From positions 1 to 64,000 of the forward strand of contig WLIV01000009.1 in NCBI GenBank assembly GCA_009702045.1: a stretch of DNA of 64,000 nt, given 5' to 3'. This document shows positions 1 through 64,000 of the stretch, in pieces. The stretch comes from Actinomycetota bacterium. Its GTDB lineage: Bacteria > Actinomycetota > Acidimicrobiia > Acidimicrobiales > Ilumatobacteraceae. Each line of letters opens with the position of its first letter. Positions within the stretch are counted from its first letter, which is position 1. The translations under genes and the position numbers were made by a program. Under the pieces are notes generated by a model. It saw only the letters and a program-made list of their open reading frames with translations. It was not told the DNA's origin and searched no databases.

Positions 1-2
1 AC

Positions 3-191
3 CACGTGCACTGGTCCACCCACGGGGGCCCCACCAACATCGACAACCTTGTGCCACTGTGCACCCGCCACCACCACCTGGTCCACGAAGGCGGCTGGCA
101 ACTCACACTCCACCCCGACCGCACCCTCGAAGTGCACCGACCAGGCGGGGAAGTGAGCATCCACGGGCCACCGAGGGCGATGGCCGCCTGA
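3..191 (+). CDS. HNH endonuclease-type protein, C-terminal fragment
   Basis: This is the last 62 or so codons of a gene that begins before the window. The visible protein has the closing half of an HNH nuclease module: H-W-x-x-H-G-G-P-T-x-x-x-N-L-V-P-L-C-x-x-H-H-H-L-V-H-E-G-G-W. The asparagine and the C-x2-H-H-H cluster are the metal-binding part of the fold. In actinobacteria this tail usually ends DUF222/HNH proteins, which are abundant and of unclear role. The GTG at 6 is not a real start, because the frame is open to the left edge. No functional link to the downstream catabolic genes is visible. Confidence 0.75.
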   Translation, partial: HVHWSTHGGPTNIDNLVPLCTRHHHLVHEGGWQLTLHPDRTLEVHRPGGEVSIHGPPRAMAA

Positions 192-229
192 GGGCGGGGT
201 CCGGGCGTCAGCTCCGCTGCGGCGGGAGA

Positions 230-243
230 TGACACATGTGTCA
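230..243. promoter_or_regulatory. TGAC-N6-GTCA operator, perfect palindrome
   Basis: TGACACATGTGTCA is identical to its reverse complement. It ends 11 nt before the ATG of the thiolase gene, and no ribosome-binding site separates them, so the transcript may be leaderless with the operator on the promoter. It is the best-formed copy of the motif repeated through the window. Confidence 0.7.
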
Positions 244-254
244 AGCTTGGCGCC

Positions 255-1430
255 ATGCCTGAAGCCGTGATCGTCTCCGCCGCCCGTACACCCATTGGTC
301 GTGCCCGCAAGGGTTCGCTCGTCGACGTCGACGCGCAGACGCTGGCCCAGATAGCGATCAAGGGTGTCATCGACCGCTCGGGGATCGACCCCGCGCTGAT
401 CGACGACATCGTGCTCGCCGAGTCGCTGCAGGGAGGTGGCGTGATTGCTCGCTACGTCGCCACCATGCTGGGTCTGTTGAACGTGCCCGGTCTGGCCAAC
501 AACCGCCACTGCGCGGCCGGCCTCAGCGCGGTGCAGATCGGCGCCGCCAGCATCCGTGCAGGGATGGATCAGATCGTTGTCGCCGGTGGCACCGAGAGCC
601 TCAGCAGTTCGCCGCAACTGTTGAAGTCGATACCTGGGTCGGCGGGCAACTACCAGCCGTGGATGCCGTCCAGCCACCCCGACCGCCCGGAAGCTCCGGC
701 GTTCGACATGAGCGTCACCGTCGGTGAGAACACTGCTCGCATCGCTGGTATCACCCGTCAGGACGCGGATGCGTGGGCCGCAGGTTCGCATCAGAAGGCC
801 TACGCGCAAGTGAGCAACGGCCACTTCGACGCCGAGATCGTTCCCGTTGAGGTGTCCGACGGCGCTGGCGGCACGCGCCTGTTCGCCCGCGACGAGCACC
901 CGCGCCCCGACACCACTGCCGAGAGCCTGAGCGCACTGCGGGTCATCCACCCCGAGATCGAGAACGCCACGGTCACCGCCGGTAACTCATCGGGGATCAA
1001 CGACGCGGCGGCAGCAGTGATGATCATGAGCGATGAGGTTGCCAAGCGTGAGGGCCTCACCCCATTGGCGCGCATCGTGTCGTGGGCCTCGGTGGGTATC
1101 GACCCCGAGCAGACCGGTCTTGCCCCGACGAAGGCGATCCCGAAGGCACTCGCCCGTGGCGGGATGCAGATCAGCGATGTCGATCTGTTCGAGATCAACG
1201 AGGCGTTCTGTTCGATGGCGGTCGCCACCACCCGCATTCTCGGCCTCAACCCCGAGATCGTGAACCCGTACGGCAGTGGCTGCGGTCTCGGTCACCCGAT
1301 CGCGGCCACCGGCGCCCGCATGGTCGTCAGCATGATGCACGACCTGCGCCGTCGCGGCCTCACCACCGGTGTCGTCTCGATGTGCGCTGGTGGCGGGATG
1401 GGCTCGGCCCTCGTGCTCGAGGTGCTCTGA
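255..1430 (+). CDS. Acetyl-CoA acetyltransferase / 3-ketoacyl-CoA thiolase
   Basis: A 391-residue thiolase, the normal family length. It should cleave 3-ketoacyl-CoA with CoA to give acetyl-CoA and a shortened acyl-CoA. The three catalytic regions are present: nucleophilic Cys86 in N-N-R-H-C-A-A-G, NEAF followed by the G-H-P motif with His347, and Cys377 in C-A-G-G-G-M-G. The usual N-x-x-G-G-A-I-A segment before GHP is changed to N-P-Y-G-S-G-C-G-L, so the active-site wall differs from classical FadA. The gene is monocistronic, facing the LLM oxidoreductase gene, with a perfect TGAC-N6-GTCA palindrome just upstream. Thiolase is secure; substrate is not. Confidence 0.9.
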   Translation: MPEAVIVSAARTPIGRARKGSLVDVDAQTLAQIAIKGVIDRSGIDPALIDDIVLAESLQGGGVIARYVATMLGLLNVPGLANNRHCAAGLSAVQIGAASIRAGMDQIVVAGGTESLSSSPQLLKSIPGSAGNYQPWMPSSHPDRPEAPAFDMSVTVGENTARIAGITRQDADAWAAGSHQKAYAQVSNGHFDAEIVPVEVSDGAGGTRLFARDEHPRPDTTAESLSALRVIHPEIENATVTAGNSSGINDAAAAVMIMSDEVAKREGLTPLARIVSWASVGIDPEQTGLAPTKAIPKALARGGMQISDVDLFEINEAFCSMAVATTRILGLNPEIVNPYGSGCGLGHPIAATGARMVVSMMHDLRRRGLTTGVVSMCAGGGMGSALVLEVL

Positions 1431-1446
1431 CCCGTTCGGCCCGCGC

Positions 1447-2514
1447 TCAGCGGTCGACGAAGTGCTGCAGCGTGGGCCCGAGCAGATCGGGCACCGCGCC
1501 ATGAATGACGAGCTCGTCCGCCCCCGCGTCCAGGTATTCCTGCAGGCGGCGGGCGCACGTGGCCGCTGAACCGGTGGCGGTGCCGTCCTCCAACCAGTGA
1601 CGGGGGAGTGACGCCGCAACCTCGGCCAGCTGGTCTTTGGTGAATGCCGTGTCGGCCGCGCCGCGCAGACCCTCGAGCATCGGGTGGGCGCGCAGCTTGG
1701 TCAGTTCCGCCGGGTCGAACCCGTTGACGCCGGCGAGCAACTCGCCGAACTCGGGGATCTGGTAGTAGGTGACGGCGCGGCCGCCGACAACTGCGGCTTC
1801 CTGCGCAGCGGTGAGGTCGGGCGCGGTGACCACGGTGGCGTAGACCTTCACCGACTCGGGATCGCGACCGGCCGCCTCGGCAGCGGCGCGCACCCGAGTC
1901 GCCGCTCGGCTGACGGCCTCGGTGGTGAGCATCGGATGCAGGATCGTTCCGTCGAAGTGCGTACCCGCGAGGTCAAGCGTCTTGGGCCCGATACCGGCCA
2001 GCAGGATCGGCGGCGGAGCGACGTCGGGCAGATCGCCGAGGCGTAGCGACGGGAACTTGCCGGCCGGGCCGTCGTAGCGCACCTTGCCGCCCTTGCAGAG
2101 TGTGCGGAACATCTCGGCGAAGTCGACGAGCACTTGGTTGGTCATTGCCGGCAGGCCGACGGCTTTCCACATCGGTGCGGTCGAGCGGCCGACGCCGAAC
2201 ATGAACCGCTCGCCACTGAGCGACTGCATCGTCATCGCCATACTCGCCAGCGCGAGCGGGTGGCGGAAGGCGAAGTGCGAGATACCCGACGCGATCTTGG
2301 CGTGCGAGGTGGCCTGGGCGATCGCGCCGCCGAGGACGCCGAGGTCTTTGGTGCCGTACCGCTCGCTGATCCAGATGGTGCCGAGGCCGAGGTGTTCGGC
2401 GGTGGTGGCCTGACCGACGGCGGCTCGAGGATCGGCGACGCGACCCGGCAGCACGTAGGCGCCAAGACGATCGAGCGGGTTGGGCGTACCTGGGGTGCGA
2501 GCGGTGGCGGCCAT
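1447..2514 (-). CDS. LLM-class (luciferase-like) F420-dependent oxidoreductase
   Basis: A 355-residue protein of the bacterial luciferase-like TIM-barrel superfamily, of the subgroup whose members mostly use coenzyme F420. Family features include an N-terminal strand L-G-A-Y-V-L-P-G-R, G-x-x-T-I-W-I-S-E-R, a S-G-I-S-H-F-A-F-R-H-P cofactor-side segment, and F-G-V-G-R. ATG at 2514 is chosen over the upstream GTG at 2532 because it matches the family N-terminus and leaves the TGAC-N6-GTCA operator (2525-2538) upstream. No Shine-Dalgarno sequence precedes it, so a leaderless message is likely. It is divergent from the kinase gene. Likely a hydride-transfer reductase or dehydrogenase; substrate unknown. 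Confidence 0.85.
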   Translation of the reverse strand: MAATARTPGTPNPLDRLGAYVLPGRVADPRAAVGQATTAEHLGLGTIWISERYGTKDLGVLGGAIAQATSHAKIASGISHFAFRHPLALASMAMTMQSLSGERFMFGVGRSTAPMWKAVGLPAMTNQVLVDFAEMFRTLCKGGKVRYDGPAGKFPSLRLGDLPDVAPPPILLAGIGPKTLDLAGTHFDGTILHPMLTTEAVSRAATRVRAAAEAAGRDPESVKVYATVVTAPDLTAAQEAAVVGGRAVTYYQIPEFGELLAGVNGFDPAELTKLRAHPMLEGLRGAADTAFTKDQLAEVAASLPRHWLEDGTATGSAATCARRLQEYLDAGADELVIHGAVPDLLGPTLQHFVDR

Positions 2515-2524
2515 GGGTCTACTC

Positions 2525-2538
2525 TGACACACGTGTCA
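2525..2538. promoter_or_regulatory. TGAC-N6-GTCA operator between divergent genes
   Basis: TGACACACGTGTCA has fully matching six-base arms around a two-base centre. It lies 10 nt before the LLM start on the minus strand. The preferred plus-strand kinase start, GTG 2533, lies inside its right arm. A bound regulator would block both genes. Confidence 0.7.
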
Positions 2539-3603
2539 TCAGCAGTCACCTCCAGAGATCCCGATGAAACTGCGGCCACGCTGGACAGGTACCTGTCGTC
2601 GCGGCTCGGCGTCGAGCACGTCGCGATCAGCGAACTGGCCGTGCCGAAGGCCGGATTTTCCAACGAGACGATCCTCGGTCGCGCCGCCTGGACCGATGGC
2701 GAGGGCACCCACGACAAAGAGTTCGTGCTGCGTATCCAGCCCACCGGGCATCAGCTGTTCGTCACCCCCGATGCCATCCGCCAGGCGCAGGTGGTGTCGT
2801 CATTGGCCGGCCATGTGCCAGTGCCGAATGTGTGGCTCACCGATGCCGACCCTGCCGTGTTCGGCGCGCCGTTCTATCTGATGGAGCGCACGCACGGCCG
2901 TGTGCCACCCGATGTGCCCACGTTCCACAAGCGGGGTTGGGTAGCGGAGCTGCCCGAGGAGCAACAGCGCACGGTGCACGAGAACGGCCTGCGCGAACTG
3001 GTGCGTCTGCACGGCATCACCGACCTTGCCCCGTTCCAGTTCCTCGACACCCCCGGCGACGGCGCCACAGCGCTCGAACGCTACGTGCGCCACATCCATG
3101 GGTGGTACGAGTGGTGTGCTCCGGTGCGGGTGCATGCACCGGAGGTGATCGACCGGGCGATGGAGTACGCGCTCAGCGAGATGCCCAAGGACGACAGCGC
3201 CACCATCGTGTGGGGCGACGCCCGCATGGGCAACATCATGTTCGCCGACGACCTGTCGGTGGCGGCGATGTTCGACTGGGAGGGTGCCACACTCGGCCCG
3301 CCCGAAATCGATGTCGCCTGGTGGGTGTTGTTCGACGAGTTCCTGTGTGAGTCGCGTGGCGCCACCCGCCTGCCCGGTATCGCTGGGCGACGGGACTTCT
3401 TCGTCAAGTACGAGGAGTTCAGTGGGCGTGAACTGCGCAATATCGAGTACTACTCGGTCCTCGGCGGCCTGGTGCTCTCGATCATCAACAGCCGTCTTGC
3501 CGACCTGCTGGTGAGGAGTGGCGCCTCCGAACCGGCCGTGGCGGCGAAGTTCGTCACCTGGGTCACCGACATCACGACCCGGCACCTTGACGCGCTCGGC
3601 TGA
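2533..3603 (+). CDS. APH-fold phosphotransferase family protein
   Basis: About 356 residues of the aminoglycoside-phosphotransferase/choline-kinase fold. The N-terminal lobe has L-R-I-Q-P-T-G (the ATP-side strand). The catalytic loop is W-G-D-A-R-M-G-N at residue 227, where the usual first His is Trp, as is common in this actinobacterial subfamily. F-D-W-E-G follows at 247 as the metal-binding Asp. Such kinases near acyl-CoA dehydrogenases are better candidates for hydroxyacyl-CoA phosphorylation, as in LvaA and the ACAD10/11 kinase domain, than for drug resistance; this is inference. The frame is open far upstream, but GTG 2533 fits the family N-terminus (D-R-Y-L-S-x-R-L-G about 20 residues in). 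It sits inside the operator, implying a leaderless start. Confidence 0.8.
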   Translation: MSSAVTSRDPDETAATLDRYLSSRLGVEHVAISELAVPKAGFSNETILGRAAWTDGEGTHDKEFVLRIQPTGHQLFVTPDAIRQAQVVSSLAGHVPVPNVWLTDADPAVFGAPFYLMERTHGRVPPDVPTFHKRGWVAELPEEQQRTVHENGLRELVRLHGITDLAPFQFLDTPGDGATALERYVRHIHGWYEWCAPVRVHAPEVIDRAMEYALSEMPKDDSATIVWGDARMGNIMFADDLSVAAMFDWEGATLGPPEIDVAWWVLFDEFLCESRGATRLPGIAGRRDFFVKYEEFSGRELRNIEYYSVLGGLVLSIINSRLADLLVRSGASEPAVAAKFVTWVTDITTRHLDALG

Positions 3604-3648
3604 CGGCTGCACAACCGTTCAGCCCGGCTTTCGGACAGCCGTCGCTTC

Positions 3649-3662
3649 TGACTAATGTGTCG
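3649..3662. promoter_or_regulatory. TGAC-N6-GTCA-like operator, one mismatch
   Basis: TGACTAATGTGTCG differs from the motif only in the last base. It contains TAATGT, a plausible -10 hexamer. It lies 125 nt before the mycofactocin-type SDR start, so that operon may have a long 5' leader (3663-3787), in which no clear riboswitch fold was recognised. Confidence 0.45.
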
Positions 3663-3787
3663 CACTAAGACAAGGCTCTGGGGAGAGTGGTGTAGCGAAT
3701 GTCGCTGGACGGTTGGCGTCGGCATTCCCCTCAGGGCAATGGTCTGAGACAATCCGTTTCGCAACGAACACTACGAGGAGTATCACC

Positions 3788-4642
3788 ATGGCTGGTCGGC
3801 TAGAAGGCAAAGTCGCGTTCATCACGGGCGCAGCGCGCGGGCAGGGGAAGAGTCACTGCATCCGCCTGGCTCAGGAGGGCGCGAAGATCATCGCCACCGA
3901 CCTGTGTGCGGACATCGCGACGGTGAACTACGACCAGGGCTCGGATGCCGACTTCGCCGACACGGTTGCCCAGGTGCAGGCCGTCGGTGGCGAGATCCTC
4001 GCGATGAAGGCCGATGTGCGCGAGCGCAGCCAGTTGAAGGCCGCCGTCGACGCCGGCTTGGCCAAGTTCGGCAAGATCGACATCGTCTGCGCCAACGCCG
4101 GCATCCTGCCGATCAAGTCCCGTGATACCCAGTCGTTCGTCGACGCGATGGACGTCGACTTCGGTGGCGTGCTGAACACGGTCGGCGTCACCCTGGAGCA
4201 CCTCACCGCGGGCGCCTCGATCATCCTCACCGGCAGCACCGCTGGCCTGATCGAGGGTTCGGTCAACAACCCGGTCCTCGGAGCTGGCGGCTCGGGCTAC
4301 GGCCTGGCCAAGGCGTTCATCGTCAAGTACACCGAGGTGCTGGCGCTGCAGGTGGCCGAGAAGATGATCCGCGTCAACGCCATCCACCCGACGAACTGCA
4401 ACACCAACCTGCTGCACAACGAAGACCTGTACAAGCTGTTCCGCCCCGACATCGAGAACCCCACCCGTGAGGACGTGATGCCCGCGTTCAACCACTTCCA
4501 GGCGATGCCGATCCCGTACATCGAGCCCGTCGACATCAGCAACGCCGTCCTCTGGTTGGCCTCCGATGAGGCCCGCTACGTCACCGGCGTGAACCTGCGC
4601 GTCGACGCAGGTTCGTTCATCAAGTCGCCCACCGGCATCTGA
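3788..4642 (+). CDS. Mycofactocin-coupled SDR family oxidoreductase
   Basis: A 284-residue short-chain dehydrogenase. The N-terminus G-R-L-E-G-K-V-A-F-I-T-G-A-A-R-G-Q-G-K-S-H is typical of the mycofactocin-associated subgroup, which binds NAD non-exchangeably and passes electrons to the peptide-derived cofactor mycofactocin. The catalytic pair is Tyr171 and Lys175 (Y-G-L-A-K), with the S-T-A-G serine before it. ATG 3788 is preceded by GAGGAG; an in-frame upstream extension to 3713 has no such support. The aldehyde dehydrogenase follows 42 nt later, so a likely role is oxidising an alcohol to the aldehyde used by that enzyme. Mycofactocin biosynthesis genes are not in the window. Confidence 0.85.
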   Translation: MAGRLEGKVAFITGAARGQGKSHCIRLAQEGAKIIATDLCADIATVNYDQGSDADFADTVAQVQAVGGEILAMKADVRERSQLKAAVDAGLAKFGKIDIVCANAGILPIKSRDTQSFVDAMDVDFGGVLNTVGVTLEHLTAGASIILTGSTAGLIEGSVNNPVLGAGGSGYGLAKAFIVKYTEVLALQVAEKMIRVNAIHPTNCNTNLLHNEDLYKLFRPDIENPTREDVMPAFNHFQAMPIPYIEPVDISNAVLWLASDEARYVTGVNLRVDAGSFIKSPTGI

Positions 4643-4684
4643 GCCGACCCTTCACAACTTGCACCGATCGACACGGAGATTCAC

Positions 4685-6157
4685 ATGACTGATCTGAAGT
4701 TCACTCCCGAGAAGCGTCTGCTCATCGACGGCCAGTTGGTCGCCGCTGAAAGCGGCAAGGAGTTCGACAACATCAACCCGGCCAACGAGGAAGTGCTCGG
4801 CGGCGTCGCCGATGCATCGGCCGCCGACATGCAGCGGGCGATCAAGGCCGCCCGCCGCGCGTTCGACGAGACCGACTGGAGCACGAACCACGCGTTCCGT
4901 GCCAAGTGTCTGCTGCAGTTGCAGGATGCACTTGTCGCCGAGACCGAGGAGATCCGCGAAGAGCTGATCGCCGAGGTCGGCTCGCCGCGGATGGTCACGC
5001 ACCTCGCGCAACTGGACGGTCCGCTGGCCGACGGCCTCAGGTGGCCGGCGGAGCAGATCGCCTCATTCCCGTGGATCAAGGACATGGGGGTCGCCGAAAT
5101 GTTCGGCATGAAGAGCCACCGTGAGATCCGCAAGGAAGCGATGGGCGTCGTCGGCGCGATCGTGCCGTGGAACTATCCGTTCGAGGTGACGATCAACAAG
5201 ATCGCCCAGATCCTCGCCACGGGCAACACCACGGTGCTCAAGCCGGCTCCCGACACGCCGTGGAACGCGACGCGTCTGGGCCGCCTGGTGGCCGAGAAGA
5301 CCGACATTCCGGCCGGTGTGTTCAACGTGGTCACGTCCAGCGACCACCTCGTCGGCGAAGAGCTGACGCTGTCGCCGCTGGTCGACTTGATCTCGTTCAC
5401 CGGCAGCACTGTCACCGGTAAGCGGATCATGGAGAAGGGCGCCGCCACGCTCAAGCGTGTGTTCCTGGAGCTCGGTGGCAAGAGCGCGATGATCGTGCTC
5501 GACGACGCCGACCTGCAGGCCGTCGTGCCGATGGGAGCCGCCGTGTGCATGCACGCTGGCCAGGGCTGCGCAATGCAGACCCGCATGCTCCTGCCGCGCT
5601 CACGGTACGAAGAGGGCGTCGAACTGATCAAGATGGGGATGAGCTTCGTGCCCTACGGTGATCCGCAGGATCCGGCGAACATGATGGGACCGCTCGTCAG
5701 CCAGAAGCAGCGCGACCGTGTCCTCGGCTACATCCAGAAGGGTGTCGACGAGGGTGCCACGTTGGTGATGGGTGGCGGCAAGCCGGCACACCTGCCCAAG
5801 GGTTGGTTCGTCGAGCCGACGTTGTTCATCGACGTCGACAACTCGATGACGATCGCCCGTGAGGAGATCTTCGGGCCCGTGCTGACGGTGATGCCGTACG
5901 ACGACGACGATCACGCGATCCGCATTGCCAACGACAGCAACTACGGTCTGTCGGGTTCGGTGTTCGGTAGTCACGAGCGGGCGATGAACGTCGCCGCCAA
6001 GATCCGCACGGGTTCCATCGGCGTCAACGGCGGCGTGTGGTACGGCGCCGACATGCCGTACGGCGGCTACAAGGACAGCGGTATCGGCCGTCAGAACGGC
6101 ATCGAGGGTTTCGAGCAGTATCTCGAGACCAAGATCCTCGCCTACCCGGCGGGCTGA
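4685..6157 (+). CDS. NAD(P)-dependent aldehyde dehydrogenase
   Basis: A 490-residue class-I/II-type aldehyde dehydrogenase, standard length. It should oxidise an aldehyde to a carboxylic acid. The general base Glu262 lies in L-E-L-G-G-K-S, the catalytic Cys295 in G-Q-G-C, and E-E-I-F-G-P closes the fold. The N-x-G-S motif for cofactor (F-T-G-S-T-V-T-G) is also visible. It lies between two SDR genes; its TGA shares one base with the ATG of the next (TGATG), so the two are translationally coupled. With the preceding mycofactocin-type SDR this forms an alcohol-to-aldehyde-to-acid module that could feed acids to the CoA ligases. Substrate not determinable. Confidence 0.92.
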   Translation: MTDLKFTPEKRLLIDGQLVAAESGKEFDNINPANEEVLGGVADASAADMQRAIKAARRAFDETDWSTNHAFRAKCLLQLQDALVAETEEIREELIAEVGSPRMVTHLAQLDGPLADGLRWPAEQIASFPWIKDMGVAEMFGMKSHREIRKEAMGVVGAIVPWNYPFEVTINKIAQILATGNTTVLKPAPDTPWNATRLGRLVAEKTDIPAGVFNVVTSSDHLVGEELTLSPLVDLISFTGSTVTGKRIMEKGAATLKRVFLELGGKSAMIVLDDADLQAVVPMGAAVCMHAGQGCAMQTRMLLPRSRYEEGVELIKMGMSFVPYGDPQDPANMMGPLVSQKQRDRVLGYIQKGVDEGATLVMGGGKPAHLPKGWFVEPTLFIDVDNSMTIAREEIFGPVLTVMPYDDDDHAIRIANDSNYGLSGSVFGSHERAMNVAAKIRTGSIGVNGGVWYGADMPYGGYKDSGIGRQNGIEGFEQYLETKILAYPAG

Positions 6158-6933
6158 TGTCGGTCTCGATCGACCTCTCTGGTCGTCGAGCACTCATCAC
6201 CGGTTCCGGCCAAGGTGTGGGTGCGGCAATCGCCGCCACCCTCGCCGAGGCCGGGGCCGAGGTGTTCGTCAACGATCTGGTGCCGGAGCGTGCCGAAGCC
6301 GGTGCCGCGGCGCTGCGGTCACAGGGCTTCGCCGCGCAGGCAGCGGCGTTCGACGTCACCAACCTGGAGGCGGTCACGGAATCGATCACCGCGATCGGGC
6401 CGTTGGACATCCTGGTGAACAACGCCGGCAATGCCGGCGGTGACGGCTGGACAGCGATGGCACCGTTCCACACGACCTCGCCGTCCGAATGGAACAAGTT
6501 CATCAACGTCAACCTCTACGGGGTGATGAACTGCGTGCATGCGGCGCTCCCCGGGATGATCCAGGGGAAGTGGGGGCGGGTGGTCACGATCATCTCCGAT
6601 GCAGGTCGCGTCGGTGAGCCCAGCATGGCGTCGTACGCAGCGGCCAAAGGCGGCGCCGCGGCGTTCACCCGTGCGGTGGCCCACGAGGTCGGTCGCTACA
6701 ACATCACGGCCAACAACATCTCGTTGGGCACGATGCGCACGCCGCTCAGCGAGGAGCGCTGGGCGAACATCAGCGAAGCCGACGCGAAGGTGGTGCTGCA
6801 GCGTTACCTGGTGCGGCGACCCGGCCTCCCCGCCGATGTGGCCGCGTTGGCGCTGTACCTCGTCAGCGATGGTGGCGAATGGGTTACGGCGCAGACGTAT
6901 CCGTTGAACGGCGGCTACTCCGTCGCGCTGTGA
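6157..6933 (+). CDS. SDR family oxidoreductase
   Basis: A 258-residue classical short-chain dehydrogenase with the nucleotide-binding G-S-G-Q-G-V-G-A near residue 16, N-N-A-G, and catalytic Tyr160-x3-Lys164 (Y-A-A-A-K). Translation begins at the ATG overlapping the aldehyde dehydrogenase stop by one base, which fixes the start. Third gene of the alcohol/aldehyde operon. It probably oxidises a hydroxyl or reduces a ketone on the same compound. The gene ends 151 bp before the convergent epoxide hydrolase, with a small GC hairpin in between. Confidence 0.88.
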   Translation: MSVSIDLSGRRALITGSGQGVGAAIAATLAEAGAEVFVNDLVPERAEAGAAALRSQGFAAQAAAFDVTNLEAVTESITAIGPLDILVNNAGNAGGDGWTAMAPFHTTSPSEWNKFINVNLYGVMNCVHAALPGMIQGKWGRVVTIISDAGRVGEPSMASYAAAKGGAAAFTRAVAHEVGRYNITANNISLGTMRTPLSEERWANISEADAKVVLQRYLVRRPGLPADVAALALYLVSDGGEWVTAQTYPLNGGYSVAL

Positions 6934-6948
6934 CGCGGCGTTCCGTCC

Positions 6949-6967
6949 CCCGACCCAGATGGTCGGG
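6949..6967. terminator. Weak GC hairpin downstream of SDR
   Basis: CCCGAC, a seven-base loop and GTCGGG can form a six-pair stem 16 nt after the SDR stop. There is no T-run, which is usual in this kind of genome. The space to 7084 otherwise shows no gene. Confidence 0.35.
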
Positions 6968-7084
6968 CGGGTGGATTCAGACGGCTGAAGTACTCGCACA
7001 CGATGTGGCCACCCGACCTGGCCTCCTTCGGGGATTGGTACCAGAAGACGGGATCGTCGCTGGCGACGTGTATGCAGGGGTCCT

Positions 7085-8241
7085 TCAGAGATAGGCGCGG
7101 AAGCGGGCGCGGATGTCGGGAACGAACAGCTCTGGCACCTCGAGCGAAGGGAAGTGTCCGCCGCGCGGCTGCACTGCGTAGTACTCGAGGTTCAGCGCCA
7201 GTTCGAGGAAACCCCGCGGCGTGGCGAAGATCTCGGCCGGATACTGGGTGTGGCCGTACGGCACGTTCGTGGAGCGGGGCTGTGCCCGGCCGCTGCCGCC
7301 GATCTCCTCGTAATACAAGCGCATGGAAGAACCGATCGTGCCGGTGAACCAGTACACGCTGAGGTTGTCGAGCAGCCGTTCGAGCGGCACCGCGCCGAAC
7401 GGCGCATCGGCCAGGGGGCCGCTGTGGTCCGTCCATTCGTGGAACTTCTCGCCGATCCACGCCGCCAGGCCAGCGGGCGAGTCCAGCAGTCCGTAGGTCA
7501 GCGACTGCGGACGCGTCGATTGGATCGCCTGATAGCCCACGCCAGTGGCGGTGTTCCGGCGGGCTCGCTCCAGATTGACGCGGTCCGCGTCGGTCATGAT
7601 CGCCTCGCGGACCTCCTTCGCCGGCACCGGCACTCGCACCATCGTCTGGTGGAACGCGCGGACGTGCTGGGGGTGCCGTTCGGCGAGCGTGATGCCGATG
7701 ATCGAACCCCAGTCGCCTCCGAACACGAGGTACTGCTCGTAGCCCAGGTCGGTGACCAGTGCGTCCAGCGCGTCGGCGATGACGTCGACGTCCACACCGG
7801 CTCTCGTGGTCACGCCCGAGAACCCGTACCCCGGCAGCGACGGCACGATCACGTGAAACGCGTCCGCTGGGTCGGGCGGGTTGGTCAGCGGTTCGATCAC
7901 GTCGAAGAACTCGACCACCGACCCCGGCCAGCCGTGCACCAGCACGAGCGGGGGGCCTGCGGATGCGGCGAGCGAGCGTGGATCGCGTGCACCTGGACAC
8001 CACCAACGCCCACCTGGAACGTGCCGCGCACCTGTGGCCAGCGGTTGCAACGATCGACGAACGCGTCGAGGTCGTGGTCGGCCCACGCTAAACACAGATC
8101 GCGTAGGACTCGACGCGGCATGCCGTAGTCCCAGCCGACGTCGGGCAACTCGTCCGGCCAGCGCGTGGCCGCGAGTCGGCGGTGCAGGTCGTCGATCGAG
8201 TCGTCGTCGATCTCAAGTTGGAAGGGAGTCGCCAAGCTCAT
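7085..8241 (-). pseudogene. Epoxide hydrolase, interrupted by a frameshift
   Basis: Two adjacent minus-strand frames together make one epoxide hydrolase of about 385 residues. The N-terminal frame (8241 down to about 7950) has the EHN domain: D-D-L-H-R-R-L-A-A-T-R-W-P and W-D-Y-G. The second frame carries the alpha/beta-hydrolase core: H-G-W-P-G-S (oxyanion side), G-G-D-W-G-S with the nucleophilic Asp, and a late histidine region. They join if one base is added to the six-G run at 7950-7955, which restores P-P-L-V-L-V-H-G-W-P-G. As written the gene is broken. ATG 8241 has an AAGGA Shine-Dalgarno and overlaps the upstream TetR stop (ATGA). It may be true decay or a homopolymer sequencing error. 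Confidence 0.8.
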
Positions 8242-8694
8242 CGCACTCGTTCCTTCGTGGGTGGCTCGGGGGCCGCGCTCAGCGAACCGTGAGTGGGGAA
8301 CTCGTACTCTGCCGCGGTCCAGCCGTGCAGACCATCGTCCGAACGCAAGGACATGCCGAGGTTGCGTTCAATGTGGCGCGGCAACAGCACACGGATCAGC
8401 CCGAGGATCATCGACAACAGCACCTGGAAGCCGCGCTGACGCAGAGCGGGGTGGTCAGTTCCGGCATTCACTTCGGCGAGTTCGCTCCCCTGCGGTGCGC
8501 ACGATCTCGAGGACGTACTGATCGAATGGTGCGCGGAGACCTTGTTTCGAGCCGTAGTGGTGCACTACAAGCCCAGCGGTCACACCGGCGCGTTCGGCAA
8601 TCGCGCGCACGCTGGTGCCGTCATACCCGCGGACGCCAACGAGGATCAATGTTGCCCCGCGCAGTCGCGTCGCACCCCTGTCGTGCTCCACCAT
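8238..8694 (-). pseudogene. TetR-type regulator, interrupted by a frameshift
   Basis: The first frame (from ATG 8694) encodes a TetR DNA-binding domain: G-Y-D-G-T-S-V-R-A-I-A-E-R-A-G-V-T-A-G-L-V-V-H-H-Y-G-S-K. It runs out of frame after about 65 residues. A second frame continues with a helical C-terminal part (L-R-Q-R-G-F-Q-V-L-L-S-M-I-L-G-L-I-R-V-L-L). Removing one base from the four-C run near 8482-8485 joins them into a protein of about 150 residues, short for the family. It overlaps the epoxide hydrolase start by four bases, so it probably regulated that gene. It is divergent from the ferredoxin-P450 operon. Both genes of this pair carry a homopolymer frameshift. Confidence 0.65.
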
Positions 8695-8776
8695 CCCCAC
8701 GACGGCCGACTATACAACTGTTCAGCGCGCAGTGGGCGTGCGTGAGCCTCGTGCAGGTGCAGCCAGGGAATGTGCT

Positions 8777-8790
8777 TGACGGTATTGTCA
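8777..8790. promoter_or_regulatory. TGAC-N6-GTCA operator of ferredoxin-P450 operon
   Basis: TGACGGTATTGTCA, with symmetry extending outwards to CTTGACGGTATTGTCAAG (8775-8792). It contains TATTGT, a good -10 hexamer. It lies 60 nt before the ferredoxin start. Confidence 0.65.
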
Positions 8791-8793
8791 AGT

Positions 8794-8807
8794 TGAGACT
8801 ACGGTCA
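8794..8807. promoter_or_regulatory. Second, one-mismatch copy of the operator
   Basis: TGAGACTACGGTCA, one base off TGAC-N6-GTCA, starts 17 bp after the first copy. The same TGAGACTA variant occurs at 29306. Two neighbouring sites suggest cooperative binding. Confidence 0.4.
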
Positions 8808-8850
8808 CAACACCGCCCGGTGATAGCCGGCCGTTCTTCTGGGGGAAGAG

Positions 8851-9045
8851 ATGAAGGTATGGGTTGATCCCGGTCGTTGTCGCGGGCACGCGCTGTGCCT
8901 CACACATGCGCCAGAGGCGTTCGAGTTCATCGATCTGGAAGATCGCTCCATCGTCATCGACGGTGCCGTTGGTCAGGTCGCGCTCGACGTCTTCCAGACC
9001 GCCGCCAAGAACTGCCCCGAGCGGGCAATCATCATCGAGGAGTGA
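8851..9045 (+). CDS. [3Fe-4S]-type ferredoxin, P450 redox partner
   Basis: A 64-residue ferredoxin with ligands Cys10, Cys16 and Cys55 in C-R-G-H-A-L-C ... C-P-E-R-A-I. His13 replaces the second cysteine, the usual arrangement in small actinobacterial P450-associated ferredoxins. The start ATG follows GGGGGAAG. It ends 8 nt before the P450 start, so the two are an operon and it is the likely electron donor to that P450. No ferredoxin reductase gene is nearby, so one must come from elsewhere in the genome. Confidence 0.92.
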   Translation: MKVWVDPGRCRGHALCLTHAPEAFEFIDLEDRSIVIDGAVGQVALDVFQTAAKNCPERAIIIEE

Positions 9046-9053
9046 GCGGCACC

Positions 9054-10274
9054 ATGGCCACGAACGCGAAGCACGTTATTGATTTCGACCACCACTCGCC
9101 GGTATTGCGTGACAACAACACTGAAGTCTTCAAGAGCCTCATGTACAACGAACACGGCTGCCCGATGGGCTGGTCCGAGCACCACGGTGGCTTTTGGGCG
9201 ATCTGGGGCTACGAGGCGTTGTACGCGGCGGTGCAGGACTGGCAGACCTTCAGCTCTGGTCACAGTGCGGAATGCCCCAAGGGTGTTCCCAGCACGAACT
9301 ACATCGACCCGCTGATCCCGATCGACTACGACGGGCAGATCCAGCAGGACTTCCGCAAGGTGGTGCTGAACTGGTTCAACCCCGGCCATGCCCGAGGTAT
9401 GCAGGCCCGCATTCAGCAGATCTGTGACGAGTTGGTGAACTCGTTCATCGAGCGTGGCGAAGCCGAGCTGAGCTACGAAATGTTCACCGCTATGCCGGCC
9501 ATCGTCACCCTCGAGATGCTCGGTTGGGATTCGTCGCGCTGGCGCGAGTGGGTCGACTGGGTGCACGCGATGATTCACGACGGGGTGCTTGACCCCGAGG
9601 GTTCGATGGAAGCCGTGATGAACCTCTATGGCAGCATCAACAAGGAAATCTCCGACCGACGCGACCATCTTGGCGACGACTTGTTCAGCGACATGATGCG
9701 CACCCCCGTGAACGATCGGCTGTTGACCGACGACGAGCTGCGCAACTTCGCATTGCTCGTGCTGCTCGGTGGTATGGACACGACGGCTGGCGTCACTGGC
9801 AACAGCCTGTTGCTGATCGACAAGGACCCCGCGCTGCGTCAACAACTGATCGACAACGTCGATCAGATGCCCAAGATCATCGAAGAGTTCCTGCGCATCG
9901 CCGGACCCGGCGGCGGTCTGTACCGCCGTGTCACCGCGGACACCGAGTTCTTCGGTGAACAGCTGAAGGAAGGCGAGAAGGTGCTGATGATGTTCTGGGC
10001 GGCGAGTCGCGATCCCAAGGCATTCCCCGACCCCGAGAAGATCGACATCTTTCGCGAGGAGAACCGGCACATGGCGTTCGGTCTCGGGCCGCACCGCTGC
10101 CTCGGCTCACACCACGCGCGCATGATGCTCTCAACGATGATGACTGCGATCTTCACCCGCTTCGCGGACTTCCAAGTGCAGTGGGACGGAGTCGAGCGGT
10201 TCGAGGACTGCGGCAGTGTCTACGCAGTGCGGCACCTTCCCGTGACGTTCACACCTGGGACGCGTCTGGTCTGA
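9054..10274 (+). CDS. Cytochrome P450
   Basis: A 406-residue soluble bacterial P450. The heme-binding loop is F-G-L-G-P-H-R-C-L-G with proximal Cys349. The I-helix oxygen-activation motif is G-G-M-D-T-T at about 239-244, and E-E-F-L-R gives the ExxR pair. It should hydroxylate a lipophilic substrate using electrons from the ferredoxin directly upstream. The real start is ATG 9054; an upstream extension overlapping the ferredoxin in another frame is not coding. General sequence style (D-P-L-I-P-I-D-Y-D-G near the N-terminus) resembles P450s acting on terpenoids or steroids, but the substrate cannot be fixed. A strong hairpin follows the gene. Confidence 0.93.
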   Translation: MATNAKHVIDFDHHSPVLRDNNTEVFKSLMYNEHGCPMGWSEHHGGFWAIWGYEALYAAVQDWQTFSSGHSAECPKGVPSTNYIDPLIPIDYDGQIQQDFRKVVLNWFNPGHARGMQARIQQICDELVNSFIERGEAELSYEMFTAMPAIVTLEMLGWDSSRWREWVDWVHAMIHDGVLDPEGSMEAVMNLYGSINKEISDRRDHLGDDLFSDMMRTPVNDRLLTDDELRNFALLVLLGGMDTTAGVTGNSLLLIDKDPALRQQLIDNVDQMPKIIEEFLRIAGPGGGLYRRVTADTEFFGEQLKEGEKVLMMFWAASRDPKAFPDPEKIDIFREENRHMAFGLGPHRCLGSHHARMMLSTMMTAIFTRFADFQVQWDGVERFEDCGSVYAVRHLPVTFTPGTRLV

Positions 10275-10281
10275 TGCGTCG

Positions 10282-10309
10282 TGGGTGGCTGGGTTCGCTC
10301 AGCCACCCA
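10282..10309. terminator. Bidirectional hairpin terminator
   Basis: TGGGTGGCTG and CAGCCACCCA form a perfect ten-pair stem with an eight-base loop, between the convergent P450 and SDR genes. The second arm overlaps the last codons of the SDR gene. It can serve both strands; no T-run. Confidence 0.65.
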
Positions 10310-11219
10310 TACGCAGGCCGGGGGCCTTGGTGCGGAACACATCGGTCGCGAACAGATCGCCGAGCTTCTCCGCGTCCCACCGCGTGCCACCGTTGTTGAG
10401 GATGACCTCTTCGGTCCAGCCCTTCATCCAGAAGATCTTCTCACTCATGGCGCGGATGACCTGACCGCTGACATGACTGGCCTGCGGGCTGGCCAACCAG
10501 GCGACCACCGGGCTGCACAGCGACGGATCGAAGCGGTCGAACTCCTCGTCGGGGATCTCGTCGGGCTCACGCACTTCAGCGCCGCTCATCGTTGCCGACA
10601 GTCGGGTGATGCCGCCGGGTCCGATGCAGTTGGCGGTGACGCCGAGCTTGTTGAGTTCCACATTGAGCGTCAGCGTCAGCGACACGATTGCACCCTTGGC
10701 CGTGGCGTAGTTGGTCTGGCCGAAGTTGCCGTGCAGACCGGCGCCGGACGTCGTGTTGATGATGCGGCCGTAGGTGGTGCCACCCGCGGCCTTGGCATCG
10801 TCGCGCCAGAACTTCGCCGCAGCGCGGCTGAGCAGCCAACTGCCGCGCACGTGCACGTTCATCACCAGGTCGAAGTCGGCGACGCTCATGTTCCAGATCG
10901 CCTTGTCGCGTACGATGCCGGCGTTGTTGACGAGGATGTCGAGGCGGCCGTACTCATCGAGCGCCTGCTGCACCATTGCGTTGGCCTGCTCCTCGTCGGC
11001 GACGTTGCCGTAGTTCGCCGAGGCCGTACCGCCGCGAGCCTTGATCAGCTCGACCACGACGTCGGCATCGCGGCCCGAGCCTTCGCCCTGCACGTTCGAG
11101 CCGAGGTCGTTGACGATCACGGTGGCGCCGTGCTTGGCCAATTCGAACGCGTGGCCGCGCCCGATGCCGTGGCCGGCGCCGGTGACGATCGCGATCTTTC
11201 CTTCGAGAAGTCCGGGCAT
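10299..11219 (-). CDS. SDR family dehydrogenase, hydroxyacyl-CoA type
   Basis: A 306-residue short-chain dehydrogenase similar in style to the dehydrogenase domain of peroxisomal multifunctional enzyme 2 (HSD17B4): G-L-L-E-G-K-I-A-I-V-T-G-A-G-H-G-I-G-R-G-H-A, V-N-D-L-G, N-N-A-G-I-V-R-D-K, and Y-A-T-A-K. That family oxidises 3-hydroxyacyl-CoA, and the same type recurs at 24928. ATG 11219 starts at the family N-terminus; the frame extends about 100 codons further upstream over the promoter and is not used. It is divergent from the hydratase gene, sharing a region with an operator at 11297. Confidence 0.85.
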   Translation of the reverse strand: MPGLLEGKIAIVTGAGHGIGRGHAFELAKHGATVIVNDLGSNVQGEGSGRDADVVVELIKARGGTASANYGNVADEEQANAMVQQALDEYGRLDILVNNAGIVRDKAIWNMSVADFDLVMNVHVRGSWLLSRAAAKFWRDDAKAAGGTTYGRIINTTSGAGLHGNFGQTNYATAKGAIVSLTLTLNVELNKLGVTANCIGPGGITRLSATMSGAEVREPDEIPDEEFDRFDPSLCSPVVAWLASPQASHVSGQVIRAMSEKIFWMKGWTEEVILNNGGTRWDAEKLGDLFATDVFRTKAPGLRMGG

Positions 11220-11296
11220 GACGTGCTCGCTTTCATCGTTGGGCGCTGTCTCGCGCCGCCAGAGAGGGGCGCTCCGTGTTGGACCGGAAGCCCTGC

Positions 11297-11310
11297 TGAC
11301 ACTAGCGTCA
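11297..11310. promoter_or_regulatory. TGAC-N6-GTCA operator between divergent SDR and hydratase
   Basis: TGACACTAGCGTCA, with TAGCGT as a possible -10 hexamer. It lies 30 nt before the plus-strand hydratase start and 77 nt before the minus-strand SDR start. Confidence 0.6.
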
Positions 11311-11340
11311 GAACGTTGCCGGATGCGAAGGGGAAGCACC

Positions 11341-12141
11341 ATGGGACTTGAAGTCGAAACCCGTGAGGGACTGGAGATCGAGCGCCATGACGGCGGAGTC
11401 GTGGTGCTGCGTCTGGCCCGACCCGATCGCCGCAACGCGGTCGACAATGCGACCGCTCGGGCGTACACGCAGTTCCTGAACGACGCCAACGTCGACTCGT
11501 CGGTGCGCTCGATTGTGCTCACCGGCACCGAGAAGAACTACTGCACCGGCGCCGATGTGCCGCCCGGTGCGACGAAGATGAACACGCTCGACTACCGCTA
11601 CGCCACTGAGGATTACCGCTCGTGGTTCAAGGCACTGTGGGAAGTGGAGAAGCCGGTCGTCAGCGCGGTCAACGGCAACGTCGCCGGCGCGGGCTGGATG
11701 ATGGCCCTGCTCGCCGACCTCGTGGTCGCCAACACCGACGCCCGCTGGACACACGTGTTCACCCGTCGTGGCATGGTGCCGCACGCAGGCGACCCGTACT
11801 TCCTGTCGAAGATCATCCCGTTCCACCGCCTCAACGAGATCGCCCTGCTCAGCGACACGCTCACGAGCGCTGATCTCGACAAGTGGGGGTTGATCAACCG
11901 TTGTGTCGCGGCCGACGACGTGCTGCCGACGGCCATGGAACTGGCCACCCGTCTGGCCGCTGGCCCCACTCGCACGTTGGGCCTCACCAAGCGTCTGTAT
12001 CGGCGTGCCCTGTCCACCGACATGGCCACCTCGTTCGAGGATGAGCGCAACGCCACGGCGCTCATCTCCACTACCAAGGACCGCGTCGAGGGCGTCATGT
12101 CCTTCGTCGAGGGTCGCCCGGCGAACTTCATCGGCGACTGA
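11341..12141 (+). CDS. Enoyl-CoA hydratase/isomerase family protein
   Basis: A 266-residue crotonase-fold protein, which should hydrate or isomerise an enoyl-CoA. Visible family elements are L-A-R-P-D-R-R-N-A-V near residue 28, the first oxyanion loop (Y-C-T-G-A-D), and V-N-G-N-V-A-G-A-G-W for the second. The segment where a catalytic Glu usually lies reads F-T-R-R-G-M-V-P-H-A-G, without an obvious glutamate, so activity may differ from classical hydration. AGGGGAAG precedes the ATG. First gene of a run with the double acyl-CoA dehydrogenase and another hydratase. Confidence 0.85.
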   Translation: MGLEVETREGLEIERHDGGVVVLRLARPDRRNAVDNATARAYTQFLNDANVDSSVRSIVLTGTEKNYCTGADVPPGATKMNTLDYRYATEDYRSWFKALWEVEKPVVSAVNGNVAGAGWMMALLADLVVANTDARWTHVFTRRGMVPHAGDPYFLSKIIPFHRLNEIALLSDTLTSADLDKWGLINRCVAADDVLPTAMELATRLAAGPTRTLGLTKRLYRRALSTDMATSFEDERNATALISTTKDRVEGVMSFVEGRPANFIGD

Positions 12142-12197
12142 ACCGCCCGTTCGTCGCATCTCATCTTCCTGTTGCTCATCTCTCCCAAAGGCCCGTC

Positions 12198-14351
12198 ATG
12201 TCCATCGCTCTGACCGAAGACCATCGTGCGCTCGCCGAGGTGGCGCAGTCGTTTCTCGCCGACCGTGGCGCCACCGAAGCCTCGCGCGCACTGCTGCGTG
12301 CCGATGCTGATGCGCTGCCGCCGTTCTGGGCCGCGTTGTGCGAACTGGGCTGGGCCGGTGTGCACCTGCCGGAGGAGTTGGGCGGTTCGGGCTACGGCCT
12401 GCCCGAGTTGATCATCGTCATCGAGGAACTCGGCCGTGTCGCAGCTCCCGGTCCGTTCCTCGCCACTGCGCACGCCTCAGCGGTCATCGCTGCTGTCGGC
12501 ACAACGGCGCAGCGCGAACTGCACTTGCGTGGTTTGGCCGATGGCTCGGTCATCGGTGCGGTCGCCGCGCCCGGCTCGCTGACACGGGGCGCTGACGGTC
12601 GACTGTCGGGTGAGGCCGGTGCTGTGCTCTCCGGCGAGTTGGCCGATCTGCTGCTGCTGCCGGTGGGTGACGACCTCGTCCTCATCGATGCCGCTGCCGT
12701 GCGGCGCGTGCCAACTGAGCAGCTCGATCCCACCCGCCGTGTCGCGCGTATCGATGTCGAGGGTCTCGTCGTCGCCGACAGCGAAGTCATCATCGGTGGC
12801 GCCGTGGTGGCCACCTCCATCGGCCGTCTGCTGGCCGCAGCAGAGGCAGTCGGTGGCGCCAGTGCATGTGTGGCGACGGCCACCGACTACGCCAAGGTGC
12901 GCGAGCAGTTCGGTCGCACGATCGGCTCGTTTCAGGCGGTGAAGCACCACCTGGCGAACATGCTCGTCGATGCCGAACTCGGGGCAGCCAACGCGTGGGA
13001 CGCTGCGCGTGCGGGTGCCACCGGCCCACAGGCGGTGCTCACCGCGGCCTTCGCTGCCACGCAGGCGCTGCCCGCGTATCGCCGCTGTGCGGAGAAGAAC
13101 ATCCAGATCCTCGGTGGCATCGGCTACACGTGGGAACACGACGCACACCTGCACCTGCGGCGTGCGTCGGTACTCGCGGCGCTCTTCGGCGGCGATCGTC
13201 AGGCACCGCTCGACGTGACAGCGTTGCTCGCCAGTGGCGTGCACCCGAACCTGGGTCTCGATCTGCCGCCCGAGGCCGAGCAGTACCGCGCCGAGGCCAA
13301 GACATTCCACGACAGGTACTTCTCGTTGCCGGTGGCCGAACGACAGGCCGCTGGTATCGAGTCGGGCTACCTGCTGCCGCACTGGCCCAAGCCGTTCGGC
13401 CGTGGCGCCAGCGTCGTCGAACAACTCGTGATCGACGAAGAGTTGGGCGATCTCGAACAACTCGAGTTGGGTATCGGTTCGTGGGTGCTGCTCACCATCG
13501 TGCAGTGCGGCACAGCGGAGCAGCTCCAACGCTGGATCGGGCCCTCGCTGCGCGGCGAGTACTACTGGTGTCAACTGTTCAGCGAACCCAACGCTGGCTC
13601 GGATGCAGCGGCCATCGCCACCAAGGCCACGCGGGTCGATGGTGGCTGGCTGGTGAACGGCCAGAAGGTGTGGACCAGCGGCGCTCACCACTCGACACAT
13701 GGTCTGGCCACCGTTCGTACCGACTCCACGTTGGGCAAGCATGGTGGTGTGTCGGCATTCGTGGTCGATATGAAGGCCAAGGGTGTGGAAGTGCGGCCAC
13801 TCACCGAACTGACCGGCGAGAACTTGTTCAACGAGGTGTTCTTCGACGATGTGTTCGTGCCGGACGATGATGTTGTCGGCGTGATCAACCAGGGTTGGGC
13901 CGTGGCCCGCGCCACGCTCGGCAATGAGCGCGTCTCCATCGGCGGTAACAAGGGGCGCCTGGACAACGTCGTCGTCGACGACCTCTTGCCGCTGCTGACC
14001 GGAGCACTGGAATGCGACACCGCGGCCCACATCGAGGTCGGTCAGTGCGCGGCAGAAGAGCATGCGATGGCAGCGCTGAACTTGCGCCACGTGTCGCGCT
14101 CGGTCATCGGCGGGCCTCCCGGTGCCGAGGGCAATATCACCAAACTGCTGTCCGCCGAGCACACGCAGAAGGCATCGCAGCTCGGTATGCGCCTGGCGCC
14201 GCTGGCCGGTATCACCGACGGCGCTGGGAAGATCCAGCATGGCTACCTGTTCAGCCGTTGTCTCACGATTGCTGGCGGTACCTCCGAGATCATGCGCAAC
14301 CTGATCGCCGAGCGCCTTCTGGGTCTGCCCCGCGACCCGCTCGCGAAGTAA
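12198..14351 (+). CDS. Tandem (fused) acyl-CoA dehydrogenase, FadE34-like
   Basis: 717 residues containing two acyl-CoA dehydrogenase domains in one chain. The first (about 1-345) has W-A-G-V-H-L-P-E-E-L-G-G-S-G-Y-G, a R-E-Q-F-G-R-T-I-G-S-F-Q-A-V-K-H segment and Q-I-L-G-G-I-G-Y-T-W-E-H-D-A-H. The second (about 350-717) has the FAD/substrate motif C-Q-L-F-S-E-P-N-A-G-S-D, Q-K-V-W-T-S, and C-terminal G-G-T-S-E-I-M-R-N. This length and order match FadE34/ChsE3 of mycobacteria (about 710 residues), which dehydrogenates a steroid C24 side-chain CoA ester; elsewhere the two domains are separate subunits. Flanked by two crotonases on the same strand. Confidence 0.9.
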   Translation: MSIALTEDHRALAEVAQSFLADRGATEASRALLRADADALPPFWAALCELGWAGVHLPEELGGSGYGLPELIIVIEELGRVAAPGPFLATAHASAVIAAVGTTAQRELHLRGLADGSVIGAVAAPGSLTRGADGRLSGEAGAVLSGELADLLLLPVGDDLVLIDAAAVRRVPTEQLDPTRRVARIDVEGLVVADSEVIIGGAVVATSIGRLLAAAEAVGGASACVATATDYAKVREQFGRTIGSFQAVKHHLANMLVDAELGAANAWDAARAGATGPQAVLTAAFAATQALPAYRRCAEKNIQILGGIGYTWEHDAHLHLRRASVLAALFGGDRQAPLDVTALLASGVHPNLGLDLPPEAEQYRAEAKTFHDRYFSLPVAERQAAGIESGYLLPHWPKPFGRGASVVEQLVIDEELGDLEQLELGIGSWVLLTIVQCGTAEQLQRWIGPSLRGEYYWCQLFSEPNAGSDAAAIATKATRVDGGWLVNGQKVWTSGAHHSTHGLATVRTDSTLGKHGGVSAFVVDMKAKGVEVRPLTELTGENLFNEVFFDDVFVPDDDVVGVINQGWAVARATLGNERVSIGGNKGRLDNVVVDDLLPLLTGALECDTAAHIEVGQCAAEEHAMAALNLRHVSRSVIGGPPGAEGNITKLLSAEHTQKASQLGMRLAPLAGITDGAGKIQHGYLFSRCLTIAGGTSEIMRNLIAERLLGLPRDPLAK

Positions 14352-14397
14352 GTTCCGTTCATACCTCTCCCCACCCCTTACCGCACGGAGTTTTCCC

Positions 14398-15141
14398 ATG
14401 AGTGTCCTGACAGAGATCCGCGATGGCGTGATGATCCTCACCCTCAACCGTCCCGAGGCGGGCAACTCGCTGAACCCCGAAGTCGGTGCCGGCATCGTGG
14501 CCGCGATCGACGAGGCCAACTCGAACCCCGAGGTTCGCACGCTGATCATCACCGGTGCTGGTGAGAAGATCTTCTGCGCCGGTATGGACCTCAAGGCGTT
14601 CGCCGCCGGCGAGAACATGGCGCTCGTTGCTGAGGGCCTCAGCAAGCTCACCAAGTGCGTGAAGCCTGTCATCGCCGCCGTCAACGGGATGGCGCTGGCC
14701 GGTGGTTTCGAAGTGATGATGAAGTGCGATTTGGTCGTCGCTGCCGATCACGCCAAGTTCGGTATCCCCGAGGTCAAGCGCGGCCTCGTCGCCGCCGGTG
14801 GCGGAACCCGCCTGGCACGTCGCATCCCGCTGCAGATCGCCCTCGAGTTGGGCCTCACCGGCGAGCCGATCCCGGCCGCTCGCGCACTCGAACTGGGACT
14901 GATCAACCGCGTCGTGCCCGCCGCCGACGTGATGAGCACTGCTCTGGCGCTCGCCGCGCTGATCACCGCCAACGGCCCGCTTGCGGTGCAGGCCACCAAG
15001 CGGCTGATGTGGGACGAGATCGGCGAGGATCCGCTCGAGCACATCGGCAGGACCGTCGGCCCGGTGTTCGCGAGCGAGGACGCCCGTGAAGGCGCGACCG
15101 CCTTCGGCCAGAAGCGTGCGCCGGAGTGGAAGGGCCGCTGA
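14398..15141 (+). CDS. Enoyl-CoA hydratase
   Basis: A 247-residue crotonase with L-N-R-P-E-A-G-N-S-L, oxyanion loop F-C-A-G-M-D-L-K, V-N-G-M-A-L-A-G-G-F-E and F-G-I-P-E-V-K-R-G-L-V-A-A-G-G-G, where the glutamate of P-E-V is in the usual catalytic position. It should add water across the double bond made by the preceding double dehydrogenase, 46 nt upstream. GGAG precedes the ATG. Ends before a pair of 28-bp-spaced repeat units. Confidence 0.9.
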   Translation: MSVLTEIRDGVMILTLNRPEAGNSLNPEVGAGIVAAIDEANSNPEVRTLIITGAGEKIFCAGMDLKAFAAGENMALVAEGLSKLTKCVKPVIAAVNGMALAGGFEVMMKCDLVVAADHAKFGIPEVKRGLVAAGGGTRLARRIPLQIALELGLTGEPIPAARALELGLINRVVPAADVMSTALALAALITANGPLAVQATKRLMWDEIGEDPLEHIGRTVGPVFASEDAREGATAFGQKRAPEWKGR

Positions 15142-15153
15142 GCCCCGCGCTCG

Positions 15154-15239
15154 TCGGCTTCTGGGAAGGAATCGTCCCACATCGGCTTCTGGGCAGGATC
15201 CGTTCCGGAATCCGGAACCGATCCTTCCCGGTTCGGCCG
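15154..15239 (+). repeat. Repeat family B, locus 1
   Basis: Two copies of CGGCTTCTGGG(A/C)AG start at 15155 and 15183, exactly 28 bp apart. They are followed by the inverted repeat GTTCCGGA-A-TCCGGAAC (15202-15218). The same arrangement occurs on the other strand near 49930 and 61450. Located between convergent genes, so it may also stop transcription. No transposase is adjacent. Confidence 0.6.
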
Positions 15240-15962
15240 CTAGAGGTTCCTGCGCAGCAGGGAGTGCACGCGCTCCCAGTGCAGTTCTGACGCGGCCCGG
15301 TGGTAGCGCTCGGTGCCTGGTGGCGCGTAGCCGTGCACGGCATCGGTGAACCAGTCGATCGTGTGCCGCACACCGGCGTGTTCGAGCGCATCGCGCATGA
15401 TCGGGACGTGCTCGCGTGGTGCGGTGACATCGTTGTCGCACCACCCGAAGTACAACTCGCCCTTGATGGCGTCGACTCCGCAGTGCGGGGAATCCGGCGT
15501 GTCGCGCACGAGCCATGCGCCGTGGATCGACGCGGCAGCGGCGACACGTTCGGGCAGCGCCTTGGCCAACGACACGACCAGGCCACCGCTCATGCAGAAG
15601 CCCACGGCACCCACCTTGCCGCCACGCGCCGCAGGGTCGGTGGCGGCGAACGCCAGCAGTGCCTCGGCGTCGGGCACGATGTTCGTGGGCGTGATCGTGC
15701 CCATCAGTTCCTTACGAGCGTGCATGTCCTCGTCGCTCATCCCGAACTCGCGGAACTCGCTGCCTCGGTAGTACAGGAACGGCAGCATCACGTAGTAGCC
15801 GGCGCTGGCCAGACGTGCGGCCATGTCCTTCAACGCCGGGCGGATGCTGGGCGCGTCCATCAGGTACAGCACCACCGGGTGTGGTCCGTCGTGCTCGGGG
15901 TGGAACACAATCGTGGGCATCACGCCGTCGGGTGTGGTGATGTCGACGATGTGTTCGATCAT
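15240..15962 (-). CDS. Dienelactone hydrolase family protein
   Basis: A 240-residue alpha/beta hydrolase. The nucleophile elbow is G-F-C-M-S-G-G with cysteine as nucleophile, as in dienelactone hydrolases. The acid (C-D-N-D region) and the histidine (V-H-G-Y-A-P-P-G) follow in order. It should open a lactone or hydrolyse a similar ester in the cytoplasm. It is the last gene of a four-gene minus-strand operon and overlaps the cupin gene by four bases (ATGA). It could hydrolyse a product of the molybdopterin oxidoreductase. Confidence 0.88.
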   Translation of the reverse strand: MIEHIVDITTPDGVMPTIVFHPEHDGPHPVVLYLMDAPSIRPALKDMAARLASAGYYVMLPFLYYRGSEFREFGMSDEDMHARKELMGTITPTNIVPDAEALLAFAATDPAARGGKVGAVGFCMSGGLVVSLAKALPERVAAAASIHGAWLVRDTPDSPHCGVDAIKGELYFGWCDNDVTAPREHVPIMRDALEHAGVRHTIDWFTDAVHGYAPPGTERYHRAASELHWERVHSLLRRNL

Positions 15963-16303
15963 TCGCTGGTTTCCTGTTTCGTCGCTGAGGCGAACAGCAC
16001 TGCAGGGTCTTCAGCGAAGGCGACGATCGCCCGGTAGCCCTCGTGGTCTTCGCGGTGCACGTTCTCGCCGATGTCGTCGATGCGGGTACCGGGTGGACAT
16101 ACGTGGAACTCGCTGGTGACGACATCGTGGAATCGCAACACACCGTCGACGATGAACACGATCGAGTCGAACGGGTGGAAGTGCGACTCGTTGTGCTCGG
16201 CGGCGACATCGCTGGCATACGGGTACCAACCCATCGCCTGGATCTCGGCACGCGCGTCGAGTTCGGTGCCGCTGAATGCTTGCAGGTGGACCACCATGCT
16301 CAT
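15959..16303 (-). CDS. Cupin domain protein
   Basis: A 114-residue single-domain cupin. Motif 1 is H-N-E-S-H-F-H-P-F-D-S-I-V-F-I-V-D-G, giving metal-ligand histidines. Motif 2 is weaker (P-P-G-T-R-I-D-D-I-G-E-N-V-H). Role could be a small metal-dependent isomerase, dioxygenase or binding protein. It lies between the molybdopterin oxidoreductase and the dienelactone hydrolase with four-base overlaps on both sides, so its function is probably tied to theirs. ATG 16297 is an equally possible start, two codons in. Confidence 0.8.
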   Translation of the reverse strand: MSMVVHLQAFSGTELDARAEIQAMGWYPYASDVAAEHNESHFHPFDSIVFIVDGVLRFHDVVTSEFHVCPPGTRIDDIGENVHREDHEGYRAIVAFAEDPAVLFASATKQETSE

Positions 16304-18519
16304 CGGGTGGATCCTTCCAGCACGGTGGGGGACACGGTGACGGGGATGCCGTTCAGCACGGCGTTGCCAGAGATCTCGTCGAGCAGGTCGCCCGGCGAGA
16401 GGTAGTTGTTGAGCACGCCGGCGTATTGGCGCGAGACCTCCATCTGCATACCGTCGTGGTCCTGGCTCCAGCCGTGGGGCAGGCTGACGACACCGGGAAG
16501 GATGTCATCAGTGACCTCGACGTGCACGTCGACCGAGCCAGTGTCGTTGGCCACAGTGGCGAGCGCGTCGTCGACGAGGCCCAAGCGTGCAGCATCTGTG
16601 GGGTGGATGTGCAGCGTGCAGCGCGGCTTGCCCTTCACCAGTGGAAGCAGGTTGTGCATCCATGAGTTCAGCGAGCGCGCATGGCGACGGCTGACGAGCA
16701 CGATCGGCGGTTGCTCGCGGGTGAGCAGCGTGCGCAGGCGGGGCAGGTCGGAGAGGATGAACTCGGGCGCGAGCTCGACCTTCCCCGAAGCGGTGGTCAG
16801 CATCTCGGGCAGCCGCGGAATCGCAGGTCCGAAGTCGAGTCCCTGCGGAGCATCGCGCACCTTGTCCATCGTGAGGCCGTCGGGGCGTTCTCCATAGTGG
16901 TCGCCCCACGGGCCGAGGCGGATCGCCCAGTCGATGATCCGTTCCGGGCCGGGTGTCGGCGAGGTCGCGAGGATCGGCTCCGGGTCCAGGCCCGCGTACG
17001 TGCACAGGTTGGCGAAGAACGCATCATCGAGTTCGGCGATGTCGATCTCGTCGTTGCGCATTCCGTTGACGAGCGCACCGAGGCGCAGCAGCACTTGCCA
17101 TTCGGGCACCCAATCGGTGGGTGATTCGAACAGCGGATCGTGGTGTTTGATACCGCTGCGCAGCGCGAAGATCCATGACCAGATATCGCTGTGTGGCTGC
17201 TCGAACGGTGACGTCGCCGGGAAGATCACGTCGGCGTGGCGTGTGGTCGCGTTGACGTACAAGTCGATGCTGATCATGCCCTCCAGCAGGGGCAGCGCGG
17301 CATCGAGCCGGCCCGAGTCGGGCGCACTGATCACCGGGTTGCAGCCCATCGTGATCAACCCCTTGATCTGCCCTTCACCTGGGGTGTCGATCTCCTCTGC
17401 CAAGCAGGCCGCGGGCACTTCGCCGATGACCTCGGGCGCACCACGCACACGGGTGTGGGTAGTGCCGACAGTGAATGGCCGCGACGGCAGGATGTCCATG
17501 AACGGCGCCACCGGGTTGGCGAACATCAGCGTGCCGGGCTCGTCGAAGTGGCCCGTGAGGATCGCCACTACATCGGTGAGCCACGATGCGAGCGTGCCGA
17601 ACTCCTGTGTGCACAGACCGATGCGGCCGTACACCGCGGCGGCGCGGGCCGCAGCGATGTCGTGTGCGATCCGGCGGGTGGTGGCTGCTGGCACGCCGGT
17701 GACTGCTGCCACTGATTCGGGCGTGAACTCGGCGCACACGTCGCGCACGGCTTCGACACCATTGACGTGGTCGGCGAGGCGGCCGAGGTGTACCAGGCCG
17801 TCGGCGAACAACACATTGCACACCGCCAGCAGGAACAGTGCGTCCGTGCCGGGCACGATCGGTACCCACTCGTCGGCGATCTTCGCGGTCCGTGTGCGGA
17901 CAGGATCGATCACCACAGTGCGGCCGCCGCGCTCGCGGATGCGCTCGATCTCACCGAGGACATCGGGGAACGCAAGAATGCTGCCCATCGACTCAGCCGG
18001 GTTGGCACCCATCACCAGGAAGTAATCAGTGCGCGCGATATCGGGGACGGCGATCTTCCACGCGTTGCCGTACATCAGGTTGCAGCTCACGTTCTTGGGC
18101 TGCTGGTCGACGGTGCTGCTGCCGTAGCGGGCGATCTTGGCCAGCCCGGAGAACGCCGCGAGATACCGGCTGAGTGAGGCGCTGCGACCGGCAGCGTTGC
18201 CGGTGCGGAGTGCCAACGAACCGCGACCGTGGCGGGCGATGATGCCGTGCAAGATCTCCTCGGCACGGGCGAAGGCATCGTCCCAGCTGGCCGGTTGCAG
18301 CACGCCGCTCGCGTCGCGCACCAGCGGGGTGCGCAGTCGGTCGGGGTCGTGGTGCAGGCGGCCGAGTGTTGCACCCTTCGGGCACAGGTGGCCCTTGCTC
18401 CAGACGTCGTCCTGATTGGCGCGGATGCGCGTGATCTGCCCTTCCTCCACTCGCACCTCGATCCCGCACATCGCCTCACACAGGTGGCAGGTGCGCAGAT
18501 GGTGTGTGGGCTCGGGCAT
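16300..18519 (-). CDS. Molybdopterin-dependent oxidoreductase (DMSO reductase superfamily)
   Basis: A 739-residue catalytic subunit. The N-terminal [4Fe-4S] site is Cys11-x2-Cys14-x3-Cys18-xn-Cys46 (C-H-L-C-E-A-M-C ... G-H-L-C-P-K-G). The central molybdopterin domains include V-M-G-A-N-P-A-E-S, V-I-D-P-V-R-T-R-T-A and M-G-C-N-P-V. The C-terminal domain has L-P-H-G-W-S and N-N-Y-L-S-P. No Tat signal or separate electron-transfer subunit is nearby, so it is likely cytoplasmic. The molybdenum ligand lies in the N-V-S-C-N-L-M-Y-G segment but cannot be assigned by eye. It overlaps both neighbours by one or four bases. Formate-dehydrogenase-like annotation would be misleading, as the context is a catabolic hydroxylation or reduction. 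Confidence 0.88.
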   Translation of the reverse strand: MPEPTHHLRTCHLCEAMCGIEVRVEEGQITRIRANQDDVWSKGHLCPKGATLGRLHHDPDRLRTPLVRDASGVLQPASWDDAFARAEEILHGIIARHGRGSLALRTGNAAGRSASLSRYLAAFSGLAKIARYGSSTVDQQPKNVSCNLMYGNAWKIAVPDIARTDYFLVMGANPAESMGSILAFPDVLGEIERIRERGGRTVVIDPVRTRTAKIADEWVPIVPGTDALFLLAVCNVLFADGLVHLGRLADHVNGVEAVRDVCAEFTPESVAAVTGVPAATTRRIAHDIAAARAAAVYGRIGLCTQEFGTLASWLTDVVAILTGHFDEPGTLMFANPVAPFMDILPSRPFTVGTTHTRVRGAPEVIGEVPAACLAEEIDTPGEGQIKGLITMGCNPVISAPDSGRLDAALPLLEGMISIDLYVNATTRHADVIFPATSPFEQPHSDIWSWIFALRSGIKHHDPLFESPTDWVPEWQVLLRLGALVNGMRNDEIDIAELDDAFFANLCTYAGLDPEPILATSPTPGPERIIDWAIRLGPWGDHYGERPDGLTMDKVRDAPQGLDFGPAIPRLPEMLTTASGKVELAPEFILSDLPRLRTLLTREQPPIVLVSRRHARSLNSWMHNLLPLVKGKPRCTLHIHPTDAARLGLVDDALATVANDTGSVDVHVEVTDDILPGVVSLPHGWSQDHDGMQMEVSRQYAGVLNNYLSPGDLLDEISGNAVLNGIPVTVSPTVLEGSTR

Positions 18520-19250
18520 CAGTGGCCCTCGTGGAAGTAGCGGATGTGCAATCCGTCGTCGCCCACCGAATAGAACTCGATGCTGTTGTTCACCTGTGGC
18601 TGGCCATCCACCTCGCGTTCATTGCCCACCCACACCGCCGCTTCGTTGCTCTCGGCGACCACGATCTGGCGGTAGCGCAGTTTCGTGGTGGCCTGATAGC
18701 CGTGCCACAACTGCTCGAGCATCGGCGTGCCGGGGTTCGGGGGTGTGCCGGGAGGGAACTCGACGTCGAAGCGGTCGCCGGTGAACGTGTCGTAGGCGGC
18801 GAAGAACTCGTCGCGCTCGCCCGCGTTCCAGTGGTCGTACTGGCGGGTGAGGAAGTCGCGGGTGGCGTCCGTCGCCGCGGTGGCCGGTGCCGCATCCGTG
18901 AAGTAACGGATCAGCATTTCGCCGTCGCGCACCACGTAACTGTGGATCGTGTGGTGGGTGTGCGTCTCGCCGTCGACGGGTGCATCCACCTTCTCGATCA
19001 CCGCGAACTCGCCGTTCGCCCCGAAGGCGATGACGGGGTAGGTCATGAACATCTTGCCCTGGTACCCGGCCCACAATTGGTCCATCACGGTCGGCCCGTC
19101 CTTGGGGGGTTGACCCACGGGAAACTCGATGCGGAACCCGTTCGGAGCGATCGCTCGATAGGTGGCGAGAAACCCCTCGTGGTCGCCCGTGTTCCACTGC
19201 TCGCCCTGCTGATGCATGAACGCGCGGATCTGGTCCGGATCGATACTCAT
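18519..19250 (-). CDS. Duplicated NTF2/SnoaL-like protein
   Basis: 243 residues made of two homologous halves. The first has W-N-T-G-D-H-E-G-F-L-A-T-Y and F-R-I-E-F-P-V-G-Q-P-P with M-D-Q-L-W-A-G-Y-Q-G. The second has W-N-A-G-E-R-D-E-F-F-A-A-Y and F-D-V-E-F-P-P-G-T-P-P with L-E-Q-L-W-H-G-Y-Q-A. Each is an NTF2-like cone, the fold of ketosteroid isomerase and SnoaL cyclases. Its stop shares one base with the molybdopterin gene start, so it is the first gene of that operon. An isomerase or substrate-binding role is inferred. ATG 19250 is chosen; further upstream codons run across the operator. Confidence 0.82.
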   Translation of the reverse strand: MSIDPDQIRAFMHQQGEQWNTGDHEGFLATYRAIAPNGFRIEFPVGQPPKDGPTVMDQLWAGYQGKMFMTYPVIAFGANGEFAVIEKVDAPVDGETHTHHTIHSYVVRDGEMLIRYFTDAAPATAATDATRDFLTRQYDHWNAGERDEFFAAYDTFTGDRFDVEFPPGTPPNPGTPMLEQLWHGYQATTKLRYRQIVVAESNEAAVWVGNEREVDGQPQVNNSIEFYSVGDDGLHIRYFHEGH

Positions 19251-19291
19251 GGTGCCCCCACTCGTTGCGCCCTCTGGCGTCGTCCCGAATC

Positions 19292-19305
19292 TTACACTCG
19301 TGTCA
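19292..19305. promoter_or_regulatory. TGAC-N6-GTCA-like operator, one mismatch
   Basis: TTACACTCGTGTCA differs at one base. It lies 41 nt before the minus-strand NTF2-like/molybdopterin operon and 83 nt before the plus-strand MFS gene. Confidence 0.45.
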
Positions 19306-19356
19306 CCTCCCGTCCACTCCCGTTGGCGCGGCTGGATGTATGCTGTCCGGACGGAT

Positions 19357-19372
19357 GTCATCATTGGATGAC
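19357..19372. promoter_or_regulatory. GTCATC-N4-GATGAC inverted repeat before MFS gene
   Basis: Perfect six-base arms around ATTG, directly before the Shine-Dalgarno of the MFS gene. The same GTCATC-N4-GATGAC spacing recurs at 41088. Candidate operator of a different class from TGAC-N6-GTCA. Confidence 0.4.
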
Positions 19373-19388
19373 TACGGGGAGGTCGTTC

Positions 19389-20900
19389 GTGAAAGCCGCA
19401 ACCGAGGCAACGGTCAGTCGAGGTCGGTTCACGAATTTGCCCTACCAGTGGAAGGCGATGTGGATCGTGTTATTGGGCACGTTCATGGTCGTGCTCGACA
19501 CCACCATCGTCAGCCTGGGGCTGAGATCGGTGGCCGACGATTTCCACGCCGATAAGAACATCGAGTGGGTTGTTACCTCCTACATCGTGGCCCTCGGTGT
19601 GGCGCAACTCGTCAGCGGGTGGTTGGGTGATCGCTTCGGTCGGGCGCGCGTGTACATCTATGCGCTCGCTGTGTTCACGCTCGGGTCGCTGGCATGCAGC
19701 GTCGCACCGGGGTTTGGATGGCTGATCGCAGCTCGTGCGCTGCAGGGCGCCGGAGGCGGCATCGTGGTGCCCATCGCGATGGCGATCATCTACGACTTGT
19801 TCGAACCCAGTGAGCGCGGCCGTGCGATCGGCTACTTCTCGATCGCTTTGATGGCGGCTCCTGCCATCGGCCCGGTGCTGGGTGGCACATTGGTGTCATC
19901 GATCGGTTGGCGTTGGTTGTTCTTGATCAACGTGCCCATTGGGCTCATGGCCGTTCCCGTCACTGCTCGACTCCTCCGCGAGTCGGCGCCCGTTGCTCGC
20001 CGCACGTTCGATCTGCTCGGCTTCGTCGTGGTGGCGATGGGGCTCGTCGCGTTGCTGGTGGGTCTGCAACAAGGTGGTTCGTGGGGCTGGAGTTCTGGCA
20101 GCGTTGTCGTGCTGCTCGTCGTCGGTGGCGGGCTGCTGACGTTGTTCGTGATCCGTGCGCTCAGTATCGAATCGCCGCTCGCCGAGATCCGCCTCTTCAC
20201 CAACCCTGTGTTCTCGCTCTCGCTGGTGGTGATGTCGCTGTCCACGCTGGCGCAGTATGCGCGCATCGTGTACATCCCGCTCGAACTCCAAGGGCTGCGC
20301 GATATTCCGGCGAGCACCGTCGGCTGGCTGATGATGCCGTCCGCAGTGGGGATGGCGATCACCCTGCCGCTGGGTGGCAAGCTGGCCGACAAGCTTGGCG
20401 CTCGCGTTCCGGTCACCGCCGGAATGGCCGTTGTTGCCGCGGCGTACTGGCAACTCTCGCACCTGTCCGTCGACACCTCGCTGTGGACGATCTCGATCTG
20501 GATCTTCCTCGGCGGCCTCGGTTCGGGTATCGGGATGACGGCGCCGAACGTCACCTCGATGAATGCAGTGAAGGCCACACAGGTGGGGCAGGCCACAGCA
20601 CTCAGCCAGGTGGCTCGGCAGATCACATTGGCGATGGGGTTGGCGGTGATGGCATCGGTGTTCTTCGGACTGATGCCGCCGCGCGCCGACACGTCGGCGG
20701 GAGCAGTAGGAACGGCGATGCACGCCTACAACTCGATGTTCGTGATTTCGTTCTGGATCCTCATCGGGATCATGGTGCTCGCGCAGTTCATGCCAGACCG
20801 GGCCAAAGCCACGGCGATGCAGGAACGGCTCGCGGCCGAGCGTGGTGCGCTTCGAGCAGGCGGGTATCTGGCAGAGTCTGCTGCGGTAATGGAGGCCTGA
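19389..20900 (+). CDS. MFS drug/metabolite exporter, DHA2 (EmrB/QacA) type
   Basis: 503 residues with about 14 predicted membrane helices. Family motifs: L-D-T-T-I-V near residue 30 (DHA2 signature in helix 1), G-D-R-F-G-R-A-R (motif A loop) and A-A-P-A-I-G-P-V-L-G-G (motif C, antiporter). It should export a hydrophobic compound using the proton gradient. GTG 19389 is preferred because GGGGAGG sits at the right distance; ATG 19368 lies in the inverted repeat and has no such site. It is followed 21 nt later by two short SDR genes, so it may export or protect against a pathway intermediate. Confidence 0.88.
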   Translation: MKAATEATVSRGRFTNLPYQWKAMWIVLLGTFMVVLDTTIVSLGLRSVADDFHADKNIEWVVTSYIVALGVAQLVSGWLGDRFGRARVYIYALAVFTLGSLACSVAPGFGWLIAARALQGAGGGIVVPIAMAIIYDLFEPSERGRAIGYFSIALMAAPAIGPVLGGTLVSSIGWRWLFLINVPIGLMAVPVTARLLRESAPVARRTFDLLGFVVVAMGLVALLVGLQQGGSWGWSSGSVVVLLVVGGGLLTLFVIRALSIESPLAEIRLFTNPVFSLSLVVMSLSTLAQYARIVYIPLELQGLRDIPASTVGWLMMPSAVGMAITLPLGGKLADKLGARVPVTAGMAVVAAAYWQLSHLSVDTSLWTISIWIFLGGLGSGIGMTAPNVTSMNAVKATQVGQATALSQVARQITLAMGLAVMASVFFGLMPPRADTSAGAVGTAMHAYNSMFVISFWILIGIMVLAQFMPDRAKATAMQERLAAERGALRAGGYLAESAAVMEA

Positions 20901-20921
20901 GGGCCGCACACAGGGGGATAC

Positions 20922-21491
20922 ATGGATCTGGGGCTGAACGGCCGGACGGCGCTCGTCGTCGGGCCAGACGACGACATCGCCGCGGCGTGCCGCAGCGTGC
21001 TTGCCGCGGAAGGGGCGCGCATCGCCACCTCGTTGGACGACGGAGCGATCGACATCGTGGTCGCCCACGCGACGCAGCGGCACGGTTCAGCGGTGATGGC
21101 GATCGAGTCGGCCGCCGAGTGGCATGCGGCGTGGGACGAAGTGGTGGCTGCACTCGACGTGTTCGGGCGTGCGCTGCCGGGGATGCGCCAGCGTGGATGG
21201 GGCCGGTTTGTGTGGGTCGGCACCGCCGGCTCGCGGTCGCTCGACGCCGAAGCACCTGGGCAACTCGATGAAGTGGGCGCCGTCACCTCGCTGGCCATGC
21301 GCGCCGCGCAGAAGGTGATCGCCTCCGAGGGTGGCCCCGAGGGGGTCGTCGCCAACTCGGTGCTGCGTGGTGGCGCGGCCACAGCCGACGATGTCGCCTC
21401 AGCCGTGGCCTACTTCTGCTCGCAGTGGTGTGGGTACATCACCGGGGCGTCGGTCGACGTCACCGGCGGCGTCGGCTCGGGGATGTTCTGA
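20922..21491 (+). CDS. Degenerate SDR-like protein, probably non-catalytic
   Basis: A 189-residue protein with the outline of a short-chain dehydrogenase but shortened by about 60 residues. The nucleotide loop T-G-x3-G-x-G is replaced by V-V-G-P-D-D-D-I-A. The Y-x3-K catalytic pair is absent from the corresponding helix (V-T-S-L-A-M-R-A-A-Q-K). The C-terminal dimerisation segment is kept (Y-I-T-G-A-S-V-D-V-T-G-G-V-G). Its stop overlaps the start of the next SDR by one base (TGATG). Best reading: a pseudo-enzyme subunit pairing with the SDR encoded immediately downstream. It is complete in frame, so not a simple pseudogene. Confidence 0.65.
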   Translation: MDLGLNGRTALVVGPDDDIAAACRSVLAAEGARIATSLDDGAIDIVVAHATQRHGSAVMAIESAAEWHAAWDEVVAALDVFGRALPGMRQRGWGRFVWVGTAGSRSLDAEAPGQLDEVGAVTSLAMRAAQKVIASEGGPEGVVANSVLRGGAATADDVASAVAYFCSQWCGYITGASVDVTGGVGSGMF

Positions 21492-22318
21492 TGGACCTCG
21501 AACTGCAGGGCAAGGTGGCCATCGTCTCCGGTGGCAGTAAGGGCATTGGCCGCGCGATCGCGACGATGTTGGCGGGTGAGGGTGCGCGCGTGATGATCGC
21601 CGCCCGGTCGCAGGGTCCGCTCGACGAAGCGGTGGAGGCACTGCGCGAGGTGGCGCCCGGGCGCGTCGCGGCCATTGCCGCGGACATGACGGATCCGGCT
21701 GGCGTGGCCGATGTCGTCGCCGCGACGCGGGCGACGTTCGGCCCGGTCAGCATCGCGGTCAGCAACGTCATCGGCCACGTGATCGACTCGAAGAAGGAAG
21801 GGGACGGCCCGGGTGCGGGCAACTTCGCCTCCATGCCGTCACCCGAGTACCGACGCGAGTTCCAGCATCTGTTCGTGTCGGCGTGGGCGTTGGCGCACGA
21901 GGTCATCCCCGACATGCAGGCGCAGGGATGGGGTCGCATCTGCAACATCGGCTCGGGTGTCGCCCGCGAGCCGGCCACGGAACTGCCGCATGTGTTGCCC
22001 AACGTCGTGCGACCGGCGGTGGCTGGCATGTACCGGATCATGGCTGCACGTCTGGCGGGCGACGGCATCACGGTGAACAACATCCTCACCGGCTCGATCC
22101 TCACCGAGCGCAACCTGTCGTACTGGGCGTGGCTGGCCGCGCAGACGGGGTCGACGTTCGAAGAAGTCACGGCGTCGTTCCACAACCGCATCCCCGTCCG
22201 CCGCCAGGGCGACCCGAAGGAGATGGCCGCGTTGGTGACGTTCCTGTGCTCACAGCAGGCGCGCCACATCACCGGTCAATCGATCCCCGTCGAGGGTGGC
22301 TCAAGCCGCCACCTCTGA
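21491..22318 (+). CDS. SDR family protein with atypical active site
   Basis: 275 residues with an intact nucleotide-binding loop (S-G-G-S-K-G-I-G-R-A). The usual Y-x3-K helix instead reads N-V-V-R-P-A-V-A-G, a known non-classical variant in which Asn and Arg stand in the Tyr and Lys region. The C-terminus has R-H-I-T-G-Q-S-I-P-V-E-G-G. Role uncertain: reductase with an altered mechanism or a partner of the degenerate SDR just upstream. Third gene of the MFS operon. A strong inverted repeat follows the stop. Confidence 0.78.
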   Translation: MDLELQGKVAIVSGGSKGIGRAIATMLAGEGARVMIAARSQGPLDEAVEALREVAPGRVAAIAADMTDPAGVADVVAATRATFGPVSIAVSNVIGHVIDSKKEGDGPGAGNFASMPSPEYRREFQHLFVSAWALAHEVIPDMQAQGWGRICNIGSGVAREPATELPHVLPNVVRPAVAGMYRIMAARLAGDGITVNNILTGSILTERNLSYWAWLAAQTGSTFEEVTASFHNRIPVRRQGDPKEMAALVTFLCSQQARHITGQSIPVEGGSSRHL

Positions 22319-22338
22319 CCCTCGCGCCCCACCCCACC

Positions 22339-22385
22339 GCGTTTGAAGGCGTAACCGCACGATGTGCGGTTACGCCTTCACACGC
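22339..22385. repeat. Repeat family A inverted repeat, copy 1
   Basis: A 47-bp hairpin-forming unit that begins GCGTTTGAAGGCGTAACCGC and returns as its near complement, ending in CACACGC. It lies between convergent SDR and thiolase genes. Near-identical units occur at 30172 and, more diverged, at 25855. It probably acts as a bidirectional terminator, but the sequence identity between copies suggests a dispersed element. Confidence 0.7.
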
Positions 22386-22403
22386 TGAGCGAGAGCGGCG
22401 CGG

Positions 22404-23552
22404 TCAGGACTTGGTGAGCAGCATTGCGCCGGCGAAGGGGCCGACGGCGTTGGCCCACACCGACACATCGGCGCCGGCCACCTGACGCTCGCCGCACTCG
22501 CCACGCAACTGCTTGACGGCTTCGATGCAGAAGTTGGCGCCGTGGCGGCGGCCGACGTTGATCGCACCGCCGTCAGTGTTGACCGGCAGCGAACCGCCGA
22601 GGCTGGTGTTGCCCTCGGCGACGAACGGACCGGCCTGTCCCTGCGGCACCAAGCCGAGCGCCTCGAGCCACTGGAAGGTGATGACACTGAAGCCGTCGTA
22701 GAGGTGCGCCGTGGAGACATCGGAGGGCTTGAGGTCGGTGCGTGCCCACAGTTCCTTCGAGGCCTTCACCGGCGCGGTGCGCACCATGTCGGGCAGTGCC
22801 TCGAAGTTCATGTCGTGGATGCTGCACAGCGAGGATGAGTCGACGAACACTGCTGGCTGACGCAGATCGCGAGCGCGCTCCTCGGTGGTGAAGATCACGG
22901 CCGAGCCCGAGTCGCAGGGGTAGTCGCAGTCGAGGATGCGCAGCGGCTTGGTGATGTACGGCGTGCTGAGGAACTGTTCCTCCGTCAGCGGTGTGCGCTG
23001 CAGCGCATTGTCGTTCAGCAGTGCCCAGTTGCGCTGGCTGACAGCGAACTTGGCGAAGTGCTCCTCCGTGCTGTCGCTCTCATGCAGGTAGCGGTTCATC
23101 AACAGCCCGGCCCATTGGGTGGGGCTGAAGTTGCCGTATGGGTACTGGAAAACGGTGTCCGACATGCTGGGTGCGCCGAGCATCGCCCCGCCGGCAGCGA
23201 GCTTGGCGCTGCTGGGTTGCTGCATCATGATGCGGAACGCCATCACACAGTCGGCGTGACCGGCAGCCACTGCCTGGGCGGCGTGGTACGCGGGGGCGAT
23301 GAACGCGGGGGAGACGCCCACGTTGAGTTCCCAGCGCAAGTCTTGGAAGCCCATCATGTAGCCGAAGTCGACGGCGTCGCCGCCCCAACTGCCGACACCA
23401 TCGATGTCCTTGGCGGTGAGACCCGCATCGGCCAGTGCCGCGTTGGCTGCCTGGGCTGCGTGGTGGCGTTCGGTGAGGCCCGTGTTGCGGCCGACGTTCG
23501 AGTAGCCGACGCCGACAATCGCGACGCGGCGGTTCTTGGTGGTGATGGCCAT
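22404..23552 (-). CDS. Lipid-transfer-protein-type thiolase (aldolase candidate)
   Basis: A 382-residue thiolase-superfamily protein of the SCP-x/Ltp type. It has D-C-D-Y-P-C-D-S-G-S-A, H-L-Y-D-G-F-S, and the conserved N-T-D-G-G-x3-G-R-R-H-G segment, but lacks the C-x-G-G-G terminus of true thiolases. In steroid degradation Ltp2-like proteins act with a DUF35 partner as retro-aldolases that release propionyl-CoA or acetyl-CoA. That partner is encoded directly upstream, with its stop overlapping this ATG by one base (23552). Start set there rather than at the longer frame. Aldolase function is inferred from family and pairing. Confidence 0.85.
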   Translation of the reverse strand: MAITTKNRRVAIVGVGYSNVGRNTGLTERHHAAQAANAALADAGLTAKDIDGVGSWGGDAVDFGYMMGFQDLRWELNVGVSPAFIAPAYHAAQAVAAGHADCVMAFRIMMQQPSSAKLAAGGAMLGAPSMSDTVFQYPYGNFSPTQWAGLLMNRYLHESDSTEEHFAKFAVSQRNWALLNDNALQRTPLTEEQFLSTPYITKPLRILDCDYPCDSGSAVIFTTEERARDLRQPAVFVDSSSLCSIHDMNFEALPDMVRTAPVKASKELWARTDLKPSDVSTAHLYDGFSVITFQWLEALGLVPQGQAGPFVAEGNTSLGGSLPVNTDGGAINVGRRHGANFCIEAVKQLRGECGERQVAGADVSVWANAVGPFAGAMLLTKS

Positions 23553-23983
23553 CACGCCACCGTCCCTTCCCGCGTAACGGGGCGGAAGACCGGGATCGTC
23601 TTGTCGCCGAATTCGGCCCACTCGACTTGCACCGGCATACCGAACTCCACGTCGGCTTCGGTGACGCCCACGAGATTCGACTGGAAGTGCAGGTGCGGTT
23701 GCTCGGCGAGTTCGATGACGGCGATCAGGTACGGCACCTTGTCGACGAAGTAGGGGTGGAACGCCTTGTACGTCTCGGTGAACGAGTACACGGTTCCCTT
23801 GCCGCTGACCGGCTCGGGCTTGACGTCCATCGACTGACAGTTCCGGCACACGGGCTTGGGAAGGTGGATCCAGGTGCCGCACGACTGGCAGCGCATGATG
23901 AGCAACTGGTGGGCCGCGGAGCCTTCCCAGAAGTACAGCGTGAACGGGTCCTCGATGATCGGCGGCGGTGCCGGCTGGCTCAT
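23552..23983 (-). CDS. Zn-ribbon/OB-fold (DUF35) partner protein
   Basis: 143 residues with a rubredoxin-like zinc ribbon (Cys32-x2-Cys35 and Cys46-x2-Cys49) followed by an OB-fold (Y-S-F-T-E-T-Y and P-Y-L-I-A-V-I-E-L). Such proteins bind acyl-CoA and form complexes with lipid-transfer-type thiolases, like the DUF35 domain of ChsH2 with Ltp2. AGGAG precedes the ATG. First gene of the pair; a divergent operator region to the hydratase lies upstream. Confidence 0.88.
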   Translation of the reverse strand: MSQPAPPPIIEDPFTLYFWEGSAAHQLLIMRCQSCGTWIHLPKPVCRNCQSMDVKPEPVSGKGTVYSFTETYKAFHPYFVDKVPYLIAVIELAEQPHLHFQSNLVGVTEADVEFGMPVQVEWAEFGDKTIPVFRPVTREGTVA

Positions 23984-24022
23984 GATGTCTCCTGGGTATG
24001 TGATGGGGCGGCGAACTATGGT

Positions 24023-24044
24023 GTGTCAGCTGACACAGGCGTCA
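24023..24044. promoter_or_regulatory. Overlapping operator palindromes
   Basis: GTGTCAGCTGACAC (24023-24036) is a perfect palindrome, and TGACACAGGCGTCA (24031-24044) is a TGAC-N6-GTCA site sharing its right half. It lies between the divergent DUF35/thiolase and hydratase units, 39 nt and 31 nt from their starts. Confidence 0.65.
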
Positions 24045-24075
24045 AGTGTGGCGCACAGAACCGTAGGGGAGCGAA

Positions 24076-24897
24076 GTGGACCAGCAACAGGACCTCGGCA
24101 AGATCCTCTACGAGGCGACAGGGTCGATCGCGCGCATCACGCTCAACTGGCCGGAAAAGGCCAACGGGCAGTCGTCCGAGACGGTGCACCAACTGGACGC
24201 GGCGCTCGACATCGCACAACACGACTACGACATCAAGGTGGTCATCCTGCGGGCCAACGGCAAGGGATTTTGCGCTGGGCACGTACTCGCCGGGCCAGAG
24301 ACCTACCCCGAGTTCGTCGCTTCGCAGGACGGCATCGGCTCGAACTGGATTGGCAGCCGCGACCTGTTCCTGTGGCCCACACTGCGCTTCTTCGAGTTTC
24401 CCAAGCCAATGATCTCCCAGGTGCACGGCTACTGCATCGGTGGCGGCACCTATTGGGCGTACCTCACCGACATCACGATCGCCAGCGACGACGCCTACTT
24501 CCAGATGCCACTGGTGCAGGGCCTCGGGTTCCCCGGTGGCGAAACGATGGTCGAGCCCTGGACGTTCATGAACCGTAAGCGCGCTGCCGAGTACCTCTAC
24601 ACCGCTCGCACGCTGACCGCCGACGAAGCATGTGAGTACGGACTGATTAACAAAGTGGTGCCACGAGACCAGTTAGAGGCCGAGGTGGAGGCAATGGCCG
24701 CTCACATCGCTCGCGCCCCACTGTCCACGCTGATGGGAACCAAGGCGCTGCTGATTCGGGCGTGGGAGCAGATGGGTATGCGCCAGCATCTGCAGATGTC
24801 AGCCGACGTAATGTCGATCATGGAGAAGACCTCCGACGCTCACGCGGCGCGCATGGCACTACTGCAGTCCGGCAAGAAGCCGCGCGACATCGCATAA
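24076..24897 (+). CDS. Enoyl-CoA hydratase/isomerase family protein
   Basis: A 273-residue crotonase. Oxyanion loops are F-C-A-G-H-V-L and V-H-G-Y-C-I-G-G-G-T. N-W-P-E-K-A-N replaces the usual N-R-P near the N-terminus. The A-D-E-A and G-L-I-N-K-V-V-P segment of the C-terminal helix bundle is present. The start is GTG 24076 after GGGGAGCGA. The probable partner reaction is by the hydroxyacyl-CoA-type SDR 30 nt downstream. Substrate unknown. Confidence 0.86.
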   Translation: MDQQQDLGKILYEATGSIARITLNWPEKANGQSSETVHQLDAALDIAQHDYDIKVVILRANGKGFCAGHVLAGPETYPEFVASQDGIGSNWIGSRDLFLWPTLRFFEFPKPMISQVHGYCIGGGTYWAYLTDITIASDDAYFQMPLVQGLGFPGGETMVEPWTFMNRKRAAEYLYTARTLTADEACEYGLINKVVPRDQLEAEVEAMAAHIARAPLSTLMGTKALLIRAWEQMGMRQHLQMSADVMSIMEKTSDAHAARMALLQSGKKPRDIA

Positions 24898-24927
24898 ACA
24901 ACGTTCGAATGAAACAGGGAGACACAT

Positions 24928-25842
24928 ATGGGACTGCTCGACGGCAAGGTTGCAATCGTCACAGGCGCTGGGCGTGGTATCGGCCGCGGACACGCGCTGC
25001 TGCTGGCTCGGGAGGGCGCAGCGGTGGTGGTGAACGACCTCGGTGGTGACGGACGTGGCGACGGCAACGACCTGTCGCCCGCACAGCAGGTGGTCGCCGA
25101 GATCGAGGCGATGGGCGGTCGCGCCGTGGCCAACGGCGCGAACGTGGCTGACTGGGCCGCCTCGGAGGCGATGGTGCAGCAGGCGGTCGACGTGTTCGGC
25201 GGACTCGACATCCTGATCAACAACGCTGGCATCCTGCGCGATCGCATGAGCCACAACATGACCGAGGACGAGTGGGACATCGTGGTCAACGTGGTGCTGA
25301 AGGGCAGCTTCGCCCCGTCACGGTTCGCTGCTGCCTATTGGCGCAACAAGTTCAAGCAGACCGGTGAGCAGGTGAACGCCGCGATCGTCAACACGTCGTC
25401 GTCGTCCGGCTTGTACGGCAACTTCGGTCAGGCGAACTACGGCGCCGCGAAGATGGGCATCGCCGCGATGACCATCACCATGGCGCGTGAGCTGGAAGCG
25501 GCCGGCGTGCGGGTGAACGCGATCGCTCCGACCGCAGCCACACGCCTGCTGGGCACCGTATTGAAGGACCTGCCCGAGATCCCCGAGGGTCAGCACAACC
25601 CGTACGGTCCCGATCAGATCGCACCGCTCGTGGTGTGGCTGTGCACCGACCTGGCCGCAGGCATCACCGGTCAGGTGTTCGCCGTCAGCGGCTCACGCAT
25701 CCAACTGCAGAAGGGCTGGCACCCGGTCACCCAAGTCGACGCAGACGACCAGGACTGGACCATCGACCGCATCGAGTCGTTGCGTGATCGGCTGCTGGGC
25801 GACTACGACAACGGCCTGCCGGTCTTCAACCCCCAGATCTGA
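24928..25842 (+). CDS. SDR family dehydrogenase, hydroxyacyl-CoA type
   Basis: A 304-residue SDR closely resembling the one at 10299: G-L-L-D-G-K-V-A-I-V-T-G-A-G-R-G-I-G-R-G-H-A, V-N-D-L-G-G, N-N-A-G-I-L-R-D-R, Y-G-A-A-K. It has a 40-residue C-terminal tail (W-T-I-D-R-I-E-S-L-R) beyond the core. The pattern is that of HSD17B4-type 3-hydroxyacyl-CoA dehydrogenases. It follows a hydratase, so the two probably perform consecutive steps. GGGAG precedes the ATG. Ends at a family A repeat. Confidence 0.88.
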   Translation: MGLLDGKVAIVTGAGRGIGRGHALLLAREGAAVVVNDLGGDGRGDGNDLSPAQQVVAEIEAMGGRAVANGANVADWAASEAMVQQAVDVFGGLDILINNAGILRDRMSHNMTEDEWDIVVNVVLKGSFAPSRFAAAYWRNKFKQTGEQVNAAIVNTSSSSGLYGNFGQANYGAAKMGIAAMTITMARELEAAGVRVNAIAPTAATRLLGTVLKDLPEIPEGQHNPYGPDQIAPLVVWLCTDLAAGITGQVFAVSGSRIQLQKGWHPVTQVDADDQDWTIDRIESLRDRLLGDYDNGLPVFNPQI

Positions 25843-25854
25843 CCCTCGTCGACG

Positions 25855-25907
25855 ACTGCGTTTGAAGGCGAACCCGCACTGGGTGCGGCGCCGCCTTCAA
25901 ACGCAGT
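25855..25907. repeat. Repeat family A inverted repeat, copy 2
   Basis: Perfect 16-base arms, ACTGCGTTTGAAGGCG (25855-25870) and CGCCTTCAAACGCAGT (25892-25907), enclose a diverged GC-rich loop that is itself partly paired. Situated exactly between convergent genes. The outer arms match copies 1 and 3, while the centre differs. Confidence 0.7.
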
Positions 25908-25910
25908 GGA

Positions 25911-26906
25911 TCAGGGGCGGGGGACGAGGGCGTCGAGCAGTGCCGGGCGGACGGCTAGTGCTCGCGCCATCGTGTGCGCGCGCCACACGTGGCGGTGCGG
26001 CAGCGTCTCGGTGGTGAAGCCGATGGCGCCGTGGATCTGCACGCTGGCCTCACCGTTCAAGCGAGCGGCTTCGTCGGCGTAGTACTTGGCGATGATCGCT
26101 TCCTCGGCGAATCCTTCGGCGCCGCCGTCGAGCGCCGTCGCTGCGTAGCAGACCTGCGAGAACGCCCCCTCTGCGCGCACGGCCATATCGGCGCAGCGAT
26201 GCTTGATCGCCTGGTTGGCGCCGATCGGCTTGCCGAACTGCTCGCGTACCTTCGCATAGGCCACGCCGAGCTCGCACTGCGCCTCGGCCGTACCCGCCTG
26301 CATCGCAGCACACAGCACCAGGCCGCGGATGAACACCGGGTCGAGGTCGGCCGCGACCGAGGCGATGACCGATCCGCCGAGTGTGCCGCGGGCGATGCGC
26401 ACTGAACCGTCCACTGGATCGATCGGTGCGAGCGCGCAGTCGGCGATCGAGTACAGCGCAGCGCTGGCCGCATCGCACACGACGACCAATGAGGCTTCGG
26501 CAGCGTGCAGGACGGAGACGTCGTCGGTGTCCGTTGTGTCGCGAGTGGCGAGCGCCACCTGCACGGAACCCGACACGATCGACGCGGCCAAGTCGGCATC
26601 ACCGGCGAACGCTGCAACCCGCGCTCCGAGCACACCGGGCAGGAACCCACCGGGTGCCAGGCCGCGGCCGAGTTCGCGGAACAGCATCGCTTCCTCGGCG
26701 AGGCCGTAGCCGACGCCACCGAAGCGTTCAGGCAGACCGAGCGACAGCCATCCCAATTCTGCGCACTCACGGAACAGGGCGGAGTCGATCTCGGCGCCGG
26801 GGGTGACGAAGACCGAGGCGTGCGCCGTGGCCGGCATGCGGGCAGCGAGGAACGACGCCACCGTGGTGGTGATCTCCTCTTGCTCGGCGGAAGGCATCAG
26901 GTCCAT
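25911..26906 (-). CDS. Acyl-CoA dehydrogenase, small subunit type
   Basis: 331 residues, shorter than the usual 380-400. It has C-A-E-L-G-W-L-S-L-G-L-P-E-R-F-G-G-V-G-Y-G, R-E-Q-F-G-K-P-I-G-A-N-Q-A-I-K-H, and Q-I-H-G-A-I-G-F-T. The middle beta domain is reduced and the S-E-P-x-x-G-S-D motif is missing. In steroid side-chain degradation such short chains pair with a full-length one as an alpha2-beta2 enzyme with one FAD site per pair. The full-length partner is encoded 7 nt upstream (26914). ATG 26906 chosen from the M-D-L-M-P-S-A-E-Q-E-E start typical of the family. Confidence 0.88.
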   Translation of the reverse strand: MDLMPSAEQEEITTTVASFLAARMPATAHASVFVTPGAEIDSALFRECAELGWLSLGLPERFGGVGYGLAEEAMLFRELGRGLAPGGFLPGVLGARVAAFAGDADLAASIVSGSVQVALATRDTTDTDDVSVLHAAEASLVVVCDAASAALYSIADCALAPIDPVDGSVRIARGTLGGSVIASVAADLDPVFIRGLVLCAAMQAGTAEAQCELGVAYAKVREQFGKPIGANQAIKHRCADMAVRAEGAFSQVCYAATALDGGAEGFAEEAIIAKYYADEAARLNGEASVQIHGAIGFTTETLPHRHVWRAHTMARALAVRPALLDALVPRP

Positions 26907-26913
26907 GTCCGGG

Positions 26914-28086
26914 TCACCCTCTCGGAAGGCCGAGCACGCGCTCGCCGATGATGTTGCGCTGGATCTCGAGCGTGCCGCCGCCGAAGCCGGCAGCAAAGGT
27001 GCGGAGCCAGTTGCCGGTCCAACCGCCCACGCGGAACCGGTCGATGTACTCGAGTGCGTCCGGGCCGAGGATCTCGATCGCCAGCCGTGACAGTCCCATG
27101 ACCAGATCGCCGTACTGCAGACGCAGCATGGAACCCTCGGGTCCGGGCATACCCGTGCGGATGTTGCGCGAGATCGAGCGATACGTGATCGAGCGCAGCA
27201 CTGTGATCTCGGCCTTCGCCGCGGCGAGGCGGCGGGCGTACTCGTCGTCCTTCAGTACCGGACGACCGTCGGGTCCACGGCGGGTGCGGCACTCGTCGAT
27301 CAGCTCGTCGATGGAGCGTGTCGCGTGCATGATGTCGGCCATGAAGCCGGTGCCGCGCTCGAGCGTCAACGTCGACATGGCAACGCTCCAGCCGTCGCCC
27401 ACCTGGCCGACGACGTTCGTGAGCGGGATGCGCACATCGTCGTAGAAGACCTCGCAGAACTCTGCACCGCGATCCATGGTGGAGATCGGGCGGACAGTGA
27501 TGCCGGGCGTGCGCATATCGCAGATCACCCAGGTGAGGCCCTTGTGCCGCTGCTCGTCGCCAGTACGAATCAGCAGTTCCTGGTACTCGGCCATGTTGGC
27601 GAAGCTGGTCCAGATCTTCTGGCCGTTCACCACGAGTTCGTCGCCGTCGACGACGCCACGTGTGCGGATCGCCGCCAGGTCGCTGCCGGCACCCGGCTCG
27701 CTGAACCCTTGGCACCACACGACCTCACCCTTGAGGATCTTGGGTAGGTGGAACGCCTTCTGCTCGTCGCTGGCACGTGCGATCAGCGTCGGGCCGCCGT
27801 GGTTGACGCCCACGAAGCACGCACCGATCCAAGGTGCGTCGGCCATCGCGTACTCCTCGTACCAGATCAGCTGCTGGATCGTGCTGAGGCCGCGCCCGCC
27901 GAACTCGGCAGGCCAGGAGATACCTGCCCATCCACCGTCGTGCTGCGCCTTCTGCCACGCAAGGTCGAACTCGCGGCTGTCGGGGCGATCACCGTGCGGG
28001 CGCGGTTCCCTGGGCACGTTCTCGTGCAGCCAGGTACGCACCTCGTCGCGGAAGGCGAGCTCGCCCTGGGTGAAAGAGAGGTCCAC
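26914..28086 (-). CDS. Acyl-CoA dehydrogenase, large subunit type
   Basis: 390 residues with all parts of the fold: W-A-G-I-S-W-P-A-E-F-G-G-R-G, C-Q-G-F-S-E-P-G-A-G-S-D (substrate/FAD loop), Q-K-I-W-T-S, and the C-terminal F-G-G-G-T-L-E-I-Q-R-N-I-I-G-E-R. It oxidises an acyl-CoA to the 2-enoyl-CoA, passing electrons to ETF. GTG 28086 is the start. Middle gene of a three-dehydrogenase operon (29277 to 25911), and nearest in style to the 57820 gene, so these two pairs are probably paralogous operons. Confidence 0.92.
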   Translation of the reverse strand: MDLSFTQGELAFRDEVRTWLHENVPREPRPHGDRPDSREFDLAWQKAQHDGGWAGISWPAEFGGRGLSTIQQLIWYEEYAMADAPWIGACFVGVNHGGPTLIARASDEQKAFHLPKILKGEVVWCQGFSEPGAGSDLAAIRTRGVVDGDELVVNGQKIWTSFANMAEYQELLIRTGDEQRHKGLTWVICDMRTPGITVRPISTMDRGAEFCEVFYDDVRIPLTNVVGQVGDGWSVAMSTLTLERGTGFMADIMHATRSIDELIDECRTRRGPDGRPVLKDDEYARRLAAAKAEITVLRSITYRSISRNIRTGMPGPEGSMLRLQYGDLVMGLSRLAIEILGPDALEYIDRFRVGGWTGNWLRTFAAGFGGGTLEIQRNIIGERVLGLPRG

Positions 28087-28095
28087 GGCCGCAAC

Positions 28096-29277
28096 CTACT
28101 TGCCGTCGCGTGGCAGGCCCAAGGCCCGTTCCCCCAGCATGTTCTGCATCACCTGGTTGCTGCCGCCGGAGATCGTGTACGCCTTGGCATACAGCAACTC
28201 GTCCTGCCAGCGCCCGTGGTCGGCCGCTTCGGACTCACCGTGGGCGAGCGTGCCGCGCATGCCCTGCAGCATCACGCCGTACTCGGCAATGTCCCAGTTG
28301 AGATTGGCGAACGACAGCTTGCTGACCGGCACGTCCATCACTCGACTCGTGCCGCGCTGACGGCGCTCCATCGTTGCCTGCGACATCAGCGTGGCGATCT
28401 GCACTCGCGCGGCGAATGCGGCGAGCGTTTGACGTACCGTCGGATCATCGGACGCCCGACCGTTCGAGCGTTGGCTCCTGCGGGCGAGGTCGATGAGTGC
28501 GTCGAGGTTCTGTCGCAACCGCACCACCAGCGCGCCGACCCCGGCGCGCTCGGCACCGAGGCTGTCGGTGGCGATTCGCCACCCGTCGTTCTCGGCGCCA
28601 ATCATCGCACTGGCCGGAACGCGCACATCGCTGAAGAACACCTCGTTGAAGTCGCTGGTGCCCGTCATCTCACGCAGAGGGCGGGTTTCAATACCGGGGA
28701 GCGACATGTCAAGCGCGAACGCGCTGATACCTGCTTGCTTCACGACGTTCGGATCGGTGCGAGCCAGCAAGTACCCCATGTCCGAGCGGTAGGCATTCGT
28801 GCTCCACACCTTCTGGCCGTTCACCACGTACACGTCGCCATCGCGTACTGCGGTGGTGCGCATGGACGCGAGGTCGCTACCAGCGTCCGGTTCGCTGAAC
28901 AACTGGCACCACACATGCTCGTAGCTGCGGATCGCCGGCAGGTAGATGCCGCATTGTTCGGGTGTGCCGAAGTTGATCAGCGCGTGTGATGCCAGCGAGC
29001 CGGCGCCGACCGGGGTAGGAGCGCGCTTACGTGCGAACTCGTCGCTGACGATGAACTCCTCGTCGCTGTGATGGTGGGGGTTGCCCCCGTACTGCTGGGG
29101 CCAGTCGGCGCCGTAGAAGCCTTGTGCGTACAAGTCGCGGCTCCAGGCCCGGAACTGCGCGTCCTCCTCATCGTTCTCCGGTGCGCGGGTGCCCGTGCGA
29201 AACGGCAGATCCGGTGCGTTCTCGTCCAGGAAGGCGCGTACCCGTGAGCGGAACGAGTCAGCGTTGAACTCGGCCAT
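28096..29277 (-). CDS. Acyl-CoA dehydrogenase
   Basis: 393 residues: F-Y-G-A-D-W-P-Q-Q-Y-G-G, C-Q-L-F-S-E-P-D-A-G-S-D, Q-K-V-W-S-T-N-A, and C-terminal I-S-G-G-S-N-Q-V-M-Q-N-M-L-G-E-R. A complete, full-length FAD-dependent dehydrogenase. First gene of the three-gene minus-strand operon, followed 9 nt later by the next. It is divergent from the SDR at 29325, with an operator-like site 28 nt upstream of its ATG. Having three dehydrogenases in one operon suggests either two substrates or an extra subunit. Confidence 0.92.
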   Translation of the reverse strand: MAEFNADSFRSRVRAFLDENAPDLPFRTGTRAPENDEEDAQFRAWSRDLYAQGFYGADWPQQYGGNPHHHSDEEFIVSDEFARKRAPTPVGAGSLASHALINFGTPEQCGIYLPAIRSYEHVWCQLFSEPDAGSDLASMRTTAVRDGDVYVVNGQKVWSTNAYRSDMGYLLARTDPNVVKQAGISAFALDMSLPGIETRPLREMTGTSDFNEVFFSDVRVPASAMIGAENDGWRIATDSLGAERAGVGALVVRLRQNLDALIDLARRSQRSNGRASDDPTVRQTLAAFAARVQIATLMSQATMERRQRGTSRVMDVPVSKLSFANLNWDIAEYGVMLQGMRGTLAHGESEAADHGRWQDELLYAKAYTISGGSNQVMQNMLGERALGLPRDGK

Positions 29278-29305
29278 CTTCTAACCCCCATGATCAGCGA
29301 CCCGC

Positions 29306-29319
29306 TGAGACTAACGTCA
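29306..29319. promoter_or_regulatory. TGAC-N6-GTCA-like operator, one mismatch
   Basis: TGAGACTAACGTCA ends only 5 nt before the ATG of the SDR gene and contains TAACGT, a fitting -10 hexamer for a leaderless transcript starting at that ATG. The minus-strand dehydrogenase start is 28 nt away on the other side. Confidence 0.5.
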
Positions 29320-29324
29320 ACGGC

Positions 29325-30140
29325 ATGTTCAATCTCAAAGGAAAGGCCGTCGTAGTGACCGGTGCCGGCCGCGGAATTGGCACCGGCATTTCTCGGGCGA
29401 TGGCCACGTGTGGTGCCGATGTAGTGCTGGCCGGCCGCTCGGCGGCGCCGCTGGAGGTGATGGCGAATGAGGTGCGTTCGCTTGGAGTGCGCGCGATCAC
29501 CGTGCCCACCGACATCACCGACCAGGCGCAGGTCGACGCGCTCGTGCGTGTCGCTCTCGAGGAGTTCGGGCGCATCGACGCGTGGGTCAACAACGCCGGC
29601 AGCGCGAACGCAGCTGACGTCGGCCCGCTCATCGACCTGACGCCCGACCGCTTCGACAACGTCGTCGATCTGAACCTGAAGTGGACGTTCTTCTGCGCCC
29701 AAGCAGCGGCTCGGGTGATGATCGCCCAGGGTGGGGGCAGCATCATCAACATCTCCTCGCGCAGCGGCTCGCAGCCAAACCCAATGACCGGTCAGTACGG
29801 CGCAGCGAAGGCAGGTATCGAGAACCTCACCGCGACGATGGCGGTCGAGTGGGGGCACCATGGCATCCGCGTCAACGCGATCGCTCCCGGGTTGGTGCCC
29901 ACGGAGGACAGCCTCACGACAGGGTCGATGTCGAAACCCAGTCGAGTCGCCCGCCAGATAGAGAATGTCCCGCTCCGTCGGCTCGGAACGGTTGACGACA
30001 TCGGTGCGGCCTGTGCGTTCCTGGCCAGCGACGAGGCCGGCTGGATCACGGGCGAGACGATCCAGATCACCGGCGGTAGCCGTATCCCCGTTGGCTATCT
30101 CACCTACATGCACAAGATCACCGAGGAGCTGAAGGGCTGA
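29325..30140 (+). CDS. SDR family oxidoreductase
   Basis: A 271-residue classical SDR: T-G-A-G-R-G-I-G-T-G near residue 12, N-N-A-G, I-N-I-S-S-R-S-G-S, Y-G-A-A-K, and I-T-G-E-T-I-Q-I-T-G-G. It oxidises or reduces a hydroxyl/ketone group. The start has no ribosome-binding site, and the promoter-like TAACGT lies about 8 nt upstream, so translation is probably leaderless. Monocistronic; divergent from the three-dehydrogenase operon, which implies shared control. Confidence 0.88.
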   Translation: MFNLKGKAVVVTGAGRGIGTGISRAMATCGADVVLAGRSAAPLEVMANEVRSLGVRAITVPTDITDQAQVDALVRVALEEFGRIDAWVNNAGSANAADVGPLIDLTPDRFDNVVDLNLKWTFFCAQAAARVMIAQGGGSIINISSRSGSQPNPMTGQYGAAKAGIENLTATMAVEWGHHGIRVNAIAPGLVPTEDSLTTGSMSKPSRVARQIENVPLRRLGTVDDIGAACAFLASDEAGWITGETIQITGGSRIPVGYLTYMHKITEELKG

Positions 30141-30171
30141 CCCCCCTCGGCACCCCCCGTGCCCTTTCCTC

Positions 30172-30222
30172 CAGCGTTTGAAGGCGTAATCGCACGACGT
30201 GCGGTTACGCCTTCAAACGCTG
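30172..30222. repeat. Repeat family A inverted repeat, copy 3
   Basis: 51 bp, running from CAGCGTTTGAAGGCGTAA to its complement ending in TTCAAACGCTG. The arms of about 23 bases have a single non-Watson-Crick position. It shares almost all of its sequence with copy 1, 7.8 kb away. Between convergent SDR and dehydrogenase genes. Confidence 0.7.
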
Positions 30223-30259
30223 AGTTGGGGTGGGCCGGGGTGACTCGGGGTGACGTGGG

Positions 30260-31150
30260 TCAGGTCGTGGCGGCGCGGCGGGCGCGGGCGACCTGGCGGC
30301 TGTGGGCTTTGGCGCCACCGAGTTCGGCGTGGAGCGCAAGCAGCCGCATGGTCCAGTCGGTGAGACCGTATTCGCTGGTGATGCCGATGCCACCGGTGAC
30401 CTGGTGTGTGTTGTCGTAGGTCTCGCGAGCGGTCATGCAGGCGAACGTGGCGGCCGACGCAGTGATGAACTCGTCGTTGCTGAACCACGCGCCGCGGCGT
30501 CCGAGCCAACGGGTGGCCATCGCCATCGAGTGGGAACGGGCGAGGCGGTGCTGCACCGCTTGGAACGAACCGATCGGACGACCGAACTGATGACGATCGG
30601 TGACGTGTTGGGCTGCGAAGGCGACCGCGGCGAGTGCCATCGACGAGGTCTCGACGGCGATGCCGACCTGCCACGCGCGGCGCAATGCGTCGCCACTGCC
30701 TTCGCCGAGTGATTCACCGCGGATCACGCGCACGCGGCCCATCGGATACGGCGTGCGCGACGCAACGGGGGAAACCTCGACATCGTCGGCCGACGCAACG
30801 TGGGCCTCATCGCCGTCGAGTACGAGGTATGCCTCACAGTGTCCGGCGTAGCGCACGAGCGACGACGGCCCAGCCACCAGGCCGACCGTCGCCGGGAGGT
30901 CGTGGGCGCCAGCGAGCGGCGCCACCAGCACGCGGGCGACGACTGGGCCGCACACGACCGCCTCGGCAGCACGTTCGGCGACGAGCACGGCCTCGATCGG
31001 GCCAGCGCTACGCAGCACATCGAGGTACCCGTCGGCATCCAGTCGTGCCAGCAGTTCGGTATCGACGGCGACATCTCGCGGTCGACCGGTGAACATCGCC
31101 TTGGCAATGTCGTCGAGCATCACCTGATCCGGGCTGAGTTCGAGATCCAT
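30260..31150 (-). CDS. Acyl-CoA dehydrogenase, small subunit type
   Basis: 296 residues, even shorter than the 25911 protein. The C-terminal helical domain is recognisable (R-H-Q-F-G-R-P-I-G-S-F-Q-A-V-Q-H and T-G-G-I-G-I-T-S-E-Y-G-L), while the N-terminal and beta domains are shortened. The size and order resemble the ChsE2-type subunit (FadE29/FadE28 class) of heteromeric steroid-side-chain dehydrogenases. The full-length partner ends 1 nt before this ATG. Probably active only as a complex. Confidence 0.88.
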   Translation of the reverse strand: MDLELSPDQVMLDDIAKAMFTGRPRDVAVDTELLARLDADGYLDVLRSAGPIEAVLVAERAAEAVVCGPVVARVLVAPLAGAHDLPATVGLVAGPSSLVRYAGHCEAYLVLDGDEAHVASADDVEVSPVASRTPYPMGRVRVIRGESLGEGSGDALRRAWQVGIAVETSSMALAAVAFAAQHVTDRHQFGRPIGSFQAVQHRLARSHSMAMATRWLGRRGAWFSNDEFITASAATFACMTARETYDNTHQVTGGIGITSEYGLTDWTMRLLALHAELGGAKAHSRQVARARRAATT

Positions 31151-31151
31151 G

Positions 31152-32303
31152 TCAGCGGCTCCGGGGAAGATCGAGGGTGAGGCGGGCGATGAGGTCGAGC
31201 TGCACCTCGTAGGCGCCGGCAGCGATCATGCTGCTGGTGCCGGTGACCACTTGCCGGTCGGCCTCCGAACCGGCGGCGAGCGCCTGATCGCCGAGGATCT
31301 GTTGGCACGCCCACTCGACCTCGCGCTCCATCGGCCCGGTGATCGAGCGCGACACCGACGCGAGCGGTCGGGCGCCGTACGGGTCGCGGATTCGTTCGGC
31401 GACCGCCACGTAGTTCAGTGAGCGCGCCGCCTCGCACCATGCGTAGGCGGTGCCGATTGTCTCCTCCAGACCGTGATCGTCGCTATCAATGCCGAGGTCG
31501 TCAGCATCGGCCACGGTGGCATCGAGCACGGCCAGCGCGTGAACGTGGCGGGCGATGCCGACGCGTTCGTTGGCCAGGATGCTGCGCACGATGTCCCACC
31601 CGCGGTTCTCCTCGCCGATCCGGTTGGTCACTGGCACGACCACGTCGGTGAAGTGCATCTCGTGGATGAGGTGGTGGGCAAACGGGTTGGGAATCTCGCG
31701 TACTTCGACGCCGGGGGAGCGCATGTCGACCATCAAGATGGTGATGCCCTCGCGCTTACCGACGTCGGGGTCGGTGCGCACCAGCAGGAAGCACCACTCG
31801 GCTGCGTGTGCGTAGGACGTCCACACCTTCTGGCCGTTGACGATGTACGAATCGCCGTCGCGTGCTGCGCGGCAACGAAGTGCCGCTAGGTCGCTGCCGG
31901 CGTCGGGTTCGCTGAAGCCTTGGCACCAGTTGACCTCACCCCGGGTAATGGGGGGCAGATGCTGTGCCTGCTGTTCAGCGGTGCCGAAGGCCATCAGCGC
32001 CGGCCCGATCCAGTTGGTGTTCATGTACTGGCCGCCACGTGGCTCGCCGGCAGCCCAGGTTTCCTCGCTGATCACCAGCTGTTCCCATGGTGAGGCGTCG
32101 CGTCCGCCATAGGCGATCGGCCAATGCGGGGTGAGAAACCCTTCCTCGCCGAGCGCCGCACAGAACGCCTTCACCGCGTCGATGTCTGCCTGCGTGGGCA
32201 TATCGCGATCGTCGAGTGTCCAGCCCGGCCGCATGTGTCGCGCCATGCTGTCGCGCAACGCAGCGCGGAACGTCGATTCATCTTCTGACCAGTTCAGGTC
32301 CAT
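31152..32303 (-). CDS. Acyl-CoA dehydrogenase, large subunit type
   Basis: 383 residues with C-Q-G-F-S-E-P-D-A-G-S-D, Q-K-V-W-T-S-Y-A, and G-T-S-S-M-I-A-A-G-A-Y-E at the C-terminus. The last segment differs from the usual G-x-x-E-I-Q-R, which fits a heteromeric enzyme in which part of the FAD pocket is lent by the partner. Coupled to the small subunit gene with one base between stop and start. The IclR regulator is encoded 48 nt upstream on the same strand and may be cotranscribed. Ribosome-binding site GGGGGTTGG. Confidence 0.9.
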   Translation of the reverse strand: MDLNWSEDESTFRAALRDSMARHMRPGWTLDDRDMPTQADIDAVKAFCAALGEEGFLTPHWPIAYGGRDASPWEQLVISEETWAAGEPRGGQYMNTNWIGPALMAFGTAEQQAQHLPPITRGEVNWCQGFSEPDAGSDLAALRCRAARDGDSYIVNGQKVWTSYAHAAEWCFLLVRTDPDVGKREGITILMVDMRSPGVEVREIPNPFAHHLIHEMHFTDVVVPVTNRIGEENRGWDIVRSILANERVGIARHVHALAVLDATVADADDLGIDSDDHGLEETIGTAYAWCEAARSLNYVAVAERIRDPYGARPLASVSRSITGPMEREVEWACQQILGDQALAAGSEADRQVVTGTSSMIAAGAYEVQLDLIARLTLDLPRSR

Positions 32304-32351
32304 TCGCCAACCCCCATGTTCTCGGGACGAATGTAGACCGCCGGGGTCGGG

Positions 32352-33026
32352 TCAGCGGATTCCGATGCGTGCCGCTGCGGCTGTTACGAGTTCGATCGCG
32401 GCGGATGCGTCGAACGGAGCGGACTCGGGTGCTTGCACGCCGATGCTGGCGGTGGCGTCGCGTCCACGACGATTGATCGGGGCGGCGACGCAGTTCGACG
32501 GGTCGGATGCGTGCCCGCGACGCCTGGCAGCGGCAACGGCGGCAGGTTCGCCGACACTGCGAGGGCAGCCGGCGAGGATGGCAATACCGAACGCTGACTC
32601 GAGGATCGCCCGACGGAAGCCCGGTGGATAGCTGAGGTGGACGTTCGTGCCGACTGGTTCCACCGTCGCGAGGAACACGACGTCGTCCCCGTCGGCGATG
32701 GTGAGCACAGCGGTGCAATCGAGTGCGTCCGCGAGGCGGGTGAGTTCGGGCATCGCCGACTCGAGCACGTTGCTGGCGACACCGCGCACGAGGTCGAGCA
32801 CGCCCGGGCCGATGCGGAACGTGCCGTCGTCGTCGCGCACCACCAATCGGCGGCGGCTGAGCGTGCGTAACAGTCGGTAGGCGATGGGGCGGGCGATGGC
32901 GAGCTCGCCGGCGATCTGCGCCGGAGTCAGCGATGAGCGTGCTCCGCCCAACAGCTCCAGCACCGCAAGGCCGCGCTCAAGGGTCTGCGACACCTCACCC
33001 TGTTCGAACTCCACTCCAGCGGCCAT
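32352..33026 (-). CDS. IclR family transcriptional regulator
   Basis: 224 residues. The N-terminal winged helix is Q-T-L-E-R-G-L-A-V-L-E-L-L through L-T-P-A-Q-I-A-G-E-L-A-I-A-R-P-I-A-Y-R-L-L-R-T-L (about residues 14-60). The C-terminal part is a reduced IclR effector domain, ending about 25 residues short of the usual length. It is divergent from the CoA-transferase operon and upstream of a dehydrogenase pair, so it probably controls one or both. A pair of TA(G/A)TCGGAC direct repeats lies in the intergenic region. Confidence 0.87.
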   Translation of the reverse strand: MAAGVEFEQGEVSQTLERGLAVLELLGGARSSLTPAQIAGELAIARPIAYRLLRTLSRRRLVVRDDDGTFRIGPGVLDLVRGVASNVLESAMPELTRLADALDCTAVLTIADGDDVVFLATVEPVGTNVHLSYPPGFRRAILESAFGIAILAGCPRSVGEPAAVAAARRRGHASDPSNCVAAPINRRGRDATASIGVQAPESAPFDASAAIELVTAAAARIGIR

Positions 33027-33087
33027 GCCCCGTCCATCGTACGCTCTGGTCGTTCGGCCAAACTTGGGGCCAGCAGGCCTTGTTCGA

Positions 33088-33116
33088 TAGTCGGACAGTG
33101 TGTACTATAATCGGAC
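33088..33116 (+). promoter_or_regulatory. Direct repeats TA(G/A)TCGGAC, candidate IclR operator
   Basis: TAGTCGGAC (33088-33096) and TAATCGGAC (33108-33116) are exactly 20 bp apart, about two helical turns, on the same face of the DNA. They lie between the IclR gene and the CoA-transferase operon. TACTATAAT between them contains a -10-like TATAAT. Confidence 0.5.
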
Positions 33117-33161
33117 GGACGGCGACTCGTTCGCTCTCCCGTAGTAGTTGGAGCACAGCAG

Positions 33162-34382
33162 TTGGAACAGCAACCGACCGTCGACATGGGCGCACCGCTC
33201 GCAGGTATGCGCATCATCGACCTGACGAACGTCGTCATGGGGCCGTACTGCACGCAGGTGCTCGGCGATTACGGCGCCGATGTGATCAAGGTCGAGCCGC
33301 CCACTGGCGACACCACCCGCCAGATCCCACCGATGCGCAATGTCGGGATGGGCTGCATGTTCCTGCACCTCAATCGCAACAAGCGCAGTGTGCAACTCGA
33401 TCTGAAGAACCCCGAGGCCGTGGAGGCACTCGTGGAGATCGCCGCTGGAGTGGACGCGATCGTGTGCAACGTGCGCCCGGCTGCGATGGGTCGCCTCGGT
33501 ATCACCTACGAACGACTGTCGGAGAAGAACCCTGGGCTGATCTGGCTGAGCCTCGTCGGCTTCGGCAGCGACGGCCCGTACGCCGGCCGACCCGCGTACG
33601 ACGATCTGATCCAGGGCCTCACCGCGATGCCCTCGCTGCTGGTGTCGGCCGGTTCTGGTCATCCGCACTACGTGCCGCTGTCGTTCAACGATCGTGCCGT
33701 CGGCCTGCACGCGGCGATCGCCCTGTTGGCCGCCGTCCAGCAGCGTCAGCGCACCGGCGTCGGCCAAGTGGTGGAAGTGCCGATGTACGAGACGATGGTG
33801 CAGTTCACCGTCGGCGACCACATGGGCGGCCAGACGTTCGAACCGCCGAACGGCCCCCCCGGCTACCAGCGCACGCTCACACCCGAGCGTCGTCCGTACC
33901 CCACCACCGACGGCCACGTCTGCGCGATCATCTACACGGATCGACACTGGCAGTCGTTCTTCGAACTGACTGGTCAGGGCGATCGCTTCGCCACTGATGG
34001 GCGCGTGAACAGCCTGCTCGCCCGCACCACACACGCCAAGGACCTCTACGCGGAAGTGGGCGAGGTGCTGCGCACCAACACCACGGCGTTCTGGCTCGAC
34101 GCGTTCAACACGGCCGACATCCCGGCCACTCCGCTGCACACGCTCGACTCGGTGTTCCACGACCCGCACCTCGTTGCCACCGACACGTTCCACGTGGTCG
34201 AGCATCCCACCGAGGGCACGATGCGCGAGATCGCGATGCCGACGACATGGTCGAAGTGGGAACCCGAACCCAATCGCCCTGCACCACTGCTCGGCCAGCA
34301 CACCGCAGAGGTGCTGCGCGAAGCGGGTGTCGCCGACGATCTGATCCAACGACTGACACCGAAGCAACCTGATCCCAAGTGA
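33162..34382 (+). CDS. CaiB/BaiF family (class III) CoA-transferase
   Basis: About 406 residues. It should move CoA from one acyl-CoA to a free acid, activating a substrate without ATP. Visible: L-A-G-M-R-I-I-D-L-T-N-V-V-M-G-P-Y-C, G-A-D-V-I-K-V-E-P-P-T-G-D, L-N-R-N-K-R-S-V-Q-L-D-L-K, and Asp177 in F-N-D-R-A-V-G-L-H, the expected glutamyl/aspartyl-CoA position. TTG 33162 has GGAG eight bases upstream; ATG 33186 is the alternative and lacks a good site. First gene of a six-gene plus-strand run ending at 39642. Confidence 0.9.
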   Translation: MEQQPTVDMGAPLAGMRIIDLTNVVMGPYCTQVLGDYGADVIKVEPPTGDTTRQIPPMRNVGMGCMFLHLNRNKRSVQLDLKNPEAVEALVEIAAGVDAIVCNVRPAAMGRLGITYERLSEKNPGLIWLSLVGFGSDGPYAGRPAYDDLIQGLTAMPSLLVSAGSGHPHYVPLSFNDRAVGLHAAIALLAAVQQRQRTGVGQVVEVPMYETMVQFTVGDHMGGQTFEPPNGPPGYQRTLTPERRPYPTTDGHVCAIIYTDRHWQSFFELTGQGDRFATDGRVNSLLARTTHAKDLYAEVGEVLRTNTTAFWLDAFNTADIPATPLHTLDSVFHDPHLVATDTFHVVEHPTEGTMREIAMPTTWSKWEPEPNRPAPLLGQHTAEVLREAGVADDLIQRLTPKQPDPK

Positions 34383-34393
34383 AGGACTGAGTC

Positions 34394-36019
34394 ATGACCA
34401 CCACCCACTACGACACTCCTGTTCTCATCGCCGGCGGCGGCCCGGTGGGCATGTCGCTCGCACTCGACCTGAACCACATGGGCACCGCGTGCCTGGTGGC
34501 CGAACAGGACGCGGGTACCGCACTCGTGCTGCTGGCCAAGGCCGGCACGCTGAACGAGCGCACGATGGAGTACTGCCGTCGTTGGGGTCTGGTGGACAAG
34601 GTTGCCGAAGTCTTCCCGCCCGACCTGGCGCGCGACACCGTCTACTGCACGGCGCTCGATGGTCATGTGCTGGGACGCAGTGTCATCCCCTCGGCGAACA
34701 ATCGTGGCACCCCGATGGTGGGCCCGGAGATGCTGCGCCGCTGTCCGCAGCACCTGTTCGATCCGATCCTGGCGAACGCCGCGATCGCCAGCGAGCATGC
34801 CACGGTGCGTTACGGACTGCGCTTCGACTCGTTCACGCAGGACGCCGATGGTGTCACCTCGCTGCTCACCGATACCGTTACGGGCGAGCAGGTGACAGTG
34901 CGTTCGCAGTACCTCGTGGGCTGTGACGGCGCGGGTAGTCAGGTGCGCAAGACACTCGGCGTGGAGTTCGAGTTGATCACGCAGATGGACTTCTCGCTCA
35001 GCGCGATGATCAAGTTCGACGACGCCGAGCTGTACAAGTACATCCCCGAGTGCGAGCGGATGATGTTCATCGGCGCCGAGGGCACGTGGGCGAACATGAC
35101 CGCGGTCGACGGCCACGGTCTGTGGCGCTTCACGGTTGTGGGGAACGAGGAAGCGCTCGACCCGGCAACGTTCGACATCAACCCGATCGTTCGTCGCGCG
35201 CTCGGCGACACCGGCATTCAATATGAGGTGATGCGTCTGGTGCCGTGGCGTCGCGCGCAGATGCTCGCCAAGTCGTATGCGCTGGGGCGCGTGGTGCTGG
35301 CCGGCGACACGGTGCACACGACATCGCCCACCGGTGGTCACGGCGTGAACACCGGTATCGGCGACGCCACCGACGCGAGCTGGATGCTCAGCGCACTCGT
35401 CGCTGGCTGGGGTGGGCAGGGACTGCTCAACGCCTACACCGCCGAGCGCCGCCAGGTCGGCTGGCGCAACTTCGGCAACTCCACGCAGAACTACAAGGTG
35501 TGGGTTGGCGCCGGTATGACCAACGTGCTGGCGCACGGCCCCAAGGGCGATGCTGCTCGCACGAACATCGGCAACATGCTCACCGTCGGGCTGCACCAGG
35601 AATGGTTCTCGCAGGGTATTGGCATGGGCTATCGCTACGAGGGTTCGCCGATCATCGTCCCCGACGGCACCCCCGAGCCGGCTGACGAGCCGAGCAACTA
35701 CCAGCCCACCGCCCGCCCCGGGCACCGTGCACCGCACGCCTGGCTGGCCGATGGCCGCTCAATGCTGGATCTGTTCGGGAAGGGCTTCGTGCTGCTGGAC
35801 TTTGGTGCCGCTGCTGCGGATGTGCAAGCGCTGACTGCGGCTGCGGCTGCCGCCGGTGTGCCGCTGACGGTCGAGGTGATCGACCAGCCGGAGATCGCCG
35901 GACAGTACGGCCAGGTGCTGGTGCTCGTGCGTCCCGACGGTCAGGTGGCATGGCGTGCGGCGACGGCGCCAGCCGATGCCAAGCACTTGTTCGACGTGGT
36001 ACGCGGCGCAGCGGCCTAA
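34394..36019 (+). CDS. FAD-dependent monooxygenase (PheA/TfdB, MhpA type)
   Basis: 541 residues. Dinucleotide-binding fold I-A-G-G-G-P-V-G at 12-19, V-G-C-D-G-A-G-S in the middle (DG motif), and G-D-T-V-H-T-T-S-P-T-G-G-H-G-V-N-T-G at about 304 (GD motif). The C-terminal thioredoxin-like part ends in L-V-R-P-D-G-Q-V-A-W-R, as in phenol hydroxylase-type enzymes. It should insert one oxygen atom into an aromatic or polycyclic ring using NAD(P)H. Inside a beta-oxidation operon it could open or hydroxylate a ring before side-chain degradation. Begins 11 nt after the CoA-transferase stop. Confidence 0.9.
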   Translation: MTTTHYDTPVLIAGGGPVGMSLALDLNHMGTACLVAEQDAGTALVLLAKAGTLNERTMEYCRRWGLVDKVAEVFPPDLARDTVYCTALDGHVLGRSVIPSANNRGTPMVGPEMLRRCPQHLFDPILANAAIASEHATVRYGLRFDSFTQDADGVTSLLTDTVTGEQVTVRSQYLVGCDGAGSQVRKTLGVEFELITQMDFSLSAMIKFDDAELYKYIPECERMMFIGAEGTWANMTAVDGHGLWRFTVVGNEEALDPATFDINPIVRRALGDTGIQYEVMRLVPWRRAQMLAKSYALGRVVLAGDTVHTTSPTGGHGVNTGIGDATDASWMLSALVAGWGGQGLLNAYTAERRQVGWRNFGNSTQNYKVWVGAGMTNVLAHGPKGDAARTNIGNMLTVGLHQEWFSQGIGMGYRYEGSPIIVPDGTPEPADEPSNYQPTARPGHRAPHAWLADGRSMLDLFGKGFVLLDFGAAAADVQALTAAAAAAGVPLTVEVIDQPEIAGQYGQVLVLVRPDGQVAWRAATAPADAKHLFDVVRGAAA

Positions 36020-36028
36020 AGTCGCCAA

Positions 36029-36865
36029 GTGGACTGGCAGCACATCATCTACAACGTCGGCAACGGCGTTGCTCACATCGTCCTGAACCGACCCGAGAAG
36101 CTGAATGCACTCGGGATCGGTCCAGGTTCGAACCGTCAGGAACTGATCGATGCACTCGAACTGGCCGACCGCGACGACGAGGTGGGCTCCATCCTCGTCA
36201 GCGCGGCCGGTCGGGCGTTCTGCGCCGGCGGCGACCTTGTCGGGGTCGCTCCGGCGGAGAACGCGTTCGAGCACTCCCTGTTCATCGAGCAGTTGGCCGC
36301 GGCCAACGCTCGGGTGCGGGCCATCCACAAACCGATCGTTGCCGCAGTGCACGGGATGTGCATGGGCTCTGGCCTCGGGCTGCTGGCACAGTTCGACTTC
36401 GTGATTGCGGCCGACGACTGTCGCTTCGGTCTTGTGGAAGGTCGTATCGGTCACCCCGGTGCCACCGAGATCGTGCCGATCGTCGGCCCCGCGTGGGCCA
36501 AGTTTCTGATGTTGACCGGTGAGATCATCAACGCCGCACGTGCGGAGAAGATCGGTCTCGTGCTCAGCACCGAACCTGCCGACGAGTTGCTGGAACGATG
36601 CGCCGAACTGGCCCGTCGGCTGGCGCGGATGCCACGTGAGGCCACGGTGCTCAACAAGGCAACGATCAACGGCGTCGCCGACGCGATGGGCCGCAAAGTC
36701 GGCACAGCGATCGGCCGCGCGCACGATGTGGCCACTCGCGAGATGTCGCGGATGGCCAAGAGCCCCGATGGCCGACTGTTCGACGACATCCTGCGCATGG
36801 ACGGTATGGATGCCTTGAAGCAGGCGCGCGACCAGCAGTTCAAAGGGTCCTGGCTGCGGCCCTGA
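36029..36865 (+). CDS. Enoyl-CoA hydratase/isomerase
   Basis: A 278-residue crotonase: L-N-R-P-E-K-L-N-A-L, F-C-A-G-G-D-L, V-H-G-M-C-M-G-S-G-L-G, and F-G-L-V-E-G-R-I-G-H-P-G-A as the catalytic-loop region. The start is GTG 36029, 9 nt after the monooxygenase stop, in the same operon. A long C-terminal helix (M-S-R-M-A-K-S-P-D-G-R-L-F-D-D) is typical of trimeric hydratases. Most likely hydrates an enoyl-CoA ahead of the thiolase encoded next. Confidence 0.9.
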   Translation: MDWQHIIYNVGNGVAHIVLNRPEKLNALGIGPGSNRQELIDALELADRDDEVGSILVSAAGRAFCAGGDLVGVAPAENAFEHSLFIEQLAAANARVRAIHKPIVAAVHGMCMGSGLGLLAQFDFVIAADDCRFGLVEGRIGHPGATEIVPIVGPAWAKFLMLTGEIINAARAEKIGLVLSTEPADELLERCAELARRLARMPREATVLNKATINGVADAMGRKVGTAIGRAHDVATREMSRMAKSPDGRLFDDILRMDGMDALKQARDQQFKGSWLRP

Positions 36866-36873
36866 GGGTAGGG

Positions 36874-36887
36874 TGACGAAGTCATCA
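36874..36887. promoter_or_regulatory. Weak TGAC-N6-GTCA-like site
   Basis: TGACGAAGTCATCA matches the motif at seven of eight fixed bases and is 10/14 symmetric. It is 23 nt before the thiolase GTG. It lies inside an operon, so it may mark an internal promoter or be chance. Confidence 0.3.
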
Positions 36888-36910
36888 ACCAGGGTCCCAA
36901 GGGGTAGTTC

Positions 36911-38089
36911 GTGAACGAAGTTCTCATCATCGACACGGTCCGCACAGCGGTCGGCCGCCGCAACGGCACGCTGGCCCGCACCTCGGCCAACGATCTGTTG
37001 GGCGCCGCGCAGAAGGCCGTCGTCGAGCGCACCGGCATCGATGCCACCCTCGTCGACCAAGTCGTCGGCGGCTGTATCCAGCAGATCGGCGCGCAGAGCG
37101 GGAACGTCACCCGCAATGCATGGCTGACGGCAGGACTGCCGCTGCAGGTACCGGCCAGCACCATCAACGTGCAGTGCGGCTCCTCCCAGCAGGCGACGCT
37201 GATGGCCCAGGGTCTCATCGGCTCGGGTATGGCCGGCCTCGCCGTTACCTGTGGTGTCGAGACAATGTCGTTGATCCCGATGGGATCGTCCGCTGCTAAC
37301 CCCGACTTCGGTCTGCCGCGCGGTGGCAGCTACGCCGACGTCTACGAGCCCACCACCCAGTTCGAGGGCGCCGACCGGATCGCTCACAAGTACGCCATCA
37401 GCCGCCGTGACACCGAAGAGTTCGGTGTGCTCTCGCAACAGCGGGCACTCGCCGCGTGGGCCGAGGATCGTTACGCCGGGCAGATCGCCCCAGTCACCGT
37501 GCCGGTGTTCGACGAGAATGGTCAGCAGACCGGTACCAAGGTGTTCGATCGCGATGAGTGCATGCGCGAGAGCACGGCCGAGGGTCTGGCCAAGCTGCGC
37601 ACCAACCGCCCCGACGGCGACGCCGTGCACACGGCGGGTACGTCGTCGCAGATCTCCGATGGCGCCGCAGCGATGTTGCTCGCTTCGCCGCAGCGTGCCG
37701 CCGAGTTGGGCTTGAAGGCCCGGGCGCGCATCGTGACGTCGGTTCTCGTCGGCTGCGATCCGGTGCTGATGCTCGAAGGTCCGATCCCGGCCACCGAGGC
37801 GCTGCTGGCACGCTCGGGTCTCTCGCTCGCCGACATCGACGTGTTCGAGGTCAACGAAGCCTTTGCCTCGGTCGTGCTCGCCTGGCAGAAGACCGTCGGC
37901 GCCGATATGGCCAAGGTGAACCCGAACGGCGGTGCGATCGCCCTCGGCCACCCGCTCGGCGGTACCGGCGTGATTCTGCTGACGAAGGCGCTCGGTGAGC
38001 TCGAGCGCACTGGTGGTCGCTACGCGTTGGTGTCGATGTGTTGTGGCGGTGGCTTGGGTACCGGCACCATCATCGAACGCCTCGACTGA
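36911..38089 (+). CDS. 3-ketoacyl-CoA thiolase, steroid FadA5-like
   Basis: 392 residues with the full thiolase set: Cys89 in N-V-Q-C-G-S-S-Q-Q, N-E-A-F-A-S, His347 in G-G-A-I-A-L-G-H-P-L-G-G-T-G, and Cys378 in C-C-G-G-G-L-G-T-G. The C-G-S-S-Q-Q active-site sequence is common in the thiolase group that includes the cholesterol side-chain enzyme FadA5. It is more canonical than the thiolase at 255. GTG start. It lies between a hydratase and a phosphoesterase, and should finish the cycle begun by the CoA-transferase operon. Confidence 0.93.
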   Translation: MNEVLIIDTVRTAVGRRNGTLARTSANDLLGAAQKAVVERTGIDATLVDQVVGGCIQQIGAQSGNVTRNAWLTAGLPLQVPASTINVQCGSSQQATLMAQGLIGSGMAGLAVTCGVETMSLIPMGSSAANPDFGLPRGGSYADVYEPTTQFEGADRIAHKYAISRRDTEEFGVLSQQRALAAWAEDRYAGQIAPVTVPVFDENGQQTGTKVFDRDECMRESTAEGLAKLRTNRPDGDAVHTAGTSSQISDGAAAMLLASPQRAAELGLKARARIVTSVLVGCDPVLMLEGPIPATEALLARSGLSLADIDVFEVNEAFASVVLAWQKTVGADMAKVNPNGGAIALGHPLGGTGVILLTKALGELERTGGRYALVSMCCGGGLGTGTIIERLD

Positions 38090-38112
38090 GTCGACCGGTT
38101 TCGGCATCGCCC

Positions 38113-38691
38113 ATGCGCATCGGCATCGTCTCCGACATCCACGCGAACGCGCTGGGCCTTTCCGTCGCGCTCGAACGTATGGGTGATGTCGACCTGCTGC
38201 TGTGCGCAGGCGACATGGTGGAGGAGTTTCGCTTTTCCGGCGAGGCACTGCAGTTGCTGCGTGATCACCATGCGGTGTGCGTACTGGGGAACCACGACAT
38301 CGGGCTGTTATCGCCGCACGGCGAGCGCGCTCGCAGCGGCGGGCATGTCGACCCCGAAATGGTGAAATGGCTGGCAGCCCAGCCCAAGACGGTCGAACTC
38401 GACGTGGACGGCAAGCGGCTGTTGATGACTCACGCCAGTCCGATCGAACCGCACACGCAATACGTCTTCCCACATTCGCCCGAGCTCAAGAGGATGCGCG
38501 CCATCGAGGTGGACTACATCGTCCTCGGCCACACTCACGCGCAGATGAGTCACCGCGCCGGCCGAGCACTGGTCATCAACCCCGGCTCTGTCGGCCAGGC
38601 ACGCGATCACACGAACGGTAAACAGTTGTCGTACGCGGTCCTCGACACCGCGACCGACGATGTGGTGTTCGACAACTACCTCACCAGCTGA
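38113..38691 (+). CDS. Metallophosphoesterase, YfcE/MJ0936 type
   Basis: 192 residues with every metal-binding motif of calcineurin-like phosphoesterases: D-I-H-A-N (near residue 8), G-D-M, G-N-H-D, T-H-A, and G-H-T-H. This small single-domain type hydrolyses phosphodiesters, sometimes phosphomonoesters, in vitro. It begins 24 nt after the thiolase stop with no promoter-like gap, so it is probably part of that operon. Its link to acyl-CoA metabolism is unclear; it could recycle a phosphorylated by-product. Confidence 0.9.
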   Translation: MRIGIVSDIHANALGLSVALERMGDVDLLLCAGDMVEEFRFSGEALQLLRDHHAVCVLGNHDIGLLSPHGERARSGGHVDPEMVKWLAAQPKTVELDVDGKRLLMTHASPIEPHTQYVFPHSPELKRMRAIEVDYIVLGHTHAQMSHRAGRALVINPGSVGQARDHTNGKQLSYAVLDTATDDVVFDNYLTS

Positions 38692-38757
38692 CCGGACGCG
38701 CGTGCGGTTTGAGTGGCGCGTTTCCGGGCGCGGCTGCCGGACAGGCAGGATGGATGC

Positions 38758-39642
38758 ATGACCAACTCCACGGAGCTCGAGCGCGTGCTATCGCTCCTCG
38801 ACGTCGAGGAGATCGATCGCGATCTCTACCGCGCCCGCAACCCAGAGCACCCGCCGTCGTTGTACGGCGGCCAGGTGGCGGCTCAGGCCCTGCGTGCTGC
38901 AGCTGCCACCGTGGACGCGGATCGAGCCGTGCACAGCGCCCACGGCTATTTCCTGCGCGCTGGTGTGTCGCACCGCCCCACCGTGCTGATCGTGCACCGC
39001 GACCGTGATGGCCGCTCCTACTCCCACCGTCGTGTCGAGGCGATACAGGACGGCGAGGTCATCTTCAGCCTGTCGTCCTCGTTCCACGTTCCTGAAGTTG
39101 GCCCAGAGATGGAGGCGCCGCTGGAGCGCACGCGGATGTGGGACTTCGATGAGCTGGTGCCGGCCGGGATCGGGCAGGGCAACCCCAACCATCTCGACGT
39201 GTTTGAGCTGAGGGTGGCCAAGCTGATGCCTCACGCGCTCACGCCGCCGGGGTTGGGTCGCTGCCCGTCCAACTTCTGGGTGCGACCCAAGGGCGTCGTC
39301 GGCGACGACCCGGTGGTGAACGCTTGCATGCTGATGTTCATGTCCGACATGGGCAGCGCGTTCGCCGAGCTCGACCTCCCCAATCAGCCCTTCGGTGGCG
39401 GGCCGACCCTGGACCACTCGGTCTGGTTTCATCGCCCGGCAAAGGTCGACCAGTGGTTGCTACTGCAACTCGATCCGCTGGTTGCCACCGGCGGCCGCGG
39501 TCTCTATCACGGTGGCTTGTTCGATGAGTCGGGTGTGCGCGTTGCGTCGCTGACTCAGGAGATCGTCGTGCGTGAAACCGACCCTCGGCATCTGCAGCGT
39601 GTGGCGGCCGAGTGGGAGCAGTGGCGGTTGCGTACCAGCTGA
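38758..39642 (+). CDS. Acyl-CoA thioesterase II (TesB family)
   Basis: 294 residues with two hot-dog domains. N-terminal half: Y-G-G-Q-V-A-A-Q-A-L-R-A-A and F-L-R-A-G. C-terminal half: L-D-H-S-V-W-F-H-R-P, with the catalytic Asp in S-D-M-G and the final S-Q-E-I-V-V-R. It hydrolyses acyl-CoA to free acid, releasing CoA when a pathway intermediate accumulates. ATG 38758 is the first Met at the family N-terminus. Last gene of the CoA-transferase operon, convergent with the tandem TetR gene. Confidence 0.9.
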   Translation: MTNSTELERVLSLLDVEEIDRDLYRARNPEHPPSLYGGQVAAQALRAAAATVDADRAVHSAHGYFLRAGVSHRPTVLIVHRDRDGRSYSHRRVEAIQDGEVIFSLSSSFHVPEVGPEMEAPLERTRMWDFDELVPAGIGQGNPNHLDVFELRVAKLMPHALTPPGLGRCPSNFWVRPKGVVGDDPVVNACMLMFMSDMGSAFAELDLPNQPFGGGPTLDHSVWFHRPAKVDQWLLLQLDPLVATGGRGLYHGGLFDESGVRVASLTQEIVVRETDPRHLQRVAAEWEQWRLRTS

Positions 39643-39667
39643 GTGAGCAAGCTGGGGCGAAGTCCGT

Positions 39668-41011
39668 TCAGCGTGCCAACAGCACGCGCTCGATGAACCG
39701 TGCCTGAGTCTCGACGAGTATGTCGGGGGTCGGCTGGTACTCGGTGCCCTTGCCCTCGTTGGGGTAGTGCTCGAGCAGTGCGGCGAGCATGATTCCGGTC
39801 GCCCGTCGTGACAGTCGATAGTCGCGCGGTGGACCAAACAGTTCGCGTACGGCGCCACCCAACTCGTTGACGATCACCCGGCTGGGTGCCAAGACAGCCA
39901 TCTCCACCGGGAACCCTTCGGTCCAGGCGCGCAATACTCCGCTGTAGCGCTCGTGCTGCGCGAGGAAGTGGAGTAACCAGGCGCGCAGTCGGGCCGGGTC
40001 GGGGCGCTCGCCGAAACCGGCCAGCTCGCCGAATGGGCCGGCCATCGCTGCCGCGCACTCGTTGGCCAGGGCCGTGATCAGTTGCAGCTTGTCGTCGAAG
40101 TAGCGGTAGAACGTGCCGCGAGCGACGCCCGCCTCGGTGACGATCTGGTCGACGTTGGCAACGTCGTAGCCGACCTCGGAGAAGACGCTCGCCGCTGCAT
40201 CGAGCAGGCCGCGCACGGTGTTCGTCGCTTGTGGGCTGAGCCCGGCGAAGGGATCGGTGGCGACGATCTGGTCGGGATCGGGGAGTGTGGAGAGTGGCCC
40301 GACGGTGTGGACCGACATCGCAGTGATGCGAGCCGTGTCGCTACCGTCGATCGACCTCGGGCCGGCGATGAGCACCTCGCGCGGCGTGTCGGGGAACATC
40401 GCCAACTGCAGTGCCACGGCCAGGCTGTCGAGCAGTTCGGCGTCAGTGATTCCCGGTCGGTACACGTGGCGGATGTAGTTGTAACGATTTGCCAGCGCGA
40501 GCACGAAGTTCGCCAACGTGCGCGCCTCCGCGGTGCTGAGGCCGCCTTGTTCCAGCGCGGTACTGAAACGTGCGTTGTGGCCGGCCACGAACTGGGCGAG
40601 CAGTGGCCGCAAGGGGTTCTTCGGTGAGTTGACGTTGGCCCACTCGATGAACATGGCGGCGTAGCGGTCGAACACCCACGACCATTCACCCAGCCACCAA
40701 TGCAGGTTGTCGAAACCCTCGGCGTTGGGGCCGAGTGCGCCGAGTCGCCGGGTGACGCGCATGATCGCGGTTCCCGCTGACTCCATCAGTTCGAGAAAGA
40801 TCGCTTCCTTGCTCTCGAAGTACTGGTAGAGCGTGGCGCGCGAGGTGGCAGCACCCGCCGCGATGTCTTCCATCGAGGTGCCGTGGAAGCCGCTCTCCTT
40901 GAAGCGGATGAGGGCGGTGTCGAGGATCTGCTGGCGGGTGCGCGCGCCGCGCGAGCCGATCACCGGACTGCTGGGGCCGTAACTGGTGCGACGTACGTTG
41001 GTACCTGCCAT
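39668..41011 (-). CDS. Tandem TetR-family regulator (two TetR modules in one chain)
   Basis: 447 residues with two complete TetR DNA-binding domains. HTH1 at about 25-72 reads Q-Q-I-L-D-T-A-L-I-R-F-K-E-S-G-F-H-G-T-S then A-T-L-Y-Q-Y-F-E-S-K. HTH2 at about 260-308 reads L-L-D-A-A-A-S-V-F-S-E-V-G-Y then G-T-F-Y-R-Y-F-D-D-K. Each is followed by its own helical ligand domain. This is the architecture of mycobacterial Mce3R, a repressor of lipid and steroid genes. ATG 41011 has GGGGGAGGGG upstream; a frame extension to 41092 runs across the operator at 41060 and is rejected. Likely represses itself and many units in the window. Confidence 0.9.
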   Translation of the reverse strand: MAGTNVRRTSYGPSSPVIGSRGARTRQQILDTALIRFKESGFHGTSMEDIAAGAATSRATLYQYFESKEAIFLELMESAGTAIMRVTRRLGALGPNAEGFDNLHWWLGEWSWVFDRYAAMFIEWANVNSPKNPLRPLLAQFVAGHNARFSTALEQGGLSTAEARTLANFVLALANRYNYIRHVYRPGITDAELLDSLAVALQLAMFPDTPREVLIAGPRSIDGSDTARITAMSVHTVGPLSTLPDPDQIVATDPFAGLSPQATNTVRGLLDAAASVFSEVGYDVANVDQIVTEAGVARGTFYRYFDDKLQLITALANECAAAMAGPFGELAGFGERPDPARLRAWLLHFLAQHERYSGVLRAWTEGFPVEMAVLAPSRVIVNELGGAVRELFGPPRDYRLSRRATGIMLAALLEHYPNEGKGTEYQPTPDILVETQARFIERVLLAR

Positions 41012-41059
41012 TGTGGCCCCCTCCCCCTGCTGTTCGGCGACGCCGATCCCGCGATCTTC

Positions 41060-41073
41060 TGACGTCCGTGTCA
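41060..41073. promoter_or_regulatory. TGAC-N6-GTCA operator at the tandem TetR gene
   Basis: TGACGTCCGTGTCA, 48 nt before the TetR start and 68 nt before the divergent DUF35 start. Its presence here is the main reason for suggesting the tandem TetR protein as the motif's regulator. Confidence 0.65.
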
Positions 41074-41087
41074 GACTACATCCCGTC

Positions 41088-41103
41088 GTCATCGCGTGAT
41101 GAC
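41088..41103. promoter_or_regulatory. GTCATC-N4-GATGAC inverted repeat
   Basis: Same arms and spacing as the repeat at 19357, with GCGT as the centre. It is 38 nt before the DUF35 gene and followed by TGACACCA, half of the other motif. Confidence 0.4.
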
Positions 41104-41141
41104 ACCACTGATCTGGTCACAGTGTTCGCCTTGGGGGCTAC

Positions 41142-41552
41142 ATGACGTTCCAACCGCTGCCGATGGTCACCGACGACAACGCGCCCTTCTGGGAGGGAGG
41201 CGAGGTCGGCGAACTGCGGATCAACCGCTGCCGTGAGTGCCGCACTTGGTTTCACCCGCCTGCGCCGGTGTGTCCGGAGTGTGTGTCGATGAACGTCGGC
41301 CCCGAGGTCGCGTCCGGACGCGCCAAGGTGGCCGCCTACACGATCAACGTGCAGGCGTGGTCGCCCGAGTTGGAGGTGCCGTACGTGCTGGCGTACGTGG
41401 AACTCGATGATCAGCCCGATGTGCGGTTGACGACGCGGTTGATCGACTGTGCCCCAGAGGATGTGCGCGTCGGCATGCCTGTCGAAGTCACGTTCCAGGC
41501 CGCCGACGACATCTGGCTGCCCCTGTTCCGCCCTGTGAAGGAGAACTCATGA
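41142..41552 (+). CDS. Zn-ribbon/OB-fold (DUF35) partner protein
   Basis: 136 residues: zinc-ribbon cysteines Cys30-x2-Cys33 and Cys44-x2-Cys47, then an OB-fold (A-A-Y-T-I-N-V and Y-V-L-A-Y-V-E-L). Same class as the 23552 protein but clearly diverged. Overlaps the following thiolase-type gene by four bases (ATGA), as expected for subunits of one complex. First gene of a three-gene operon, divergent from the tandem TetR gene. Confidence 0.88.
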   Translation: MTFQPLPMVTDDNAPFWEGGEVGELRINRCRECRTWFHPPAPVCPECVSMNVGPEVASGRAKVAAYTINVQAWSPELEVPYVLAYVELDDQPDVRLTTRLIDCAPEDVRVGMPVEVTFQAADDIWLPLFRPVKENS

Positions 41553-42754
41553 GCATTCCCGCACGAACTCCGGTGATCGGCGAACGCAACGCCGTCATCT
41601 CCGGTATCGGCCAGTCGGCCGTTGGGCGCAAGCTCGGCCGCACCGGTATCTCGCTCACGGTGGAGGCTGCGCTTGCGGCGATCGCCGATGCTGGACTCAC
41701 GCGTGATGACATCGACGGCGTGGCGTCGTATCCCGGTGCGATGGACGCGTCGCCTGGAATGGCGCCCACCGGTGTGCCCGAACTGAAGGACGCTCTGCGG
41801 CTGAAGGTGAACTGGTTCTCCGGTGGTGGCGAGGTGCCGGCGCAGCTCGGTGCCGTGTTCAACGCCGTCGCCGCCGTCTCGTGCGGCCTGGCCAACCACG
41901 TGCTCGTCTTCCGCACCGTCAACGAATCGACAGCGCAGACCGCCGGTCGCCGTGCCAGCGTCGTCGGTTCGGGAGGCAGCCGGATTGGTGGCGCGATGCA
42001 ATATCTCGTCCCATTCCATGCCGTGTCGGCTGCGAACTGGGTGGGTATGTACGCCCAGCGCTACATGCACGAGTACGGCCTGCAACGCGAGCACCTCGGC
42101 CAGATCGCGCTCAACGCCCGTCGTCATGCCGCATTGAACCCGCGGGCGATCTTTCGCGACCCGCTGACCATGGACGATTACATGAATGCCCGCATGGTCT
42201 CGTGGCCGCTCGGTCTGTACGACTGCGATATTCCCTGCGACGGTTCGGTAGCGCTGATCGTGTCCCGCGCGGATGCGGCACCCGACCTCAAGCAGGTCGT
42301 GCGCATCGAATCGATCGGTTCGGCACTGCACGGTCGCGACAGCTGGGACCAGCGTGAGGATCTCACCACCATGGCCAGTCACGATGCCGCGAAGATGATG
42401 TGGTCGCGCACTGATCTGAAGCCCACCGACGTGGACTCCGCGCATCTGTACGACGGGTTCTCGTACCTGTGCATGCAGTGGCTGGAGGCGCTGGGCTTCT
42501 TCCCCAAGGGTGAGGCTGCAGGCTTCCTCGAGGGTGGCGAGTCGCGTATCGGCCTCGGGGGCGAACTGCCGTTGAACACCAACGGCGGCCAGTTGTCGGC
42601 CGGTCGTTTGCACGGCTACGGCTACTTGCACGAGGCATGCGTACAGCTGCGTGGCGAGGGTGGCGATCGTCAGGTGCAGGGTGCCGAAGTGTCGGTCGTC
42701 GGTGCTGGCGGCGGCCCACTCGGTGGCTGCATCTTGCTCACCAAGGACCGCTGA
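41549..42754 (+). CDS. Lipid-transfer-protein-type thiolase (aldolase candidate)
   Basis: 401 residues, the second SCP-x/Ltp-like protein of the window. Shared with the 22404 protein: Y-D-C-D-I-P-C-D-G-S-V-A, H-L-Y-D-G-F-S, N-T-N-G-G-Q-L-S-A-G-R-L-H-G. No C-terminal C-x-G-G-G thiolase motif. With its DUF35 partner it probably cleaves a beta-hydroxyacyl-CoA by retro-aldol reaction. Followed 2 nt later by an APH-fold kinase gene, a conserved-looking association worth noting. Confidence 0.86.
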   Translation: MSIPARTPVIGERNAVISGIGQSAVGRKLGRTGISLTVEAALAAIADAGLTRDDIDGVASYPGAMDASPGMAPTGVPELKDALRLKVNWFSGGGEVPAQLGAVFNAVAAVSCGLANHVLVFRTVNESTAQTAGRRASVVGSGGSRIGGAMQYLVPFHAVSAANWVGMYAQRYMHEYGLQREHLGQIALNARRHAALNPRAIFRDPLTMDDYMNARMVSWPLGLYDCDIPCDGSVALIVSRADAAPDLKQVVRIESIGSALHGRDSWDQREDLTTMASHDAAKMMWSRTDLKPTDVDSAHLYDGFSYLCMQWLEALGFFPKGEAAGFLEGGESRIGLGGELPLNTNGGQLSAGRLHGYGYLHEACVQLRGEGGDRQVQGAEVSVVGAGGGPLGGCILLTKDR

Positions 42755-42756
42755 AC

Positions 42757-44115
42757 ATGCCCGACGACGACGCCAAGATCATTGCCTGGTTGGAAGGGCT
42801 GCTCGGTGGCAAGGTCGTCTCCTGGTCGCGTCAGCCACGTTGGCGGCCGATGTGGTTCGTCGACATCGAACGCAACGGCGTCGTCGAACGCGTCGTCGAA
42901 CGCGTCGTCGTGCGCGGCGAGCGCAGCGACTCGGTGCAGCAGTTCCCCCTCGATCACGAGATGCGCTTCCAGCAGGTGCTCGAAGCACAGGGAATCGCCG
43001 TGCCCCACGTCTACGGCTGGTGCGACGAACCCCGCGCCTATGCGATGGCGGCAGTACCGGGGCAGCCCGATTTCAAGGGCACTCCTCCGGCCGAACGGGC
43101 CGTGATCGTGGACGAGTATCTGCAGGAGCTCGCGCGTCTCCACACGTTGCCGCTGCAGCCGTTCATCGATGCCGGCATCACCCGCGGCGACTCGCCGGCC
43201 GACGCCGCGCACGTGGGCATCCGTCAGTTCGTGCGCGTGTTCCGCCAGATCAAGGTGCGCCCCGATCCGCTGATGGAGTTCGTGCTCGGCTGGCTCGATC
43301 GCCACCCGCTGCCGCCGTCGGAGCGTGAGGCGCCAGTGGTGTGGGACTCCGGTCAGTTCCACCACATCGATGGGCACTTCACCGCCGTGATGGACGTCGA
43401 ACTTGGTCACCTCGGCGACCCGATGATGGATCTTGCGGCGTGGCGGATGCGCGACACCGTCATCCCCTTCGGCGACTTCAACGCGTTGTTCGACCGTTAC
43501 GCAGAACTGACCGGCGCTCCGGTCGACATGGCCGCGATCCAGTACCACCACTTGTTCTTCACGCTCACGAACACGTTGTCGTTCCACCGGGCGTTGGCCC
43601 AGCCGATTCCCGCCACCGACTACATGACGTACGCCCAGTGGGTCAGCGAGACCAACCTGCACACGATCGAGACGATGGCCGAGTACCTCGGGATCACACT
43701 CGAAGACGTCGAGATCCCCGAGGCCCTCTCCACGCCCGTGTCCGCGCCGCACGAACACCTGTCGCGTTCGCTGCAGTCGATCAAGGTTGACGACCCATTC
43801 GTGGCATACCAGGTGCGCATCGCGTTCAGGCTCGCCCGCCACCTCGAGCGCTTCAACCAGATCGGCGGCGAGGTGCTCGAGCACGATCGGGCCGATATCG
43901 AGGCGATCATCGGCAAGAACGCGCCGCACAGCTGGGACGAGTGCGAGGCACTGCTGGAGGAGTTCGTGCTCGCCGACAACGGCGCGCACGATCTCGAACT
44001 GGTCAAACTGTTCAACCGGCGCTGGCGCCGTTACAAGGCGCTGATGGGCCCCGCTGGTTCGGCGATGGCCGCCCACCATGTGATGCAGCCGCTGGGTACG
44101 TCACTCTTGCCGTGA
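42757..44115 (+). CDS. APH-fold phosphotransferase-like protein with C-terminal extension
   Basis: 452 residues. Residues about 1-300 follow the APH kinase fold, with the catalytic loop changed from H-G-D-x4-N to V-W-D-S-G-Q-F-H: the Asp is kept but the metal-binding Asn is His. The second Asp (M-D-V-E-L-G-H-L-G-D-P) is conserved. About 150 extra residues follow, rich in charged helices (L-A-R-H-L-E-R-F-N-Q-I-G-G), unlike other family members. Kinase activity is therefore uncertain. It is coupled to the thiolase/DUF35 pair, suggesting action on the same CoA ester. A 12-bp tandem repeat near the N-terminus encodes V-V-E-R repeats. Confidence 0.75.
   Translation: MPDDDAKIIAWLEGLLGGKVVSWSRQPRWRPMWFVDIERNGVVERVVERVVVRGERSDSVQQFPLDHEMRFQQVLEAQGIAVPHVYGWCDEPRAYAMAAVPGQPDFKGTPPAERAVIVDEYLQELARLHTLPLQPFIDAGITRGDSPADAAHVGIRQFVRVFRQIKVRPDPLMEFVLGWLDRHPLPPSEREAPVVWDSGQFHHIDGHFTAVMDVELGHLGDPMMDLAAWRMRDTVIPFGDFNALFDRYAELTGAPVDMAAIQYHHLFFTLTNTLSFHRALAQPIPATDYMTYAQWVSETNLHTIETMAEYLGITLEDVEIPEALSTPVSAPHEHLSRSLQSIKVDDPFVAYQVRIAFRLARHLERFNQIGGEVLEHDRADIEAIIGKNAPHSWDECEALLEEFVLADNGAHDLELVKLFNRRWRRYKALMGPAGSAMAAHHVMQPLGTSLLP
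42880..42915 (+). repeat. 12-bp tandem repeat inside kinase gene
   Basis: GTCGTCGAACGC occurs twice and then once more as GTCGTCGTGCGC. It keeps the frame and encodes V-V-E-R, V-V-E-R, V-V-V-R. Copy number could vary between strains by slippage. Confidence 0.6.
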
Positions 44116-44116
44116 C

Positions 44117-45145
44117 TCAGCTGTTGAGGCCGTCCACCCAGGTTTGCAGGCGGCCCCACAGCAGTTCACGAGTGGGGGCGAAGTTGTGCATGTGCGCCAT
44201 CTGCGGGAACCGGGCGAGCACGACTTCAGGCGCCGACTTGTAGGCCATCGGCTCGCGGTCAGGGTCGACGATGACATCCTGAACACCCATGCCGAGGAAT
44301 ACCGGGACATTGATCGCCGCGGCCTCGGTGGCAACTGCTCCTGGCGCCACGCCGAGGATTGCGCACGCAGGTGTGGTGGCCGAGCGCCATACGGGTAGCG
44401 GACCACCCGAGATCGCGTCCATGTCCTGGCGCACGATGTCGCGCGGCTCGTCATCGTGGTGGAACGCCCAGGTCCACATGTGTTCCTCATCGCTGACAGC
44501 GCTGGCCAGGTCGTCGGTGTTGCTGACCGCCATCAGCGCTTCCATGACCTCCGGGTTGAGGATGATCGGTGCGTGCGGAAAACTGCTGCGCACCATCCAC
44601 GGCATCTGCAGGTTGGGCGTTCCCGGCCGCGACGGTACGGACGTGTGTACAGCGCTGTAGCCGAGGATTGCCACGGCGTCGAAGCTGCGCAGTTGGCCTT
44701 GATGGACCACGAGGAAGCAGCCGCCCATCGACTGCCCGATACCGATGGTGTACGGCCGCTCGATGACCGGCAGATCGCCGAGCGAGCCTGCCGCAAGCTT
44801 GGCCACGACATGGTTGACCGCGGCCTGGTTCGCGCGTGAGATCTGCTCCATCGTCAGGAGGTCCGGATCGAACAGGGTGGAGTCGCCCACGTGCAAGTGG
44901 TCGATGGCAACGAACACCCAGCCGCGGTCGGTGTGATACGCGGCCTGGCCACCGGCGGGCCAGTCGGGTAGATCCATTGCGTAGTAACCGCGGCCGTAGC
45001 CACCGCCCGGGAAGCCGAACGCAACGACCGGTCGTGCCGCCAGCGTGGAAGCCGACGGCAGGTGGACCGTCACCGCGAGTTCAGCAGGTCCGCCGACGCC
45101 TGCCTCGGTGGTGACGTCAATACGCAACTGAATGGTGGTTCCCAT
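44117..45145 (-). CDS. Alpha/beta hydrolase family protein
   Basis: 342 residues. Nucleophile elbow G-Q-S-M-G-G, a strand A-F-G-F-P-G-G-G-Y-G-R-G-Y-Y upstream forming the oxyanion region, acid residue in G-V-Q-D-V-I-V-D-P-D, and histidines in M-A-H-M-H-N-F-A-P. Probably an esterase or thioesterase of a little-studied group. ATG 45145 fits the protein start, while the frame runs a further 200 codons upstream across the divergent gene and is not used. It faces the MaoC operon across an operator at 45184. The stop lies 1 nt from the convergent kinase stop. Confidence 0.82.
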   Translation of the reverse strand: MGTTIQLRIDVTTEAGVGGPAELAVTVHLPSASTLAARPVVAFGFPGGGYGRGYYAMDLPDWPAGGQAAYHTDRGWVFVAIDHLHVGDSTLFDPDLLTMEQISRANQAAVNHVVAKLAAGSLGDLPVIERPYTIGIGQSMGGCFLVVHQGQLRSFDAVAILGYSAVHTSVPSRPGTPNLQMPWMVRSSFPHAPIILNPEVMEALMAVSNTDDLASAVSDEEHMWTWAFHHDDEPRDIVRQDMDAISGGPLPVWRSATTPACAILGVAPGAVATEAAAINVPVFLGMGVQDVIVDPDREPMAYKSAPEVVLARFPQMAHMHNFAPTRELLWGRLQTWVDGLNS

Positions 45146-45183
45146 ATGCACTGCCCCCCGGTGTTCGTGTGCGGTTGCGAGCA

Positions 45184-45197
45184 TGACACATTCGTCA
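45184..45197. promoter_or_regulatory. TGAC-N6-GTCA operator, hydrolase/MaoC divergent promoter
   Basis: TGACACATTCGTCA, 38 nt before the minus-strand hydrolase and 32 nt before the MaoC-pair operon. Confidence 0.62.
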
Positions 45198-45229
45198 ACT
45201 AACTTCGTCCACCGGAGAAGGAGGCTGTG

Positions 45230-45703
45230 ATGACCATCGAACGTTTCCCGGTCGAAGAAGGCCACATCATGTTGTTCGCCCGCGCGATCGGCGACACGAA
45301 TCCGGTCTACAGCGACCCAGACTGCGCTGCGGCGAGGGAACTGGGCGGGATCATCGCGTCGCCGACGTTTGTGGCCGGTGGCTCCCAGTTCGACGACGAC
45401 GTCGCCGTGCGTCCGAAGATCGGCCAGCCGTGGTTCGGCTCGGGCCGCACTCCCAGCGGATTCAACCGCGAGGCGGCCGGCCTGCTGCACGCCGAACAGC
45501 ACTTCGAATATCACCGCCCACTGCTCGCGGGCGAGGTGCTCACCACCGTGTTCCGTGAAGGTGAGCGCTGGGAGAAGACCAACCGCAGCGGTGGCACCCT
45601 CAAGTTCGAGGAGTCCGTCACCGAGTACCGCGTGAAGGCCACCAACGAGTTGGTCGTCACAGCGCGCATGATCAAGGTCATGCCGCCCAAGAAGGAGAGC
45701 TGA
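45230..45703 (+). CDS. MaoC-like dehydratase, non-catalytic-type subunit
   Basis: 157 residues of the FAS1-like/MaoC N-terminal hot-dog family. The motif where active hydratases have D-x-N-x2-H reads G-D22-T-N24-P-V-Y27: the catalytic His is Tyr. In HadAB-type and ChsH1-ChsH2 enzymes, one subunit of the pair loses its active site and shapes the substrate tunnel. The following gene supplies the intact motif. Shine-Dalgarno AAGGAGG points to ATG 45230 rather than the GTG three bases upstream. First gene of a three-gene operon. Confidence 0.88.
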   Translation: MTIERFPVEEGHIMLFARAIGDTNPVYSDPDCAAARELGGIIASPTFVAGGSQFDDDVAVRPKIGQPWFGSGRTPSGFNREAAGLLHAEQHFEYHRPLLAGEVLTTVFREGERWEKTNRSGGTLKFEESVTEYRVKATNELVVTARMIKVMPPKKES

Positions 45704-45704
45704 G

Positions 45705-46127
45705 ATGGCATTGAACGCATCCACGCTGAAGGTTGGCGATACGCGCACCGACGTGCTCGTCGACAACCTCACCCGCACCCAGATCGTGCAGTACGCAGGT
45801 GTGTCGGGCGACTACAACCCGCTGCACTCCGATGAGGTGTACACCACGCAGGTCGCCGGCTACCCGTCGGTGTTCGCCCACGGCATGCTCACCATGGGTA
45901 TCACCGGCAAGCTGCTCACCGACTGGGTCGGCGATGGCCGGCTCACCAAGTTCGGCGTGCGCTTCAGCACCCAGGTGTGGCCCGGCGACACGCTCACCGG
46001 CACTGCCACCATCGCCGCGATCCGTGAAGAGGGTGGCCAGTGGTTCGCCGACCTCACCGTCGAGACGGTGAACCAGGACGGCAAGTCGGTCGTCTCCGGC
46101 ACCGCGACGGCGCGGCTCGACGCGTGA
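45705..46127 (+). CDS. MaoC-like (R)-specific enoyl-CoA hydratase, catalytic subunit
   Basis: 140 residues with the complete hydratase-2 motif G-D36-Y-N38-P-L-H41-S-D followed by G-Y-P-S-V-F-A-H-G-M-L-T-M-G. It should add water to a 2-enoyl-CoA with R stereochemistry, together with the preceding subunit. Starts one base after the previous stop. R-hydroxyacyl products fit oxidation by the HSD17B4-type SDRs elsewhere in the window (10299, 24928), in contrast to the crotonase route. Confidence 0.92.
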   Translation: MALNASTLKVGDTRTDVLVDNLTRTQIVQYAGVSGDYNPLHSDEVYTTQVAGYPSVFAHGMLTMGITGKLLTDWVGDGRLTKFGVRFSTQVWPGDTLTGTATIAAIREEGGQWFADLTVETVNQDGKSVVSGTATARLDA

Positions 46128-46567
46128 GCGAACTTGACGGGGTATTCGCGCGGCTGCAGCGGTTGGAAGATCTGCAGGCGATCCACCAGTTGTTCATCGA
46201 CTACGGCCGCAACCTCGACCAGGGCAACTGGGCCGAGTACGCAACCCTGTTCGCCGATGATGGCGAAGTGCTGCTTGGGCCGATGGGTCGCGCGCAGGGT
46301 CCGGACAACATCCGTGCGCTGATGGAGGGTCTGCTGGGCGACAAGATCGGCGAGACGATCCACATCATCTCCAGCCCGGCCGTCGTGCTGGATGGCGACA
46401 CCGCCACCTCCGAGGTGATGTGGACTGTGCTGCATCGCATGGAGGACGGCTCACCCAGACTCACCGCCTGCGGCCGGCACAAGGATCAGTTGGTGCGTCA
46501 GCGCGGCGAGTGGAAGATCCGCAAGCGCCGCGGCTTCGTCGATCTCCCGAGCACGATGACCCCCTGA
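46124..46567 (+). CDS. NTF2/SnoaL-like protein
   Basis: 147 residues of the NTF2-like fold: R-L-E-D-L-Q-A-I-H-Q-L-F-I-D-Y-G-R-N-L-D at the N-terminus, Y-A-T-L-F-A-D-D-G-E-V, and R-G-E-W-K-I-R-K-R-R near the end. Such small proteins are isomerases, dehydratases or binding proteins in polycyclic compound metabolism. GTG 46124 overlaps the MaoC stop by four bases (GTGA), so it is coupled to the MaoC pair. It is followed by a strong hairpin. Confidence 0.83.
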   Translation: MSELDGVFARLQRLEDLQAIHQLFIDYGRNLDQGNWAEYATLFADDGEVLLGPMGRAQGPDNIRALMEGLLGDKIGETIHIISSPAVVLDGDTATSEVMWTVLHRMEDGSPRLTACGRHKDQLVRQRGEWKIRKRRGFVDLPSTMTP

Positions 46568-46608
46568 GGTCAGCGAAACGGCCGTTCGGCGCGCAGTTTC
46601 GGTTCCAC

Positions 46609-46648
46609 GTCGCGGGGGGTACCGCACGTGTGCGGTCAAGCCCGCGAC
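46609..46648. terminator. Long GC hairpin between convergent NTF2-like genes
   Basis: GTCGCGGG (46609-46616) pairs with CCCGCGAC (46641-46648), and inside lies ACCGCAC-GTGCGGT. A two-tier stem of about 15 pairs, 41 nt after one gene and 12 nt after the other. Bidirectional terminator. Confidence 0.6.
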
Positions 46649-46660
46649 ATGAAGGGCAGT

Positions 46661-47086
46661 TCAGCCGATCATGACGGAGCCGTCGGTGGTGCCGTCGATG
46701 ATCACCTTGCGATGGTGGATGCGCCACTTGCCGTCGATCAGTTTGTAGCGGTCGACGTAGCGGCCCCAGTGGTCGAGACCGATGCGGGTGATGACCAGGA
46801 AGTACAGGCGCCCGGTGGCGTTCTGCTCGTCGACGAGTTCGATCTTGTGCGTGGCGCCAAAGTGGCGCACGTAGCTGGGTGTCGCGCCGGTGAGCTTGGT
46901 GCGTGCACCGGTGAAGATCCCGCTGATCTCCGCCTTGCCGGTGTAGGTGCGGTCGGGGAGCTCCATCACCGAGTCCTCGGCGAAGACCTCCATGAGCGGC
47001 TCGAACCGCCCGGCGTCCCCGTTGCTGTTGTACGTGGTGGCGACATCACGAATGCATTCGCGCGCCACGACTTCCCAGATCTCCAT
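46661..47086 (-). CDS. NTF2/SnoaL-like protein
   Basis: 141 residues: F-E-P-L-M-E-V-F-A-E-D-S-V-M-E-L-P-D, G-K-A-E-I-S-G-I-F-T-G, V-R-H-F-G-A-T-H-K, and Y-K-L-I-D-G-K-W-R-I-H-H-R-K at the C-terminus, the usual NTF2-like layout. Not closely alike to the 46124 protein despite adjacency. ATG 47086 has GGAGGGG in front; the GTG further upstream is less likely. It shares an operator region with the SDR at 47169. Confidence 0.82.
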   Translation of the reverse strand: MEIWEVVARECIRDVATTYNSNGDAGRFEPLMEVFAEDSVMELPDRTYTGKAEISGIFTGARTKLTGATPSYVRHFGATHKIELVDEQNATGRLYFLVITRIGLDHWGRYVDRYKLIDGKWRIHHRKVIIDGTTDGSVMIG

Positions 47087-47107
47087 GACCCCTCCAACGC
47101 CCCACAT

Positions 47108-47121
47108 TGACTACATCGTCA
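47108..47121. promoter_or_regulatory. TGAC-N6-GTCA operator, NTF2-like/SDR divergent promoter
   Basis: TGACTACATCGTCA, 21 nt before the minus-strand start and 47 nt before the SDR GTG. The nearby GAGACTAACG (47131-47140) resembles the variant site at 29306. Confidence 0.6.
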
Positions 47122-47168
47122 AGTCCACACGAGACTAACGCTGAACATTCACGACCAAGGAGACATAC

Positions 47169-47930
47169 GTGCAGATCAACGGCTTGCGGGCAATGATCGT
47201 CGGCGGCGCATCGGGCATGGCCCGGGCTACGGCCGAACGCATCGCCAACGGAGGCGGCAAGGTCGCCATCCTCGACCGCGCTGGCAGCGCAGGCGCAGAC
47301 GTCGCCAAGGAACTCGGCGGAGCGTACTTCGAGACCAACATCCTCGACTTCGAGGGCACTGAGGGTGTCATCGCTGACGCCGTTGCGTGGCTCGGTGGCC
47401 TTGATGCGGTCGTCACCACCGCTGGTGGCGGTACCGGCAAGCGCACGCTCACCAAGGACGGCCCGCACCCGCTCGACGAGTTCCGTGCGGTGGTCGACCT
47501 CAACCTGACCGCCACATTCAACATCAACCGTCTCGCCGCCTGGCACATGAGCAAGAACGAGCCCAACGAGGACGAGGAGCGCGGCGTGATCATCAACACC
47601 GCCTCGATCGCCGCCTTCGAGGGGCAGATCGGTCAGATCGCCTACACCGCATCGAAGGCCGGCGTCGCCGGCATGTGCCTGACGATGGCCCGCGATCTCG
47701 GCTCATTCGGCATCCGCGTGAACGCGATTGCGCCGAGCTTGTTCGACACGGGTGCCACCGCTGGTATCCCCAGCGAGTTCTCGGCCATGCTGGTCAAGGA
47801 CGCCGCGTTCCCCAAGCGCATGGGCAAGCCCGACGAGTACGGCCGCCTTGCCGTCGCGATCATCGAGAACCCGATGCTGAACGGCAGTTGTATCCGTCTC
47901 GACGCCGGGCAGCGCTTCGCGCCCAAGTGA
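47169..47930 (+). CDS. SDR family, HSD17B10-like hydroxyacyl-CoA dehydrogenase
   Basis: 253 residues: V-G-G-A-S-G-M-A-R-A-T at the nucleotide loop, Y-T-A-S-K catalytic pair, and N-A-I-A-P-S-L-F-D-T after it. The order F-E-G-Q-I-G-Q-I-A-Y-T-A-S-K is close to type-10 hydroxysteroid dehydrogenases, which oxidise short branched 3-hydroxyacyl-CoAs. AAGGAG precedes the GTG start. Monocistronic, convergent with a hydratase. Confidence 0.88.
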   Translation: MQINGLRAMIVGGASGMARATAERIANGGGKVAILDRAGSAGADVAKELGGAYFETNILDFEGTEGVIADAVAWLGGLDAVVTTAGGGTGKRTLTKDGPHPLDEFRAVVDLNLTATFNINRLAAWHMSKNEPNEDEERGVIINTASIAAFEGQIGQIAYTASKAGVAGMCLTMARDLGSFGIRVNAIAPSLFDTGATAGIPSEFSAMLVKDAAFPKRMGKPDEYGRLAVAIIENPMLNGSCIRLDAGQRFAPK

Positions 47931-47966
47931 CCTGAATTGAACTGACGCTGCCGTGGTGGGCGCGGG

Positions 47967-48722
47967 TCAGACGCCTTGCGTCTTGGCTCGCGCCACCACG
48001 GCGCTCATGTTCTCGTTCAGCGTGTCGCTGCCGACGCCATGGAACCCGCCCTCGCGGGCGATCTCCATGTGCCGATGGTGTGCCTGCTGCACGGGCAGTG
48101 CGCCGGTCTCGTCCCAGTCGCGACGCATCGTGGCGACCATCGCGGCCGGCTGTTCGGCGATCGCCTGCGCAAGCGTGAGGGCGAACTCCAGCAGCGCTTC
48201 GGGCGGCACCACGTGGTTGACCAGGCCGATGCGCAGCGCAGTCTCGGCGTCGACAAAGTTGCCGGTGAGGCTCATCTCGCGGGCTTTGGCCATGCCCACT
48301 CGCCGGGGCAACTCCACCAGCACCGGGCCGGGGTACACGCCCACGCGCAGGTGGGTGTCGGCGAACGCGGCGGCCGTGGAGGCGACGATGAAGTCGCACG
48401 CCAACGCAACCTCGAACCCGCCGGTGACCGCTGGGCCGTTGACGGCGGCGATGACCGGCACCTGGCTGGCCGTCACCGATGCGATGAACGGCGGCAGGTC
48501 CATCAGTTTGTCGGTGCCGAGGTTGCGCAGGTCGAGGCCGGCGCAGAACGCCGTGCCGTTGCCAGTGAGGACGATGCACTTCGCGTCCTGACAGTCAGCC
48601 ATCGCGGCCACGAGCGCGGAGGCGAGCTCAACGTTCACCGCGTTGCGCGCGGCAGGTCGGTTGAGGGTGATGATCGCGACGTCGCCGTGACGTTCGATCA
48701 GTACTACGGGTTCGCCTGGCAT
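47967..48722 (-). CDS. Enoyl-CoA hydratase/isomerase
   Basis: A 251-residue crotonase: L-N-R-P-A-A-R-N-A-V, F-C-A-G-L-D-L-R, V-N-G-P-A-V-T-G-G-F-E, and F-A-D-T-H-L-R-V-G-V-Y-P-G-P, where a small residue replaces the first catalytic Glu region. The second half (G-L-V-N-H-V-V-P-P) is standard. ATG 48722 is 10 nt from an operator, with no Shine-Dalgarno, so a leaderless message is likely. Divergent from the Gfo/Idh gene. Confidence 0.88.
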   Translation of the reverse strand: MPGEPVVLIERHGDVAIITLNRPAARNAVNVELASALVAAMADCQDAKCIVLTGNGTAFCAGLDLRNLGTDKLMDLPPFIASVTASQVPVIAAVNGPAVTGGFEVALACDFIVASTAAAFADTHLRVGVYPGPVLVELPRRVGMAKAREMSLTGNFVDAETALRIGLVNHVVPPEALLEFALTLAQAIAEQPAAMVATMRRDWDETGALPVQQAHHRHMEIAREGGFHGVGSDTLNENMSAVVARAKTQGV

Positions 48723-48732
48723 GCAGCGATTC

Positions 48733-48746
48733 TGACAGATGTGTCA
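48733..48746. promoter_or_regulatory. TGAC-N6-GTCA operator, hydratase/Gfo-Idh divergent promoter
   Basis: TGACAGATGTGTCA, 10 nt before the hydratase ATG and 33 nt before the oxidoreductase ATG. Confidence 0.62.
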
Positions 48747-48779
48747 AACTGGCACCGGGTTGAACGACAGGGGAGTGAC

Positions 48780-49877
48780 ATGGCAGGTTCGCGTCCGTTG
48801 CGAGTGGGCATCATCGGTGTCGGTTGGGGTTCGGTCGTGCAGACGCCCGCGTTCCGGATGGTGCCGCAGTTCGAGGTGACGGCGTTGTGTTCGCGCAACC
48901 CCGAGCGGGTGTCGGCCGCTGGTCAGAAGTTGGGTATCGATGACGTCAGCACCGACTGGCGCACCTTCGTGGAACGCGACGACCTCGACGTCATCTCCAT
49001 CGCCACCCCGGTCGATCTGCATCTTGAGATGACGCTGGCCGCGATCGCTGCCGGTAAGCACGTGCTGGTGGAGAAGCCGGTGGGTGTCAACGCGGAGGAG
49101 ACCGGTCGGATGCTCGCGGCAGCGCAGGCCGCAGGTGTGCAACACGCAGTGTGTTTCGAGTCGCGCTGGGAGCCTGCGCGCTATGCGGTCTGGAAGTCGG
49201 TGCGCAGTGGCTTCCTCGGCGACCCGTACCTCGTACTTGCTCGTACCGGCGCCGATTATTGGCACCCCACACGGGGTGTACAGAGCGAGTGGATGTACCG
49301 CACGGCCGAGGGCGGCGGGTACTTGATGGGTATGGGTTCGCACGATCTGGACTACACGTGCGCGTTGTTCGGCGAGCCCGCGGCGGTGTGCGCCGACCTG
49401 CGCAACAGCGTGCCGCAGCGTCCGCGTGCCGACGGTTCGATGCTCGACGTCGATGCCGACGACTCGTCGGTGTTGTTGCTCCGCATGCAGAACGGTATGA
49501 CCGTCAACATCGCCACCACCGCCATTGCACTGGGCGGCAGCTTCCGCGCCTTCGATGCGTTCGGCAGCGCTGGCTCGTTGTCCATCAACAGTGGCGTGAT
49601 GGGCAACACGGACACGGTCGTGACGGCGTCGTCGGCAGCAACTGGAACCACCGACGTGTTGCCGTCGGTGCATCGAGCCGCCGCCAGCGGTAGTGAGCCG
49701 CCCGCTCGTCGAGCGGGGCCGTCGATTCTGTCGCTCGCATTGATGTTGGAGGACTGGCTGCCGGCGTTCGAGGGGAAGCCCGCCGATGTGCCGACCCTCG
49801 TGGACGGTCACCGGGTCGCGCGCATCATCGACGCCGCCCGCGCCAGCGCCGCCGGTGCCGGCTGGGTCAGCCTGTAA
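48780..49877 (+). CDS. Gfo/Idh/MocA family NAD(P)-dependent oxidoreductase
   Basis: 365 residues. N-terminal Rossmann G-I-I-G-V-G-W-G-S, the family signature V-E-K-P-V-G near residue 100, and a C-terminal alpha/beta domain with G-G-G-Y-L-M-G-M-G-S-H-D-L-D containing the usual catalytic His. Most members act on sugars or cyclitols, but it could serve another hydroxyl compound here. The ATG follows GGGGAG. An in-frame extension to 47976 is an artefact of open frames. It is followed by a family B repeat. Confidence 0.9.
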   Translation: MAGSRPLRVGIIGVGWGSVVQTPAFRMVPQFEVTALCSRNPERVSAAGQKLGIDDVSTDWRTFVERDDLDVISIATPVDLHLEMTLAAIAAGKHVLVEKPVGVNAEETGRMLAAAQAAGVQHAVCFESRWEPARYAVWKSVRSGFLGDPYLVLARTGADYWHPTRGVQSEWMYRTAEGGGYLMGMGSHDLDYTCALFGEPAAVCADLRNSVPQRPRADGSMLDVDADDSSVLLLRMQNGMTVNIATTAIALGGSFRAFDAFGSAGSLSINSGVMGNTDTVVTASSAATGTTDVLPSVHRAAASGSEPPARRAGPSILSLALMLEDWLPAFEGKPADVPTLVDGHRVARIIDAARASAAGAGWVSL

Positions 49878-49890
49878 CTGCCCGCGCCGA

Positions 49891-49975
49891 TTCGTTCTCG
49901 GAAGCCGCAGTCCCGGGTTCCGGGACTCCTTCTTCCCAGAAGCCGGGTTGGGACTGATTCTTCCCAGAAGCCGTG
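49891..49975 (-). repeat. Repeat family B, locus 2
   Basis: On the minus strand, two CGGCTTCTGGGAAG units (complement at 49960-49973 and 49932-49945) are exactly 28 bp apart, followed by the inverted repeat AGTCCCGG-gtt-CCGGGACT (49909-49927). It has the same design as the locus at 15154 and sits between convergent genes. Confidence 0.62.
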
Positions 49976-49976
49976 C

Positions 49977-50990
49977 TCAGGGCATTGCGGCAGCGAGGAC
50001 GCCGACATCGCCCAACGAGCGCAGCAGGTCGTTCAAGTGTGTGCACGTGGACGTGCCGCGCAGATCGGTGCGTACGAGCGTGCGGATGTGGGTTGTGGGG
50101 TGGCCGATCAGCTTCCATGCGCTTGCGGCAGCCACCGGGCACTCCACCCACGGCAACACTCGTGGGATTGCATCGCAGGTGCGGACGATGAGGTCGTCGG
50201 TCGCCACGGTGGCCGTGACGGTGTACTCGTGGAGCACGGACTCGTTGCCATCGAGGTCGACATAGGTGTCGCGGAACATCGCTTGCACCAGCAACTCGTC
50301 GGCCGTCACCCCAGGGGAGACGTCGACGAGGCGACGGCGGCGCATCGCGCCGACACCCAACGGGCCGATCTCGTGCCAACCCAGTGAATCATCGGCCGCC
50401 TCGACGCGGGTCGCAGGTGGTCCCACCGGGATCGGGATCGCGCCACGCTCTCGAAACGACACCAGCATCGTGCCGTCACTGCGCCACCCGGAGCAGATAT
50501 CGGCTTTCACTCCGGGGCCGCCGGCGTTCTTGGGCATCGAATCGCTGTACAAGTAGGCGTAGCCGGAGATGATCGCCGCCACTGGCAGGTCGTCGAGCAG
50601 CAGTGCCAGCGGGGTCGAGGCCGCCACGTCGTCGGGGAGCGCTCGGCCCAATGCCTCACGGAAACCCGGTCCGGTGACCAGGCCCAGCAACGCCTGGGCG
50701 CTGGGGCGATCGGGGGATGTGCGCAGCATCTCCAGCGTGCGCAGTGGTGATGTGCTCGCCGCAAGCGTGGCACTGTCGATGACCTCGGTACTGGCGCCCG
50801 TCTCGGGGCCGTGCAGGGTGCGCAGATCGCGGGCTGCTCCGTTGAGGTGCAGCGAGTCGCGCTCGACCCGCATATCGATGTGACTGGTGCGGCGCACCGA
50901 CCCCGGACGGCGAGCAATCGTTCCCGTGGTGGGCTTGGCCATCGCGCTGGGATAGAGGCGCCACTGATCCGAGTTGCTCGTGTTTGACAT
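49977..50990 (-). CDS. DUF2889 domain protein
   Basis: About 337 residues of unknown function. The C-terminal half carries the DUF2889 pattern: R-D-T-Y-V-D-L-D-G, H-E-Y-T-V-T-A-T-V, L-P-W-V-E-C-P-V-A-A-A-S-A, and the conserved ending S-T-C-T-H-L-N-D-L-L-R-S-L. The two Cys and the late His could bind a metal or CoA. DUF2889 genes often sit near acyl-CoA ligases in actinobacteria, as here. ATG 50990 lies inside the operator at 50985; ATG 50942 is an alternative. Neither has a clear ribosome-binding site. Divergent from the ligase gene. Confidence 0.75.
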   Translation of the reverse strand: MSNTSNSDQWRLYPSAMAKPTTGTIARRPGSVRRTSHIDMRVERDSLHLNGAARDLRTLHGPETGASTEVIDSATLAASTSPLRTLEMLRTSPDRPSAQALLGLVTGPGFREALGRALPDDVAASTPLALLLDDLPVAAIISGYAYLYSDSMPKNAGGPGVKADICSGWRSDGTMLVSFRERGAIPIPVGPPATRVEAADDSLGWHEIGPLGVGAMRRRRLVDVSPGVTADELLVQAMFRDTYVDLDGNESVLHEYTVTATVATDDLIVRTCDAIPRVLPWVECPVAAASAWKLIGHPTTHIRTLVRTDLRGTSTCTHLNDLLRSLGDVGVLAAAMP

Positions 50991-50998
50991 CGTCGTCA
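50985..50998. promoter_or_regulatory. TGAC-N6-GTCA operator, DUF2889/ligase divergent promoter
   Basis: TGACATCGTCGTCA ends 13 nt before the ligase ATG and overlaps the putative ATG of the minus-strand gene. Only 21 bp separate the two starts, so one bound protein covers both. Confidence 0.6.
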
Positions 50999-51011
50999 AG
51001 AATAGGCAGCT

Positions 51012-52505
51012 ATGCATTTGGCATCACTGGTCGAGATGGTCGAGTCCGGATTCGACGAGCGCGTGTTGCTCGGCAGCGTCACGGCTCCAGTTACTGGAAC
51101 TGACTTCGGGCGCATGGTCCGATCCGGAGCGTCCACCCTCCCGGGTTACACGTCGCTGGTCTACGCAGGCGAGAACCACCCGCTCCTGCCCGTTGCGTTG
51201 TTCAGCGCCGCGTGGGCCGGTATCCCGTTCGTGCCGGTCAACTACCGCCTTGAGGATGCGCACCTGATCTCGCTCATCAACCGTCAGCCCGGAGCGCTTG
51301 TGCTGGCCGATGAGCACACCGCTGCCCGTCTCGGCGGTATCGCCGAGCCGGTGCAGTTGTTCGACGAATGGCTGGTCAACTTGCCCGCCGAGGCGCCGGC
51401 CATCGACCCGCCGTTCGACGACGACGAGATTGCCGTGGTGCTCTACACGAGTGGCACCACCTCCGAGCCGAAGGCCGCCCTGTTGCGCCACCGTCACCTC
51501 ATGGCCTACCTGCTCGGCAGCGTCGAGTTCGGCGGCGCCGGTGAGGACGAAGCTGTGCTCGTCTCGGTGCCGCCGTATCACGTTGCCGGTGTCGCCAACA
51601 TGCTGTCGAATACGTTCTCCGGTCGCCGTCTGGTGTATCTGCGCCACTTCGAAGCCACCACGTGGCTGAACACCGTGCGCGCCGAAGCGGTCACCCACGC
51701 GATGGTGGTGCCCACGATGTTGGCCCGTATCGTCGAGGCACTCGAGGGTGCCGACGCAGGGGTGCCGTCGCTGCGGTCACTGTCGTACGGCGGCTCGAAG
51801 GTCAGCGAGCGCGTGCTCACATCGGCGCTGCTGGCATTCCCGAACACCGGCTTCGTCAACGCCTATGGCCTCACCGAGACTGCTTCCACCATTGCCGTGC
51901 TCGGCCCCGACGACCACCGCGCTGCGATCAGCAGCGACGACCCGGCGATCAAGCGCCGTCTGTCGTCCGCCGGCCAGGTGCTGCCGACGATCGAGGTGGA
52001 GATCCGCGACGATATGGAACAGCTCGTGGCCGCGGGCGAGACCGGCATGATCTACCTGCGCGGCGAGCAGATCTCCGGCGAGTACGCGTCGGGCAGCGTG
52101 CTCGACAGCGATGGCTGGTTCTGCACCCGCGACCGCGGCTCGCTGGACGCCGAGGGCTACCTGTTCATCGAAGGCCGCGCCGACGACACCATCATCCGCG
52201 GCGGCGAGAACATTGCCCCGGCGGAGATTGAGACCGTGTTGCTCGCTCACCCGGCGGTGCAGGAGGCCTGCGTGGTCGGTATCCCCGACGATGTGTGGGG
52301 TCAGCGCATCGTGTCGGCAGTCGTGCTGCGCCCGGGCCAGACAGTCGACGTCGAGGCCCTGCGAGATTACGTACGTCACGAGTTGCGTGGATCCAAGACT
52401 CCGGACACGATTGTGTTCCGAGATTCGCTGCCCCACACCGACACCGGCAAGATGCTGCGTCGAGTGGTGCTCACCGAACTCACCCAGTCCCTCGGTCAGT
52501 CCTGA
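51012..52505 (+). CDS. AMP-forming acyl-CoA ligase (ANL superfamily)
   Basis: 497 residues. Phosphate loop Y145-T-S-G-T-T-S-E-P-K, aromatic Y-G-L-T-E-T (A5), D-R-G-S-L-D-A-E-G-Y-L (A7-type hinge), R-A-D-D-T-I-I-R-G-G-E-N-I-A-P-A-E-I-E (A8), and the catalytic lysine in T-D-T-G-K-M-L-R-R. It activates a carboxylic acid with ATP, then transfers it to CoA. The N-terminal domain is shorter than usual FadD proteins. Followed by a small protein gene. Substrate unknown. Confidence 0.92.
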   Translation: MHLASLVEMVESGFDERVLLGSVTAPVTGTDFGRMVRSGASTLPGYTSLVYAGENHPLLPVALFSAAWAGIPFVPVNYRLEDAHLISLINRQPGALVLADEHTAARLGGIAEPVQLFDEWLVNLPAEAPAIDPPFDDDEIAVVLYTSGTTSEPKAALLRHRHLMAYLLGSVEFGGAGEDEAVLVSVPPYHVAGVANMLSNTFSGRRLVYLRHFEATTWLNTVRAEAVTHAMVVPTMLARIVEALEGADAGVPSLRSLSYGGSKVSERVLTSALLAFPNTGFVNAYGLTETASTIAVLGPDDHRAAISSDDPAIKRRLSSAGQVLPTIEVEIRDDMEQLVAAGETGMIYLRGEQISGEYASGSVLDSDGWFCTRDRGSLDAEGYLFIEGRADDTIIRGGENIAPAEIETVLLAHPAVQEACVVGIPDDVWGQRIVSAVVLRPGQTVDVEALRDYVRHELRGSKTPDTIVFRDSLPHTDTGKMLRRVVLTELTQSLGQS

Positions 52506-52543
52506 CCCAAACCGCTTTTCGGCACCTACAGGAGATTACGAAG

Positions 52544-52858
52544 ATGTCCCTCACCATCAAGGCTGGCTCCCGTCTCTACGGAGCCACCAGCACCACCGAA
52601 CTCATCGTGGTGAAGACCCCGAGCGCCGAGCTCGACCTCACCATCGGCGGCCAGCCGGCACTGCTCGATGCCTCTGGTCGCACCGGGGCCACCGACATCG
52701 CCGAAGGCCATGGCGGCGGCGCTGCCATGGGCAAGCGCTACGTCGACTCGTCGGGTGGCGTTGAGCTGCTGTGCACCAAAGCCGGCGAGGGTCTTCCCGC
52801 CGTGGCCGGAGAAGTGCTGCAGCTCAAGGACGCCAAGCCGCTGCCCGCCAGCGACTGA
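52544..52858 (+). CDS. Small conserved-looking protein of unknown function
   Basis: 104 residues with no domain I can name. It has a hydrophilic, beta-rich look: repeated short strands (T-E-L-I-V-V-K-T, A-E-L-D-L-T-I-G-G), a glycine-rich loop (G-H-G-G-G-A-A-M-G-K-R-Y), and V-E-L-L-C-T-K-A-G-E-G followed by K-P-L-P-A-S-D. No signal peptide or membrane segment. AGGAG precedes the ATG. It lies 38 nt after the ligase stop, so it is cotranscribed and could be an accessory factor for the ligase. Single cysteine. Confidence 0.7.
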   Translation: MSLTIKAGSRLYGATSTTELIVVKTPSAELDLTIGGQPALLDASGRTGATDIAEGHGGGAAMGKRYVDSSGGVELLCTKAGEGLPAVAGEVLQLKDAKPLPASD

Positions 52859-52869
52859 GTGTCGGCGAG

Positions 52870-52885
52870 CGACCCTGCTGGGTCG
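52870..52885. terminator. Short GC hairpin
   Basis: CGACCC-TGCT-GGGTCG, six pairs, lies in the 28-bp space between convergent genes. Probably shared by both. Confidence 0.5.
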
Positions 52886-52886
52886 T

Positions 52887-53762
52887 TCAGTCGACGATCT
52901 CGTCGACCAGCCCCCATCGCAGTGCGGTGGGGGCGTCGATCGTTTTGGCAGTGAGTGCGAGTAGCGCGGTGCGCTGACGGCCGATCCGGCGGGGGAGGCT
53001 CACCGTGCCGCCGGCACCGGGAACCAGTCCGAGCGACACCTCGGGCAGTGCGATGTGTGTATCGGGCCGGGCCAGCACACGGCCAGCGAAGGCGGCCATC
53101 TCGATACCGCCACCGAATGCCGCACCGTGCAGGTGCACCACCATCCGGTCGCGCAATCGGTGCATCAGCCGGGCGGGGCTACGTGACAGCCGTGTGTGGT
53201 GCGCCGTGGCCGGGTCGAGTCGAGATCCGAACTCGCCGAGGTCGCCTCCGCTGCAGAACGCGATGCCGGTGCCGCAGAGATGAACGGTGCTGATCGATTC
53301 ATCGATCACCGCGAGTTGCAGCGCTGCAGTGAGTTCGTCGCGCATGCGGGTGGAGATTGCGTTGCGCCGTCCGGGACGGTTGAGCGTGATGGTCAGCACG
53401 TCGCCCTCCCGGTCCAGATTCACCGCGTCGCCGTTGTCAGTGGAGGGGGCATGCGAGGCGGCAGCACGCCAGGTGGCGAACTCGGGCCCGGCCTGCAAGG
53501 TGGAGTACACGGCCGACTCCGCAGCCAATCCGGCTTCGACATCTGCCCACGGCGACGAGCGCAGCAGTACTGCGAGCGCGGTTGCTGCCAGCGGGGCCGC
53601 GTGGATAGCGTGTCGAGCCAACTCGAGATCTTCCTCGTGCAGCACCATGTCTGCCTGTGTCGGCCCACGTCGATCATCCGTGCGGGCGGCGATGACCACG
53701 ACAGGAAGCGCCCCCGGGGAGGCGATCGATGATGGTGAACCCGTGACGATCACGGCGGTCAC
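52887..53762 (-). CDS. Enoyl-CoA hydratase/isomerase with N-terminal extension
   Basis: At least 291 residues. The crotonase core starts about residue 115: L-N-R-P-G-R-R-N-A-I, F-C-S-G-G-D-L, L-H-G-A-A-F-G-G-G-I-E, A-L-P-E-V-S-L-G-L-V-P-G-A-G-G-T. The preceding 110 residues (A-A-T-A-L-A-V-L-L-R, A-E-S-A-V-Y-S-T-L-Q-A-G-P-E-F) form an extra helical domain seen in some actinobacterial crotonases. The frame stays open and protein-like upstream (R-E-Y-D-E-F-V-R-S-P-Y) to about 53865, without a standard start, so GTG 53762 may be too short. The gene follows GntR on the same strand. Confidence 0.82.
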   Translation of the reverse strand: MTAVIVTGSPSSIASPGALPVVVIAARTDDRRGPTQADMVLHEEDLELARHAIHAAPLAATALAVLLRSSPWADVEAGLAAESAVYSTLQAGPEFATWRAAASHAPSTDNGDAVNLDREGDVLTITLNRPGRRNAISTRMRDELTAALQLAVIDESISTVHLCGTGIAFCSGGDLGEFGSRLDPATAHHTRLSRSPARLMHRLRDRMVVHLHGAAFGGGIEMAAFAGRVLARPDTHIALPEVSLGLVPGAGGTVSLPRRIGRQRTALLALTAKTIDAPTALRWGLVDEIVD

Positions 53763-53871
53763 GCCATCGATGCCGCCGACAGATTCGTCGGCGTACGGGG
53801 AGCGTACGAACTCGTCGTATTCGCGAGGGGAGAGCGTCAGCTGGGCGATGCCACAGCGTACGCGGTCCGCG

Positions 53872-54693
53872 TCAGCTGCGGCGGGGTGACTTCGGTACGA
53901 GCACCTTTGAGTTCGGCTTCTTCGCGGAGCTGCTGCGTCGAACGGGCAGCCGCGGCACCTCGCCGTCGTAGTAGTCGATCAGCTGATCGCCGGTGGCTTC
54001 GATCATGTAGGTCATCTGCTGCTGCCAGTGGCGTCGCGCGCCGCCGGCGTCGCCAGCTTCGATGAGGCTGATCAGCTTGGTGTACGACCGGGCGGCGCGT
54101 TGCATGAGCTCCTGGCTGGCATCGCGGGCTCCGAGTGCATAGCGGCTCTCGACCAACTGGTGCAGCAACTGCGAGAACAGCGACAGCGTGGTGTTGCGGC
54201 CGCGCTCGAGCAGCAGCGTGTGGAAGCGACTGGCAGCGATCGCGAACGCCGCCTGATCGTTCTGCTCGGCTGCGGTGCGAGCCGCCTCCCCGGCATCCTG
54301 TAAGAGAGCAAGGTCGTCGGCATCGTGGGCGGTGGCCAGCCATGCAGCCAGCTCGGGCTCGATCAGCAGGCGGGCCGAGTCGAGATCAGCAAACGTGGTA
54401 GCGCGCATCTGGAGCGCTCCGGCGAAGGACTCGGAAAGCCGTGACAGGTCGGGCATGGTGACGGTGCCGCCACCACCGCGCCCGCGTTTGATGTGGATCA
54501 GACCCTGCGACTCAAGCACGCGTAGCGCCTCGCGCAGCGTCGTGCGCGCGATACCGAACTGTTCGGTGAGCTCCTCCTCTGTGGGCAGCTTGGTGCCGAC
54601 CGGGAGCTCGCCACGCACGATTCTGTGACGTAGCAACGCAGCGACGGCCTCGCCGGTCTTGTGCTTCCGTCCCTCTGCTGCGCCTGCAGCCAT
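53872..54693 (-). CDS. GntR family regulator, FadR/FCD subfamily
   Basis: 273 residues. N-terminal winged helix: A-A-L-L-R-H-R-I-V-R-G-E-L-P-V-G-T-K-L-P-T-E-E-E-L-T-E-Q-F-G-I-A-R-T-T-L-R-E-A-L-R-V-L (residues about 16-58). C-terminal FCD ligand domain: L-L-I-E-P-E-L-A-A-W-L-A, F-H-T-L-L-L-E-R, H-W-Q-Q-Q-M-T-Y-M, with the metal-binding His pattern. FadR-type members sense acyl-CoAs or organic acids. ATG 54693 has GAGCGAGG in front. Divergent from the MFS gene and probably cotranscribed with the hydratase. No clear GntR palindrome was recognised nearby. Confidence 0.9.
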   Translation of the reverse strand: MAAGAAEGRKHKTGEAVAALLRHRIVRGELPVGTKLPTEEELTEQFGIARTTLREALRVLESQGLIHIKRGRGGGGTVTMPDLSRLSESFAGALQMRATTFADLDSARLLIEPELAAWLATAHDADDLALLQDAGEAARTAAEQNDQAAFAIAASRFHTLLLERGRNTTLSLFSQLLHQLVESRYALGARDASQELMQRAARSYTKLISLIEAGDAGGARRHWQQQMTYMIEATGDQLIDYYDGEVPRLPVRRSSSAKKPNSKVLVPKSPRRS

Positions 54694-54767
54694 CGTCGTG
54701 CCCTCGCTCCCGGTGTGGTTCGCCGATAGTAGAGCGTCGAAGGCAGTCCGGCGTGCTTGGGCGTCAG

Positions 54768-54773
54768 TATCCT
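54768..54773 (+). promoter_or_regulatory. Possible -10 element of leaderless MFS transcript
   Basis: TATCCT nine bases before the ATG at 54783, with no Shine-Dalgarno sequence between. This is the spacing expected for a leaderless actinobacterial message. Confidence 0.35.
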
Positions 54774-54782
54774 GCCAACGCC

Positions 54783-56105
54783 ATGACGACACCGACCGAG
54801 AACATCGCGACCGCTGAGCGGCAGAAGAACCCGATGCTCCCGGTGTTCCTCACCGTGTTCATCGACCTGGTCGGGTTCAGCATCCTGATTCCGATCTTCC
54901 CGTTGTTGATCAACAACACCCCGTTCCGTGTGACCCCGGCCGACTGGAGTGCACGCGACGGATTGATCATGTTGGGCTTCCTGCAGGCCGTGTACCCGCT
55001 GTGCACATTCTTCGCCGCCCCGATCCTCGGCCAGTTGTCCGACCGCTTCGGTCGCCGGCCGGTGCTTGCGTTCTCCATCGCCGGAACGGCAATCGGCTAC
55101 GCGATCTTCGCGTTGGGCATCAGCAGCGCCTCAATCCCGATGCTGTTTCTTGGTCGGGCCATCGACGGCTTCACCGGGGGCAACATCGCAGTGGCCCAGG
55201 CTGCGGTGGGCGACGTCAGCACCGACAAGAACCGGGCCAAGAACTTCGGTCTGATCGGGGCCGCGTTCGGCCTCGGCTTCATCATCGGGCCGTACTTGGG
55301 CGGTCGCCTCAGCGCCCCGCATCGCAGCTTTTACCATCTGTTCACCACACCTGGTTGGTTCTCTGCCACCACCCCGTTCTGGTTCGCGGCCGGTCTCTGT
55401 GTCGTCAACTGCGTGATGGTCATCACTCGTTTCCCGGAGACAATCCACCACAAGGACCACGACAAGCGGATCCAGTTGGGCACGTCAGCGCGCAACGTCG
55501 TCCGGGGCTTCACATCCGCTCGTCTGCGCGTACCGCTTGCCGCGTCGTTCCTGTTCAACGCAGGGTTCACGTTCTTCACCACGTTCTTCGGTGTGTACCT
55601 GGCCCGCAGATTCGGCTTCACCCAGGCCAGCACGGGCGACTACTTCGCGCTGGTCGGCTTTGCCATCGCGATCACGCAGGTGGTGCTGGTGCAGCGGGTC
55701 GCGTCGCGGTTGGCCGACTACCAGGTGCTGCGTTTCGCGTTCTTCGGTCTCGCGCTGACGATGTCGGGGTACTTCCTCGCCAACACGCAATGGCAGTTGT
55801 ACGCGATCATCCCCGTGTTCACGGTGTTCAACGGACTGTCGATGGCCAACCAGTCCAGCCTGATCTCGCGTTCGGCCGAGCCCGGTCGCCAGGGTGAAGC
55901 GATGGGCATCTCCAGCAGCGTGATGAACCTGGCCCAGGTGCCCGCCAGCATCCTGGTGGGATACGTCACCGGTTCGGTCACCTCGAACACGCCATTAGTG
56001 GTGTCGTGTGCATGTATCGCTGCTGCTGGGGTCGTGTTCCTGCTTGCCTTCCGGCCCACGTTCGTCGGCCACGGCAAGCCGGTGGCGGTCTCCAGCGCTC
56101 ACTGA
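54783..56105 (+). CDS. MFS transporter, TetA-like (DHA1)
   Basis: 440 residues with about 12 membrane helices. Motifs: F-I-D-L-V-G-F-S-I-L-I-P in helix 1, G-Q-L-S-D-R-F-G-R-R-P-V (motif A) in the first cytoplasmic loop, and F-G-L-G-F-I-I-G-P-Y-L-G-G (motif C, antiporter). A loop of about 60 residues between helices 5 and 6 (H-R-S-F-Y-H-L-F-T-T-P-G-W) is longer than usual. Probably exports or takes up a hydrophobic compound. Divergent from GntR, so likely regulated by it. Confidence 0.9.
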   Translation: MTTPTENIATAERQKNPMLPVFLTVFIDLVGFSILIPIFPLLINNTPFRVTPADWSARDGLIMLGFLQAVYPLCTFFAAPILGQLSDRFGRRPVLAFSIAGTAIGYAIFALGISSASIPMLFLGRAIDGFTGGNIAVAQAAVGDVSTDKNRAKNFGLIGAAFGLGFIIGPYLGGRLSAPHRSFYHLFTTPGWFSATTPFWFAAGLCVVNCVMVITRFPETIHHKDHDKRIQLGTSARNVVRGFTSARLRVPLAASFLFNAGFTFFTTFFGVYLARRFGFTQASTGDYFALVGFAIAITQVVLVQRVASRLADYQVLRFAFFGLALTMSGYFLANTQWQLYAIIPVFTVFNGLSMANQSSLISRSAEPGRQGEAMGISSSVMNLAQVPASILVGYVTGSVTSNTPLVVSCACIAAAGVVFLLAFRPTFVGHGKPVAVSSAH

Positions 56106-56167
56106 CCCGAGGGCGCCAGGTTCTGTTTGAAATGGGGCTGAAATGGTCTGTTCACTACTGTGCTGCC

Positions 56168-57163
56168 ATGACCATTGACTCGTTCCGCGCGTTCAGCGCC
56201 AACACGTCCGGTGAAGGTGTCGATCGCGGCGTCGTCACCATGACCAAGGATGAACTGCCCGCCGACGGTGTGCTCGTCGAAGTGCACTACTCCAGCGTGA
56301 ACTACAAGGACGGCCTGGCCTCCACGCCCGCCGGCAAAGTGGCGCGTGTTTCGCCGATGGTGCCCGGTATCGACCTCGCCGGTGTGTTGCTCGAAGCTGC
56401 CGGTGATCTGCCCGCCGGTACCGAGATCATCGCCCACGGCTACGACATCGGTGTCGCCCAGCACGGTGGGTTCGCCCAGTACGCCCGAATCAAGCCCGAG
56501 TGGATCGTGCCGCTCCCCGCTGGTCTCTCCACCCGGGAAGCGATGATCATCGGCACCGCCGGCTTCACCGCCGCGATGTCGGTCATCGCGCTGCAGCACT
56601 ACGGCATCACTCCGGCCAACGGCCCGGTGCTCGTCACCGGCGCCACGGGTGGCGTTGGCAGCACTGCGGTGGCGATGCTCGCCGGTCTCGGGTTCGAGGT
56701 CGTCGCCAGCACCGGTAAGCCCGCCGAATCTGGCTGGCTCACCGAACTGGGAGCGTCCTCGATCATCGACCGTGCCACGCTCGCCGAGCCGGGTAAGCGC
56801 CCGCTGGAGGGCACTGTGTGGGCTGCTGCGGTCGACTGCGTCGGGGGGGTGCCGCTGGCCAACGTGCTGAAGAAGATTCACTACGGCGGCGCGGTCGCGG
56901 CCTCGGGTCTCACCGCCGGCAGCGAGCTGCCCACCACGGTGTTGCCGTTCATTCTCCGCGGCGTGTCGCTGCTGGGTATCGACTCGGTGATGGCGCCCAT
57001 CGCTCAGCGTCGCCAGATCTGGGGCCGCATCGCCACCGACCTCAAGCCGGCCGGCCTCGCGTCCATCGGCCACGACGTGTCGCTCGACGAACTCGATGGC
57101 GTGCTCACCGGCATCCTCGCCGGCGAGGCCAAGGGTCGCAGCGTCGTCGACCTGCGGAAGTAG
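56168..57163 (+). CDS. acuI: Acryloyl-CoA reductase (AcuI/YhdH) family MDR oxidoreductase
   Basis: 331 residues of the medium-chain dehydrogenase family without the zinc sites. Motifs: S-S-V-N-Y-K-D-G-L-A (substrate loop), P-G-I-D-L-A-G, A-H-G-Y-D-I-G-V-A-Q-H-G-G-F-A-Q-Y-A, and nucleotide-binding V-T-G-A-T-G-G-V-G-S-T. These are the signature blocks of AcuI/YhdH, which reduces acryloyl-CoA to propionyl-CoA with NADPH. Acrylate arises from DMSP or 3-hydroxypropionate and is toxic. ATG 56168 chosen. First of five co-directional genes to 61194. Family assignment is strong, physiological substrate less so. Confidence 0.88.
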   Translation: MTIDSFRAFSANTSGEGVDRGVVTMTKDELPADGVLVEVHYSSVNYKDGLASTPAGKVARVSPMVPGIDLAGVLLEAAGDLPAGTEIIAHGYDIGVAQHGGFAQYARIKPEWIVPLPAGLSTREAMIIGTAGFTAAMSVIALQHYGITPANGPVLVTGATGGVGSTAVAMLAGLGFEVVASTGKPAESGWLTELGASSIIDRATLAEPGKRPLEGTVWAAAVDCVGGVPLANVLKKIHYGGAVAASGLTAGSELPTTVLPFILRGVSLLGIDSVMAPIAQRRQIWGRIATDLKPAGLASIGHDVSLDELDGVLTGILAGEAKGRSVVDLRK

Positions 57164-57168
57164 GCGCC

Positions 57169-57771
57169 GTGAGCACGATGCCGCATCAGACAGTGGGTGT
57201 TGCGCCGGGTGCCCCGGTGCAGCTGAACCACGTCGCCTACATCACCACCGACACGGCGGCAACGGCCGAGTTCTACACCAAGGTGCTGGGTATGGACTTC
57301 GTCGCCGCGGTGATGGACGACGCGATCCCGAGCACCGGCGATCCGGTGCCGTACTTCCATTCGTTCTTCCGGATGAAGAGCGGGGAGACGGTGGCGTTCT
57401 TCGAGGCCCCGGAACTTCCGGAGCAGTCGGCGGCAGCACATCCGGCGCACAACATCTTCAACCACCTGGCACTCGAGGTGGAATCGCCCGCCGTGGTGGA
57501 TGCATGGCGCGACTGGATCGTCTCACAGGGCGTGGAGGTGATCGGGCCGGTTGACCACAAGATCATCTACTCGATCTACTTCTACGATCCCAACGGCATC
57601 CGCCTCGAGCTCACCACCCCGCTGGATCCCACCTGGAATGACCACGGCGATGAGGCGCAGGCCTCGCTCGCTGAGTGGGAACAGGTGAAGGCAACGGCGC
57701 GGGCAACCGGCCAGGACATGGTCGACGTGCTGGCCGAACTCACCAGCCAGCGCAGCCACCGGCGCAACTGA
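57169..57771 (+). CDS. VOC/glyoxalase superfamily protein
   Basis: 200 residues. A vicinal-oxygen-chelate module with beta-alpha-beta-beta-beta pattern: L-N-H-V-A-Y-I (first metal His), F-N-H-L-A-L-E-V-E (second half), Y-F-Y-D-P-N-G-I-R-L-E-L (closing Glu). The two-module order suits an extradiol dioxygenase-like or glyoxalase-like enzyme. About 40 C-terminal residues are helical. GTG 57169 is six bases after the acuI stop; ATG 57178 is possible. Substrate unknown. Confidence 0.83.
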   Translation: MSTMPHQTVGVAPGAPVQLNHVAYITTDTAATAEFYTKVLGMDFVAAVMDDAIPSTGDPVPYFHSFFRMKSGETVAFFEAPELPEQSAAAHPAHNIFNHLALEVESPAVVDAWRDWIVSQGVEVIGPVDHKIIYSIYFYDPNGIRLELTTPLDPTWNDHGDEAQASLAEWEQVKATARATGQDMVDVLAELTSQRSHRRN

Positions 57772-57819
57772 CCCGCGAACCATGCACGCACCGAGCACCA
57801 CTGACGGCGAGAGGCACTG

Positions 57820-58989
57820 ATGGACCTGGCATTCTCGAAAGAGGACAACGACTTCCGCGAGGAAGTGCGCACCTGGATGACGGAGAACGCTCCGCGTGAG
57901 CGGCGTCCCCGCGACCTGGTTGCGATGCGCGAGTTCGACCTGGCGTGGCAGCGCAAGCAGTTCGCAGCAGGGTGGGCAGGTATCGGCTGGCCCGAGCAGT
58001 TCGGTGGCCGCGAGTTGCCGCTCACCCAGCAGTTGATCTGGTACGAGGAGTACGCCCGCACCAGCTTGCCGCCCATCGACGCCCGCTTCGTGGGTCTGGC
58101 CCACGCCGGCCCGACGCTGATGGTGCGTGCCACGCCCGAACATCAAGCGTTCCACCTGCCCAAGATCCTTGCCGGCGAGGTGGTGTGGTGCCAGGGGTTC
58201 AGCGAGCCCGAAGCCGGCAGCGACCTCGCCTCGTTGAAGACCAAGGCCATCGTTGACGGCGATCACCTGGTCGTCACCGGTCAGAAGATCTGGACCAGCT
58301 TCGGGCCCGTCGCCGACTATCAGGAACTACTCGTGCGCACCGACTTCGATGTGCCCAAGCACAAGGGCATCACCTGGGTGATCTGCGATATGAAGTCACC
58401 CGGGATCGAGGCGCGGGCGATCAAGACGATCGAAGGCGGTCAGGAGTTCGCCGAGGTGTTCTACGACGAGGTGCGGATCCCGATCAGCAACGTCGTCGGC
58501 GGCATCAACAACGGCTGGAGCGTGGCGATGTCCACCCTGTCGTTCGAGCGCGGCACGGCCTTCACCGTCAGCCAGGTGCAGTTGTCCACCAGCGTCGAGC
58601 GGCTGATCGAGATGGCCAAGAGCCGCACGAGCGTCAACGGTAGGCCGGTGATCGAGGACGAGGCATTGGCCAAGAAGTTGGCCCGTGCTCGCGCCGACGT
58701 GGCGGCACTGCGCTCGCTCACCTACTTGAACATCTCGCGCAACGCCCGCGCCGATCAGCCTGGTCCCGAAGGGTCGATGTTGAAACTGCAGGACGCGGAT
58801 CTCACCAAGCGTGTGTACAAACTGGCGCTGGAAGTGCTCGGCACCCGTTCGCTGGCCAACCCGCACGAGGAGGACGACAGCTACTGGGTGGACCGCCACC
58901 TGCTGTCGTACTCGTCATCGATCGGTGGCGGGACGTCCGAGATCCAACGCAACATCATCGCTGAGCGCGTGCTCGGCCTTCCCCGGTAA
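57820..58989 (+). CDS. Acyl-CoA dehydrogenase, large subunit type
   Basis: 389 residues: W-A-G-I-G-W-P-E-Q-F-G-G-R-E, Q-Q-L-I-W-Y-E-E-Y-A, C-Q-G-F-S-E-P-E-A-G-S-D, Q-K-I-W-T-S-F-G, and C-terminal I-G-G-G-T-S-E-I-Q-R-N-I-I-A-E-R. Close in style to the 26914 protein. With the following small subunit it probably forms a two-subunit enzyme. 48 nt after the VOC gene, in the same run. Confidence 0.92.
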   Translation: MDLAFSKEDNDFREEVRTWMTENAPRERRPRDLVAMREFDLAWQRKQFAAGWAGIGWPEQFGGRELPLTQQLIWYEEYARTSLPPIDARFVGLAHAGPTLMVRATPEHQAFHLPKILAGEVVWCQGFSEPEAGSDLASLKTKAIVDGDHLVVTGQKIWTSFGPVADYQELLVRTDFDVPKHKGITWVICDMKSPGIEARAIKTIEGGQEFAEVFYDEVRIPISNVVGGINNGWSVAMSTLSFERGTAFTVSQVQLSTSVERLIEMAKSRTSVNGRPVIEDEALAKKLARARADVAALRSLTYLNISRNARADQPGPEGSMLKLQDADLTKRVYKLALEVLGTRSLANPHEEDDSYWVDRHLLSYSSSIGGGTSEIQRNIIAERVLGLPR

Positions 58990-59010
58990 CGGCGAGAACG
59001 AAGCACAGAC

Positions 59011-60039
59011 ATGGACCTCACCACTTCACCTGAACAGGACGAGATCATCTCGTCGTCCGCAGCGTTTCTGCGCGACCGCATGCCGATCACCCGCATCCGC
59101 GCGCTGTTCGACGAGCCGTCGAACGTTGACGATGGTGCCTGGAATGGCGCTGCCGAACTCGGTTGGTTCTTCCTCGGACTGCCCGAGGCCAATGGCGGCG
59201 TCGGCTTCGGCCTCGCCGATGAGGTGCACCTGTTCCGCGAGATCGGTCGCGGCCTGGCCACCGGCCCGTTCCTGTCGACCGTGCTGGCGGCGCGTGTCGC
59301 CGCGTTCGCCGGTGACGCCGCGCTCGCCGAGGCGATCGGTGGCGGTCAGCGCGTCGGAATCGTCATCCCTGGTTCGTCCACGCTGATCGGCGCCGATGGC
59401 TCGCTGACCGGCCCGCTACAACTGCTGGACTGCGAGGCCGACGGCCTGGCATTGGCAGTCGCTCCGGATCAGGCCGCGCTCGTGCGCGTGTCCGACCTCA
59501 CCGGCGTGGCGCCGGTCGCCTGCATCGACCCCGGTGTGCGCCTGTGCCGCGCCGATGCAGCGGGTGTCGCTCCCATCGCTCGGGTCACCGCCGATGTCGA
59601 TCCCGTCCAGCGTCGCGGCCACGTGCTCGCAGCAGCAATGCTCGTCGGCATCAACGAAGCGGTGCGCGACCTGTCGGCCGAACATGCCAAGAGTCGTGTT
59701 CAGTTCGACAAGCCGATCGGCGTCAACCAGGCGATCAAGCACCCGTGCGCCGATATGGCCGTGCGTGCCCAGTTGGGCTACGCGCAGTCGATCTTCGCCG
59801 CGGTTGCCAACGACGAAGGCCGCGAGGATGCCGACTATCACGCGATCAGCGCCCATCTCGCCGCTGGTGAGTACGCCGACCTCAGCGCCGCCGCCACTGT
59901 GCAGATCATGGGTGGCATGGGGTTCACGTTCGAACACGATGCCCACCTGTACTGCAAGCGGGCCTTCGTGCTCGGCCAGTTGTTCGGTGGCACATCCACT
60001 CAGTTGGGTCGTCTGCTCGACCTGCCCTCCGCCCGCTAG
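59011..60039 (+). CDS. Acyl-CoA dehydrogenase, small subunit type
   Basis: 342 residues: A-E-L-G-W-F-F-L-G-L-P-E-A-N-G-G-V-G-F-G, S-R-V-Q-F-D-K-P-I-G-V-N-Q-A-I-K-H-P, and Q-I-M-G-G-M-G-F-T-F-E-H-D-A-H-L-Y. It lacks the S-E-P-x-A-G-S-D loop and is the likely structural or partial-site partner of the large subunit encoded 21 nt upstream. Same design as 25911. Third two-gene dehydrogenase set in the window. Confidence 0.9.
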   Translation: MDLTTSPEQDEIISSSAAFLRDRMPITRIRALFDEPSNVDDGAWNGAAELGWFFLGLPEANGGVGFGLADEVHLFREIGRGLATGPFLSTVLAARVAAFAGDAALAEAIGGGQRVGIVIPGSSTLIGADGSLTGPLQLLDCEADGLALAVAPDQAALVRVSDLTGVAPVACIDPGVRLCRADAAGVAPIARVTADVDPVQRRGHVLAAAMLVGINEAVRDLSAEHAKSRVQFDKPIGVNQAIKHPCADMAVRAQLGYAQSIFAAVANDEGREDADYHAISAHLAAGEYADLSAAATVQIMGGMGFTFEHDAHLYCKRAFVLGQLFGGTSTQLGRLLDLPSAR

Positions 60040-60048
60040 GAACCAGAC

Positions 60049-61194
60049 ATGACCGTCGACATCGAACGCAATCTCCTTGGTGCCCGCACCGCCGCCCACG
60101 CCAAGGTCGAGATCTACTCCGGCGTGGCCCGTCTGGCCCGCACGGTGTGGGGTGCGGAGCAGAAGATCAAGGGCACCCAGCCCAAGACCGCAGTGATGAT
60201 CTGTCACCCGACAGCGAACTTCCTCGGCCACTACGCACTCCCCGGTCTGGCCGAGCGGGGCCTCGGTGCGGTGGGCTTCACCACTCGCTACGTGGGAAAC
60301 GACACATCGTTGATCATGGAGAACTGTCTGCTCGACATGGGCACGATGGTCGACCATCTCTACGAGAGCGGCTACGAGAAGGTCGTCCTGGTGGGCAACA
60401 GCGGTGGCGCCTCGATCGTGCCCTTCTACCAAGCGCAGGCGCTGAACCCATCGATCACCAAGCCGGTGGATCTCACCACCGCCGGCCTCCGCCCGGTCGA
60501 TGCCGTGGTGTTGTTCAACGCGCACCCATCGCGTGCGCGTCTGTGCACCGAATGGCTCGACCCGGCGATCCGCGACGAGGCCAACCCGTTCGATCGCGAC
60601 CCTGCGCTCGACATGTTCAACCCGGCCAACACGGCGCCGTTCAGTGCCGAGTTCATCGCCACCTACCGCGCTGCCCAATTCGCCCGTAACCGCCGCATCT
60701 CCGCGTGGGCCGAGCAGCGGTTGGCCGAGATCACGGCACCTGGTCATTTCCCACAGGGGCTCGACGACCTTGCCTTCGTCGTCCAGGGCACTGCAGCCGA
60801 CCTGCGCTTCCTCGATGGCAACATCGACCCCAGCGATCGCGAGATCGGTGTCACGCTGTGGGGCAGCCCGCAGGTGGCCAACTACATGCCCGCTGGCATC
60901 ACCCGCGTCACCACATTGCGCGCCTGGCTGAACCAATGGTCGCTCGATCACACGAACGCAGACTCGCTGCGCTGGTTGCCGCAGATCACTACGCCACTCC
61001 AGGTGGTCCTGGGTACCGCCGACCCGACGGTGCTGCCGGCCATGGCCCAGCAGATGTACGACCACGCCACGGCTTCGACTCGCCGCGAACTGAAGTACGT
61101 CAAGGGTGCGACCCACTACTTCGAGAACCAGCCCGAGTTACTGACCGAAGCCCTCGATGCGGTGGCCGCGTTCATCCACGACGTCTGCGGCTGA
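60049..61194 (+). CDS. Alpha/beta hydrolase family protein
   Basis: 381 residues. Nucleophile elbow G-N-S-G-G-A, preceded by V-M-I-C-H-P-T-A-N-F and followed late by G-T-A-D-P-T-V-L-P (acid) and G-A-T-H-Y-F-E-N-Q (histidine). An insert of about 80 residues after the nucleophile (A-D-L-R-F-L-D-G-N region) forms a lid. It may cleave an ester or thioester of the compound handled by the preceding dehydrogenase pair; it starts 9 nt after that gene. ATG 60049. Confidence 0.85.
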   Translation: MTVDIERNLLGARTAAHAKVEIYSGVARLARTVWGAEQKIKGTQPKTAVMICHPTANFLGHYALPGLAERGLGAVGFTTRYVGNDTSLIMENCLLDMGTMVDHLYESGYEKVVLVGNSGGASIVPFYQAQALNPSITKPVDLTTAGLRPVDAVVLFNAHPSRARLCTEWLDPAIRDEANPFDRDPALDMFNPANTAPFSAEFIATYRAAQFARNRRISAWAEQRLAEITAPGHFPQGLDDLAFVVQGTAADLRFLDGNIDPSDREIGVTLWGSPQVANYMPAGITRVTTLRAWLNQWSLDHTNADSLRWLPQITTPLQVVLGTADPTVLPAMAQQMYDHATASTRRELKYVKGATHYFENQPELLTEALDAVAAFIHDVCG

Positions 61195-61402
61195 GCGCGC
61201 ACCTGGCCGGGGTCCGCGCCGACAATGTCACACACGACATACAACACGCGCGTGCGAAACCGCTCGTTTGGTGGTTGAGTATTCGACGGCTACCCGGGTA
61301 GGGCGGTGAGCGGTTTCCCTCGGGCGGCCTGGCGGTTCGACTCCGCGCTTGGCCACCAGCGCATCGCGGCGTCGGCCGCGTCACCCCTCATCCGGCTCGT
61401 TC

Positions 61403-61490
61403 CGGGCAGTTGCCGCCTCGGAATCCGGGACTGGAACCTCCCAGAAGCCTGGGTGGGAGCATTTCTTCCCAGAATCCGTCGACGGTTGTG
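61403..61490 (-). repeat. Repeat family B, locus 3
   Basis: On the minus strand, CGGATTCTGGGAAG (complement 61465-61478) and a diverged unit GGCTTCTGGGAGG (complement 61437-61449) are again 28 bp apart. A partly matching GGAATCCGGGA segment follows on the other side. The most diverged of the three loci, and the only one not between convergent genes. Confidence 0.55.
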
Positions 61491-61509
61491 TACCGGAACG
61501 AAGGGCAGA

Positions 61510-61523
61510 TGACACTCCTGTTA
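61510..61523. promoter_or_regulatory. Weak TGAC-N6-GTCA-like site
   Basis: TGACACTCCTGTTA matches at seven of eight fixed bases. TAGATT (61522-61527), a good -10 hexamer, overlaps it. It lies 31 nt before the GTG of the wHTH-GAF regulator. Confidence 0.35.
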
Positions 61524-61554
61524 GATTGCAGAACGCAGGAACCGGGAGGGATTT

Positions 61555-62859
61555 GTGGTCGATCACGCGCGCGCCGTCGAGTGGAGTACCTCCACGCCTG
61601 CGCCGCCGACTGCGCCGAATGGGTCGTTCGCTGCGCCGGACAGTCCGGTGTTACTGGTCGGCGCCGAACCATGGTGGGAGACGAACGGTCTCCTCGTGGC
61701 GATCGATGATGCCGGGTGGTCGTGGCTCGGTGCTGCCGACACCGCCCGTGCTCGCTGGCTGGCATCTATTCGCCGCGTGTCGCTGGTGGTGGTCGGCGGC
61801 GAAGCGTCCATGCGCTGGGATGTCGTGCGCGATCTGCGGTCGGTCACGATGGTGCCGATCATCGTGCTCAGCGAAGATCCCACCGAGACTGCACCGCTGA
61901 TTGCCGCTGGCGTCGACGGTGTGCTGGCGGCTGGTGATGCTGGCGACGCAATGTTCGCCCAGTTGCTGGCGTTGCTGCGTCGCGCTGACCACCGTCGCAG
62001 CGCCGGCACCCGCTATCTGCGCGCCGGTGAACTTGTCGTCGACCTCTGGACGCAGTCGGCCGCGCTGGCGGCCGCCGAGATCGGTCTGTCACCCACCGAG
62101 TACGCGCTGTTGACGTTCCTGATGACCCGTCCCGACGTGGCCGTTCCGAACGCGACGATTGTGCGGCGCGTGTGGGAGTGGATGCCCAGCGACGGACGCA
62201 ACGCACTACGCATCATCGTCAATCGTCTGCGTCGCAAGTTGAGTGACGACCCTCGCGCTCCCACGTACATCGCGTCGGTGCGCGGTATCGGGTATCGCTT
62301 CGTCGCGAGTGTCACCGAGGTGGCCGACGCGTCGGCACAGAACCCTGACCACACCGATGTCACGCCGTTGCTGCAGTCGTTGGCCACACTCGCCGACGAA
62401 CTGCACGACACGGTGACGGTGGAGGCCGCTGGCGCCCACCTGCTGTCGGTGGTCGAGGCTGCCGGGCTCGCCGACGGCATCGGTCTGTTCCGCAGCGACG
62501 GCGCCACGATGCGGCTCGTCGGTTCGCTGAACATGCCCGAGGCGTGGGTCGAGCGTGTGGCTGAGGGCGTGCCGCTCGACCCGTCGTTCGCCAGCGCGCA
62601 CAGCATGATGTCGGGTCAGGTCGTGCAGTTTGCCGACGTTCGCACCGTCTCTGGCTCGTTCGAAGGCACCGCTCGGCAACTGGCCGCAGATGGATTCCGT
62701 GCGTGCCATTTCGTTCCCATTGCTCACGGTGGTGAAGCATGGGGTCACCTCGGCCTGGTGCGCCGATCGAGCCAACCACTCGACGTCGTCGCCATGGCCT
62801 ATCTCGGAGCGTTGTGCTCCGTGTTCCTCCTGCATGTCCAGTCCCGCTGCAACCCCTGA
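61555..62859 (+). CDS. Regulator with pseudo-receiver, OmpR-type winged helix and GAF domain
   Basis: 434 residues in an unusual order. About 30-145 resembles a response-regulator receiver (V-S-L-V-V-V-G-G-E, M-V-P-I-I-V-L-S, A-G-V-D-G-V-L) but lacks the phospho-accepting Asp and the acidic pocket. About 175-250 is an OmpR/PhoB winged helix (L-S-P-T-E-Y-A-L-L-T-F-L, I-V-N-R-L-R-R-K-L, V-R-G-I-G-Y-R-F). About 285-430 is a GAF-like sensor. It probably binds DNA under control of a small ligand at the GAF domain, not a kinase. GGGAGG precedes the GTG. Followed 22 nt later by an acyl-CoA ligase gene. Confidence 0.82.
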   Translation: MVDHARAVEWSTSTPAPPTAPNGSFAAPDSPVLLVGAEPWWETNGLLVAIDDAGWSWLGAADTARARWLASIRRVSLVVVGGEASMRWDVVRDLRSVTMVPIIVLSEDPTETAPLIAAGVDGVLAAGDAGDAMFAQLLALLRRADHRRSAGTRYLRAGELVVDLWTQSAALAAAEIGLSPTEYALLTFLMTRPDVAVPNATIVRRVWEWMPSDGRNALRIIVNRLRRKLSDDPRAPTYIASVRGIGYRFVASVTEVADASAQNPDHTDVTPLLQSLATLADELHDTVTVEAAGAHLLSVVEAAGLADGIGLFRSDGATMRLVGSLNMPEAWVERVAEGVPLDPSFASAHSMMSGQVVQFADVRTVSGSFEGTARQLAADGFRACHFVPIAHGGEAWGHLGLVRRSSQPLDVVAMAYLGALCSVFLLHVQSRCNP

Positions 62860-62881
62860 CACCTTGAACCCCTGAGGCCCG

Positions 62882-64000
62882 ATGAACATCGCTTCCTTCC
62901 TGCGTCTCTCCGCGCAGTGTCACCCCCAACGTCCGGCCCTCACCTGGCGTGGCACCACACTCGACTACCGCGAGTTCGATCGTCAGACGGCAGCGTTTGC
63001 GGAATGGCTGCATGAGATCGGTGCCGCACCGCATCAGCGCATCGTGCTGTACCTCGACAACCGACCCGAGTTGATGGTCGCGATGTTCGGTGCGTTCCGC
63101 GCCGGTGCCACGGTGGTGCCGGTCAACTCGCGTCTCACGGTCGACGAGCTGTCGTTCCTCGTGGAGGACTGTGAGGCGCGGGTGCTGATCACTGACGCCG
63201 CACATGTCGAGGTGGCCCGCGCCAGTGCCGCGCCATACACGGTGGTGAAGGTCGCCGGTGAGGATCTCGACGAGGTGCTCGCCCGACCCGTCGTGAACTT
63301 CGAGCCGACCGACGTGGCCCCCGATTCGACTGCGTGGATCTTCTACACCTCGGGGACCACGGGTCGGCCGAAGGGTGCCGAACTCTCGCACGCAGTGCTG
63401 AACTTCGTGACGGTGTCGTGGCTGGCCGACCTCACCCCGATGGACGAGACCGACGTGACATTGCATGCTGCTCCGCTGAGCCACGGTGCCGGTTTCCATG
63501 CCATCGCGGCGACGGCTCGCGCCGCGCACCAGATCATTCCCGACGCGTTGAGCTTCGACCCCAAGGCGATTCTGCAGCTGATCAACGATGTCGGTGTCAC
63601 CAACACGTGGCTGGTGCCCACCCAGATCGTGATGCTCACTGAAGCGGCCCCGGCAGATGTGTCGTTGCCCACGCTGCAGTACGTCGTGTACGGCGGGGCG
63701 CCGATCACACCGGCGGCGATGCAGCGGGCGCTCGACACGTTCGGCCCCGTGTTCGTGCAGCTCTACGGTCAGGGCGAGACGCCGATGACCGCCACGGTGA
63801 TGCGTCGACAGGACCACACACCCGACATGCTTGGCAGCGCCGGTCGCCCACGTCCTGGTATCGAAGTGCGCATCGTGGACTCCGAGGGCAACACGTGCGC
63901 CCCCGATGTGCCGGGTGAGCTGGTCGTCGCTGGCGCCTCGGTGATGACCGGCTACTGGAAGCGCCCCGAGGCGACGGTGGAGACCATCAAGGACGGCTGG
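62882..64000 (+). CDS. AMP-forming acyl-CoA ligase, partial
   Basis: 373 codons from ATG 62882 to the window edge, open throughout; the C-terminal lid domain is missing only because the window ends. Phosphate loop Y155-T-S-G-T-T-G-R-P-K-G, V-V-Y-G-G-A-P-I-T (A4/A5 region), L-Y-G-Q-G-E-T-P-M-T and A-G-R-P-R-P-G-I-E-V (A6). It activates a carboxylate to its CoA ester. N-terminal M-N-I-A-S-F-L-R-L-S-A-Q-C-H-P-Q-R-P-A-L-T-W is typical of FadD-like ligases. 22 nt after the wHTH-GAF gene, so that regulator may control it. Confidence 0.9.
   Translation, partial: MNIASFLRLSAQCHPQRPALTWRGTTLDYREFDRQTAAFAEWLHEIGAAPHQRIVLYLDNRPELMVAMFGAFRAGATVVPVNSRLTVDELSFLVEDCEARVLITDAAHVEVARASAAPYTVVKVAGEDLDEVLARPVVNFEPTDVAPDSTAWIFYTSGTTGRPKGAELSHAVLNFVTVSWLADLTPMDETDVTLHAAPLSHGAGFHAIAATARAAHQIIPDALSFDPKAILQLINDVGVTNTWLVPTQIVMLTEAAPADVSLPTLQYVVYGGAPITPAAMQRALDTFGPVFVQLYGQGETPMTATVMRRQDHTPDMLGSAGRPRPGIEVRIVDSEGNTCAPDVPGELVVAGASVMTGYWKRPEATVETIKDGW

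Follow-up and report, generated by a model that had tools for sequence, protein, structure and literature searches.

A predicted double TetR regulator and its candidate palindromic operator among acyl-CoA catabolic genes of an uncultured actinobacterium

In mycobacteria, lipid catabolism is repressed by KstR and KstR2, which are TetR regulators with a single unit. Mce3R of M. tuberculosis (PDB 9b7y) carries two TetR units per chain, as does the protein described here. According to the accessible text of PMC11667970, a single Mce3R chain makes up an asymmetric unit whose two different heads sit on a 25-bp non-palindrome, two such chains pair with each holding its own duplex, and the genes under its control include cholesterol-metabolism enzymes. 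Its authors present it as the first double-TFR structure, and the same text cites 204 putative members in actinomycetes for the double-TFR subfamily, in which two distinct TetR sequences lie in one gene. BkaR, in the accessible text of PMC3920632, is an autoregulated repressor whose dimer binds a palindrome in its own promoter, and both autoregulation and a palindrome are proposed for the present regulator; BkaR has, however, one TetR unit per chain and a core, GTTA(N)T(N4)A(N)TAAC, unlike the operator described here. Knowledge of double TetR regulators has so far come from a single solved structure, whose operator is non-palindromic. Described below is a second lineage, apparently a separate one, with a predicted palindromic operator and with predicted targets recurring over several genomes.

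The window, that is, the whole stretch of 64,000 nucleotides that was analysed, comes from an uncultured genome of 3.65 Mb in 56 contigs. Its list of open reading frames holds a 447-aa product, with an ATG at 41011, in which the initial annotation had seen two full TetR modules. Pfam TetR_N indeed matches this protein twice (108.6 bits in total; cut-off 24), both domains exceeding the curated cut-off of 24 bits for PF00440. Two complete TetR units with intact heads are thus found in one chain, which fits the double-TFR subfamily as outlined in PMC11667970.

39668..41011, minus strand, double TetR regulator gene (open reading frame, two TetR_N domains, five orthologues aligned end to end)
40787..40927, minus strand, first TetR DNA-binding domain, residues 29-75, recognition helix SRATLYQYF (Pfam PF00440, 60.9 bits)
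40067..40207, minus strand, second TetR DNA-binding domain, residues 269-315, recognition helix ARGTFYRYF (Pfam PF00440, 58.9 bits)

The five orthologues, from genomes of the same family, align over 438-447 residues with 53-87% identity, the nearest named relative being L048 from an Acidimicrobiaceae MAG (87%). An alternative longer reading of 474 aa from 41092 would place the site at 41060, described below, inside the gene; the 447-aa start is preferred, without being proven, because the aligned orthologues begin near it and because stops lie upstream in the same frame, 20-25 codons before the start, in L048 and L049. The first recognition helix (residues 57-65) is identical in all 49 aligned members, an invariance that is biased since RATLYQYF, from head 1, was one of the two search seeds. 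The second recognition helix, which was in no seed, keeps R298, Y302, Y304 and F305 in all 49 members and T300 in 48. Identity between the two helix-turn-helix regions averages 0.38 (44 positions, 49 sequences), with 0.32 in the 447-aa protein and 0.34 in Mce3R, so that the heads here are not claimed to be more alike overall.

An AlphaFold2 model built from 49 family sequences reached a pLDDT of 85.4 and a pTM of 0.84. The comparison of a predicted structure with Mce3R, proposed in the initial annotation, gave a whole-chain match. Mce3R came first in VIA-align (Z 22.3, 356 of 385 residues, rmsd 5.2, 17% identity), and the next entry among the matches listed, EthR, aligned as one unit (Z 13.8 over 189 residues). 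Foldseek also ranked Mce3R first (E 8.2e-8), but with a loose overlay (rmsd 9.8). The predicted model has the whole-chain fold of 9b7y. Orthology with Mce3R finds no support in the sequence comparisons. The phmmer comparison (42 bits, 4.1e-10) aligned the halves in order but only over the helix-turn-helix regions, both Mce3R halves fitted the C-terminal half (positions 253-411) best in a family profile search, and the Mce3R halves grouped together, apart from the halves here, in a tree whose deep nodes are weak and whose branches are long; collinear homology over both halves is not supported. The operators differ as well, a 25-bp non-palindrome for Mce3R in the accessible text of PMC11667970 and a 14-bp palindrome for the candidate operator here, to which binding is predicted. 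The targets are a point of likeness, those here looking acyl-CoA catabolic and those of Mce3R including the cholesterol-metabolism enzymes mentioned above. To judge from these comparisons, the protein likely works like Mce3R, but its being an Mce3R orthologue is not supported. The earlier label "Mce3R-like" holds for the double architecture and the whole-chain fold; likeness in sequence is at the helix-turn-helix level, and the label is not extended to orthology. One Mycobacterium genome carries both a distant Mce3R relative (L188, 35% over the first half) and the family member L086, and the seven other genomes of the eight searched gave no match to the Mce3R half at 1e-15.

The TGAC-N6-GTCA site that had been noticed 48 nt upstream of the ATG corresponds to TGACACGGACGTCA (forward-strand letters TGACGTCCGTGTCA), which is imperfect, with two mismatches to the consensus TGACACNNGTGTCA.

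41060..41073, minus strand, own operator TGACACGGACGTCA, core TCTGAC-N6-GTCAGA spanning 41058-41075 (kept upstream in all six close orthologues)
41073..41078, minus strand, -10-like hexamer TAGTCT overlapping the operator, a putative promoter element (read from the sequence; arrangement kept in all six close orthologues)

TGAC-N6-GTCA stands upstream of the gene in all six close orthologues, the window's gene counted, where about 0.0055 sites per 250 bp would be expected by chance. Read in gene direction, the six own-promoter sites are TGACACGGACGTCA (twice), TGACACGCACGTCA, TGACACGAACGTCA, TGACACCAGAGTCA and TGACATGCGCGTCA, with the common core TAGTCTGAC-N6-GTCAGA. The gene-proximal half differs from GTGTCA in all six, and the distal half is TGACAC in five and TGACAT in one. 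Such unlike halves might reflect a separate half-site for each head and a directional operator; promoter constraint or descent could explain them equally well, given the overlap of the -10-like box with the distal flank and the relatedness of the genomes.

Two identical heads would be expected to select a symmetric operator, and a rough tally of half-sites, made by hand and without a script, gave no clear asymmetry. Both points speak for binding as a homodimer of chains with a single kind of head per palindrome (M1-M1 or M2-M2). This arrangement is nevertheless unlikely, as Mce3R uses two different heads within one chain (accessible text of PMC11667970), the predicted model matches Mce3R end to end, and conservation extends to both recognition helices. 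Coverage of both arms of the palindrome by one chain is somewhat more likely than not, on the analogy of the fold; we infer this placement rather than take it over from Mce3R, since the published operator of the latter is non-palindromic.

The window holds 10 copies of TGAC-N6-GTCA where 1.75 are expected, and none of 100 shuffles reached 10. Over the whole genome, this loose pattern is in only mild excess (81, reversed control 55) and TGACACNNGTGTCA at up to one mismatch in strong excess (23 against 3), seven of the 23 sites lying on contig C56 (six in the window) and seven on contig C14. The double TetR gene was detected in six of 200 family genomes, including the window's own (E up to 1e-30). 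All six hold exact TGACACNNGTGTCA (6, 3, 4, 4, 1 and 5 sites, 23 altogether), and one of them holds the reversed control (1 site). Among the 194 genomes without the gene, exact TGACACNNGTGTCA was found in 25 (32 sites) and the reversed control in 21 (22 sites). Outside the gene-carrying genomes, the background of TGACACNNGTGTCA in these exact counts is therefore about that of the control. Within the genus, exact TGACACNNGTGTCA occurs in all four genomes with the gene and in none of the 11 without it. At up to one mismatch, sites and controls in the five other gene-carrying genomes number 19 and 1, 18 and 3, 22 and 2, 10 and 5, and 21 and 2. Genome G055 counts for little because its only exact TGACACNNGTGTCA site sits within a called gene and its one-mismatch excess is small (10 against 5). 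The Fisher values treat the genomes as independent even though they are related, so that they overstate independence and serve as a guide only; the window's genome (G000) and G063 are close, with 87% identity in the double TetR and 97% in the single TetR of contig C14 discussed below.

The six genomes hold 113 sites at up to one mismatch, all taken into the inside/outside count; 99 lie outside called genes and 14 inside, in stretches of which genes trimmed by 40 nt per end cover 82.6%. The gene caller was home-made and placed the 45184 and 48733 sites and the own operator of G049 inside genes; one of the 14 intragenic sites is a recognised error of this kind. The window shuffles, the genome-wide excess, the co-occurrence with the gene and the extragenic placement rule out that the motif is due to chance or is a coding repeat.

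The candidate sites and the genes beside them are as follows, the sites being given without strand.

41142..44115, plus strand, divergent genes sharing the intergenic region with the double TetR gene: ChsH2-type OB-fold/zinc-ribbon, thiolase-like and APH-like proteins (Pfam)
230..243, site TGACACATGTGTCA, 11 nt before a thiolase gene at 255-1430 (Pfam thiolase; same gene preceded in four of six genomes)
2525..2538, site TGACACACGTGTCA, 10 nt before a luciferase-like monooxygenase gene at 1447-2514, minus strand (four of six genomes)
8777..8790, TA-centred site TGACGGTATTGTCA, read as the operator of another TetR
11297..11310, site TGACACTAGCGTCA, TA-centred, between divergent SDR and enoyl-CoA hydratase genes (four of six genomes, including G141)
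19292..19305, site TTACACTCGTGTCA, between divergent genes for an MFS transporter and a 243-aa protein
24031..24044, site TGACACAGGCGTCA, between a ChsH2/thiolase-like pair (22404-23983, minus strand) and an enoyl-CoA hydratase gene
45184..45197, site TGACACATTCGTCA (two mismatches), before a FAS1-DH/MaoC gene at 45227-45703
47108..47121, degenerate site TGACTACATCGTCA, before an SDR gene at 47169-47930 (counterparts in G067 and G141)
48733..48746, site TGACAGATGTGTCA, 10 nt before an enoyl-CoA hydratase gene at 47967-48722, minus strand (same distance in G063)

In G067 and G141, a counterpart of the 45184 site precedes a gene of the same kind; the open reading frames called over the 45184 site and over the 48733 site are taken to be false. 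The 243-aa protein beside the 19292 site has no Pfam match at 1e-5, and NCBIfam lipid-transfer and thiolase models scored below their cut-offs on the products of 41142-44115. Forty target groups recur in at least two of the six genomes, a count in which divergent pairs are entered on both sides, TA-centred sites are included, stretches were chosen by hand with some listed places left out, and some groups come from the G000/G063 pair alone. The distance to the start is kept while the bases of the site vary before the thiolase MPEAVIV (11 nt, four genomes) and the thiolase-like MTLEVEK, and likewise before the lipoprotein-like start of the MIKHSKK type and the SDR MDLRVDD.

By Pfam, the targets include thiolase, luciferase-like monooxygenase, enoyl-CoA hydratases, SDRs, ChsH2-like/thiolase-like pairs, a Rieske oxygenase with a KshA-type C-terminal domain, an AMP-binding ligase, isochorismatase, amidohydrolase, and glyoxalase-type and MaoC proteins, and the neighbours of the double TetR are acyl-CoA catabolic genes. 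The ChsH2 and KshA names point to steroid-like substrates, though tentatively, as a steroid thiolase model scored under its cut-off (495.8 against 515 bits). Two ChsH2-like/thiolase-like pairs, at 22404-23983 and 41142-42754, each adjoin a site, in an arrangement that we take to resemble that of steroid side-chain aldolase pairs.

A single TetR gene on contig C14 (19349-20023, minus strand) has TGACACTAACGTCA in its own promoter (C14:20031-20044) and sits amid the second cluster of sites. Its product occurs in five of the six motif-rich genomes, and the 11297 site TGACACTAGCGTCA resembles its own-promoter site, as would be the case if the motif were mainly that of the C14 TetR and the double TetR its target or a bystander. 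Such a division of roles is improbable. Present in 12 of the 200 family genomes, the C14 TetR is found in seven that are without the double TetR, and exact TGACACNNGTGTCA occurs in only one of these seven; G141 has four exact sites and no copy of the C14 TetR at E up to 1e-20 in an assembly that is 79% complete. Moreover, the own-promoter sites of the C14 TetR and those of one SDR operon, MCEGRV, where a TA-centred site is kept in all five genomes in which the operon was seen, are mostly TA-centred, against one of 22 exact TGACACNNGTGTCA sites outside genes. Relatives of the C14 TetR have TTGACANTA-like sites in L046, L047 and L038 and the variant CGACAGTA in L039, and the six relatives belonging to genus g22 (L040-L045) showed none.

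Since the C14 TetR goes with TA-centred sites and seldom with exact TGACACNNGTGTCA, the pattern TGAC-N6-GTCA seems to mix two related operators, the TA-centred one going with the C14 TetR, which is apparently a companion regulator whose operator is related yet different. The motif as first proposed is thereby narrowed: the double TetR stands as candidate for TGACACNNGTGTCA, and the loose pattern seems not to describe a single operator. A TA centre alone cannot assign every site because the TA-centred 11297 site, which could for that reason belong to either regulator, is also present in G141. The flank bases separate the two operator types poorly, position -1 being C in 46% and T in 33% of half-sites with other centres, and C in 39% and T in 47% of those with TA centres. 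Downstream of the TA-centred 8777 site lies a broken-looking TetR-type gene with frame changes and stops (window 8236-8770, minus strand), which could be a pseudogene or an assembly error; across the site from it are a short ferredoxin-like gene, recognised by eye, and a P450 gene (Pfam).

Relatives of the double TetR extend to distant actinobacteria. A contig scan gave 72 loci, 65 of them with long matches; 60 of these were new, and L048-L052 were the five orthologues already found in the family genomes. Exact TGAC-N6-GTCA stands within 250 bp upstream in nine of 64 loci, five being the close orthologues, and is absent there from the other 55; most members from Mycobacterium, Nocardia and Pseudonocardia showed no such palindrome in their own promoters. 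The ranking of palindromes left out L113-L119 (short matches), L108 (no upstream DNA) and 10 near-duplicate loci, and rested on 48 non-redundant loci outside the Acidimicrobiaceae-type group, from Mycobacterium, Nocardia, Rhodococcus, Frankia and others. TGACA-N4-TGTCA showed the top standardised excess among pentamer-N4 palindromes (16.6; 12 found, 0.25 expected), while several G+C-rich pentamers were commoner in raw counts. TGAC-N6-GTCA near the regulator was found in 15 of the 48 loci and tied with a G+C-rich GGCC version (15). TGACA-N4-TGTCA or TGACACNNGTGTCA with one mismatch matched 39 times in the window and 64 loci, the defining group included, and the reversed patterns 0 times; over 11 whole named genomes, TGACA-N4-TGTCA is in modest excess (42 against 14 reversed).

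Six of the 12 TGACA-N4-TGTCA sites lie just after the regulator, in Williamsia (L079, L088), Rhodococcus (L083), Nocardioides (L092, L094) and Tomitella (L096), about 75-225 nt past its stop; wherever genes were called, an SDR gene follows the site. In five of these loci the retrieved DNA gave no further TetR, and L092 has one 9 kb off. In eight Frankia-type loci, a one-mismatch site overlaps the start codon of the regulator. The site lies a few bases after a -10-like box in L056, L057, L058, L059, L061, L069, L075 and L089, a layout that suggests a leaderless transcript blocked by its own product.

Other regulators of the cluster were weighed as readers of the motif, namely an IclR-type protein (32352-33026), a GntR-type protein (53872-54693) or one that went unnoticed. 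As members of the cluster, the IclR-type and GntR-type genes could be carried along with it, but their own promoters are without a motif site, the IclR gene is present in only two of the five other motif-rich genomes and missing from three at 1e-15, and no homologue of either turned up in the six loci from Rhodococcus, Williamsia, Nocardioides and Tomitella where TGACA-N4-TGTCA follows the double TetR. A role of this kind is very improbable. The stretch 64001-80000 of C56, which holds two more TetR genes (65778-66308 and 79104-79664), is free of sites. Another double TetR of the same genome, on contig C31 (16413-17675), was rejected as the motif's regulator for want of such a site directly upstream; it is divergent, has a similar N-terminal signature and lies beside genes that look by eye like branched-chain-type ABC transport.

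The double TetR probably regulates its own gene and the target set through TGACACNNGTGTCA, a reading that is weakened by G055 and strengthened by the full count of 113 sites and by the IclR result. Its early choice as best candidate for the motif is borne out by the whole-chain match to Mce3R, the own-promoter site in six of six orthologues, the co-occurrence of gene and motif, and the palindrome beside distant members. The footprints and the co-occurrence would also be compatible with another protein travelling with the gene. In the mechanism proposed, each chain would fold as an internal pseudo-dimer, and the regulator would repress its own gene by covering the -10 region, probably also the divergent ChsH2/thiolase-like genes, and about twenty further acyl-CoA catabolism operons concentrated in two clusters (contigs C56 and C14). 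Repression rather than activation is suggested because the operator overlaps the -10-like box. A pathway intermediate is assumed to fill the ligand cavity and release the repressor, most likely an acyl-CoA because the targets look acyl-CoA catabolic.

A broader reading is put forward tentatively and is somewhat doubtful: the proteins may form a widespread actinobacterial double TetR lineage, apparently fused apart from Mce3R, in which two non-identical heads on one chain would read a palindrome, an asymmetric monomer thereby serving a symmetric operator. Such a lineage would open to experiment the way in which a fused, asymmetric repressor reads symmetric DNA. With the predicted operator, genes of acyl-CoA catabolism could be sought both in uncultured Acidimicrobiaceae-type bacteria and next to the regulator in Rhodococcus, Williamsia and Nocardioides. 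Among the titles and abstract openings searched, no report of a TGACA/TGTCA operator with a double TetR appeared.

The runner-up in the palindrome ranking of the 48 loci was GACAG (standardised excess 16.1). Its matches and those with a spacer of 6 form a second palindrome family, TGACAGTNNACTGTCA, in mycobacterial loci. In five of these, a single TetR gene has TGACAGTNNACTGTCA directly upstream (L072 at 17735, L076 at 17800, L081 at 16556, L090 at 15568 and L091 at 15437), which makes it a third related palindrome near the same catabolic genes.
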